Shown: positions 1 to 42,872 of the stretch, in pieces | Layout: each line of letters begins with the position of its first letter | Position numbering within the stretch: position 1 is the stretch's first letter | Assembly: GCA_022567695.1 (NCBI GenBank) | Contig: JADFGN010000003.1 | Location: forward strand, 1 to 42,872 | DNA: 42,872 nt | Source: Candidatus Poribacteria bacterium | GTDB lineage: Bacteria > Poribacteria > WGA-4E > PCPOR2b | Direction: 5' to 3' | The notes under the pieces: generated by a model | What the model saw: the letters and a program-made list of their open reading frames with translations, nothing else | What the model was told of the DNA's origin: nothing | The model's database searches: none | Program-made: the position numbers and the translations under genes

Positions 1-1
1 A

Positions 2-1741
2 ACTGAGGTACTGAAGTTCATCGATCAGGTTTCCCAAATCGACAAGGAGGCGCGCATCGCGGAAGAGGGTGAAAAGAATGGGTGTTTCATTGGTGCTTAC
101 TGTATCAACCCGGTGACTCAAGAACGCATTCCAATTTGGATTGCAGATTACGTGCTGGCAGAATACGGCACGGGCGCGGTGATGGCTGTCCCTGCACACG
201 ACCATCGGGATTTTGCGTTTGCAAGAAAGTATGACCTTCCCATTCGTGTCGTCATCCAACCGGGCGGCGAACACCTCGACGAAAATACCATGACAGAGGC
301 TTACGTCGATCCGGGGGTTATGGCAAACTCCGGTCAATTTAATGGACTCGCGAGCGAAACTGGGGTAGCCAAAGTGATCGAGTGGATGGAATCGAAGGGG
401 GTTGGCAAAGCGGCAATCAACTATCGCATTCGAGATTGGTGTATTTCAAGGCAGCGCTATTGGGGAACGCCTTTCCCAATTATTTACTGCGAGCAGTGCG
501 GCACCGTGCCTGTGCCGGAATCAGAACTTCCTGTGGTGCTTCCTGAAGATGCCGAATTTATCGGGAGTGGTACAGCAACGCTGCAATCGCATAAAGCATT
601 CTACGAGGTTAAATGCCCCACATGCGGTGGCCACGCACACCGCGAAACCGATACGATGGGAACATTTGTTGATTCATCGTGGTATTTTGCACGATTCACA
701 GATGCCCACAGTGAGACTCACCCATTCCATCCAGAGAAAGTCAACTACTGGCTCCCCGTCAATCACTACGTCGGTGGAATTGAACATGCGGTGATGCACC
801 TGCTCTATGCACGTTTTTTCACAAAAGTGATGAGCGAGCTCGAGCTCCTGGAGGCAAATGAGCCTTTTACGAAGTATCTCGCTCAAGGCATGGTTTGCAT
901 GGCAACGTACCGTTGCGAGGAACACGGCTATCTGTTTCCTAACCAGGTCAATGATGACAATACCTGCGACATCTGTGGACGTAAAGTTGTCGTAGGGCGG
1001 ATTGAGAAGATGTCCAAATCAAAGCGGAATATTGTCGATCCGGACGGGATTATTGAGCAGTTTGGCGCAGATACGATGCGGGTTTTCTCTCTTTTCGCCG
1101 CTCCACCGGAAAAGGAACTTGAGTGGAATGACGACGCTGTTGAAGGGTGCTCACGCTTCCTCAACCGTGTTTGGCAAGTTGTTGAGCAACATCTGCCGGC
1201 GATCGAAGGTGTATCATCTCAGTATGACCCCAGCGAGGTCAAAGGGGAGACCAAAGAACTCCGCCGAATGACTCACGCAACAATCGAGCGAGTCACACGA
1301 GACATCGATGAACGCCTTCATTTTAACACGGCAATCAGTGCTATCATGGAGATGCGAAACTTCCTCGCCCAGTTCAATTCAGATAGTCATCCGGTGACGG
1401 GTTCGGTTCTACGAGAATCTATCGAGGCGATGATTCTTATGCTCTCACCCTTTGCGCCGCATATCGCTGAGGAGCTATGGGAGAAGATTGGAAATCAGCC
1501 GAGTGTTACAAGTGCAAGTTGGGTTTCCTTCCATCCAGAAGCACTCAAACGCGATGAGATCACGATGGTTGTGCAGGTCAACGGAAAGCTACGCAGTCGA
1601 ATCCAACTTCCCACAGATTCAAGTCATGCAGAGGTGGAGGCGGCTGTGCTTGCCGATGAAAAAATTCAGAGGTACACCGAAGGAAAAACAGTACGGAAGG
1701 TAATCGTTGTCCCGAATCGTCTCGCAAATATCGTTGTGTAA
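2..1741 (+). CDS. leuS: Leucyl-tRNA synthetase, 5'-truncated by the window edge
   Basis: Class I aminoacyl-tRNA synthetase that charges tRNA-Leu. The frame is open from base 2, so about 579 of the usual 820-860 residues are visible and the N-terminal HIGH region lies outside. Seen: the end of the CP1 editing domain (GTGAVMAVPAHDHRDFAFA), the catalytic segment WCISRQRYWGTPFPI followed by two CxxC pairs (a zinc module), the FVDSSWYFARF motif, and KMSKS at about 1007-1021. Just before KMSKS is a second Cys/His-rich insertion (RCEEHGYLFP, then CDICGR), probably the zinc-bearing form of the leucine-specific insertion. The anticodon-binding and C-terminal domains follow and end at a TAA. Identification is secure. 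Confidence 0.97.
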   Translation, partial: TEVLKFIDQVSQIDKEARIAEEGEKNGCFIGAYCINPVTQERIPIWIADYVLAEYGTGAVMAVPAHDHRDFAFARKYDLPIRVVIQPGGEHLDENTMTEAYVDPGVMANSGQFNGLASETGVAKVIEWMESKGVGKAAINYRIRDWCISRQRYWGTPFPIIYCEQCGTVPVPESELPVVLPEDAEFIGSGTATLQSHKAFYEVKCPTCGGHAHRETDTMGTFVDSSWYFARFTDAHSETHPFHPEKVNYWLPVNHYVGGIEHAVMHLLYARFFTKVMSELELLEANEPFTKYLAQGMVCMATYRCEEHGYLFPNQVNDDNTCDICGRKVVVGRIEKMSKSKRNIVDPDGIIEQFGADTMRVFSLFAAPPEKELEWNDDAVEGCSRFLNRVWQVVEQHLPAIEGVSSQYDPSEVKGETKELRRMTHATIERVTRDIDERLHFNTAISAIMEMRNFLAQFNSDSHPVTGSVLRESIEAMILMLSPFAPHIAEELWEKIGNQPSVTSASWVSFHPEALKRDEITMVVQVNGKLRSRIQLPTDSSHAEVEAAVLADEKIQRYTEGKTVRKVIVVPNRLANIVV

Positions 1742-1748
1742 TAGAACC

Positions 1749-1776
1749 GTAGGGGCGAGGCATGCCTAGCCCCTAC
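1749..1776. repeat. Palindromic intergenic element after leuS
   Basis: Perfect 8-bp inverted repeat GTAGGGGC (1749-1756) / GCCCCTAC (1769-1776) around a second perfect palindrome, AGGCATGCCT. It starts 8 bases after the leuS stop. No T-run follows, so it is not a classical intrinsic terminator. It looks like a REP-type intergenic palindrome that could stabilise the leuS 3' end. Confidence 0.6.
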
Positions 1777-1824
1777 TCAGCCGTGAAATGAACCATCCCG
1801 ATTTTTGTAAGGAGAAAAGTCATC

Positions 1825-3006
1825 ATGACCCCCAAACCCATAGTCATTGGCATAGTCGGCGCAGGCTTTGCGGCTTCGTTCCATGTTGAAAATTATCGAC
1901 GTGTGCCTGGGCTTGACATTCGGATTAAAGGTGTCACTTCAAAACGTCCACAACGCGCTGAGGCTTTCGCTAAGCAGCACCAGCTTGAGAAGGCTTATTC
2001 CTCTGTGGAGGCACTTCTGGCGGATTCCGAAATTACGCTCGTTGATCTCTGCGTACCAAACTATCTCCACCATCCACTCGTCCTTCAGGCTGCCGAAGCT
2101 GGAAAGCACATAGTTTGTGAAAAACCGTTGACAGGCTACTTCGGTGATGGCAGACAAGAGACGTCCCGGCGAACGATGTTCGATGCCGCGTTGAAAGCCG
2201 CCGACGAGATGGTGGACGCGGTCAAACACAACAATGTAATGTTCTGCTACGGTGAGAATTGGGTCTATGCTCCGAGTGTGCAAAAGACAAACGACCTCCT
2301 CGCAGAAAGCGACAACACCATCCTTCGCATTGTCGCAGAGGAATCGCACAGCGGCTCGCACTCGGAGTACGCAAAGGAGTGGCGATATTCTGGTGGCGGT
2401 AGCCTTTTCAACAAAGGGTGCCACCCCGTTGGCGGTACGCTTTATCTGAAGTACAGCGAAGGGAAACGGAAGTATGGTAAACCGATTAAACCCAAGAGCG
2501 TCTTAGCACAAGTGGCAAATCTGACGCATATGCAGAGTTTCCTCGATGAGGATGAAAAGTGGCTCAAGGAAGGCTGGAAAGACTGTGAAGATTGGGGCAC
2601 GATGATTATTACTTTTGAAGATGGCTCCGTTGCACAAATCACGGCGTCGGATATTGTACTTGGCGGCATCCACAATGTCATGACGGTTTATTCAAGCAAA
2701 GTTGTAGTTCAGTGTAACATCAATCCCAACACAGGCATGTTGACCTATGCTCCGACAGACCGCGTATTGGGCGAAGCGTATATTCGGGAAAAAGTGGAAA
2801 CCCGTGCGGGTTGGCAATTTACTAATCCTGACGAGGATTGGATGAACGGCTTTCCCCATGAACTTGAAGACTTTTGCCAGGCGATTGCTTATGACCAATC
2901 CCCCAAGAGTACGATTGAATTGGGGCGCGATATTGTTGCGGTCTGTTATGGGGCTTATATTTCAGCGGAGACGGGACAGCGCTTCCTACTCTCTGAATGG
3001 ATGTAG
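1825..3006 (+). CDS. Gfo/Idh/MocA family oxidoreductase
   Basis: Predicted NAD(P)-dependent dehydrogenase acting on a sugar, inositol or sugar-acid-like substrate. The substrate cannot be read from the sequence. The N-terminus has the Rossmann start GIVGAGFAASFH and the family motif CEKPLTG, whose Lys is normally catalytic. The second domain carries GGGSLFNKGCHPVGG, matching the family's GG..xDxGxH segment with the active-site His. Length (393 aa) is normal. The ATG at 1825 is preceded by AAGGAG at 1809-1814. It is followed after 63 bp by a NagA-type deacetylase in the same direction, which suggests a small amino-sugar or carbohydrate operon. This is inferred from adjacency only. Confidence 0.9.
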   Translation: MTPKPIVIGIVGAGFAASFHVENYRRVPGLDIRIKGVTSKRPQRAEAFAKQHQLEKAYSSVEALLADSEITLVDLCVPNYLHHPLVLQAAEAGKHIVCEKPLTGYFGDGRQETSRRTMFDAALKAADEMVDAVKHNNVMFCYGENWVYAPSVQKTNDLLAESDNTILRIVAEESHSGSHSEYAKEWRYSGGGSLFNKGCHPVGGTLYLKYSEGKRKYGKPIKPKSVLAQVANLTHMQSFLDEDEKWLKEGWKDCEDWGTMIITFEDGSVAQITASDIVLGGIHNVMTVYSSKVVVQCNINPNTGMLTYAPTDRVLGEAYIREKVETRAGWQFTNPDEDWMNGFPHELEDFCQAIAYDQSPKSTIELGRDIVAVCYGAYISAETGQRFLLSEWM

Positions 3007-3069
3007 TCGATCGGCCCGGCATATTTCGATGGAATAAAACCCCAAGCTTATTTGCTTTTGGAGATTAAG

Positions 3070-4320
3070 ATGACACAAGCTACAACAGACCTAGCCATCA
3101 TCGGCGGGGAAATTTACACGCCATCCTATCAATCGACAGGAAACATCCTCGTAAAGGATGGGAAAATCGAATCAGTGAATGACGATGCATTTGATCGGTC
3201 AAAGCAACCAGAAATCCAGGTGATTGACGCAAGAGGTTGCACAATCATCCCTGGCTTAATTGATACGCTCGTTCACGGTGGAGGCGGCTGTGACACAATG
3301 ACCGGAAGGGTTGAAGACCTTGAGAAGATTGCGCGTGCCCACGCCGCCCACGGAGTCACTTCCCTCGTTCTGGGAATATCCTCGGCAAGTATGGAACAGA
3401 TCAATCGTTCATTGGAAACGATCGGGTATGTGGTAGATAATCCGGTTAGGGATGGTTCGCGAATTCTTGGATCTTACGTCGAAGGGAAATTTGGGAGTTA
3501 TCCAAAGCATGGCGCGCAAAATCCCAAATACATCACCCCACCCAACTTTGAAGACTTCCACGCGATGTGGGCAGCCTCCGATGGGACGATTAAAGTAATC
3601 TCCATCGCTCCCGAAAATGATGAAGATCTAAAATTCACCAAACATCTTGCCAAATTCAGAGATGAAGCCTACAATGGTATCGTCATTGCGATGGGGCACA
3701 CCAATGCGACATACGATCAAGCCATGGCTGCGATTGACGTAGGCATCACTCGTGCGACGCATACTTATAACGGCATGAGCGGCATGCACCAGCGTAATCT
3801 CGGTGTCGTGGAAGCGGTTTATTCTCATCCGAGGATTCATGCAGAACTGATTGTCGATGGACAACACGTCAGACCGATCTGGTGCCAAACGTTAATCAAA
3901 TGGAAAGGGATTGAAGGCGTCGGACTGATTACGGACTGCACATCGTTAGCGGGTGTGCCGAAAGAAGAATGGAGTCGGGATTACGTTTATGATGCATCGC
4001 TTGACGCCTATCGCTTGAATCGCGAAGGGAGTAGGCGATATATCAAAAACGACGCGGTTTGGTTGAATCTAGGTGAGTCAAGCGAAACACTTACAGGTGC
4101 TATGATTACGTTGATGGACGGGGTACGGAATGTTATGAGTTGGGGGTACACATTGGAGGAAGCGGTTACGATGTCAACGCTCACTCCTGCTAAAAATCTC
4201 GGTGTGGATAACCAGAAAGGATCAATTGCCCCCGGCAAAGATGCAGACCTTGTCATTTTGGATGCCGACCTCAATGTCAAAACAGTGATTATCGAAGGGG
4301 TTATACTCAAGCAAGATTAA
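3070..4320 (+). CDS. nagA: N-acetylglucosamine-6-phosphate deacetylase (NagA-like amidohydrolase)
   Basis: Amidohydrolase-superfamily protein of the NagA type, which removes acetate from GlcNAc-6-P ahead of glucosamine-6-P isomerisation. Seen: GLIDTLVHGGGGCDTM at the first metal-site strand; VEGKF in place of the usual EGPF with the metal-ligand Glu kept; metal-ligand histidines in AMGHTNATYDQ and RATHTYNGM; HPRIHAELIVDGQHVRP for substrate binding; and LITDCTSLAG with the catalytic Asp. I place the start at ATG 3070 because GGAG lies 7 bases upstream; the frame extends back to a TTG at 3052. The product is 416 aa. The preceding Gfo/Idh gene may act on a related sugar. Family assignment is firm, the exact substrate less so. 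Confidence 0.88.
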   Translation: MTQATTDLAIIGGEIYTPSYQSTGNILVKDGKIESVNDDAFDRSKQPEIQVIDARGCTIIPGLIDTLVHGGGGCDTMTGRVEDLEKIARAHAAHGVTSLVLGISSASMEQINRSLETIGYVVDNPVRDGSRILGSYVEGKFGSYPKHGAQNPKYITPPNFEDFHAMWAASDGTIKVISIAPENDEDLKFTKHLAKFRDEAYNGIVIAMGHTNATYDQAMAAIDVGITRATHTYNGMSGMHQRNLGVVEAVYSHPRIHAELIVDGQHVRPIWCQTLIKWKGIEGVGLITDCTSLAGVPKEEWSRDYVYDASLDAYRLNREGSRRYIKNDAVWLNLGESSETLTGAMITLMDGVRNVMSWGYTLEEAVTMSTLTPAKNLGVDNQKGSIAPGKDADLVILDADLNVKTVIIEGVILKQD

Positions 4321-4579
4321 AAATTGAAGATTGAAGATTTGGGTGAGGTGTGTTAGGCCTTCGACTGGGGGGAAGATTGAAAACCCACGTCAACACTGGA
4401 TGCTCGGAATTCAAATCCATATTTAAATTTGGCATAATTTCTGTTATGCACTGAGATTCTTTACCTCGTTCAGAATTACAAGAATGCCCCAAATTCTTAA
4501 ATTGAACTGGTATGATGCGTGAAAGAAAATATGCACACTCTTGATGATTTGCTTAATGTAAAAAATTTCGAAAAAAAAC
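4321..4579. other. Non-coding region between nagA and the str promoter
   Basis: No gene is supported here. Visible structure: short AT-rich direct repeats just after nagA (ATTGAAGATTGAAGATTT), a small hairpin CATAA/TTATG at about 4433-4448, and at 4453-4480 a degenerate half copy of the palindrome found again at 38434-38461. This spacer separates the metabolic genes from the ribosomal cluster. Confidence 0.6.
4453..4480. repeat. Degenerate half copy of a REP-like element
   Basis: GAGATTCTT...TCAGAAT.ACA matches the right arm of the palindrome at 38399-38461 with one gap and a few substitutions. The partner arm is not recognisable here, so this is a decayed copy. Confidence 0.5.
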
Positions 4580-4608
4580 TTGACATTCAAGAGTCTGTTT
4601 GATATAAT
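4580..4608 (+). promoter_or_regulatory. Consensus sigma70 promoter of the str operon
   Basis: TTGACA at 4580-4585, a 17-nt spacer and TATAAT at 4603-4608: both hexamers match consensus exactly and spacing is optimal. An A-rich tract (AAAAAAAA) lies directly upstream and could act as an UP element for the alpha C-terminal domain. Transcription would start near 4615, giving a leader of about 180 nt before rpsL. Confidence 0.9.
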
Positions 4609-4727
4609 TGACTCTTCGACGATACATTATTCTTTGGTTAGGCAAAAAGGGGGTATTTATTCCCAAAGTGGTTTAACGTGTTGTCCACAGATTGCACTGG
4701 TTTATGCTGGTGAGTCGAGTTTGTGTG

Positions 4728-4750
4728 AGCCCCTTCGGGGCTTTATTTTT
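4728..4750 (+). terminator. Intrinsic terminator hairpin in the rpsL leader (putative attenuator)
   Basis: Stem AGCCCC (4728-4733) / GGGGCT (4737-4742) with a 3-nt loop, followed by TTATTTTT. It lies about 115 nt after the predicted start site and 46 nt before the rpsL ATG, so transcripts must read through it to reach the operon. It could attenuate the operon or end a small leader RNA of about 135 nt. Which alternative holds is not visible from sequence. Confidence 0.75.
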
Positions 4751-4795
4751 GCCTATCTTAATCATGTTTTATGAATAACCTCGGTCGAGGAAAGT

Positions 4796-5167
4796 ATGCC
4801 AACGATAAATCAATTAATTAGAAAATCACGCAAAAGAGTAAAACAGAAAAGTAAATCCCCGATTCTTCGTGGCTGTCCACAACGGCGTGGTATCTGTTTA
4901 CAGGTCAAAACAACAAATCCTAGGAAGCCGAATTCGGCACTTCGTAAGATTGCGCGTGTTCGATTTACCACAGGCGATGAAGCAACTTGCTATATCCCTG
5001 GAATTGATCATAATCTGCAAGAACACTCCCTTGTTCTGGTTCGCGGTGGAAAAGTTAGAGATTTAGCCAATGTCAGGTATCATATCATCCGCGGGACATT
5101 GGATACTGCAGGCGTTGACAACCGGAGACAAGGGCGATCAAGATATGGGGCGAAAAAGCCGCGGTGA
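4796..5167 (+). CDS. rpsL: 30S ribosomal protein S12
   Basis: Decoding-centre protein of the small subunit, 123 aa (E. coli has 124). Seen: [22 protein letters not shown] (the Lys equivalent to E. coli K42 is present), and [14 protein letters not shown]. The next segment is odd: [14 protein letters not shown] replaces the near-universal RGGRVKDLPGVRYH, so the equivalents of K87, P90 and G91 are Arg, Ala and Asn. The Asp that is methylthiolated in many bacteria (D88) is kept. SD GAGGAAA sits 2-8 nt before the ATG. First gene of the str operon, behind a consensus promoter and a leader terminator. Confidence 0.98.
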
Positions 5168-5248
5168 GCCTGTATCCTCATGAGCCTCCACGGACGCCTT
5201 GCCTTGTGAGCCGTGCCTGATGTATTTATAATTAACGAGGAGAAGAGT
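5168..5248 (+). other. rpsL-rpsG intercistronic region with a hairpin
   Basis: An 81-nt spacer holding CACGG (5189-5193) / CCGTG (5211-5215) around a 17-nt loop, then the rpsG SD. In E. coli the S12-S7 intercistronic RNA is the S7 autoregulatory site. The position is the same here, but no sequence match was tested, so function is inference. Confidence 0.35.
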
Positions 5249-5719
5249 ATGCCACGACGTAAGATTGTTGTGAAGCGGGAAACTGCCTCAGATCCAAAAT
5301 ATAATAGTAAGCTCGTTGGCAGATTTACCAATAACTTAATGTTCAACGGGAAAAAGAGCATCGCTCAACGCGTCCTGTATAAAAGTTTCGACTTGATAGA
5401 GCAAAGGACAGGGCAGGAAGGAATCGCGATTTTTCAGCAAGCACTTAATAATGTCAAGCCTGTTATTGAAATTCGTCCAAGGCGCGTTGGCGGTCAAACT
5501 TATCAAGTTCCCGTCGATGTCAAGGCAGAACGACGTACAGCATTGGCGATTCGCTGGATTATTCAAGGTGCACGAGGGCGTGGCGAAAAAACGATAGACG
5601 CACGATTAGCAAGCGAGTTCATAGACGCTTCAAAAAATGAAGGGGAAGCAATTCGCAAGAAACAGGAACAACATCGAATGGCAGAGGCAAACAGAGCGTT
5701 TGCACATTATCGATGGTGA
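5249..5719 (+). CDS. rpsG: 30S ribosomal protein S7
   Basis: Primary 16S rRNA-binding protein that nucleates assembly of the 30S head. The 156-aa product has the normal length and shows MPRRKIVVKRE, NNLMFNGKKSIAQ, the hairpin segment EIRPRRVGGQTYQVP, and the C-terminal AEANRAFAHYRW. The frame extends upstream to 5213, but the ATG at 5249 is preferred because GAGGAGAAGAG precedes it and MPRRK is the canonical N-terminus. It follows rpsL and precedes fusA, the standard str order. Confidence 0.97.
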   Translation: MPRRKIVVKRETASDPKYNSKLVGRFTNNLMFNGKKSIAQRVLYKSFDLIEQRTGQEGIAIFQQALNNVKPVIEIRPRRVGGQTYQVPVDVKAERRTALAIRWIIQGARGRGEKTIDARLASEFIDASKNEGEAIRKKQEQHRMAEANRAFAHYRW

Positions 5720-5778
5720 AAGTCGCTTTCAATCCCGATTGTGGTTGATTATTATAATTAAAGACGGTGAACTTTGAA

Positions 5779-7917
5779 ATGAAATTGTCAACAAAAAACT
5801 CTCCCTCATCAGAGAATAGAAAATCTGTAGATTCGCGCCGGTTTGGATTGGCCAGCACCCGTAATATTGGAATTATGGCGCATATTGATGCTGGTAAAAC
5901 AACGGTAACCGAGCGAATTCTATATTATACCGGCCGTGTGCATCGCATTGGTGAGGTAGACGAGGGAACGACCACGATGGATTGGATGGTGCAAGAACAG
6001 GAACGTGGAATTACCATTACAGCCGCTGCAACCACTTGCCGATGGAAAAACCATCTGATTAATATCATCGACACACCGGGTCATATAGATTTTACGGTTG
6101 AAGTTGAACGATCCTTGCGGGTTCTTGATGGGGCTCTCGCAGTTTTTTGCGCTGTTGGTGGTGTTGAACCCCAATCGGAAACGGTGTGGAGGCAGGCCGA
6201 TAAATATAATACTCCACGTATCGCGTTCGTCAATAAAATGGATCGAACGGGTGCGGACTTCTTCCGAACAATTGAAATGATGGTTGAACGGCTCGGCGCA
6301 CAAGCGGTTCCTATTCAGCTACCAATTGGTTCGGCTGAGCGGTTTAATGGCATCGTCGATCTCATCTCCCTCAAAGGGCTTGTATGGGACGAGGCGAATC
6401 TTGGGTCTGTGGTATATGAAAAGGATGTTCCTGATGAAATGATGGAGATGGTTGATGAATACCGGGAACGACTGGTTGAGGCAATTGCGGAGTATGATGA
6501 TGAGCTTTTAATGAAATACCTCGACGGTGAAGAGTTATCCATAGAAGAAATTAAAGTCGGCTTGAGAAATGCTACGTTAAGTGGTAAGATAATCCCAGTC
6601 GTATGCGGTTCTGCCCTAAAAAATAAGGGAATTCAACCATTATTGGATGCGCTTGTTTCCTACTTACCTTCTCCTATGGATGTGCCGCCAATCATTGGAG
6701 TAAATCCAAAGTCCCAAGAGAAAGAGGAGCGTTTAGCAAGTGACAATGAGCCTTTCTGTGCCTTAGCCTTCAAGATTATGACAGATGCTCATGTTGGAAA
6801 GCTGACATACCTTCGTGTTTATTCGGGCACTTTAACAAAGGGATCCCAAGTGTATAATAGTACCCGTGGTAAAAATGGAAGAATCGGACGGCTAATGCAA
6901 ATGCACGCCAATAAACGTGAGGAGCGTCAGGCAGTTTATGCCGGGGATATTGTCGCCGCCATCGGTTTGAAAGATATATCGACTGGTGATACCATTTGCG
7001 ATCCGGACGCACCAATCACATTAGAAACAATGGTTTTTCCAACCCCAGTTATGTCAGTCTCTGTTGAACCCAGCACCAAATCGGACATAGAGAAATTAAA
7101 TCTCGCACTTTCAAAACTCGCCGAAGAGGATCCCACGTTTAAGGTTCATCAGGATATCGAAACAGGACAAACTCTGTTGTCAGGGATGGGAGAATTACAC
7201 CTAGAAATCATCGTAGATCGGTTGCTTCGGGAATTCAACGTTTCAGCGAAGATTGGTAAACCACAGGTTGCCTACCGCGAAACAATCCAAAGGCATGCGA
7301 TGGCAGAGGGCCGGTTTGTCAAACAAACCGGCGGACGCGGGCAATACGGGCATGTAGTCATTGAGATTTATCCTTTAGACAAAGGATCTGGTTTTGAATT
7401 TGTCAATGACATAAAAGGCGGTACTATTCCACAAGAATTTATCCCTGCTGTCAAAAAGGGCATCGACAACGCCATGAACACCGGAATTTTAGCAAGCTAT
7501 CCCGTTGTTGATGTTGGGGTAAGGCTTTACGATGGTTCTTTCCATTCTGTTGATTCATCAGAAATGGCATTTGCAATTTCCGCTTCGATTGCCTTCAAAG
7601 AAGCGATGAAACGGTCAAGTCCGATTCTCCTGGAACCGATCATGGAAGTTGAAGTCATCGTCCCAGATGGATATTTGGGTAAAGTCATGGGAGATTTAGG
7701 CTCTCGGCGTGCGCAAATTCTTCAAACAGATATGCAGGCAAAATCCCGTATCCATGTTATTCAAACATATATTCCGCTTTCAGAAATGTTTGGTTACGTA
7801 AAAACCTTACGCTCCTTAACGCAAGGGCGCGCAACCTATTCAATGGAGTTCTCACACTATAGTGGTGTGCCAGAAAGTATTGCTCAAGAAGTGATTTCGT
7901 CGAAAAAATTGCTTTAG
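5779..7917 (+). CDS. fusA: Elongation factor G
   Basis: Translocation GTPase. Seen: G1 [10 protein letters not shown]2 [12 protein letters not shown]3 DTPGHIDF, G4 [10 protein letters not shown] and G5 CGSALKNKG, then domains II-V with [20 protein letters not shown] and the C-terminal [17 protein letters not shown]. Length is about 712 aa, slightly long because roughly 25 Ser/Lys/Arg-rich residues precede the usual [10 protein letters not shown] start. I place the start at ATG 5779, with GGTGA 10-14 nt upstream. A GTG at 5767 in the same frame is an alternative. Third gene of the str operon. Confidence 0.97.
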
Positions 7918-8193
7918 GACAAGGGAAACGGCAAATCGGCGAAACTAGAGGAAATTGGAGTCTGGCGAGTTAAGCTAACACTTTCCAACTTAAGGACTCG
8001 CAAGATGCAATCGATACAAGATGCCAGTGGCTTTATGGATCCTGTATCTTGAATCCTGCAGACCTTTGGAATACCGGATCATTGGCATTTTTAGCCCAAA
8101 GTGTCAATCCGTTTTTCAAAGTGAACCATCCCATTTCCTAATTTCCCCTTCCCTGATTCGTTAGATTATTACGTCACGTGAGGAGATTCATAA
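7918..8193. other. fusA-tuf intergenic region with inverted repeats
   Basis: 276 nt without a supportable gene. It contains GCGAGTTAAG (7965-7974) facing CTTA-AGG-ACTCGC (7989-8001), an imperfect hairpin without a T-run, and short repeats of CAAGATGC and GATACAAG/TGTATCTTG downstream. No promoter with two good hexamers is visible. The tuf Shine-Dalgarno lies at its right end. Confidence 0.5.
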
Positions 8194-9393
8194 ATGGCAA
8201 AAGAAAAATTTGAAAGGACTAAACCCCATATTAATATTGGAACCATTGGGCACGTCGATCACGGTAAGACGACATTAACAGCCGCAATTACCATGGTTTT
8301 GTCAAAGCTTGCCAACAAGGACTACGTTGTGACTTATGACCAAATTGACAAAGCCCCGGAAGAGAAAGAGCGTGGAATTACGATTAACACCGCCCATGTT
8401 GAGTACGAAACCGAAAATCGTCACTATGCTCACGTAGACTGTCCAGGACACGCGGATTACATTAAAAACATGATTACTGGCGCCGCTCAAATGGACGGTG
8501 CCATCCTCGTTGTTTCTGCTGCTGATGGTCCCATGCCCCAAACGCGGGAACATGTTCTGCTCGCCCGTCAGGTCAATGTTCCTTCTCTCGTTGTCTTCTT
8601 GAACAAGGCGGACATGGTTGATGATGAGGAATTATTGGAACTGGTTGACCTTGAAGTCCGCGAACTTTTGAACGAATATAAGTTCCCAGGCGATGAGATT
8701 CCAGTGATAATCGGATCCGCTTTGGAAGCTATGGAAGCCGGCGGTGACCCGGAAAACCCTGCCTGTAAGCCAATTATTGAATTGATGGAGGCAGTTGATG
8801 CGTACATTCCTGTGCCCACGCGGGAGGTCGATAGACCGTTCTTAATGCCGGTAGAGGATATCTTCTCGATTAGTGGACGTGGAACAGTCGTTACCGGACG
8901 TATAGATCGTGGAATCGTACGTGTTGGCGACCCCGTTGAGATTGTAGGTCTTCGAGACACCCGTAGTACGGTTGCAACTGGTGTGGAGATGTTCCACAAA
9001 CAGCTCGACGAAGGTCAAGCGGGTGACAACGCTGGTGTGTTAATCCGCGGTGTTGACCGCGACGAAGTTGAACGTGGTCAGGTTCTGGCAGCTCCAGGGA
9101 CAATTAATCCTCATACCAAATTTGAAGCGGAAACCTATATCTTGACGAAAGAAGAAGGTGGACGCCACAACCCATTCTTCAGTGGCTATCGCCCTCAGTT
9201 CTATTTCCGTACAACGGATGTGACCGGAGAAATGCGTCTCCCTGAAGGTGTTGAGATGATTATGCCGGGTGACAATGTACAAATTACCGTTGAACTTGGT
9301 AAACCGATTGCCTTAGAAGAACAACTCCGGTTTGCAATTCGCGAGGGCGGGCAAACTGTTGGAGCTGGCGTCGTATCAAAAATTATTGAATAA
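8194..9393 (+). CDS. tuf: Elongation factor Tu
   Basis: GTPase that delivers aminoacyl-tRNA to the ribosome. 399 aa, normal length. Seen: [15 protein letters not shown] (P loop), [13 protein letters not shown] (switch I), [21 protein letters not shown] (switch II, with the catalytic His), NKADMVDD (guanine specificity, with Ala in the usual Cys position), then domain [14 protein letters not shown] and domain [16 protein letters not shown] 8194 follows GAGGAG. A strong intrinsic terminator begins 8 bases after the stop, so tuf ends the str transcription unit. Only this copy is in the window. Confidence 0.98.
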
Positions 9394-9401
9394 TTTGAAA
9401 G

Positions 9402-9439
9402 GCTGTAGCGGAGTCCATTGGACTCACTACAGCTTTTTT
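9402..9439 (+). terminator. Strong intrinsic terminator after tuf
   Basis: Two stacked stems: GCTGTAG (9402-9408) with CTACAGC (9427-9433), and GAGTCC (9411-9416) with GGACTC (9420-9425), ATT loop, then six T. It separates the str genes from the S10 genes, yet rpsJ begins only 53 nt further on. Confidence 0.92.
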
Positions 9440-9492
9440 GTTGTTCATTTTTAGTTTTCCTTTAGCACCTAGAGGCTTGATTGGAGATGCCA

Positions 9493-9804
9493 ATGGACAA
9501 TCAGAAAATTCGCATCCGATTAAAAGCGTTTGATCACCGTCTGTTAGATCAATCTTCAAATCAGATTGCGGATACAGCAAAACGGACTGGGGCAGTTGTA
9601 TCAGGTCCTATCCCACTACCAACGAAGAAGCGTATCTTTACCGTGCAAAGGTCTACTTTTATCAACAAGAAATCGCGTGAACAGTTTGAAATGCGAACTC
9701 ACAAACGGATGTTAGATATTCTAGAAACAACTCCTAAAACAGTGGATGCTTTGATGCGTTTGGACTTGCCCGCTGGTGTTTATGTTGATATTAAGCTCTT
9801 GTAA
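9493..9804 (+). CDS. rpsJ: 30S ribosomal protein S10
   Basis: Small-subunit head protein, also NusE in antitermination complexes. 103 aa, normal length. Seen: [41 protein letters not shown] and the C-terminal [14 protein letters not shown] 9493 is preferred over upstream in-frame TTG 9481 and ATG 9487 because GGAG lies at 9483-9486. It is the first gene of the S10 group, directly behind the tuf terminator with no clear promoter between, so it may depend on read-through. Confidence 0.96.
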
Positions 9805-9851
9805 TCCCTGATGAACTATTGAGTATTGGCATCATTTCGGAGATGTGAAAA

Positions 9852-10490
9852 ATGGTTGATGGAATATTAGGAAAAAAGGTTGGAATGACACAGATCTTTG
9901 ACGAATCAGGTACGGCCATCCCAGTTACAGTTATTGAAGCGGGACCGTGTCCAATCGTGCAGATTAAGACAGTAGATGGGGATGGTTATCAGGCGGTTCA
10001 ATTGGGATTCGGACATCGGAAGGAAAGAAGAGTCAATCTTCCAGAACGTGGGCACTTTAAAAAAGCGGATGTTGAAACTTGTCGATACTTAAAGGAATTT
10101 CGGGCTGACAGCCTGGACGGTTTATCCGTAGGTTCACAGATTGATGTCGGTATCTTTTCATCTGGCGAATATGTTGACGTGGCTGGCACCTCAAAAGGAC
10201 GTGGTTTTGCGGGGGTCGTTAAGCGTTGGGGCTTCAAGGGCGGTAGAGCAAGTCATGGTGGTGAGCAAGATCTTCGACGCCCAGGCTCGATTGGAGCAAG
10301 TGCCTATCCTTCGCGGGTCTTTAAAGGGAAAAAGATGCCAGGACGATTGGGTGGTAAACGGGTTACCGTCCAAAGTCTGCAAGTTATTCAGGCGGATACA
10401 GATAGGAATCTGTTGGTTGTCAAAGGGGCTGTTCCTGGTCCCCCCAATGGACTGCTCATGATAAAAAAATCAGTAAAGAAACCAGCATAG
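9852..10490 (+). CDS. rplC: 50S ribosomal protein L3
   Basis: Large-subunit assembly protein that reaches towards the peptidyl-transferase centre. 212 aa. Seen: [17 protein letters not shown] at the N-terminus, [20 protein letters not shown], and [18 protein letters not shown]. At the tip loop the residue matching the methylated Gln of E. coli L3 appears to be Ala ([13 protein letters not shown]), which is common outside gammaproteobacteria. GGAG lies 9 nt before ATG 9852. Second gene of the S10 group. Confidence 0.97.
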
Positions 10491-10522
10491 AAACACCCCT
10501 TGCGAATTGAGGATGACCGACT

Positions 10523-11176
10523 ATGGCAACTTTAGATGTATACAATCATTCGGGTGACGTTATTCGCCAAAAAGAATTATCAGATGAACTTGTCGATGCG
10601 CCAGTAAATGAAGCTGTTGTCCATCAATGTATTGTTGCGTATCTTGCTAATCAAAGAAGTGGAACAGCTTCAAGTAAGACGCGGGGCGAAGTTATTGGAA
10701 GTGGTAAAAAACTATATCGGCAAAAAGGGACAGGTAGGGCTCGGGTGGGTGATAGTAAATCTCCCATAAGAGTTCATGGTGGTGTAGCGTTTGGTCCCAA
10801 ACCACGTAGCTATCGCCAAAAACTCCCTAAAAAGGTTCGTAGGCTTGGGTTTTGTTCTGCTCTCGCAGATAAATTTCAAAGCAATGAATGTCTCCTAATT
10901 GAGGATTTGGCTTTAGCGCAACCCAAAACTAAAGACATGGTTCAAGTATTGAATGCTCTGAACCTCAAAGGTAAAGTTCTTTTCGTTCTCGGTCAACAGG
11001 ATGTGAATGTTTACCTTTCCGTCCGGAATATCCCTCAAGTGAATAGCTGTACTTGGGATATCTTGAACGTCTATGATATTCTTTGGCATGATAGGGTTGT
11101 TCTCACTGAGGAGGCGGCTGAAAGACTTGAGAGTAAATTGGTTCAGTCAACAAGCGGTGCAAGTGAGGAGTCATAA
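10523..11176 (+). CDS. rplD: 50S ribosomal protein L4
   Basis: Exit-tunnel protein and, in E. coli, autogenous regulator of the S10 operon. 217 aa. Seen: the extended tunnel loop SSKTRGEVIGSGKKLYRQKG followed by TGRARVGDSKSPIRVHGGVAFGPKPRSY, and the C-terminal globular part with NVYDILWHDRVVLTEEA. GAGGA precedes ATG 10523. The rplW start is 6 nt after the stop. Whether L4 autoregulation exists here cannot be seen. Confidence 0.96.
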   Translation: MATLDVYNHSGDVIRQKELSDELVDAPVNEAVVHQCIVAYLANQRSGTASSKTRGEVIGSGKKLYRQKGTGRARVGDSKSPIRVHGGVAFGPKPRSYRQKLPKKVRRLGFCSALADKFQSNECLLIEDLALAQPKTKDMVQVLNALNLKGKVLFVLGQQDVNVYLSVRNIPQVNSCTWDILNVYDILWHDRVVLTEEAAERLESKLVQSTSGASEES

Positions 11177-11182
11177 AAAAGA

Positions 11183-11515
11183 ATGAAAGACCCATACCAG
11201 ATTATCTTAAAACCCTTGATTACGGAAAAAAGTACAATTCTCCGGGATAAGTACGTCGAGAGGCCAGGAGGAAAAAAGGGTCTCCCCAAATATGCCTTTG
11301 TCGTAGATACCAGAGCAAGTAAACCGGAGATTCGCCAGGCTGCTGAAGAGTTGTTCGACCTTAAAGGAAAGATATTGAATATAAATACGATGAAAGTTCG
11401 TGGTAAACCTAAAGGACGGCTTTTCCAGTTTCAGCGTGGTAGACAACCGCACTGGAAAAAAGCCATAATTACCGTTGAAGAGGGAACAACGATTCAGGTT
11501 TTTGAAAGTATCTAA
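11183..11515 (+). CDS. rplW: 50S ribosomal protein L23
   Basis: Large-subunit protein at the tunnel exit, docking site for trigger factor and SRP. 110 aa. Seen: QIILKPLITEKSTILRD, YAFVVDTRASKPEIRQA, and TMKVRGKPKGRLFQF. An insertion after the first motif (KYVERPGGKKGLP) makes it slightly longer than the 95-100 aa norm. Its ATG lies just after rplD, and GAGGAG inside the rplD end serves as SD, so translation is probably coupled. Confidence 0.95.
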   Translation: MKDPYQIILKPLITEKSTILRDKYVERPGGKKGLPKYAFVVDTRASKPEIRQAAEELFDLKGKILNINTMKVRGKPKGRLFQFQRGRQPHWKKAIITVEEGTTIQVFESI

Positions 11516-11521
11516 ATTGAT

Positions 11522-11581
11522 GGATATTCGATATTAGGACTTGGGTAGTTGCATGAGTGAAAACCTAAATACCGAATACCC
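11522..11581. repeat. Imperfect inverted repeat upstream of rplB
   Basis: GGATATTCGATATTAGG (11522-11538) can pair with CCTAAATACCGAATACCC (11564-11581) across a 25-nt loop, 23 nt before the rplB GTG. It could affect rplB translation or be a decayed intergenic repeat. Confidence 0.4.
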
Positions 11582-11604
11582 AATACCTACATAAGGGGAC
11601 CAGA

Positions 11605-12429
11605 GTGGCTGTTAAAACATATTCACCTGTAACACCAAGTCGAAGATTTATGACGGGAGAATCCTTTGAAGAAATTACTCGTCATAAGCCAGAAAAATCT
11701 CTGGTTAAGGGTCTGAAAAGAAGGGCTGGACGTAACACTTTGGGGCGTATTACTGTTAGACGGCGTGGAGGCGGACACAAACGGCGATACCGAATTATCG
11801 ATTATCGGCGCAACAAATTTGGTGTGCCTGCAAAGGTTGTGTCAATTGAGTATGATCCCAATCGTTCATCTCGTATTGCGCTTCTAAGCTACGTTGACGG
11901 TGAAAAACGTTACATTATTGCGCCATTGGGTTTGCAAGTCGGCGATATATTGAACTCGGGCCCAAATGCAGAGATTAAAGTTGGAAATGCTTTACCACTT
12001 GAGAGAATTCCTCTCGGTACTGCCGTTCACAATGTAGAAATGGTTCCGGGTAAGGGAGGACAGTTGGTACGCAGTGCTGGTGCATCCGCCCAGCTCGTCG
12101 ATCGCGAAGGTAAATATGCACGATTGCGTCTGCCCTCTGGTGAGGTCCGTCTGTTGCCCGTACAGTCCTTAGCAACAGTTGGGCAAGTTGGCAACGTCGA
12201 TCATTCAAATATATCCATTGGTAAGGCAGGCCGCTCTCGTTGGATGGGGCGTCGTCCTAAAGTTCGCGGTGTTGCAATGAATCCAGTTGACCATCCCCAC
12301 GGCGGCGGAGAAGGAAAGAGTTCAGGGGGTAGACACCCAGTAACCCCTTGGGGAGTACCGACTAAAGGATACAAAACGCGAAATCCCAAAAAGAAATCGG
12401 ACAGATATATTGTCAGTCGGCGTAAATAG
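11605..12429 (+). CDS. rplB: 50S ribosomal protein L2
   Basis: Universal large-subunit protein next to the peptidyl-transferase centre. 274 aa, normal length. Seen: [52 protein letters not shown], and the signature [18 protein letters not shown] with the essential His. Translation starts at GTG 11605 after AAGGGGA. It follows rplW after an 89-nt spacer that contains an imperfect hairpin. Confidence 0.98.
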
Positions 12430-12475
12430 TTTCATTTTCTCGGTGTACAATTTTATTTTTTGGAGGAGAGTTCTA

Positions 12476-12739
12476 ATGCCACGATCTGTGAAGAAAGGCC
12501 CTTATATTGAGCCGAAGTTGATTAAGAAGATCGAAGCAATGAATAGGTCTGGTACCAAGCGCGTGATTCGCACTTGGTCTCGCCGTTCGACGGTAACCCC
12601 TGAGTTAATTGGTCATACTTTCGCCATTCACAATGGGAAAAAGTTCTTTCCCGTCTATATCTCAGAGAATATGGTAGGCCATAAACTCGGCGAATTTGCC
12701 CCAACTCGAACGTTCAGATCGCATAGAAGGGGAAGTTAA
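12476..12739 (+). CDS. rpsS: 30S ribosomal protein S19
   Basis: Small-subunit head protein, partner of S13. 87 aa. Seen: [39 protein letters not shown], and [16 protein letters not shown]. The frame is open back into rplB, but ATG 12476 is the start because GGAGGAG lies at 12462-12468 and MPRSVKKGP is the canonical N-terminus. It stands between rplB and rplV as in most bacteria. Confidence 0.97.
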
Positions 12740-12766
12740 TAAAACTGGTTGTAGGAGATTTGCATA

Positions 12767-13120
12767 ATGGAAGCGAAAGCACGAATGCGGAATGTGCCTA
12801 TTGGTCCGCGTAAAGCACGTTTAGTTGCAGATCTAGTCAGAAGTCAATATGTCGAAGATGCCCTGAATCAATTGGCATTTACGCATAAAGCGGTTTCACC
12901 AGTGATAGAAAAATTGATTAAATCTGCGGTGGCGAATGCACAATATCAGGATTCTACCATTGATGAAGGTAATCTTTATATTAAAAAGATTATCGTCGAT
13001 GAGGGAATTAACCGAAGGTGGATTCGACGAAGGGCACGTGGCATGGCAAATCGAATTTTGCGGCGTAGGTGTCACATTACAGTTGTGGTAGATGAGGAGA
13101 GTAAGGACAATGAAGATTGA
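12767..13120 (+). CDS. rplV: 50S ribosomal protein L22
   Basis: Exit-tunnel protein. 117 aa. Seen: RNVPIGPRKARLVADLVR at the start, VEKLIKSAVANA-type helix (VIEKLIKSAVANAQ), and the tunnel hairpin RRWIRRRARGMANRILRRRC followed by HITVVV. The hairpin holds RGMANRI where many bacteria have RGRANRI. AGGAG precedes ATG 12767. It is followed by rpsC after an 80-nt spacer ending in AGGAGG. Confidence 0.96.
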   Translation: MEAKARMRNVPIGPRKARLVADLVRSQYVEDALNQLAFTHKAVSPVIEKLIKSAVANAQYQDSTIDEGNLYIKKIIVDEGINRRWIRRRARGMANRILRRRCHITVVVDEESKDNED

Positions 13121-13200
13121 GCCTGTGATGGATTTGCAAAATAAATCTACGTTTGTCCCTATCGTTCTCTCGCCTAGCATATGATTTTGAGGAGGTTTGA

Positions 13201-14079
13201 GTGGGACAGAAAACGCATCCGCGTGGGCTACGCTTAGGAATTACTGAGACCTGGGATTCCAGGTGGTATAATGAAAAAGAGTATGCTCAGTGGCTCCATG
13301 AAGATCTGAAGATTCAGGAGTTTGTGAAGCAAACGCTCTCACGCGCTGGTATTTCCCGTGTTGAGATCGAGAGAGTCGCAGATAGATGTAAAATCACTGT
13401 GCATACAGCGCGTCCTGGTATTGTTATTGGGCGACGAGGGGCGGAAGCAGAGAAATTACAAGCAGATCTGGAAAAGCTTATTGGGCGATCTGTTAGAATT
13501 GAGGTTGCAGAGATACCTCGCCCGGAACTTGATGCTCAACTCGTCGCTGAAACAATCGCACGGCAAATCGAGCGCAGAGCTAACTTCAGGCAGGCGATGA
13601 AAAAAAGTATCGCTGCGTCAATGAGAGCCGGTGCCCAAGGGGCTAAAATATCGGTTAGTGGACGCCTCGGTGGCCATGAGATGGCCCGTTCAGAATCCAG
13701 TATCGAAGGGAGAGTTCCTCTGCATACGCTTAGAGCCGATATTGACTATGGGTTTGAGGAAGCCAACACACAATATGGTAAGATTGGTATTAAAGCATGG
13801 ATTTTCAAAAAGGAAGTGATTGGTAAACCAGCTCTTCCAGAAATGTCTTCCTCAGGTCGTGTAGCCCAGGTCCCAACGTCTGCTGACCAGCGTCGTCCAC
13901 CCCGTCGTGCCGCAGATCGTTTTGAGGGCGATACATCAGAAAGGCAATCCCGACAACGAGGGCGTCGGGGAAGCGGTCAACGAGGGCGTCGGGGAAGCGG
14001 TCAACGAGGGCGTCGGGGAGGCGGTCAACGAGGGCGTCGGGGAAGTGGTCAACCACCTCGCCGTAGAGAAGAAAGCTAA
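13201..14079 (+). CDS. rpsC: 30S ribosomal protein S3 with an RG-rich C-terminal repeat tail
   Basis: Small-subunit head protein at the mRNA entry channel. Seen: [22 protein letters not shown], the KH domain with [15 protein letters not shown], then [14 protein letters not shown] and [15 protein letters not shown]. The product is 292 aa against 210-240 in most bacteria. The excess is a basic tail after about residue 215 that ends in four QRGRRG(S/G)G units, encoded by a 24-bp tandem repeat at 13954-14049. It starts at GTG 13201 behind AGGAGG. Protein identity is certain; the tail's role is unknown. Confidence 0.97.
13954..14049 (+). repeat. 24-bp tandem repeat, four copies, inside rpsC
   Basis: Copies at 13954-13977, 13978-14001, 14002-14025 and 14026-14049, unit beginning CAACGAGGGCGTCGGGGAAG. 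The first two are identical, the third and fourth each carry a single change. The unit is a multiple of three, so copy-number change would keep the frame. Confidence 0.95.
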
Positions 14080-14201
14080 GCTCGGTTCAAGTAATTACCG
14101 TATCAAGTCGGGCATGTGATACGAAGTCCCAATCTAAAGACGACTAACTAGAGCCGGTTGATTAAGAGTGAGTATGAAAAGCCATGAAGGAGTAATATCA
14201 A

Positions 14202-14618
14202 ATGTTGATGCCAAAACGGGTATTACACCGTAAAGTGCAACGAGGGAAACGTCGCGGAAAACCGTATCGTGGTTCACAGATTAACTTCGGTGAATATGGT
14301 CTGCAAGCTATGGAATGTGGCTGGATCACGAGCCGTCAAATTGAGGCGGCGCGTGTTGCAATGACGCGCCATGTGCGGCGTGGTGGGAAAGTTTGGATAA
14401 AGATTTTCCCGCATAAGCCTGTCACCAAAAAGCCTGCTGAACAGCGAATGGGCAGTGGAAAGGGGCCGCCGGAGTATTGGGTAGCGGTTGTTAAACCGGG
14501 ACGTGTTCTTTACGAATTGAGTGGTGTTCCTCTTGAGGTAGCAAAGGACGCGATGCTAAGAGCTGCTCATAAGTTACCTATTCAAACTAAATTTATCACC
14601 CGAAGTGGAGAGTATTAG
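14202..14618 (+). CDS. rplP: 50S ribosomal protein L16
   Basis: Large-subunit protein that positions A-site tRNA. 138 aa. Seen: [76 protein letters not shown], and the Arg-containing loop around [16 protein letters not shown] lies 12 nt before ATG 14202. It is separated from rpsC by 122 nt and followed by rpmC after only 3 nt. Confidence 0.97.
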
Positions 14619-14621
14619 GCA

Positions 14622-14831
14622 ATGAACGTAAGTGAATTGCGAAACAAGCCGACTGAAGAATTAGAAAACGAACTCAAAGAAAAAAAAGAGAGTCTATTTA
14701 ATATCAGATTTCGGAATATCCTCGGGCAGCTTGAGGATGCTTCTCAGTTAAAACAAGCCCGAAAAGACATTGCACAAATGAAGACAATCCTTCGTGCTCG
14801 TGAACTTGGAATCGAAGATTTATCGTCATAA
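14622..14831 (+). CDS. rpmC: 50S ribosomal protein L29
   Basis: Small helical protein at the tunnel exit. 69 aa, usual for the family. Seen: MNVSELRNKPTEELENELKEKK, SLFNIRFRNILGQLEDASQLKQARKDIAQ split across two helices, and ILRARELG. It begins 3 nt after rplP, so translational coupling is likely. The L16-L29-S17 order is conserved. Confidence 0.95.
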   Translation: MNVSELRNKPTEELENELKEKKESLFNIRFRNILGQLEDASQLKQARKDIAQMKTILRARELGIEDLSS

Positions 14832-14844
14832 AGAGAGGATGAAC

Positions 14845-15120
14845 TTGAGTCAAAAACAACGAGGTCATCGTAAAACTCGAACAGGTGTTGTAGCAAGTGA
14901 CCGGATGGATAAAACAGTTACCGTAGCCATTGTTCGGGCATATCAACATCCCCTTTACAAAAAAATCGTAAGAAACACGACAAAAATCATGGCGCACGAT
15001 GAACATAATGTGTGTAAAGCTGGGGATGTCGTGCAAGTCATTGAAACGCGTCCACTTAGTCGCCGCAAACGATGGCAAGTACAGGAAATCATTTCAAAAG
15101 CTGCGTCCGTTGATAATTGA
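14845..15120 (+). CDS. rpsQ: 30S ribosomal protein S17
   Basis: Small-subunit body protein. 91 aa. Seen: RGHRKTRTGVVASDRMDKTV, the loop YKKIVRNTTKIMAHDE, and GDVVQVIETRPLSRRKRWQV. Start choice: an ATG at 14839 directly abuts GAGAGG, leaving no spacing, while the TTG at 14845 lies 6 nt after it. I therefore prefer TTG 14845; the ATG adds two residues. The frame extends further back into rpmC but without support. Confidence 0.94.
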   Translation: MSQKQRGHRKTRTGVVASDRMDKTVTVAIVRAYQHPLYKKIVRNTTKIMAHDEHNVCKAGDVVQVIETRPLSRRKRWQVQEIISKAASVDN

Positions 15121-15336
15121 GCTTTAACACGTCTTTAGCCAAGCAGAGAGGGCGATTCCGGTTTGCTTTAAGTTTAGTATTAAAGACAGACGGCAAAGTT
15201 GAAATTTCAACACGCGCCTTGTAGGAACAGTTTTTTATTGAAACCGTCTAAGACACTTTCAATATCGGTTTCCCCGAAAGTTGGTATATCAAAGCATTAG
15301 CAGTTCGTTCGTAATAGTATAGGAAAGGATATAGTA
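15121..15336. other. rpsQ-rplN spacer with several palindromes
   Basis: 216 nt, long for this operon, without a gene. It holds the perfect 14-bp palindrome GTTGAAATTTCAAC (15198-15211), an inverted repeat GAAACCG (15240-15246) / CGGTTTC (15266-15272), and an overlapping ACTTTC/GAAAGT pair. The last two could form alternative hairpins ahead of rplN. No promoter with two recognisable hexamers is seen. Confidence 0.45.
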
Positions 15337-15705
15337 ATGGTTCAATCTTATACCCGGTTAGCTTGCGCCGATAATACAGGGGCGAGGAATCTTATGTGCA
15401 TTACGGTGCTTGGTGGAACGCGAAAGCGCTATGCACGGGTAGGTGACGTAATCAGGGCGAGTGTGAAAGAGGCAGCTCCCAATAGCCAAGTTAAAAAAGG
15501 AGAGCTTGTTCTAGCAGTTGTTGTGCGCACGGCTAAAGAATATCGCCGCTCAGACGGGTCTTACATCAAATTTGATAAAAATGCAGCCGTTTTAATCGAC
15601 GATCAGAATCAGCCTCGTGGTACACGAATTTTTGGCCCCGTCGCTCGTGAGCTTAGGGAAAAGGAATTTACCAGAATTATTTCTCTGGCGCCTGAAGTTA
15701 TTTGA
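15337..15705 (+). CDS. rplN: 50S ribosomal protein L14
   Basis: Universal large-subunit interface protein. 122 aa. Seen: [79 protein letters not shown] split at the usual points. AAAGG precedes ATG 15337. In many bacteria this gene opens the spc operon; a structured 216-nt spacer precedes it here. The rplX reading frame overlaps its stop, and the functional rplX GTG lies 23 nt after it. Confidence 0.98.
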
Positions 15706-15728
15706 ACGACCTTTTTGAGGAGGAAACC

Positions 15729-16079
15729 GTGTCTCAAATAAAATTGCATGTTAGCAAGGGCGATGAAGTGTTGGTGTTAAGCGGAAAAGATGTAGGCAGA
15801 AGAGGAGTCATTCTTGGCATCTTCCCCGATAAAAGCCGCGCTATTGTTGAAGGTATTCATATGATTAAGCGGCACATGCGTCCTAACCAGATGGGTGAAG
15901 GTGGGATTGTTGAAAAGGAAGGGACGATTCATATTTCAAATCTTAAGCTTATCTGCCCCAAATGCCATCAACCTACGCGGACTAAAAGCCGCGTCGATGA
16001 GCGAGATGTAGGGAATCGAAAAAAGAAGTTTCGTGAGCGTGTATGCAAAAAGTGTGGTGAAATTGCGGAGCGGAACTAA
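15729..16079 (+). CDS. rplX: 50S ribosomal protein L24
   Basis: Assembly-initiator protein of the large subunit. 116 aa. Seen: the KOW motif KGDEVLVLSGKDVGRRGVI, EGIHMIKRHMRPNQ, EKEGTIHISNLKLICPKC, and a C-terminal pair CPKC...CKKC that could bind zinc. The GTG at 15729 is the start because TGAGGAGG lies at 15716-15723. The frame extends upstream to 15702, overlapping the rplN stop. Confidence 0.95.
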   Translation: MSQIKLHVSKGDEVLVLSGKDVGRRGVILGIFPDKSRAIVEGIHMIKRHMRPNQMGEGGIVEKEGTIHISNLKLICPKCHQPTRTKSRVDERDVGNRKKKFRERVCKKCGEIAERN

Positions 16080-16116
16080 ATCGCGAAGTTACACCCTTTT
16101 CATGGGATGAAAATCA

Positions 16117-16656
16117 ATGAGTCCATATAGATCATTTTATCAAGAAAAAGCTGTACCTGCATTGCAACAGCAATTCAACTATTCAAACGTGATGCAGATT
16201 CCAAAACTGGAGAAGGTCAATCTCAATATTGGCGTTGGTGCGGCGATACAAAATCCAAGATTATTGGAAAATGCCGTTGAAGAACTGACGCAAATCGCGG
16301 GTCAACGTGCGGTTATTACTCATGCCAAGAAGTCTGTGGCAGCTTTTAAGGTTCGCGCCGGCATGGCTATTGGTTGTAAAGTGACCTTGAGGCGTGACCG
16401 AATGTACGAGTTTTTCAATCGGTTGGTTAACACTGTACTGCCACAAATACGGGATTTTCGTGGACTTTCTCCGGATGCTTTTGATGGTCGCGGGAATTAC
16501 TCCTTGGGGCTTCAAGAACAGATTATTTTTCCAGAGATTGATTACGACCAAGTGAGTGAAGTTCGAGGTTTGAATGTAACCATTGTAACAACAGCTCAAA
16601 CCGATGAAGAAGGACGAGAGTTATTACGTCTCCTAGGTATGCCTTTCAGCGAATAG
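16117..16656 (+). CDS. rplE: 50S ribosomal protein L5
   Basis: Binds 5S rRNA in the central protuberance. 179 aa, normal. Seen: [78 protein letters not shown] and [27 protein letters not shown] upstream of ATG 16117 is a modest SD. It is followed by a 135-nt spacer and the zinc-type S14 gene. Confidence 0.97.
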
Positions 16657-16791
16657 CTTTGCGTCATTTGGTAACGGTTTGACATTAACCCTTGTGTAAA
16701 AGTTGTAGCCCCAAGATGCTCGATTTAAGAATCTGCAGGTCAAACAGGTTCAAGTCCGCGCATTTCTAAGAAGAATTAAGGAGCAAGCAAT

Positions 16792-16977
16792 TTGGCAACA
16801 AAAGCACTCATCGCAAAGCAAAAAAGACCTGCGAAGTTTCGGACCAGACAATACAATCGCTGCACCTGCTGCGGACGTTCGCGCGGTTTTCTGCGTATGT
16901 TCAAACTTTGCCGGATTTGCTTTCGCCTTTTAGCGAGAGAGGGTAAGATTCCTGGCGTGAAAAAAGCCAGTTGGTAA
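16792..16977 (+). CDS. rpsZ: 30S ribosomal protein S14, zinc-binding short form
   Basis: 61-aa type-Z S14. Seen: [20 protein letters not shown], then [20 protein letters not shown] with the two CxxC zinc pairs, and the C-terminal [11 protein letters not shown]. Translation starts at TTG 16792, 8 nt after AAGGAG. The zinc form indicates the C+ paralogue; no zinc-free copy is in this window. Confidence 0.96.
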
Positions 16978-16990
16978 AGGAGAGAATTGC

Positions 16991-17389
16991 ATGTCAATGA
17001 CAGACCCCATTGCGGATATGTTAACGCGCATTCGCAACGCGAATAGAGCAGGACATGAGCGCGTTGAGATTCCCGGATCAAGACTCAAATTGGAAATTGC
17101 TCGTATCCTACGTGAGGAAGGGTTTATTCGAAATTATCGTTTAATTGATGATCGGAAGCAGGGGATCTTAAGAATCTATCTCAAATATGGGGAAAATTTA
17201 GAGAAAGTCATTACAGACCTGAAACGAATTAGCAAGCCAGGGAGGCGGGTTTACGTGGGTATAGCAAATATCCCTCGAGTGTACGGAAATTTAGGAACCG
17301 CTGTACTTTCTACCTCTCAAGGTGTTTTAACAGACCTCCAGTGCAGGAAAGCTAAGGTTGGAGGCGAAGTACTTTGCTATGTTTGGTAA
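16991..17389 (+). CDS. rpsH: 30S ribosomal protein S8
   Basis: Primary 16S rRNA-binding protein; in E. coli it represses the spc operon. 132 aa. Seen: [68 protein letters not shown], and the C-terminal [16 protein letters not shown] overlaps the rpsZ stop, so the two genes are tightly linked. Confidence 0.97.
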
Positions 17390-17421
17390 TTTCAATGGTT
17401 TAAAATTGGGAGAATAATGTC

Positions 17422-17988
17422 ATGTCACGGGTAGGGCAGATGCCTATTAATGTTCCTAATACCGTCAAAATCACCATAGATGGGAGGGATATTGCTGTTG
17501 CGGGCCCAAAGGGGCAACTCACTCAGACAATACCTCAAAGTATTCAGGTGAATTTTGATAATGGGGTAATTACGGTTGAAAGACCGAGTGATCAAAAGGT
17601 GCATAAATCATTACATGGATTGACCCGAAGTCTGATTGCAAACATGGTAACGGGGGTTACCGAAGGGTATGAAAAACGGCTTCGTGTTGTCGGGACAGGT
17701 TACCGTGCCGAGATAGATTCGCAGAATCGTTTGATCCTCAATGTTGGATACTCTCATTCTGTTACCTTCGCGCCTGCTGAAGGTATTACCTTAAGTGTTG
17801 GTACTTCTATAAGTGTGGATGCACAACCGCATATTCCTATTACTGTAAATGGTATTGACAAACAGGTTGTTGGACAAACTGCCGCCTCAATTCGTCAGAT
17901 AAAAAAACCGGAAGTTTACCAACCGTGTAAGGGTATCCGCTATGAAGGTGAACAGGTGCGCAACAAGGAAGGTAAAACGAGAGTTTAG
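17422..17988 (+). CDS. rplF: 50S ribosomal protein L6
   Basis: Large-subunit protein near the factor-binding site. 188 aa, slightly longer than the usual 177-184. Seen: MSRVGQMPINVPNTVKI, VAGPKGQL, HGLTRSLIANMVTGVTEGY, RVVGTGYRAEI, LNVGYSHSV, and the C-terminal RQIKKPEVYQPCKGIRYEGE. GGGAGA precedes ATG 17422. A 133-nt spacer containing a 7-bp hairpin follows before rplR. Confidence 0.97.
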   Translation: MSRVGQMPINVPNTVKITIDGRDIAVAGPKGQLTQTIPQSIQVNFDNGVITVERPSDQKVHKSLHGLTRSLIANMVTGVTEGYEKRLRVVGTGYRAEIDSQNRLILNVGYSHSVTFAPAEGITLSVGTSISVDAQPHIPITVNGIDKQVVGQTAASIRQIKKPEVYQPCKGIRYEGEQVRNKEGKTRV

Positions 17989-18006
17989 CACATGGTTGAA
18001 TTATTC

Positions 18007-18030
18007 GTCGGGCAGCAAAGTGCGCCCGAC
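18007..18030. repeat. Perfect 7-bp hairpin in the rplF-rplR spacer
   Basis: GTCGGGC (18007-18013) and GCCCGAC (18024-18030) with a 10-nt loop, 19 nt after the rplF stop. No T-run follows, so it is not a standard terminator; it may be an RNA-processing or intergenic repeat element. Confidence 0.5.
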
Positions 18031-18121
18031 TGAACCCATCAAAACCTAATTAACGGTGTAGGAATGAGTGAAGAGGCTACTAATTGACAGTGCCTCTTGA
18101 TCAGATTTTGGAGGATAATCA

Positions 18122-18490
18122 TTGGATCGGATCAAGAACAAATCAATCGCTCAAAATAAACGAAGAAGACGTATCCGAAAAAAAATTGTCGGTACAAGCC
18201 AGACACCAAGACTTTCTGTATTTAGAAGCTTGAAACATATTTATGCCCAAATCATTGATGATGGAAAAGGTATCACACTTGTTGCGGCTTCGACCCAATC
18301 CCCTGAATTGAAAGAAAGTCTACCGACCGGAGGAAATCTCAACGCCGCGTGCCAAGTTGGAGGATTGATTGCTCGAAAGGCGAAGGAATCCCAGGTTGAA
18401 TCTGTTGTATTTGATCGAGGCGGGAATTTATATCACGGAAGGATAAAAGCCCTTGCGGAGGCTGCAAGGGAAGGTGGTTTAAAGTTCTGA
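18122..18490 (+). CDS. rplR: 50S ribosomal protein L18
   Basis: 5S rRNA-binding protein. 122 aa. Seen: [63 protein letters not shown] and [18 protein letters not shown]. Translation starts at TTG 18122, which follows GGAGG at 18109-18113. The order L6-L18-S5 is standard. Confidence 0.96.
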
Positions 18491-18525
18491 AGTCGCTCGG
18501 ATAGTATTGTCGAAGGAGAATTTCT

Positions 18526-19047
18526 TTGTTATTAAAGCAGAAAATAAACACAGATGAATTTGAATTTGAGGAGCGCCCAATCCCAAATTCTATTAAGCGT
18601 GTGACAAAAGTCACAAAGGGGGGAAGAAGTATTAGTTTCAACGTTCTTTCAGTTGTTGGAAACCATGCTGGTATTGTTGGGCTTGGATTTGGTAGTGCAA
18701 ACGATATTCCTTCAGCTATCAGTAAAAGCATTGCTGATGCCAAGAAAAACCTGATTCATGTGCCTTTGTCAGATGGTACGATTCCCCACGAAATTACTTG
18801 TGTTTTTAAATCCGCGAGAGTTTTGTTAAAGCCAGCCAGTTCTGGTACAGGTATTATTGCCGGACTTGCAACAAAGATTATATTGGAGCTTGCAGGCATT
18901 CAAGATGTATTAACGAAACGTCTTGGATCTCGAAATGTAAAAAATATAGCCGAAGCAACGATGCTAGGGTTAAGAAACTTGAAAGACGTTCACGAAGTTG
19001 CACATCTTCGTGGAAAGACAGTTGAGGAATTTACAAGTCAAAGGTGA
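18526..19047 (+). CDS. rpsE: 30S ribosomal protein S5
   Basis: Small-subunit fidelity protein on the back of the decoding centre. 173 aa. Seen: the dsRNA-binding-like segment RVTKVTKGGRSISFNVLSVV, GHAG-like GNHAGIVGLGFGSANDIPSA, then ARVLLKPASSGTGIIAG, ELAGIQDVLTKRLGSRN and ATMLGLRNL. The central GNHAGIVGLGFG differs from the common GDGNGRVGFGLGK. It starts at TTG 18526 after AAGGAG. The next gene is rplO; rpmD is missing in between. Confidence 0.95.
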   Translation: MLLKQKINTDEFEFEERPIPNSIKRVTKVTKGGRSISFNVLSVVGNHAGIVGLGFGSANDIPSAISKSIADAKKNLIHVPLSDGTIPHEITCVFKSARVLLKPASSGTGIIAGLATKIILELAGIQDVLTKRLGSRNVKNIAEATMLGLRNLKDVHEVAHLRGKTVEEFTSQR

Positions 19048-19117
19048 CAGTGTGGTTCAACAATGAGTTGAGGAATAGTTTAGCAGTCATCAACAACGAT
19101 TCAAAGGAATGAAGCAA

Positions 19118-19570
19118 ATGTCAATGAAACTCAACGAACTGAAACCCGCCAAAAATTCAAACCGTCGCAGAAAAAGAGTTGGGCGCGGGGAGGCTTCAGG
19201 TTGGGGAAAAACGTGTGGGCGTGGTCACAAAGGACAGAAGTCTCGGTCGGGTGGATCGATTCCTGCTTGGTTTGAAGGTGGTCAGATGCCCTTAGTGAGG
19301 CGTCTTCCTAAGCGCGGCCCAAGAAGGATTGCGCATAAACGCATTGAGTATGATATCGTCAATATCAAAACGCTTAATTGCTTTGATAACGGAATAACTA
19401 TTACTCCCGAAGTACTCCGCCAAGCTGGAATTATCAAGAGTAATAGCGTAAGAATAAAGATCCTCGGAGAGGGAGACCTTGATAAGCAATTAACAGTTCG
19501 TGTCCACGGATTTTCAAAATCCGCTATTGAAAAAATAGAATCAACTGGAGGCAAAGCCGAGGTGGTTTAA
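19118..19570 (+). CDS. rplO: 50S ribosomal protein L15
   Basis: Late-assembly large-subunit protein. About 150 aa. Seen: KLNELKPAKNSNRRRKRVGR, GEASGWGKTCGRGHKGQKSR, SGGSIPAWFEGGQMPLVRRL, PKRGPRR and the C-terminal VRVHGFSKSAIEKIESTGGK. I choose ATG 19118, 9 nt after AAGGA; the in-frame ATG at 19109 abuts that SD. The secY GTG follows the stop directly, so coupling is likely. Confidence 0.95.
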   Translation: MSMKLNELKPAKNSNRRRKRVGRGEASGWGKTCGRGHKGQKSRSGGSIPAWFEGGQMPLVRRLPKRGPRRIAHKRIEYDIVNIKTLNCFDNGITITPEVLRQAGIIKSNSVRIKILGEGDLDKQLTVRVHGFSKSAIEKIESTGGKAEVV

Positions 19571-20911
19571 GTGATCAAGGCAATTCAGAACGCTTTCAAA
19601 ATTCCAGAGTTACGGAAGCGCATAATTTTTACGGCACTACTGTTGATTGTTTATCGGTTAGGTGCTCATATCACGCTCCCTGGGATTTCTGACCAGGCTT
19701 TAGAGGAATTTTTTAACGAATTAAAAGATCGCCCCGGTGGAAATGTAATTGGCTTTGTCGATCTCTTTTCAGGCGGGGCGTTCAGCCAGATGACAATTTT
19801 TGCGCTTGGCATTCAGCCGTATATTAGCGCATCGATCGTCATGCAACTTCTTGCCGTTGTGATTCCTTCGCTAGAGAAACTTTCTAAGGAGCCAGACGGG
19901 CGTAAGAAAATTACTCAATATACTCGCTATGGCACCGTCTTACTCAGCATCGTGCAAGGAATAGCAATTAGCTTTGTATTGAGAAACTCCCAAGGTCTCA
20001 TAGGTCAATCAACACCCATTGTAGCGAATCCAACGCTCTGGTGGCACCTCTTAGTTATGATTACTTTGATGGCAGGTACCTCGTTTGTGATGTGGCTTGG
20101 TGAACAAATAACGGAGAGAGGAATTGGGCAAGGTATTTCATTGATTATTACGGTTGGAATTGTCTCCGCTGCACCGGGAGGCGTATCTAATATTATCAGT
20201 CGTTTGATTAGTGCCGACGCAGCTGGTTTAAGCCTTCCACAGTTGGCCATCTTTTTAGCCTTGATTGTTGTTGCTATCATGGGCACGGTGTTTATCCAAC
20301 TATCTACTCGTAAAATTCCTGTTCAGTATGCACGGCGCGTTGTAGGGCGTAAGGTACTCGGTGGACAAACCACCCATATACCTCTAAAGGTCAATGCAGC
20401 CGGTATGATTCCAATTATTTTCGCGGTAACTTTAATGCAGTTTCCCCCAACCGTGTTAGGATTTTTGCCGCAATGGGGGTGGGTTATTGGGTTGCAAAGT
20501 GCTTTCGGTCCCGCCAGTCCTTTGTATATGATTTTTTATGCAACTTTGATTATTGGCTTTACCTATTTTTACACCGCTGTGCAGATTAATCCCGTTCAGA
20601 TGGCTGATGACTTAAGAAAATATGGCGGATTTATTCCGGGGATTCGCCCCGGTAAACGAACAGCGGACTATATCAATGACACTTTGACCAGAATTACTTT
20701 ACCCGGTGCGCTTTTTCTTGCTGGCATTGCGGTGATTCCTATGATTTTTGAAGGTTGGTTAAAGATTGGCACAATGGTCAGTGGGGCATCGGTTCTGATT
20801 GTTGTGGGCGTTGTGCTGGACACTGTGTCACAGATTGAATCCTACCTAACGATGAGGCACTATGAGGGATTCTTGAAAGACAGACGTGTCAGGGGACGCC
20901 GAACAAGATAA
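19571..20911 (+). CDS. secY: Preprotein translocase subunit SecY
   Basis: Central pore of the Sec translocon in the inner membrane. 446 aa with about ten hydrophobic segments. Seen: PELRKRIIFTALLLIVYRLG with the plug/TM1 region, FSGGAFSQMTIFALGIQPYI, GRKKITQYTRYGT, the cytosolic loop RKIPVQYARRVVG and HIPLKVNAAGMIPIIFA, then FIPGIRPGKRTADYI. GTG 19571 begins at the base after the rplO TAA, with GAGGTGG as SD. adk, map and infA, common downstream, are absent; rpmJ follows after 118 nt. Confidence 0.97.
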   Translation: MIKAIQNAFKIPELRKRIIFTALLLIVYRLGAHITLPGISDQALEEFFNELKDRPGGNVIGFVDLFSGGAFSQMTIFALGIQPYISASIVMQLLAVVIPSLEKLSKEPDGRKKITQYTRYGTVLLSIVQGIAISFVLRNSQGLIGQSTPIVANPTLWWHLLVMITLMAGTSFVMWLGEQITERGIGQGISLIITVGIVSAAPGGVSNIISRLISADAAGLSLPQLAIFLALIVVAIMGTVFIQLSTRKIPVQYARRVVGRKVLGGQTTHIPLKVNAAGMIPIIFAVTLMQFPPTVLGFLPQWGWVIGLQSAFGPASPLYMIFYATLIIGFTYFYTAVQINPVQMADDLRKYGGFIPGIRPGKRTADYINDTLTRITLPGALFLAGIAVIPMIFEGWLKIGTMVSGASVLIVVGVVLDTVSQIESYLTMRHYEGFLKDRRVRGRRTR

Positions 20912-21029
20912 AATCTGGTAGATCAGGATTTTGCGAAGGGTTCAATTGAGATTGCCAAATCCGGGTCGGGAGCATTTGGGATATTTTCCTTGAGATGCCT
21001 AACTTACCCGCCGGTTGAAAGGAAAGACA

Positions 21030-21146
21030 ATGAAAGTTCGATCCAGTGTGAAGAAGATGTGTAAGCAATGCAAGATCGTAAAAAGAAAAGGGGTTGTCCG
21101 TGTTATTTGTACGGGAGATCCAAAGCACAAACAGAGACAGGGATAA
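21030..21146 (+). CDS. rpmJ: 50S ribosomal protein L36
   Basis: 38-aa zinc-ribbon ribosomal protein. The translation begins [20 protein letters not shown] and ends [16 protein letters not shown], with the C11-x2-C14...C27...H33 zinc set. ATG 21030 follows AAAGGAAAG. The position between secY and rpsM matches most bacteria. Its zinc-binding form agrees with the zinc form of S14 in this cluster. Confidence 0.97.
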
Positions 21147-21212
21147 TTGGGTTTGATGTAGAGTTAGCAATCGGTTGTTGCATCACTTAACTCTTTGACA
21201 AGGAGGAGTCTC

Positions 21213-21608
21213 ATGGCGAGAATTGCAGGTGTTGATTTACCTCGTAACAAAAGGATAGATATCGGCTTGACCCAGGTTTATGGGATTGGTCGATACATAG
21301 CGTCAAAGATTGTGGCTGATTTGCAGATCGATTCTGCAAAGAAAACAGGCGATTTGACTGAAGATGAAATTACCCGATTAAGAGGGAAAATCATCCAAGA
21401 GTACAAGGTTGAAGGTGATTTAAGGCGTGAAATCGATCTGAACATCAAAAGATTGATGGATATTAATAGCTATCGAGGGTTACGTCATCGCCGTCAACTC
21501 CCTGTTCGAGGACAAAGAACGAGCACCAATGCCCGAACACGTAAAGGGAAAGCCAGGACAATTTCAGTCGGTCGAAAATCCAAAGAAGCCGCTCGTAAAA
21601 GTGGTTGA
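21213..21608 (+). CDS. rpsM: 30S ribosomal protein S13
   Basis: Small-subunit head protein contacting P-site tRNA and the 50S bridge. 131 aa. Seen: [74 protein letters not shown] and [14 protein letters not shown] 21213 is chosen over upstream in-frame codons because AAGGAGGAG lies at 21200-21208 and MARIAG is canonical. Confidence 0.97.
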
Positions 21609-21667
21609 TAACGTATGAAGTACAAAACAATGCCTATTCCTGAGTTTATCGAAAGGGGGAACGTCCT

Positions 21668-22057
21668 TTGAGAAGTGGTAGGAGAGAAGGTAGGAGAAGA
21701 GAAAGAAAGAATGTCCCTGAAGGGATTGCACATATTCAAGCGACATTCAACAACACAATCGTAACCATTACGGATCCAAATGGAAATACACTTGCGTGGG
21801 CAAGCGCAGGTGCGATGGATTTCCATGGCTCTCGAAAATGTACACCATACGCAGCCCAGCAAACAGCTGAGGCCTGTGCGAGAAAAGCAATGGAACACGG
21901 TGTGAAGCGCGTTGAGGTACGGGTTAAAGGACCAGGGTCAGGCAGGGAGTCTGCAATCCGAGCACTTTCAGCGGCGGGGTTAGAAATCACAACTATGAAA
22001 GATGTTACGCCAATACCTCATAATGGTTGTCGGCCCCCAAAACGTCGTCGTGTTTAA
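21668..22057 (+). CDS. rpsK: 30S ribosomal protein S11
   Basis: Small-subunit platform protein. 129 aa. Seen: [77 protein letters not shown], and [18 protein letters not shown] at the C-terminus. Translation starts at TTG 21668 after AAAGGGGGAA. The order S13-S11-S4-RpoA is the standard alpha operon. Confidence 0.97.
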
Positions 22058-22089
22058 CCTTTAGATGTAAAACAATTGTAGGGGAGAAG

Positions 22090-22719
22090 ATGGGCAGATA
22101 TTTAGGTTCTGTTTGTAAGTTATGCCGTAGAGAAGGAGAGAAGCTATTTCTCAAGGGGCGGCGTTGTTATACTCCAAAGTGCTCGTTTGAACGCCGTAGT
22201 TACCCGCCTGGCCAACATGGTCAAAGATCTTTCAGGGGAAAAGACGATTATAGGAGACAGTTACGGGCAAAACAGAAAGCCAAGCGTATCTACGGTGTAC
22301 TAGAAAAGCAATTTAAAAACTACTACCTGAAGGCGGTGCAACAAAAAGGGGGAACTGGAGAGAATTTGCTTGTCTTATTGGAACGCCGATTAGATAATAT
22401 CGTTTATCGCCTCGGTTTCGCAAATTCACGTCGTCAAGCGCGGCAACTCGTTAAGCATAATCATTTTCTCGTGAACGGAAAACGGGTTAATATTCCCTCT
22501 TATTTAGTGAGAGTTGGCGATGTCATTCAACCCCGAGAAAAGAGTCGTGAATTAGCGGTGATTCAGGAAGCCCTGGAACAGGTTCAACAAAGAAGAATTC
22601 CTGAATGGCTTGAACTAGATACTGACAAACAGGAGGGGGTTGCTCAGGCACTCCCTGATGCCAATCAAATCGCTGCGGACATCCAAACGCAGTTAATTGT
22701 TGAGCTTTACTCCAAGTAA
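22090..22719 (+). CDS. rpsD: 30S ribosomal protein S4, zinc-binding form
   Basis: Primary 16S rRNA-binding protein; in E. coli it represses the alpha operon. 209 aa. Seen: [20 protein letters not shown] and [20 protein letters not shown], giving a four-Cys zinc site, then the S4 RNA-binding domain [43 protein letters not shown] 22090 is preferred (GGGGAG upstream, canonical MGRY) although the frame is open back into rpsK. A 136-nt spacer separates it from rpoA. Confidence 0.97.
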
Positions 22720-22855
22720 GGAAAAGCGAGATTGCTGCTCTGCTTCGTTTGCCAGCAGGAAGCATGGGCATAAGATAAGGTAGTCTGGTAGAAGCAGATG
22801 GAATAGGATAGACATCTCTTTTGCCTCAATATATTATCTAGGGGGAATAACATTA

Positions 22856-23839
22856 ATGACAGGGTGGGAAATCACTAAGCCAAAGCGCCTTATTGCAGAT
22901 TTGGATACCTTGACGCCTGATTATGGAAAGTTTATTGCTGAACCTCTTGCACGAGGATTCGGGATTACGCTCGGTAACTTTCTTCGGCGAGTTTTGCTTT
23001 CCTCAATTGGGGGAGGGGCGGTCACTTCTGTCGCCATAGACGGCATAAAACATGAATTCTCAATCATTGAAGGGGTGAGAGAGGAAGTTGTCCGAATAAT
23101 CCTCAACCTCAAAGAGATCCGATTCCGCGTCTATACAGATGAAATAGTCACGCTATATTTATCAGCAGAGGGCTCCGGCGAAGTTACCGCCGCTGATATC
23201 CAACCCAATAGCCAAGTGGAAATTATCAATCCAGACCAGCGCATTGCAACGCTTGATAAATGCGATGGGTTGAATATGGAATTGCACGTCCGGCGGGGAT
23301 GTGGATACGCGCTTGCCGAAGAACACTCGGACTCGAATCAGCCTATTGGGGTCATTCCAATCGATGCGAAATTTGCAGCGGTTAAGAGAGTTAACTTTCG
23401 TGTGGAAGAAACTCGGGTTGGACATTTAACCAATTTTGATCGGCTAATTTTAGAAGTAACCACAGACGCGAGTCTTACTGCGAAAGAAGCAGTCACGCAG
23501 GCCGCAGGTATTTTGATTGATCAGTTACAGTTGTTTAGTGATTTTGACGAGACCTATGTTGAACCTGTCGTGGAAATCGACGAAGAACAGATACAGAGGG
23601 ACAAGTATTTATCAAAACCTGTCGCTGAACTTGAACTCTCCGTCCGTTCCGCAAATTGTTTAGAAGCCGCCCAGATTACAACGATTCGTAGTCTCGTCGT
23701 GATGACCGAACAAGAAATGCTGAAATTTCGCAATTTTGGTAGAAAATCCCTCAACGAGATTAAGGATATTCTCGCAACCATGGGGCTTTCACTGGGAATG
23801 ACACTTGATGACGATGGCCAGCAGGCCGAAAATGATTAG
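22856..23839 (+). CDS. rpoA: DNA-directed RNA polymerase alpha subunit
   Basis: RNA polymerase assembly platform and regulator contact subunit. 327 aa. N-terminal domain: [47 protein letters not shown] and the dimer-region [12 protein letters not shown]-terminal domain from about residue 250: [20 protein letters not shown] (with the Arg that contacts UP elements), [19 protein letters not shown]. The AT-rich tracts upstream of the str promoter are candidate targets of this domain. GGGGGAA precedes ATG 22856. Confidence 0.98.
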
Positions 23840-23861
23840 TTAGAAGGAAGGACGAGCGATT

Positions 23862-24293
23862 ATGCGCCACAGAAAAAGAATGAGGAAGCTTGGGCGAACA
23901 ACTAGCCATCGTAAGGCGTTGTTTCGTAACCAAGCAACTGCACTGTTTGAACATGAGCAGATTCGCACAACATTGCCCAAGTGTAAGGAACTCAGACGGG
24001 TTGCCGAAAAGCTGATCACGTTAGCAAAGAAAGGCGACAGAGCGATACAGGATGGTAGCAAACATCGGGCACTTCACATGCGCCGTCAGGCAGCTAAGAT
24101 GCTTTACGGAAGGGACCTGCATCAAAGCAATCAGCCTCCTGAAGAGGGAAAGCATGGGGTTTTGCAGAAGCTGTTCGATGAAATTGGGCCGCGTTATCAA
24201 AACCGCCCCGGGGGATACACTCGTATTATCCGAGGCGGGTTGAGACTGAAGGATGGCGCACAGATGGCTTATATACAGTTAGTGGAAGATTGA
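23862..24293 (+). CDS. rplQ: 50S ribosomal protein L17
   Basis: Large-subunit protein near the tunnel exit. 143 aa. Seen: [59 protein letters not shown], and [13 protein letters not shown]. It carries a small insertion ([18 protein letters not shown]) before the [10 protein letters not shown] motif. AAGGAAGGA precedes ATG 23862. It is the last gene of the ribosomal supercluster and is closed by a strong terminator 21 nt downstream. Confidence 0.97.
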
Positions 24294-24314
24294 GCTGAGT
24301 TGTGAGGAATTTCA

Positions 24315-24350
24315 GCGTTGATTGACAACAAATCAATCAACGCTTTTTTT
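24315..24350 (+). terminator. Strong intrinsic terminator of the alpha operon
   Basis: Perfect 11-bp stem GCGTTGATTGA (24315-24325) / TCAATCAACGC (24333-24343), 7-nt loop, then seven T. It ends the ribosomal transcription unit just before the oppositely oriented membrane-protein genes. Confidence 0.95.
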
Positions 24351-24366
24351 ATGCCTACTCAACATC

Positions 24367-24450
24367 ATACCAATTTTCGCTGTTTAATCGAGAACTGGTC
24401 TCAGAAGAGCTTGCGTAAGGGCAAGTCGCAAGTTGATTCAAGATTGGTAT
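24367..24450. repeat. Nested inverted repeats between convergent operons
   Basis: Outer arms ATACCAAT (24367-24374) and ATTGGTAT (24443-24450); inner arms AGCTTGCG (ending 24415) and CGCAAGTT (from 24427), 7 of 8 pairing. The element lies between the rplQ terminator and the 3' end of the minus-strand barrel gene, where a transcript end would be expected. Confidence 0.45.
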
Positions 24451-24477
24451 CAGGCTAAAAAAAATCGTCAACAATGC

Positions 24478-25758
24478 CTAATACCATCGATATGCCGCTG
24501 ACACAAACACACGATTGGAGGTTTCATCGGTTGTCAGCGAATCGCTGGAGCGTTTCCAAGAGCCACGCATGTAAGCAATATCAAATTTGATAACCTGATC
24601 AAAGATTTTCCCCAGACCGATTGTAAAAAAATCTCGATCGCTGTCAATCTCTTTTCCAGTGAATGGAATTGGATCGCGAAAATAGCCGATGCGAACGCTC
24701 GTGTCAATATTCGGTATTCGATATTCAGCACCGAGACGAATCTGAACCGTGCTATCATAAAATCGGTCAAAATCGTCACTGCTGATGTCTTCTGCGGGAG
24801 GGATACTATATTCCGTCTGTGTCCAGTCTGAAAACTGAAAATCACCAGCGAGGGTTAGACGTTTCTCCAATAGCTTGACAGCAATCCCCGCTCCGAATTC
24901 AAACGGGCGTTCGAGATCGAATACGATTGAACCTTCATCGGCTTCGGCTTCTTCCTCACCATCATCAAAAACAGCTACCGTTTGCTGACGCCAAAGTTCA
25001 TCGACTTCCAGATCCATCGGGGTGATTGCTGTCACACCAAGTGTCACGTAATCCCCAACATGAGCGAGAATCCCGATTCTGCCACCAACTCCCACATATT
25101 CCCGATCAACGGTATCATGGAAAGCAAAGTTTGCTAGCTCTGAATCAACGTTGCTGACATCGAACGCCTTACTTTCCAACTCGTTAAAGCTGCTTCCGTG
25201 CCAGAAATCAAGCGAGCCACCAATCATGATGTTCTTTGAGATGAAGAAGCCAAGTCCGAAACTCCAGATGCCAATCCCGCCTGTGGTGCTGTTTGTCTCG
25301 TCCACATCAAGGTCACTGAAAACTGTGCCGGACGAGGGATCGATTCCTTTGATCGAAACTCGCGAATCGAAAGTTTGTTGGCGATTGTATCCCAATGCGA
25401 GTGCGAAACCGCCACGGCTCGTATAAAAAGGATAGACGAAACCAATCGAATTAGGACGGGTTTTGGATTGATTATCTTCCGTCAAACGCCCGGCTGTAAA
25501 TTGTGTTTCAGCATCCAATTCGCTGTGTGAAAAGCCACCAAACAATTCAAATTTCTTAATCTGTGCCAAACCTGCGGGATTCCAATAAAGTGCAGTGAAA
25601 TCATCAGCAACACCAAGAAACGCCCCACCCATGCCCATCGTTCTTGCGCCGGCACCGAAAGTATTACCGATAGCAATTTCTTCAATTTGGGCAACGCTAA
25701 CTGTTACCATGCCTATCAGCCCAAATAACATCAATAGCCAGATGGAAGTTGTTTTCAT
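24478..25758 (-). CDS. Outer-membrane beta-barrel protein, PorV/FadL (OmpP1)-like
   Basis: Predicted outer-membrane protein of 426 aa. A signal peptide (MKTTSIWLLMLFGLIGMVTV...VAQ) is followed by GARTMGMGGAFLGVADDFTA and LYWNPAGLAQI, the N-terminal signature shared by FadL/OmpP1, PorV and UPF0164 proteins. The rest alternates polar and hydrophobic residues in barrel style and ends in an aromatic-terminated strand (AAYRWY). An acidic loop (DDGEEEAEADEG) sits mid-protein. I start at ATG 25758; an in-frame TTG at 25761 is possible. It lies directly behind the lipoprotein gene, whose last codons hold its SD. It may transport hydrophobic compounds or help secretion; the sequence does not decide. 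Confidence 0.85.
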   Translation of the reverse strand: MKTTSIWLLMLFGLIGMVTVSVAQIEEIAIGNTFGAGARTMGMGGAFLGVADDFTALYWNPAGLAQIKKFELFGGFSHSELDAETQFTAGRLTEDNQSKTRPNSIGFVYPFYTSRGGFALALGYNRQQTFDSRVSIKGIDPSSGTVFSDLDVDETNSTTGGIGIWSFGLGFFISKNIMIGGSLDFWHGSSFNELESKAFDVSNVDSELANFAFHDTVDREYVGVGGRIGILAHVGDYVTLGVTAITPMDLEVDELWRQQTVAVFDDGEEEAEADEGSIVFDLERPFEFGAGIAVKLLEKRLTLAGDFQFSDWTQTEYSIPPAEDISSDDFDRFYDSTVQIRLGAEYRIPNIDTSVRIGYFRDPIPFTGKEIDSDRDFFTIGLGKIFDQVIKFDIAYMRGSWKRSSDSLTTDETSNRVFVSAAYRWY

Positions 25759-25762
25759 CAAA

Positions 25763-26395
25763 TTAATGCCTCCTCCCAGATCTCCCCAATCTACGGAAAC
25801 GTGACCCTGATGATTTCGACGGACTCGCAGCCGGGGGAGGATTCGATGTCCCGTTCTCCATAGACCGCCGCGGTCGTTGCGATGATGAACGGCGTGACTC
25901 TACTCCTCGATAACTGCGTGACCGTGGCGTGTTGCGATGGAAATCCCCAGTCCTGTAAGGACCGCGTAAGTAGCCACCATAGTAGGGAGAAGCGTATCCG
26001 TAATGCCCATAGGAGTCTCCGTAATAACCGTAATACGGTCCGCGATACCCATAATACGGGTAAGCCGAATAGTAGGGAGGGTAATAGGGATATGGGTAGG
26101 GAGCGGGATAGTAGTTGTCATAATAAGGCGCATATTCATCGTAGGTCGGTTTACGATGCCCGTAATATCCTTCATCTTCTGGTTCAGTCTCCGAATCCGT
26201 TTCGCCTTCTACTTCAGCAGGAGCTTGTTGGTTCTGCTCTCGCTCAATCCCTTTTTCTTCCTGCCGATTGTACACCTTTTGTCGAACAGGGCGTGGGGCT
26301 TCGTAGTAAGCCAATTGCGTGTAACACCCAATAAACATCACTGTTATCAACAGCAACGCGCAGGTGAAAGCAAGTTTATTCATCATAGATTTCAT
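25763..26395 (-). CDS. Tyrosine/proline/glycine-rich lipoprotein of unknown function
   Basis: 210 aa. The N-terminus (KLAFTCALLLITVMFIGC) is a type II signal peptide with the lipobox ending FIGC at about residue 24, so the mature protein should be lipid-anchored. An acidic stretch (EVEGETDSETEPEDEGYYG) leads into a run of about 70 residues dominated by Tyr, Pro and Gly (YAPYYDNYYPAPYPYPYYPP). The C-terminus is Arg/Ser-rich and basic. Low complexity prevents family assignment. AGGAGG lies 10 nt before ATG 26395, and a sigma70-like promoter is at 26451-26479. It is coupled to the downstream barrel gene. Confidence 0.8.
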   Translation of the reverse strand: MKSMMNKLAFTCALLLITVMFIGCYTQLAYYEAPRPVRQKVYNRQEEKGIEREQNQQAPAEVEGETDSETEPEDEGYYGHRKPTYDEYAPYYDNYYPAPYPYPYYPPYYSAYPYYGYRGPYYGYYGDSYGHYGYASPYYGGYLRGPYRTGDFHRNTPRSRSYRGVESRRSSSQRPRRSMENGTSNPPPAASPSKSSGSRFRRLGRSGRRH

Positions 26396-26450
26396 CTGCT
26401 TTTAACCTCCTGTCAAGCTTATTTGAATTGTCGATTATCGTGGCTCGGAG

Positions 26451-26479
26451 AGTATACCATAGTCAAAATAGAAAATCAA
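26451..26479 (-). promoter_or_regulatory. Sigma70-like promoter of the lipoprotein-barrel operon
   Basis: Read on the minus strand: TTGATT (complement of 26474-26479), 17-nt spacer, TATACT (complement of 26451-26456). Matches are 4/6 and 5/6. It lies about 55 nt before the lipoprotein ATG. Confidence 0.7.
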
Positions 26480-26634
26480 GCGGTTGTCTGAAATTGAAAT
26501 CTCAGTAATTTACGGTAGCCGACCCAATCATTATAATTTATAGCTCAGTTTCATCTCATCTTATGTGAGTTTTCTTACGAAAAAACGCGCTTGTTTTGAC
26601 ATAGAGGTGACATCAACGTTATCTCTAAAAACTT

Positions 26635-26664
26635 TTGACAATGCTTCGATAAATACGATATAAT
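26635..26664 (+). promoter_or_regulatory. Sigma70 promoter of guaB
   Basis: TTGACA (26635-26640), 18-nt spacer, TATAAT (26659-26664). Both hexamers match consensus. Expected start near 26671, giving a leader of 40-80 nt depending on which guaB start is used. The 315-nt gap between the divergent lipoprotein and guaB genes holds this promoter and the one on the other strand. Confidence 0.88.
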
Positions 26665-26695
26665 TATTGCTTAATATTTACTGCTTACTTTCTGA

Positions 26696-28246
<1,551 letters not shown>

Positions 28247-28265
28247 TTACGGTATTCACTAAAAT

Positions 28266-28295
28266 TTGACATTAACGTAGGAGTTGTGCTACCAT
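28266..28295 (+). promoter_or_regulatory. Candidate promoter for the nuoI-like gene
   Basis: TTGACA (28266-28271), 18-nt spacer, TACCAT (28290-28295, 4/6 to consensus), in the 113-nt gap after guaB and about 65 nt before the ferredoxin ATG. Confidence 0.5.
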
Positions 28296-28359
28296 CATTG
28301 TACGGCATGGAATTAGAAATCTTTTGCTTCCACTGACATAATGCGATAGAAAGGAACTT

Positions 28360-28926
28360 ATGAAGCGAGTTAATGAGGAGATGTCATTTTGGGATCGGCT
28401 TTATATTCCTGCCTTGATCAAAGGTATGTTTACGACCCTAAAGCATATCCCAAAGAAAAAATTCACCTATCAATATCCCGAAGACCCGCGTAGCGTTGAC
28501 GAGCGCGGCGATCGCTATCGCGGCATTCATAAACTTACTAAAGATGAGGACGGGCATATCAAATGTGTAGCATGCTTTTTGTGTGCAACGGCGTGTCCTG
28601 CGGATTGTATCATAATCAAAGCCGCGCCAGCACCGGAGGGTTACAAAACCAAAGAGGGATATCAACGCGAAAAGTATCCAGAAAATTTTGAAATTAACAT
28701 GCTACGCTGCATTTTCTGCGGATATTGCGTTGAGGCTTGCCCGGAGGATGCCATCCGGATGACGAGTATCACACTTCCCCAGTACTTCAGGGAAAATCCA
28801 AAAGATGGGAAGATATTGGGCGGCTCTCGTAATGATTTTATCTTTGATCGGGATATGTTGGTTGCTAATAATAATCACGATGTTATTAAGGAAAAATATC
28901 AAAAAGGACTCAGTGTTCTCTCGTAG
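28360..28926 (+). CDS. nuoI: NuoI-type 2x[4Fe-4S] ferredoxin subunit
   Basis: 188 aa, usual NuoI length. Two clusters: CVACFLCATACPADC and CIFCGYCVEACPEDA, each with CxxCxxCxxxC plus the distal Cys-Pro of the family, joined by the NuoI-type linker AAPAPEGYKTKEGYQREKYP. The N-terminus LIKGMFTTLKHIPKKKFTYQ is the amphipathic segment that seats NuoI in complex I, followed by YRGIHKLTKDEDGHIKCVAC. In NADH-quinone oxidoreductase it passes electrons through clusters N6a and N6b. No other nuo gene lies nearby, so it is either a detached complex I gene or a spare copy. AAAGGA precedes ATG 28360. Confidence 0.9.
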   Translation: MKRVNEEMSFWDRLYIPALIKGMFTTLKHIPKKKFTYQYPEDPRSVDERGDRYRGIHKLTKDEDGHIKCVACFLCATACPADCIIIKAAPAPEGYKTKEGYQREKYPENFEINMLRCIFCGYCVEACPEDAIRMTSITLPQYFRENPKDGKILGGSRNDFIFDRDMLVANNNHDVIKEKYQKGLSVLS

Positions 28927-28965
28927 TAGAATTTCAGTCACACCGTTGATCCCCTTCTATAACCA

Positions 28966-29022
28966 GGGCAAGGCTTTCCCATAATATCACATTACGGTAT
29001 GGGTAAGAATTGCCCGTTTTTT
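28966..29022 (+). terminator. Long hairpin with T-run between nuoI and the large orphan gene
   Basis: Outer stem GGGCAA (28966-28971) / TTGCCC (29010-29015), internal loops, inner stem CCCATA/TATGGG, then GTTTTTT to 29022. It can end the nuoI transcript. It touches the 5' end of the next gene, so it could also act as an attenuator for it. Confidence 0.7.
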
Positions 29023-29044
29023 ATAGGTGTATCGATTAATTATC

Positions 29045-31897
29045 ATGGAGGATAAGCAACAATATAATCAGATGCAGGACTTATCACTCAACTTTATTTC
29101 CGACTCCCTCCTCGCCCTGACCGATAAAATTAAATCCGGTATTGAAGGACGTATGGATTGGGGAGATACTTTTGGTATCGGACTCGGCACGAAGCATGAC
29201 AAATATTTGCTAGTATGGACCCCCAAAGAATCCTCTGAAGGTCAGATTCTTCCTGGGTTTGATTCAGAAGATGGCAAACTCACCCTTAAAATGAAATCTC
29301 GGCCAGGAGCTTGGGTATCTTGGATCGACGAAGCAAAAGTTACCGCCGAAGCAACGGACGATTACGATCGGGTTCGCAAAAGCGTGCAGGAACTAGAACG
29401 TAATACCCGCCAAATTATCGATTTCGCTGATGGGGTTCTCAAGGATATCAGAGTCCAACACCTTGGTAAGTTGCTGACGTTACCCGAATTAGCCCAAGAA
29501 ATACTGCAGGTGGAATTGACAATCCCAAACACTGTCAAAACAGGTGGCTATATTCTCGCCCACTCTAAGGACGAGATCCCTGTCGCGAAAGTTATTATCC
29601 CTGAACAAACAAATATCCACCGTGTTCATTTGAATGAGGATGAACTCTTTGACGCAATCGCAAAAGATGGGTATGATCTGCTTTTAGTGGTTTTCCGTAC
29701 CCATATTAAAAATTATCCTGACCTTGTTGATATTAATTATTGTTTAACACTGGATGATTATTTCCGCGGAAATTCCCAACAGGAAGAGATTGTATCGAAT
29801 ACTCCGTCTTTTAACCTAGCTCAAGATGGGCATGAAATTAAAATTCTCCCAACCGCGACAGTCTATAACCCACTGCATCCAGATATCACCCAATTTGTAC
29901 CAGTCTCTTTTACCGCACCCGCCGAACAGATTCGCGAAGCCATTTCTCAATGTTCATCCGAAATTGACCGTTATGTCTCACAAGCAAATCAATATGCATC
30001 TGAAATTATGACCGATTTTCAGCAGCGTATTGATAGTCGGATGCATGCCTTGATTATTCAACCGGGACAACGCATTCATGAAAAGGTATGGGATGACCTC
30101 GCGGTTCAAGAACTGAGAAATCGGCTGCTTGAGTTTACGGAATTCTTCGGTAAATATCTGAGCGAAAATTTTCCTCCTGACGCGGCTGAGTTAAAAAAGA
30201 ATCAACTTCACAGTAGCATCGATCCACTGATTGAGTCGTGGCAGATTTCTGACCTGCGACAAACGACGCTTCAGCGTCTTATCCTTTCCGGCTATAAGTT
30301 GGCGAATCAAATGTTAGACCTAGCGACGGGGATGCACTACGACCTTGCTTTTGAAAAGTACTTCATAGAACCGGGATTGATTCAAAAGGTTGAATTTTTG
30401 GCACTTGAAAATGGCGAGTTAGTGAATGAAGTTCACCTGCCGGAGTGGACAAAAAAGACGGTGGGCGATCTGCTACATCGCTTTGCACTAAATTCTGCCG
30501 TGCATTCCAAACAGATCGAACGATTGCGAACCTTGTGGTTAGAATCGCTAGAGGTAGCGAACTTTGCAAGTCAACACAATCAGGAGTTTGAAACCATTGT
30601 CGAACCCCTGGTTAACTTGCTAATCTCCCCATCAGCTACTAACACGTTGCCTCGAACCTCGCGTCAGTCAAAACCAGCTTTTAATGGATTTGAAATTCCG
30701 GATGGTGAATTTCAGCGTATTCTGACGCGCATCAAGGATAATTTTTCGCTCATTAAGCGTTGTATCTTAAACGCACCGAAAGAGCGGGATAAATTGGCGC
30801 AATACTATTCAACCTTGTGGATGATACTGATTGATGGCAAGGTTCGGGAGATGTTATTCCAAAATGTCCAACCCATTTGGAATATTAACTTGAGTACGCC
30901 TTTAGAAACAAAAAGATTGATAGATTTGGTACTCAGTGGCGAAATTGTCGTGCGCGATGAAAAAGACCTCCAATCGCTGAAACGGAATCTTGAGCGTGCT
31001 TTAAGGGCAAAAGTAGGTAAGAAATTACAAGAGATAACGACGCCCTCCATGCTTGAAATTCATGGAGATACCTTATTGTGCATGCTACGAGATGAACTAC
31101 TCGCATACCAAGCAATGTTAGAGAAACGACTTGCGCGTATCACACATCCCAAGGTACAAAAGAAACAAGCCAAAATGAGGAAAGGACGAAAGAAAAAAAC
31201 CTCGCCCGAATCGGTGGAGGTCGAACTTCAGTCGATTGAAATGGAAAAGCCGAAAATTGCTGAAATCATTGAATTTTTGGCACCGTATGCTGAAGCACCA
31301 TCGGTACTGATTGAAGCAAGCATCAACCCTCAATCTGCCCAACTGGATGAGATTCGGCGACGGCAGGTCTTAAATTTTGATTTGCAGGAACTCCCGCCAA
31401 TTGAGAAAACGTGGCTTGAGAACATTAAAACAGTAGATGATTATCCAAATCTACGGGCGTTATTGCTAGAAAATAAACTCTCGATTTCCACAACTGGACG
31501 CCTTTTGATGGATTTAAGAAGAACCTTTCCTGACACTGGAATTGGGGCGAATTCAGCAAATGCTTTTAACGTTGTATTAGAACTGGTTCAAGAATTAAGA
31601 GCACTCCAAGATGCAGGCTACGATGGTCAACCACTGGAACGATTTATCGATTATCTTCCTGAAAAACTGTGGCGATGGGAGTTGACTCAAATCACTAACG
31701 AGGAACTTCCCACGCTGATAAAGGAAAAGGTTTTAGTTTCAGCAGTTTGCTATGAGAAAGAAGTGGAGGCTTTGCTGGAATACGTTGAACGATATGATCA
31801 GCTCCTTGAAAAAAAGTTTGTGCAGGGATCAGAGGTGAATAAACAGCGTGGCGTCTTAGAGGAAAAGTTTCAAGCAATCGCTGAAACCATATTGTAA
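29045..31897 (+). CDS. Large uncharacterised cytoplasmic protein (about 950 aa)
   Basis: I do not recognise the family. The protein lacks a signal peptide or membrane segment. A short N-terminal region has beta-like character (DTFGIGLGTKHDKYLLVW, then PGAWVSWIDEAKV). A second compact domain covers roughly residues 160-260 with TLPELAQEILQVELTIPN and LVVFRTHIKNYPDLVDINYC. The rest is mostly helical with likely coiled coil (EQIREAISQCSSEIDRYVSQ) and a very basic linker (KKQAKMRKGRKKKTS) near residue 720. No nucleotide-binding or catalytic motif stands out. Start is uncertain: ATG 29045 lacks a clear SD; GTG 29027 is in frame. A pseudo-dehydrogenase gene follows 29 nt later, so the two form a probable operon. 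Confidence 0.75.
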   Translation: MEDKQQYNQMQDLSLNFISDSLLALTDKIKSGIEGRMDWGDTFGIGLGTKHDKYLLVWTPKESSEGQILPGFDSEDGKLTLKMKSRPGAWVSWIDEAKVTAEATDDYDRVRKSVQELERNTRQIIDFADGVLKDIRVQHLGKLLTLPELAQEILQVELTIPNTVKTGGYILAHSKDEIPVAKVIIPEQTNIHRVHLNEDELFDAIAKDGYDLLLVVFRTHIKNYPDLVDINYCLTLDDYFRGNSQQEEIVSNTPSFNLAQDGHEIKILPTATVYNPLHPDITQFVPVSFTAPAEQIREAISQCSSEIDRYVSQANQYASEIMTDFQQRIDSRMHALIIQPGQRIHEKVWDDLAVQELRNRLLEFTEFFGKYLSENFPPDAAELKKNQLHSSIDPLIESWQISDLRQTTLQRLILSGYKLANQMLDLATGMHYDLAFEKYFIEPGLIQKVEFLALENGELVNEVHLPEWTKKTVGDLLHRFALNSAVHSKQIERLRTLWLESLEVANFASQHNQEFETIVEPLVNLLISPSATNTLPRTSRQSKPAFNGFEIPDGEFQRILTRIKDNFSLIKRCILNAPKERDKLAQYYSTLWMILIDGKVREMLFQNVQPIWNINLSTPLETKRLIDLVLSGEIVVRDEKDLQSLKRNLERALRAKVGKKLQEITTPSMLEIHGDTLLCMLRDELLAYQAMLEKRLARITHPKVQKKQAKMRKGRKKKTSPESVEVELQSIEMEKPKIAEIIEFLAPYAEAPSVLIEASINPQSAQLDEIRRRQVLNFDLQELPPIEKTWLENIKTVDDYPNLRALLLENKLSISTTGRLLMDLRRTFPDTGIGANSANAFNVVLELVQELRALQDAGYDGQPLERFIDYLPEKLWRWELTQITNEELPTLIKEKVLVSAVCYEKEVEALLEYVERYDQLLEKKFVQGSEVNKQRGVLEEKFQAIAETIL

Positions 31898-31926
31898 CTG
31901 AATCTGAGATTTAAGGGCGATCGAAA

Positions 31927-32820
31927 GTGAAAATTAGCATTCTCTGTCGAGGGCATTCAATGTTATCGACAGCCTCAGAAATTTGCCAATCCAATGTTGT
32001 GACCGAGGTCGCATTGCTAGACGAGAATCATGGTCTTTATCGAAACGCGATCCAAGATTTGCAAGAGGCGAATGCACTCGCAGGACGCGACACAGCCCTA
32101 TCTCTTTCCAGCGATGCAGCGGTACTCTCCGGCTCCCAAGTGGTCGTCCTGCTCCCTCCGTCCTCCCGTACCGTATTACGCTCTCCTCAAGCACATCGTG
32201 CCACGAACACTTCACTTGTTCGTCATTATACGAAAAACATCAAGCAGTATGCGCCGACGGCGAAGGTTTTAGTTGCGATGCCACCTGCACATTTTCTCGC
32301 CGCTTTTGTACAGCGTGAGCTTGACGCAGATGGAAAGCGGGTGATCGGACTCTCAAGTGGAATCGCTAGTGGCTATCTGAAGACCCAAATTGCAACCCAA
32401 TTGAGTGTTTCTGTAAGAGATGTTATGACATTGGTGATTGGTAACGACGATACGGTTTATCCGCTTCCGCAATATTGCCGTGTAAATGGGATACCGATCG
32501 ATCAGCTTCTAAGCCCCGATCAGATTCACGAATTGACTGAGATGGTAAATGAGAGACAGAGAAGATCAATTCACGCCGAGGCTCCGTATAGTCTATCCGT
32601 TTGGATCTCACAAATTATAACGGCAATTGCCTTGGACAAAAAAAGAATCATGAGTGTGGGGTCACTGGTTCAGGCGAGCACTTCAACCGCCTATCTGAGT
32701 GTCCCATCAAAAATTGGGGCTGATGGCGTCGAAGAAATCATTCAATTAGAGCTCACAGAAACGCAACGAGAGCAGTTCACCAACTTGGTTGCAAAGAGCA
32801 TGGCTGAACAGCATCAGTAG
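31927..32820 (+). CDS. Malate/lactate dehydrogenase-like protein lacking catalytic residues
   Basis: 297 aa with the overall MDH/LDH plan: MKISILCRGHSMLSTASEIC at the nucleotide-binding start, VALLDEN at the dinucleotide acidic position, KRVIGLSSGIASGYLKTQIA, and VIGNDDTVYPLPQYCRVNGI aligned with the GGHGDTMVPLPRY of MDH. The Gly-rich loop is degenerate. The catalytic His of GGHGD is replaced by Asn (IGNDD). The VLDSARF segment, which carries the Asp/Arg partners, is GIASGYL. The C-terminal SVWISQIITAIALDKKRIMS resembles the family helix. It is therefore likely a non-catalytic or altered-function relative. GTG start at 31927. It is linked to the upstream orphan gene. Confidence 0.75.
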   Translation: MKISILCRGHSMLSTASEICQSNVVTEVALLDENHGLYRNAIQDLQEANALAGRDTALSLSSDAAVLSGSQVVVLLPPSSRTVLRSPQAHRATNTSLVRHYTKNIKQYAPTAKVLVAMPPAHFLAAFVQRELDADGKRVIGLSSGIASGYLKTQIATQLSVSVRDVMTLVIGNDDTVYPLPQYCRVNGIPIDQLLSPDQIHELTEMVNERQRRSIHAEAPYSLSVWISQIITAIALDKKRIMSVGSLVQASTSTAYLSVPSKIGADGVEEIIQLELTETQREQFTNLVAKSMAEQHQ

Positions 32821-32912
32821 TTTACCCAAAGTAGAATTCAGAAAACAGAGTGTCCCGCTTACTTCCCCCGCCGAGAAGCAATTGAAGAAGCAGGTCGTTT
32901 CTTCACGATTCT

Positions 32913-35900
32913 TTATTTCCAAGGCTCCCCTTCAATCTGCAATGTCGTCGGTGTTTTGACTTTGATGATATACGCCTGCCCACCGACAATAGGTAAATCT
33001 CCTGTCACGGTGTTGAGATCTATTTCCGGATCAAAGCGATTGAACCGCTGGCCATCATAACTAAAGATTTCCTCGACGTTCCCAAGAAGTTCAGGCAGTT
33101 GTACCAAATCGCGGATACGAGACAAATCATCGCTCTGCAACGGCAACCCCGCAAGATTTATTCCGGCCTCGAGCGAAACAACTCCTTCCGGGGCGTCACC
33201 GCGAAGTTTAAGAGTGACGGAGTGCTTCATGATAGCGATTACCCCCGTGTGTGGTGCAAGCGGAATGTTGGCGGCAAGGGCATCGAGAGCCGTTGCGTGT
33301 TCAATCTCGAATTGGGAAAAGGTCTGAAAGCGTTCCTTCTGACTGTTGTAGGTAATGAGTTGGTGAACATTTTCGTCCCCACCGAGGACGTCGTAAAGAT
33401 CGCTGATGCGCTCCATCTGGCGCGGCAGATCATTGATGTGGGTAATTAGAAGGGGGAGATGACGGAGACTAATACCTTCAGGGAATTCAAGCTGGAATTC
33501 ATGAAACGTCGGTACGGGAGTTTCGCCGCCGAATTCGTATGCGCCGATGTCTACCGCAACACCAGCAATTCGCCCCACGCCATCAAGATCGAACTCAGGC
33601 AAATCGGCGGTATTACTGTCTCCTGCATTGATTGCTGGCGAATCGGGGCTCAGTCGAAAATCATCGCCTGCTGCATCCACAAACCGTGGGGCACCGCCGA
33701 TATTGCCGTCACGCCCGATGAACGACACATCCGATAAGAACGAATGACGAATAAAACTATCGGCAGTTGCCTGGCTGAAGTTTGCGACATCGGTCTGATT
33801 CTCTGCAAAGAGGGTATTCACCACTTCAACCTTCGGTGTGCGGACCTGCTCAAAGACCAGCAAACCAACGTTGTTAAAGGCAATGGTATTGTTGATTAAA
33901 CGTCCTGAACTGCCTTGCAACACGACGCCGTGTCCGTCCGTATTCTGGCTACGACTGATGAGGTTGTTAATCAGGATGACTTGGGGGGACGTTAAAACGA
34001 AAATCCCTGCGCCGTTGCGGCTCACGACATTATCGTGAATCAGGATAGTGTCGGTTGCGCCAGAAATCACGACGCCTGTATTCTGATTATCTGTAATGGT
34101 GTTTCCGATTAGGTCAACATTAGAGCCGTTCTGAGCGGCGATACCATTGCCCCCATTTTTGCCAATGGTATTTCCTTCAGCATGGACATCCGATTCGAGA
34201 ATCAACACACCTACCGTCCCACTCTCTTCGATGGTGTTATCCTTCAGCATCACTGGTTGGGGTGCCCCAGAAATCACCACACCGTGATCGGACTGTTGGT
34301 TCGCATCCCCGTCATCATTGGTCACGATTGTGTTGTCAGCGATTGTTCCCGTTGTTCCATCCCATTGCACACCACTTCCCTTATTCTGCGAGATTGTATT
34401 CCCGATTAGGTCGCCGACCGAATTGCTACAGAAAATTCCGCCTGTTCCGTTAGAGAGGAGGCGGTTGTTCTGAATCGTAAATTCGGCGTTACTCTGAATG
34501 CTGATACCTCTTTCCGCATTTTCGGCAATCTCATTTTCGGTGAGCGTGACTATCGAGCCGGAGACCACCACTCCAGTGGCGAGAGTTTGCACAATCCGAT
34601 TATTTATCAGCGTCGCTTCAGAGCCGTCCTGAATGAAAATGGAGTTGCCGTTTCGTTGTACATCGTTATCGTTGATAGTTGCTGTGGAAGCCAACACAGC
34701 GATTGCCGCATCGCGGTTGTCCGTAATCTGATTCTCCCGAATCGTGGCTTCAGAGTTATTTTGAACCGTCACGCCATTTTGCGCGTTTCGGATATGGTTA
34801 CTTTCAATCATTGCCTTAGAAGCATCTGTGATCAAAATACCACTTTGAGAACTTTCAATAACGCTTTCTCGGATTGTGACATCAGCCCCATCCTGTACAA
34901 ACACGCCCTCACGGACATTCAGATTTTCTAGTGTCAAGCCGATCGAGCCAAAAGTCACGATGGTTGCGAGAGTGGGTTGACTACCAGAAGCAGAAACGAG
35001 CGAAATAAAATTCTCTAGAATTTGCACGGTTTCATTGTAGTTTCCGTTATCGATCAATTCAATCCGATCGCGTGGTAGTGCCTGTTGCAAAGCAGCAGCG
35101 ATTGAGGTGAAATCTGCGCCTCCGCTCTGCGCAATACGAAGGGTTTGCCCAACGCGAGTCTCGGAAAAAACGGAAAATTCTTTCAGTTCCGCCTCCCCCT
35201 GCCGATCGACCACGCCGATTGCCAAACGGTGGGCATCCCCACCAGCTAACCTGGTGTAGGAAAACTCGACCGTCGCATTTTGCCCGTTTAGCGACACGCA
35301 ATTTTGGACCTCTGGCGAACCCACGGCTGCCGCGCGATCGCCTTCATTTGCAAAGTCGGTTGTAATCGGCAGAAACTGGGCTTGATGAAGCCCGTCCGAA
35401 TCGCTTAATTCGACACGAATGGTGATTGAGCTGGCACCGGACGGATACTCAAATGGAGATATGATGCGAATCGAAGGCTCTGCTTCGCTAACAAATACTC
35501 CCCCAGGATTGAAGAAACGGTTGACATCCAGAAGTTCAGCGCTGCATGCGGAAAGACGGTCTGGGCTATCACCGTAGGACATGATGAATGCGTCATCATT
35601 GAAATCGTGTTGCAATCCAAAAGCGTGTCCGAGTTCATGCGTCACTGTGACAAAATCAAAATGGAGACCGGAGGCGGGAACGTACGCCACACCACCATTT
35701 GGGCCTTTAGGACCGCCCACACCACCTGCACCGTTAATGACCTCATCGCTCACATCAACAGCAACAAGGTAGATATTGTCCTCCAGCGAAAACTGTGTTT
35801 CAATTTCGACCTCGACGTTGTCGCTGGTGTTTGCACCTCGGTAGTGGCTGTCAGGAAACTGACCGTCGACGGGGTGAACAATCGCTTGTCCCAACGTATC

Positions 35901-36221
35901 AGTCTCAAAGGCGAAGGTCTTGCGACCAAACCCGTGTGCTTGCATTTCATCGGCGTAAAAGGCTTGTGCATTTCTAATCAGCGCATCCAACTGTATTGGA
36001 ACTTCTGGCAGAAATGAGCGGTCGCTCGGAATAAAATAGATCAACCGAACCACAAACGGATCGACGGCTGCAAGGCGATTAAACTGATAGGGTTTCCGCT
36101 CGTCTGCGCGGAACCGGTAAAAAGGCAACGGTTTACATCTGAACGCCTGTTGCGCCGGAACAAGATGAATTGGTATCAATATAAATGCAAGTGATAAGCA
36201 CAGAGATCGAAAGTAACTCAT
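32913..36221 (-). CDS. Secreted zinc metalloprotease / right-handed beta-helix protein
   Basis: 1102 aa. Signal peptide MSYFRSLCLSLAFILIPIHL...AQQ. Residues 195-205 hold the zincin motif HELGHAFGLQHD (ligands H195, H199, H205; base E196) with a Met-turn IMSYG, so the N-terminal part is a metzincin-type protease. An Ig-like segment follows, then from about residue 390 to 860 many parallel-helix coils (IRNAQNGVTVQNNSEATIRE style) of the NosD/pectate-lyase kind. The C-terminus has two related units of about 90 residues, starting near FPEGISLRHLPL and VVSLEAGINLAGLPLQ. ATG 36221 is preferred over 36284 because AGGAGA precedes it and the signal peptide begins there. Likely a surface or extracellular glycan- or protein-binding enzyme. 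Confidence 0.85.
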   Translation of the reverse strand: MSYFRSLCLSLAFILIPIHLVPAQQAFRCKPLPFYRFRADERKPYQFNRLAAVDPFVVRLIYFIPSDRSFLPEVPIQLDALIRNAQAFYADEMQAHGFGRKTFAFETDTLGQAIVHPVDGQFPDSHYRGANTSDNVEVEIETQFSLEDNIYLVAVDVSDEVINGAGGVGGPKGPNGGVAYVPASGLHFDFVTVTHELGHAFGLQHDFNDDAFIMSYGDSPDRLSACSAELLDVNRFFNPGGVFVSEAEPSIRIISPFEYPSGASSITIRVELSDSDGLHQAQFLPITTDFANEGDRAAAVGSPEVQNCVSLNGQNATVEFSYTRLAGGDAHRLAIGVVDRQGEAELKEFSVFSETRVGQTLRIAQSGGADFTSIAAALQQALPRDRIELIDNGNYNETVQILENFISLVSASGSQPTLATIVTFGSIGLTLENLNVREGVFVQDGADVTIRESVIESSQSGILITDASKAMIESNHIRNAQNGVTVQNNSEATIRENQITDNRDAAIAVLASTATINDNDVQRNGNSIFIQDGSEATLINNRIVQTLATGVVVSGSIVTLTENEIAENAERGISIQSNAEFTIQNNRLLSNGTGGIFCSNSVGDLIGNTISQNKGSGVQWDGTTGTIADNTIVTNDDGDANQQSDHGVVISGAPQPVMLKDNTIEESGTVGVLILESDVHAEGNTIGKNGGNGIAAQNGSNVDLIGNTITDNQNTGVVISGATDTILIHDNVVSRNGAGIFVLTSPQVILINNLISRSQNTDGHGVVLQGSSGRLINNTIAFNNVGLLVFEQVRTPKVEVVNTLFAENQTDVANFSQATADSFIRHSFLSDVSFIGRDGNIGGAPRFVDAAGDDFRLSPDSPAINAGDSNTADLPEFDLDGVGRIAGVAVDIGAYEFGGETPVPTFHEFQLEFPEGISLRHLPLLITHINDLPRQMERISDLYDVLGGDENVHQLITYNSQKERFQTFSQFEIEHATALDALAANIPLAPHTGVIAIMKHSVTLKLRGDAPEGVVSLEAGINLAGLPLQSDDLSRIRDLVQLPELLGNVEEIFSYDGQRFNRFDPEIDLNTVTGDLPIVGGQAYIIKVKTPTTLQIEGEPWK

Positions 36222-36270
36222 TAAATTTCTCCTGATGATAACGTTGATCGTATCTGAGTCCGTGTTGGAA

Positions 36271-36290
36271 CCGAATTTTTGCAAATTCGG
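36271..36290. promoter_or_regulatory. Perfect palindrome in a divergent promoter region
   Basis: CCGAATTT (36271-36278) and AAATTCGG (36283-36290) with a 4-nt centre, between the start of the minus-strand protease gene and the plus-strand small gene. It could be an operator or a small hairpin. No clear -35/-10 pair flanks it. Confidence 0.4.
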
Positions 36291-36399
36291 CTACTATTTT
36301 ACACAGCATTACTTACACCAGAAAAGGATGAGGCAGATTAACTGCAGTTATGATACAATAATTTCGCGATATTTTGCAATTGGATTGGAGGTGAGAACC

Positions 36400-36630
36400 G
36401 TGAAACAGAAAAAGTCTAAGTATCCCCCTCATACACGACCTCCGGTATTTAAGCCGGGTAGCTATGGTGAATATCTGCACCAGCACCCGGAAGTTGCCGA
36501 TGAGGGTTTGAGAAAAATGGGACTAGAACTAGATGAAATTGACAAGCTCTTGATGGAAGGCTGGACAATTGAGATTCATTTGAATAACTTCAAAAATGCG
36601 ACGTATAAGAAAATCAAAAAAAATCCATGA
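36400..36630 (+). CDS. Small protein of unknown function, possible antitoxin partner
   Basis: 76 aa. GTG 36400 is the start because GGAGGTGA lies at 36387-36394 in front of it. The frame continues upstream to 36235 without support. The protein is charged, with basic N- and C-termini (MKQKKSKYPPHTRPPVFKPG; KNATYKKIKKNP) and a short helical centre (EVADEGLRKMGLELDEIDKL, LMEGWTIEIH). No family is recognised. The next gene starts within or just after its end, so the two are co-translated. This pairing with a DUF6516/TumE-like product suggests, but does not show, a toxin-antitoxin unit. Confidence 0.65.
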   Translation: MKQKKSKYPPHTRPPVFKPGSYGEYLHQHPEVADEGLRKMGLELDEIDKLLMEGWTIEIHLNNFKNATYKKIKKNP

Positions 36631-37165
36631 GGCGAGGAGGCATTGGCATGAGCAGTCTCGTGTTTTTACAAAATATACCCAAATCATCGCTCGCATGGAC
36701 GCTATCACAGTAGAGATTCAGGACGACGGCGTAAGCATGTTCTACCTCCCATCACGAGCGACTTTTGAACGTATCACCCCGAATTCTGAACCGGTTGGTC
36801 TCGTTTTCACGGATGGTTCATTTCTCGCCGTGAAGCAAATCTTTGAGTACGGTTTTCCAGATGATGCCGCAACGGAACCGAGGTTCTATTTTCATGAGTA
36901 CGGCTATCATTACCAACGCCCACAGGATGGGATCTTCTTTCGGTACGACTATCATCCAGAAGTTGGTGCTCTCCAAACTCACCCGCTATATCATCTCCAT
37001 GCCACGGGCTGGGTTCAAGGTGCAGAAAAGCTACCACAAGTGCCACGCTTTCCCGTGTCTCCCATGACTCTTGAAGATGTTTTGGAACTCATACGTATCA
37101 CTTTTTCTTGTCAAGACATTCATGATAACTCTTCAAGCAGTGCCCCCACTTCATACAAAAGATAG
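36596..37165 (+). CDS. DUF6516/TumE-like protein, possible toxin
   Basis: Up to 189 aa. The C-terminal half (YGYHYQRPQDGIFFRYDYHP, then EVGALQTHPLYHLHATGW) resembles the YxYQ...FRYD...HPE...HxxHxH pattern I associate with DUF6516/TumE proteins, and SPMTLEDVLELI matches their terminal helix. The central GLVFTDGSFLAVKQIFEYG is also compatible. The start is unclear. ATG 36596 overlaps the upstream gene and lacks an SD; ATG 36695 also lacks one. The only good SD (GAGGAGG, 36634-36640) serves ATG 36648 in a different frame that stops after 20 codons. A single-base indel near 36663-36667 would join that start to this frame. TumE identity is a memory-based match. Confidence 0.55.
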   Translation: MRRIRKSKKIHEARRHWHEQSRVFTKYTQIIARMDAITVEIQDDGVSMFYLPSRATFERITPNSEPVGLVFTDGSFLAVKQIFEYGFPDDAATEPRFYFHEYGYHYQRPQDGIFFRYDYHPEVGALQTHPLYHLHATGWVQGAEKLPQVPRFPVSPMTLEDVLELIRITFSCQDIHDNSSSSAPTSYKR

Positions 37166-37170
37166 TTATA

Positions 37171-38355
37171 TTAACCGGAAGGCGGCCACCGATCAAGCGT
37201 TGCTCCGGTTGGTCTGCGCCCAATCGGCCGCCAAGGCAACGTTTCATAGGAACGATAGGCGACATCAAGATGCGGTGTCTCAAGGCGAGCATATCCCCGA
37301 TCGCGCGAATCCAACGCCGCTTCTAAAATCCCCGTCGTCAAAAGCGTTCGCTCGACGGGATAGGTTGGAACACCGGTTACAAACATCTCTTCAATGTTCA
37401 AGCTGAGGTAGCTAAAATGCGCATGCGGTTCCCCATTCTGGAGGTAAAACTCCGTTCCCTGAATTTCGCCGTTGACTACTCCCGCATAGGCTAAGTCGGT
37501 GACATACCCGTTGAGCATCAGGACGTATCCGCGTAGCCCATCACGATATTCGACAATGAAGAGTGCCGGATTTTTGCAGTGGTCCTCCATCTGCCCGTTT
37601 GGTTTGTTCTCAATAGGGGCGCAAGCCGCCTCCGCCAATTCACGTGACCAAAGACCCTCTTTGGCGGCATCCCACACAGCGTCTCCTTCCAGACAGGTGA
37701 CAGCAGCGACACCCGTCTCTCCACCGACTCTGCGCTCAATCATACATTGGAGTGTTTCGAGGGTATGGAAGCCATAGATATCCAGTCCTGAAAAACCAAT
37801 CGCCAAAGCCTCCTCGACAGGCGTATCAAGTTCATACTCCAACCATGGATTTCGCCAGCCGAGCGGTAGGGATGACCCCGCCATGAACGGCGCACCGAGC
37901 GAATGGGCACGGTCAACCATCCACTTGGCGTCGTGCCAGTTATAGGACAGATGCTTGTCGTTGTAGATTGGCACTGACCTTTTGCTTGTGGCAAGAACCC
38001 CGCAGATCTGCTCCATGAAATACTTTCGCGGATAAAGGTGCTGTTCCTTCTCATTCCAGGCGTAGTCACCGTGTTCACCGATCAGGAGTACGCCATCAAC
38101 GGCAAGTTCCCTTCCACCGAGCGTAAGTGCCTTGACGATGCTCGGATAAATCGGCACGTCATGTTCAGCCGCCAGATCTCTGCCGATGTCGTTTTCAGGG
38201 AACTGGTCAATGTACATCGACGCGATTTCCACACGGGGCGGGATTAAACCGTCGTCTGTCGGGAAGCCTTTCAAGAATTTCGTTACGATGACATCTGCGT
38301 GAGAACGCGGACGGTACTCCGTAATGATTGCTGCAATCTTTTTGCGTTCTGGCAT
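37171..38355 (-). CDS. Conserved protein of unknown function
   Basis: 394 aa, no signal peptide or membrane segment, so probably cytoplasmic. The N-terminus has a Rossmann-like beta strand (KKIAAIITEYRPRSHADVIV) and a strongly patterned core: AVDGVLLIGEHGDYAWNEKE, KRSVPIYNDKHLSYNWHDAK, APFMAGSSLPLGWRNPWLEY, and YGFHTLETLQCMIERRVGGE. Such patterns recur in uncharacterised proteins of planctomycete-like and related bacteria as far as I recall; no enzyme activity is known to me. Many His, Asp and Glu residues in the motifs could form a metal or substrate site. AAAGGA precedes ATG 38355. The stop lies only 5 bp from that of the convergent TumE-like gene. Confidence 0.7.
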   Translation of the reverse strand: MPERKKIAAIITEYRPRSHADVIVTKFLKGFPTDDGLIPPRVEIASMYIDQFPENDIGRDLAAEHDVPIYPSIVKALTLGGRELAVDGVLLIGEHGDYAWNEKEQHLYPRKYFMEQICGVLATSKRSVPIYNDKHLSYNWHDAKWMVDRAHSLGAPFMAGSSLPLGWRNPWLEYELDTPVEEALAIGFSGLDIYGFHTLETLQCMIERRVGGETGVAAVTCLEGDAVWDAAKEGLWSRELAEAACAPIENKPNGQMEDHCKNPALFIVEYRDGLRGYVLMLNGYVTDLAYAGVVNGEIQGTEFYLQNGEPHAHFSYLSLNIEEMFVTGVPTYPVERTLLTTGILEAALDSRDRGYARLETPHLDVAYRSYETLPWRPIGRRPTGATLDRWPPSG

Positions 38356-38398
38356 GGGACTATCCTTTCAAGATATACGAATTGGGAAATAATGTAGA

Positions 38399-38461
38399 TT
38401 TCATGCTGAGTGAAGCGAAGCATCTGGCGAACGAGATTCTTCGCGTTCGCTCAGAATGACA
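38399..38461. repeat. REP-like palindromic element
   Basis: Left arm 38399-38425 (TTTCATGCTGAGTGAAGCGA...) and right arm 38434-38461 (AGATTCTTCGCGTTCGCTCA...) are inverted copies with a few mismatches around GGCGAACG. It lies 44 bp upstream of the minus-strand gene at 38355, in the 237-bp gap behind the beta-helix gene. A decayed half copy is at 4453-4480. Confidence 0.75.
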
Positions 38462-38592
38462 TTAGTAGCTCATTGATCAGAAAAGGGTGTTACGCATTAC
38501 TCGGGCCTTATGCTAGTTTCGGCGGATTCCAGTCGCCACGTGGTGAAAAAACTAGCATTACGCATTACTCATTACGTTTTACGTCCCACGTT

Positions 38593-39792
38593 TCATTCAA
38601 GATTATTTACACACTTAGTACTCGCACCAACAGTGACGATACCTCCGCTAAGATTCCCGTGACAATGGTTTGCAACGATGAGGTTCTGATCGCTTTCGCC
38701 GGTTTCTTCAACCCCATAGGCTTGCGTGCGTTCCTCCTGATCGTCGAGACAGCGATTGGCGTTCACCGTCATGCCAGTGACATCTCGCAAACCAATCCCG
38801 CTATATTTGCCATGTTCTTCCTGCGAATTGTTCAGGCAGACATTGCTGCTAATTGTATTGTTTTGCCCTCGGGATGCCTCGATACCATGTCGGGCGTTGC
38901 TCACACAGGTGTTGTTGGCAACCACGTTGTACTGATCTCCACCGTCACCCAGGCCACCGATGCCATATCGTCCATTCCCGTAAAAGGTGCTTCCGCTGAC
39001 AACGGAATGGCGAACATGCATGCAAAAATAGAGTCCATCGCGTCCATTGTTTCGACCAATGTTGTTCGTCCACAGGCTGTGCTGCACAGAGGTGCCTGGG
39101 TGGAATCCGTGTCCTAAACACCCCTCTGCGAGACAATTCGTGATAGTTGCTGCTGAACCGCCTTGAACGCTGAATCCGTCTGCCGGCCAATGGCGAACTA
39201 CGCAACTTCGCACGCGGGCATCCGTCGTTCGCACGAAATGAATTGCAGACACCGTAAAGTCCACGAAAGCACTCTTGCCGAATTTATCTCCCGCATCAAT
39301 GCAAAGTGCTTCCAATTCACAGTCGTGCGCTTCCCATGCGACAAATGCCGAGAAAGCATGCGCAACAGTTCCACTCCGATCTAGCAGACAAGGCCGTTTG
39401 ATCGGTTGGTCTAAATGGAGCCTGTTTTCGCTGATGTCAAGGATGATAGCATGTGTGGCATGCCATCCGTGTTGGGCGGTATCAAACACGCTGACCTCCA
39501 TCCCGATATCGAATTCTGCTGCACTTTCAACATGGACGGAAGTTTCACCTTCTTGTGCGTCTTTCACAAGGAGGGAAGATACTTCCGGGTTGCGGGTAAT
39601 AATACTGGTATTTCCAGATCCGCGAATCGCCACATTACTCCGTAAATGCACATGCTGGTCTAAAGAATAGACGCCCGGTGGAATCAAGACGATGCCACCG
39701 CTTTCGGGTAAAGCGTCGACGGCTTCCTGTAGTCCGCTGGTGAAAGATTCTTTGCCGCTGAAATCAGCAACATTTTGAGTTGCTTTTGTCAT
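38593..39792 (-). CDS. Right-handed parallel beta-helix protein without a signal peptide
   Basis: 399 aa. It opens with FTSGLQEAVDALPESGGIVL followed by IPPGVYSLDQHVHLRSNVAI, the start of pectate-lyase-3/glycosyl-hydrolase-28-like beta helices. Helical turns follow: IHFVRTTDARVRSCVVRHWP, NVVANNTCVSNARHGIEASR and TISSNVCLNNSQ. No signal peptide or anchor is visible, so location is uncertain; export by another route is possible. The ATG at 39792 is spaced 5 nt from GGAG, better than the one at 39795. Promoter at 39859-39887. A structural sugar-binding or lyase role is inferred; I see no catalytic residues I can name. Confidence 0.8.
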   Translation of the reverse strand: MTKATQNVADFSGKESFTSGLQEAVDALPESGGIVLIPPGVYSLDQHVHLRSNVAIRGSGNTSIITRNPEVSSLLVKDAQEGETSVHVESAAEFDIGMEVSVFDTAQHGWHATHAIILDISENRLHLDQPIKRPCLLDRSGTVAHAFSAFVAWEAHDCELEALCIDAGDKFGKSAFVDFTVSAIHFVRTTDARVRSCVVRHWPADGFSVQGGSAATITNCLAEGCLGHGFHPGTSVQHSLWTNNIGRNNGRDGLYFCMHVRHSVVSGSTFYGNGRYGIGGLGDGGDQYNVVANNTCVSNARHGIEASRGQNNTISSNVCLNNSQEEHGKYSGIGLRDVTGMTVNANRCLDDQEERTQAYGVEETGESDQNLIVANHCHGNLSGGIVTVGASTKCVNNLE

Positions 39793-39858
39793 CATCTCTC
39801 CTTTGAAGAACCGTCACTGATGCCATCTCAAGTTGACACAAAATGAAATTGATTCAAT

Positions 39859-39887
39859 ATCCTATGTGAGATTCGGATTTTTGTCAA
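39859..39887 (-). promoter_or_regulatory. Promoter of the beta-helix gene
   Basis: Minus strand: TTGACA (complement of 39882-39887), 17-nt spacer, TAGGAT (complement of 39859-39864, 4/6). It lies about 65 nt before the ATG. Confidence 0.65.
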
Positions 39888-40075
39888 TAATAAAAAGGGG
39901 CACCGGCGCAAAATGAACTCCTGTTTGCCCTCGGCTTGCATCTTAGCAACTACACTGCATGATTCCTGAACGAACAGTTAATTTCAGAATTGAATAAACC
40001 AATGCCCTTTTAATTCGTCTGGTTTTTTGGATGTAAATTATCACGACTTTGTCAGATTAGAAATTGGGATCGAGA

Positions 40076-40132
40076 ATGGCGGGCATGCCAACCTGGAGAA
40101 GGTTTCAAATCTTCTCCAGGTTACGCTGCCAT
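40076..40132. repeat. Long intergenic hairpin
   Basis: Perfect 12-bp arms AACCTGGAGAAG (40090-40101) / CTTCTCCAGGTT (40111-40122), loop of 9 nt, extended outside by ATGGC (40076-40080) / GCCAT (40128-40132) across unpaired bases. No T-run follows either arm, so neither direction gives a typical terminator. Confidence 0.7.
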
Positions 40133-40322
40133 CAACAGACCTTGCGGAAATGTGACAAAGCCAAGTTATGTTAGAACTCGTATTGAGTAAACTTCCCAAA
40201 ACTCAAAAATAAAGGCGATTACGGTGTTAACGTCTTTAAACTGTAGATCTACTCGCTATGAATTGTTAGTTAATAATCTGACAAGAAAACAAATAACTGC
40301 TTGCTGAGCAGGAGGTATTCTC

Positions 40323-41096
40323 ATGAAAGGGCTATCGTTTATTCTACTTTCAATGGGTTTAGTAGTCGTTGGATTGACGAGCCACGCGGTCGAAGAAGGG
40401 GACATTCTTCTCTACTATTCGTTTGACAAAATGAATGGGAAAACAGTCAAAGATGATTCCGGCAATGGTCATGACGCAGAGCTTGTTGGAAGTGGTAAGC
40501 TCGTCAATGGAAAATTCAATAAAGCGATTCAGCTGGACGGTGGCATCGTACAGATGAACAAAAGGGATGTCATTTCGTCCGTTGGCAAAACGGGTGAAAT
40601 CACGCTGGAATCGTGGATATTCTTGAATAACCATGCCTCGTATGACGGAATCATCTCGATTGAAGCGCCCGAGGGGGACTGCTGTGAATTTCGCACGATG
40701 ATCGATCCAAATTTCAACCCGTTCTGGGATGCCGGTCATCATGTTGATAAAAAGTTGGTGGACTTCAAGTTTGAACTGAAAAAATGGTATCATTACGTTT
40801 TAGTTGCCGATGGAAAAGATGGCAAGATTTATATCAACGGTGAGTTCATCGGTGAACAGCGGGAGAACTTCGATCTCCCGGAATTCAAAGAGGTAACGAT
40901 TTACATCGGTGCCGGCGAAAATCCGAATGTCCATAAAGTCGAAGACGCCATCATTGATGAAGTCGTAATCTACAACAAGGCGTTGACCGAAAAAGAAATT
41001 CAGGCATCAATGGAACTCAGCGTTCCCGGCGTTCTTTCCGTAGAACCGCAAGGCAAGTTAGCTGTCAAGTGGGGAGAAATTAAATCAAACCGTTAA
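40323..41096 (+). CDS. Secreted LamG-like jellyroll protein
   Basis: 257 aa. Signal peptide MKGLSFILLSMGLVVVGLTS, cleaved near AVEEG. The remainder is one LamG/concanavalin-like domain: LLYYSFDKMNGKTVKDDSGN, AIQLDGGIVQM, ITLESWIFLNN, KWYHYVLVADGKDGKIYING, and AIIDEVVIYNKALTEKEIQA, the last being the usual end of LamG domains in environmental bacteria. The final 18 residues (VEPQGKLAVKWGEIKSNR) lie beyond the domain and resemble the tail of the next gene's product. A glycan-binding surface role is likely. AGGAGGT precedes ATG 40323. Confidence 0.85.
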   Translation: MKGLSFILLSMGLVVVGLTSHAVEEGDILLYYSFDKMNGKTVKDDSGNGHDAELVGSGKLVNGKFNKAIQLDGGIVQMNKRDVISSVGKTGEITLESWIFLNNHASYDGIISIEAPEGDCCEFRTMIDPNFNPFWDAGHHVDKKLVDFKFELKKWYHYVLVADGKDGKIYINGEFIGEQRENFDLPEFKEVTIYIGAGENPNVHKVEDAIIDEVVIYNKALTEKEIQASMELSVPGVLSVEPQGKLAVKWGEIKSNR

Positions 41097-41105
41097 CACG
41101 CTTTT

Positions 41106-41144
41106 AAGCCCATATCGACTCAATCGGTTGGTATGGGCTTTTTT
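41106..41144 (+). terminator. Intrinsic terminator after the LamG gene
   Basis: AAGCCCATA (41106-41114) / TATGGGCTT (41132-41140) with a 17-nt loop, then TTTT and an AT-rich tail. It lies 10 nt after the LamG stop, so the next gene probably has its own promoter or depends on read-through. Confidence 0.85.
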
Positions 41145-41173
41145 ATATTTTGAGTAAAGATCGGTAAGGAACA

Positions 41174-42088
41174 ATGAAGATATTTACTTTCTTCTTATGT
41201 GCCATTTTCATGTTTGGCAGTATGCTCAAAAGTTTTGGAGCAGAAGCGTTGCCCCAAACGATTATCAGCCCAATCGATGGCGTTCCCATGGCTTTAATCC
41301 CGGCGAGCGAATTCTTGAGAGGAACAACCCAGGCTCAACTTGACGGCATTTTACGCATTGATCCATCTTTAGAATCTGAGTCGCTTGAAGATGAGCAACC
41401 CGCTCGTTGGATCTATTTGGATGACTACTACATCGACAAATATGAAGTGACCGTTAGGCGGTACCGAAAGTTTATCGGGGCCACGGGATACCCCGAACCC
41501 GATTGGGTTTCAATTCGCTACTTTTCTCCAACTGACAACCACCCGGTCACCTATGTCAGTTGGGAAGATGCAGTGGCCTATGCAGAATGGGCAGGGAAGT
41601 CCCTAGTGACGGAAGCCCAGTGGGAGAAGGCAGCACGTGGTGGGTTGGAAGGCAAACTATACCCCTGGGGAGATGAATTAACCCGCGAAGATGCAAACTA
41701 TCTCGGTGTCGAGGGCCGTGATAAGTGGGACTTGACAACCTCGCCTGTCGGCAGTTTTCCGCCAAACGGCTACGACATATATGATATGGCTGGCAACGTG
41801 CTCGAGTGGATATTGGACTGGTACGATGCGGATTACTATCAGTACTGCCCCAAGGAGAATCCTGTCAATTTAACACCGACGCGCTTTCGCGTTATGCGTG
41901 GCGGCGCGTGGTGCTTTGAAGATGAAGGGTTACGTTGTGCAAGTCGCTTCATTGAGAACCCGCTGTTCAGAGGTGCTGATCGCGAGGGTTTTCGCTGTGT
42001 TTTGAATGTTTCTCAAGGTTCAGTGCCCGTTGAGCCAACGGGAAGGCTTGCCACCACTTGGGGGACAATCAAAAAGGTGAGAAATTAA
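41174..42088 (+). CDS. Secreted FGE-sulfatase (SUMF1/FGE-fold) domain protein
   Basis: 304 aa. Signal peptide MKIFTFFLCAIFMFGSMLKS, cleaved after about FGA. The domain shows PMALIPASEFLRGTT, IYLDDYYIDKYEVTVRRYRK, HPVTYVSWEDAVAYAEWAGK, LVTEAQWEKAARGG, YPWGDELTREDANY, YDIYDMAGNVLEWILDWYD, and FRVMRGGAWCFEDEGLRCAS with GFRCV. These are FGE-fold hallmarks. The CxxxxC pair needed for formylglycine formation in SUMF1 is not at its expected spacing, so it is probably not a sulfatase activator. The C-terminal 19 residues (VEPTGRLATTWGTIKKVRN) match the tail of the upstream LamG protein. Confidence 0.85.
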   Translation: MKIFTFFLCAIFMFGSMLKSFGAEALPQTIISPIDGVPMALIPASEFLRGTTQAQLDGILRIDPSLESESLEDEQPARWIYLDDYYIDKYEVTVRRYRKFIGATGYPEPDWVSIRYFSPTDNHPVTYVSWEDAVAYAEWAGKSLVTEAQWEKAARGGLEGKLYPWGDELTREDANYLGVEGRDKWDLTTSPVGSFPPNGYDIYDMAGNVLEWILDWYDADYYQYCPKENPVNLTPTRFRVMRGGAWCFEDEGLRCASRFIENPLFRGADREGFRCVLNVSQGSVPVEPTGRLATTWGTIKKVRN

Positions 42089-42126
42089 TGTCGGAGTGAT
42101 GATAGGTATTTCAAAGGAGACATCAC

Positions 42127-42872
42127 ATGACCGAGCAACAGAGAATAGAATATGAAGCCCAAGGCTATCTTGTGATGGACGGGATTTTGGAGGCAAGCGA
42201 GTTAGAACGGGTAAAGACCGCCTTCGAGCAGGCGGAGGAAAACCAAGGGCTTAATGAGCTGCCGAATCGAGATGACCTGTTCATCCACCTCGCTGAGCAT
42301 TCAACCCTCTTTCCAACCATCCACCAAATCGTTGGCGACAATGTACAAGTGCGTTCACTCCGGGGAATCGCGATTTCTCCCAACAGTGCCGGACGCGGAT
42401 GGCACCGCGAGGTAGCAAGCACTTTGGGGATTCACCACCCGACATCCACGTTCTGCATCCAGGTGTTCTTCCATCTCAACGACGTACCTGAAGAGGGCTC
42501 TTGCATTGCAGTGGTGCCAGGCAGCCACCGATTTAAACCCGAACTCTCTTTCCCAGACATTACTTATATTGAGGAAATGCCTCACCATGTTCTACTGCGT
42601 GTAAAGGCGGGAACGGCGATTATTCTGCATGGCAACATCTGGCAGGCACGCATTCGGAATCGAAGTCTCATGCCGCAACAGTTGCTGGAGTATACCTATA
42701 TCCACTGTTGGATGCGTCAGGCGTTGCCCAAACTGACACCCCATGCGACAGAAATCGCATCCTCATCTCACAACCTGAGGCAGTTGTTCGGCATTCGCAC
42801 CACCGACATGAATGCTGGGTGGTATTGGGGACGTAAAATCGAGGAATATCCATCTTCCACAGGGCTTCCGCC
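42127..42872 (+). CDS. Phytanoyl-CoA dioxygenase (PhyH)-like protein, 3'-truncated by the window end
   Basis: The frame is open from ATG 42127 to the last base (248 codons visible, no stop), following GGAGACATCAC. It starts MTEQQRIEYEAQGYLVMDGI, a typical PhyH N-terminus, and contains GWHREVASTLGI, FHLNDVPEEGSCIAVVPGSH, and GTAIILHGNIWQARIRNRS. PhyH proteins are Fe(II)/2-oxoglutarate oxygenases using His-x-Asp...His. Here the first pair reads H93-R-E95, and the position that usually holds the distal His (WH in most homologues) is Gln173; H168 lies nearby. The metal site is therefore altered or the enzyme uses a different set of ligands. PhyH genes are abundant in poribacteria-like genomes. 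Confidence 0.85.
   Translation, partial: MTEQQRIEYEAQGYLVMDGILEASELERVKTAFEQAEENQGLNELPNRDDLFIHLAEHSTLFPTIHQIVGDNVQVRSLRGIAISPNSAGRGWHREVASTLGIHHPTSTFCIQVFFHLNDVPEEGSCIAVVPGSHRFKPELSFPDITYIEEMPHHVLLRVKAGTAIILHGNIWQARIRNRSLMPQQLLEYTYIHCWMRQALPKLTPHATEIASSSHNLRQLFGIRTTDMNAGWYWGRKIEEYPSSTGLP

Follow-up and report, generated by a model that had tools for sequence, protein, structure and literature searches.

A short conserved C-terminal tag on exported proteins of Poribacteria and its probable role as a sorting or docking signal

Many exported proteins of Poribacteria end in a conserved tail of approximately 20 residues, roughly VxPxGKLATTWGxIK in its short form, which is carried by dozens to more than 100 unrelated exported proteins per genome. 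Its conservation and distribution indicate that the tail probably acts as a signal, phylum-wide and largely phylum-specific, by which Sec-exported proteins are sorted or docked, and it looks like an undescribed address label of the cell envelope. Poribacteria live in association with sponges or freely and are known chiefly through genomes of uncultured cells; the genomes analysed here are MAGs of mixed completeness. Sorting tags at the C-terminus have more than once pointed the way to novel enzymes of secretion and anchoring, namely sortase, exosortase, rhombosortase and myxosortase. The present tag occurs throughout a candidate phylum that includes sponge-associated as well as other bacteria, has an architecture unlike that of sortase-type signals and offers a handle for finding its receptor. 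A substantial share of the proteins that Poribacteria export bears the tag, and the adhesin-like LamG and kelch proteins among them are candidate points of contact with the sponge host.

The tag was noticed at the ends of two neighbouring genes in the window, a stretch of 42,872 nucleotides from Candidatus Poribacteria bacterium (contig JADFGN010000003.1 of assembly GCA_022567695.1). Both open reading frames (ORFs) and both tails were confirmed in the sequence, with the motif at the two C-termini where the initial annotation had placed it (Table 1). The carrier domains are unrelated, as had been claimed, one being a Laminin_G_3 and the other an FGE-sulfatase domain, and the two proteins have in common a hydrophobic N-terminal segment resembling a signal peptide. 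The reported identity of 11 out of 15 tag residues has to be lowered to 10 on a strict count, and is reached only if a K/R pair is taken as a match. At the DNA level, 26 of the 45 nucleotides are identical, and among the 10 identical residues the codons match only at the tryptophan, which has a single codon, and at the last lysine. The likeness thus resides in the protein and does not reflect a DNA repeat. Elsewhere in the window (32913-36284, minus strand) a 1123-residue protein combines a peptidase-like N-terminal part, beta-helix repeats and a choice-of-anchor Q domain with a C-terminal module of about 200 residues that has no family match and ends in GEPWK.

Table 1. Coordinates of the tagged pair in the window and of type IX-like genes
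Feature	Position	Strand	Basis
LamG (concanavalin A-like) protein, 257 aa	40323..41096	+	ORF; Laminin_G_3 E 3.6e-17; AF2 jelly roll
Signal peptide of LamG protein (approximate end)	40323..40391	+	MKGLSFILLSMGLVVVGLTSHAV; AF2 helix 4-21
C-terminal tag VEPQGKLAVKWGEIK + tail SNR	41040..41093	+	profile match E 1.6e-12 among window ORFs; VEPQGKLAVKWGEIK at 41040-41084, then SNR and stop
FGE-sulfatase-domain protein, 304 aa	41174..42088	+	ORF; FGE-sulfatase E 3.3e-58
Signal peptide of FGE-like protein (approximate end)	41174..41242	+	MKIFTFFLCAIFMFGSMLKSFGA
C-terminal tag VEPTGRLATTWGTIK + tail KVRN	42029..42085	+	profile match E 4e-11 among window ORFs; VEPTGRLATTWGTIK at 42029-42073, then KVRN and stop
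SprA-like translocon, PorU-like C25 peptidase, PorV-family protein	G000:C143:2030-8416 (L248), G000:C194:11492-17779 + 18779-19855 (L250)

A strict DNA pattern ([KR]-L-[AST]-x-x-W-G-x-I-[KR]) has 65 matches in the 7.3 Mb home genome, while the reversed pattern used as a control has none, so the shared motif is not due to chance. Across the phylum the strict pattern is present in 82 of 85 genomes and its reverse in none. The three remaining genomes (G064, G065 and G067) gave 59, 111 and 54 matches, respectively, with a profile of the tag; those of G064 and G065 were read and are genuine C-terminal tags in which leucine or methionine replaces the isoleucine (W[GA]x[LM]K), those of G067 being counted only. 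Since tails with WA, WS or WGxLK also exist, the strict counts are too low, and in the home genome the profile search returned at least 150 matches. The f7 family (G064-G069) had been considered as a tag-free contrast set and was discarded, as the four f7 genomes tested hold 54-138 profile matches, and the ones inspected proved to be real tags bearing L or M instead of I. In a wider but tag-rich scan of GTDB genomes, 79 of the 80 loci among the matches listed carry the title Poribacteria and one Deltaproteobacteria, and on these matches the tag is restricted to Poribacteria at least to a very large extent. The exception by title (L107:2639-2683, minus strand) is a tag in a shifted frame that overlaps the stop of an esterase ORF, on a contig whose aminoacyl-tRNA synthetase-like ORF is just distantly similar to poribacterial ones.

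The position of the tag is nearly constant. Among all loci fetched by then, 273 of the 274 ORFs matching a relaxed motif have it at the C-terminus, and in 20 regions from four genomes (G000, G005, G064 and G065) every profile match with E <0.05 ends no more than seven residues from the stop. The single non-C-terminal case (L010:1414-2406, plus strand) has the motif directly behind an N-terminal signal peptide; this orphan protein belongs to no Pfam family and, as 13 other Poribacteria genomes hold no homologue of it, is regarded as an oddity. The tags of the home genome align as xxxxxLxVxPxGKLATTWGxIKxxx, and the full pattern reads [LA][AS]V-[ED]-P-x-G-K-L-[AT]-T-T-W-[GA]-x-[ILM]-K followed by mostly basic residues, usually two to four and most commonly three after the final lysine. 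The W, G and I do not vary at all and the K hardly does, while the codons differ; W-G and I were fixed by the search pattern, which did not demand P-x-G or the V at position -5, and this V is nearly invariant although absent from the pattern. Only one of 285 tagged proteins has a hydrophobic stretch near the tag (19 residues with a Kyte-Doolittle value >1.6, within the last 70 residues), which bears out the remark in the initial annotation that no such segment accompanies it. Within the first 25 families listed for full-length proteins, no Pfam or NCBIfam model covers the tag, and none of the NCBIfam entries there is a C-terminal tag model. An NCBIfam scan of 63 tails gave a single chance match, to a spore protein (E 0.059), a PDB search with the tag profile gave one weak match (E 0.2), and a text search of a literature collection with core strings of the motif retrieved no paper containing them.

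Once stripped of the tag, 257 carrier proteins fall into 34 single-linkage clusters without detectable mutual similarity, which contain LamG, kelch, PD40 and FGE proteins as well as unassigned folds. The largest cluster, that of the LamG proteins, accounts for 154 of the 257 and thus for more than half of the carriers, so part of the tag count reflects duplication. Outside the tag these LamG proteins are about 20-30% identical to the window protein, and the tag core is conserved. A signal peptide or N-terminal membrane segment was predicted in 241 of 260 tagged ORFs; among untagged ORFs with a length of 150 residues or more in these loci, the count was 154 of 506 (odds ratio 29, p 2e-67). The fractions are approximate, as the predictor is simple and home-made and picks among start codons, and both sets were handled alike. 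Because related carriers are not independent, the p value overstates the evidence, and a firmer basis is that the carriers spread over 34 clusters. The genome-wide search suggested in the initial annotation has therefore returned many matches that are nearly all C-terminal and strongly enriched in signal-peptide proteins. Neither of the refuting outcomes named there, a motif limited to the two window genes or one found in cytoplasmic proteins too, was obtained. At three loci (L027, L040 and L052) a single ORF joins an ECF sigma factor, one membrane segment, kelch repeats and the C-terminal tag, an order by which the tag would lie beyond the inner membrane, on a protein that appears to stay anchored in it.

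With regard to structure, AF2 modelling of the LamG protein from the window, with 58 relatives, shows a confident jelly roll, a linker (residues 236-246) with a pLDDT below 50 and then the tag as a separate low-confidence helix (residues 246-256, pLDDT of about 67) that is not packed in the fold. A fold search with this model returned generic concanavalin A-like matches. A second AF2 model, of an unrelated fold with seven sequences, had a mean pLDDT of 48 and was too poor to inform on the tag. It can safely be stated, as modelled in the LamG protein, that the tag is predicted to be a peptide apart from the folded domain. The hydrophobic moment at 100 degrees is 0.33 for the tags vs 0.29 for shuffled sequences, and the value at 160 degrees is higher (0.51), which does not settle whether the peptide is a helix or a strand.

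These observations would fit a pathway in which the Sec system exports a tagged protein by means of its N-terminal signal peptide, as the signal-peptide content implies, and the protein presents a folded domain, a short flexible linker and then an exposed C-terminal peptide of about 20 residues. This peptide would be read by a dedicated receptor, which might sit in the periplasm, at the outer membrane or on the outward side of the inner membrane and would deliver or dock the protein at a particular site of the envelope or surface. The sorting or anchoring tag proposed in the initial annotation stands as regards a C-terminal, signal-peptide-linked and genome-wide tag, while the sorting or anchoring itself, together with recognition by a receptor and a role in localisation, is what we infer. 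The encapsulation peptides of bacterial microcompartments and encapsulins are short terminal peptides attached through a flexible linker to either end of a cytoplasmic cargo. The tag resembles them in being a short terminal peptide behind a flexible linker, and differs in that its carriers are exported by Sec.

The initial annotation had also suggested looking for a matching secretion machinery, such as a sortase-like or type IX-like one. A study from 2014 saw type IX C-terminal domains in Poribacteria and did not find the machinery (PMC3909097). The genes now detected contradict that statement. A SprA-like translocon (SprA/Sov) was found in 84 of 85 Poribacteria genomes and in none of 14 controls, the home-genome protein (2128 residues, E 2.4e-46) scoring 157.7 bits and thus falling under the NCBI cut-off of 200. 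The PorU-like C25 peptidase of the home genome reaches 423 bits against an NCBI cut-off of 420 (Peptidase_C25, E 1e-82), with PorU-like matches in 20 of 20 genomes, and PorV-family shuttle proteins exceed the cut-off in the same proportion of genomes (20 of 20), with 8-30 matches each. Canonical type IX C-terminal domains (TIGR04183) number 26-77 per genome in eight genomes and lie on proteins other than the tagged ones. Together, the SprA, PorU-like, PorV-family and TIGR04183 matches suggest that a type IX machinery is very probably present in Poribacteria in a divergent form. The search for such a machinery has thus been successful for the phylum, but yielded no tie to the tag, and the canonical domains are on other proteins. 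Like the tag, the type IX type A domain (TIGR04183, PF18962) is a C-terminal signal on many unrelated Sec-exported proteins; both lack a membrane helix and both are present in Poribacteria. They differ in that the type A domain comprises approximately 100 residues with an Ig-like fold (PMC12618676), whereas the tag consists of about 20 residues after a short linker, disordered in the AF2 model of the LamG protein. Known type IX domains in general have about 100 residues or more. A degenerate type IX domain was accordingly considered and rejected on length and on profile comparison: an hhalign comparison of the tag with 16 poribacterial type A domains gave a probability of 0.3% and no alignment, and TIGR04183 is not among the families listed for the tagged proteins. 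As the profiles do not align and the two signals are on different proteins, the tag is not a type IX domain.

It is nonetheless possible, if tentative, that the tag takes the type IX route as a short non-canonical signal, read by a PorV-family shuttle or a PorU-like peptidase and leading to the surface. The near-universal SprA-like translocon, the PorU-like score over the cut-off, the numerous PorV-family proteins and the missing membrane helix, as in type IX domains, all speak for this route, which is made plausible by the size of the PorV-family set and by the signal specificity of shuttles in Flavobacterium, where different shuttles read different C-terminal signals (PMC12618676). Against it stand the canonical domains that the same genomes carry on other proteins, the failed profile alignment and the disparity in length. 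GldM, the motor protein, had no match in 12 genomes, though the controls of that search were equally silent. The sigma factor-kelch carriers that appear anchored in the inner membrane would also be a poor fit to a signal for crossing the outer membrane, and would be compatible with a docking peptide that retains proteins on a fixed envelope scaffold bound to peptidoglycan, periplasm or outer membrane, similar to a dockerin or a cargo peptide. Such docking is likewise a minority prospect: the flexible linker and short separate element of the AF2 model favour it, and a motif just behind a signal peptide, as in the orphan protein, would suit a binding peptide, but that case is a single protein whose homologues are absent from 13 other genomes, and no partner domain has been identified. 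A bolder reading, and a rather doubtful one, combines several of these elements into a new type of phylum-wide sorting. It would use a label of about 20 residues without a membrane helix on the dozens to more than 100 exported proteins of each genome, with a dedicated receptor perhaps evolved from the expanded PorV/PorU set, and the tagged ECF sigma factor-kelch fusions would report the state of the system to transcription.

A mere sticking of the tail to membrane or LPS, as a small peptide of basic and amphipathic character, is unlikely. Its net positive charge, its tryptophan and the spacing of L, W and I at i, i+4 and i+7 in the AF2 helix would agree with this, but at 100 degrees the moment differs little from that of shuffled tags and the one at 160 degrees exceeds it, so composition does not favour an amphipathic helix, and the strict conservation of W-[GA]-x-[ILM]-K and VxPxG is more than sticking needs. 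It is very improbable that the tail is a functionless old C-terminus, kept by inheritance among paralogues of one ancestral gene. LamG paralogues do account for over half of the tagged proteins, but the tag also occurs on the other clusters without detectable similarity, its core has been kept in LamG proteins that are otherwise divergent from the window protein, and silent positions vary. Least probable of all is a tripartite anchor signal of the sortase, exosortase or rhombosortase type. The tag shares with the MYXO-CTERM, PEP-CTERM, GlyGly-CTERM and LPXTG signals a short signature near the C-terminus of dozens of Sec-exported proteins in one lineage, followed by a basic tail. By definition, however, these signals are tripartite with a hydrophobic helix (PMC11980579), which the tag lacks. 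Only a few residues follow it where a transmembrane segment would be expected, and among the 63 tails scanned none matches a curated NCBIfam model of the class; the missing hydrophobic segment (1 of 285) excludes the tag from it.

The surroundings of the tagged genes were considered as a further lead to a sorting or docking machinery. In the loci around tags, these genes stand singly or in small scattered clusters with no machinery gene beside them, and no gene for a receptor or processing enzyme was found there. Phytanoyl-CoA dioxygenase and Gfo/Idh genes recur as neighbours without a specific link and were set aside. The multi-membrane DUF6785 genes lie beside tagged genes in tag-centred loci, yet were also rejected as machinery because of their high copy number; in the home genome about three are near a tag, which is roughly the chance level in a manual comparison by eye. 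In the nine Poribacteria genomes searched, this DUF6785/DUF6784 family numbers 8-62 copies apiece, the home genome holding 62, and the gene at L051:929-2884 represents one of many such loci.
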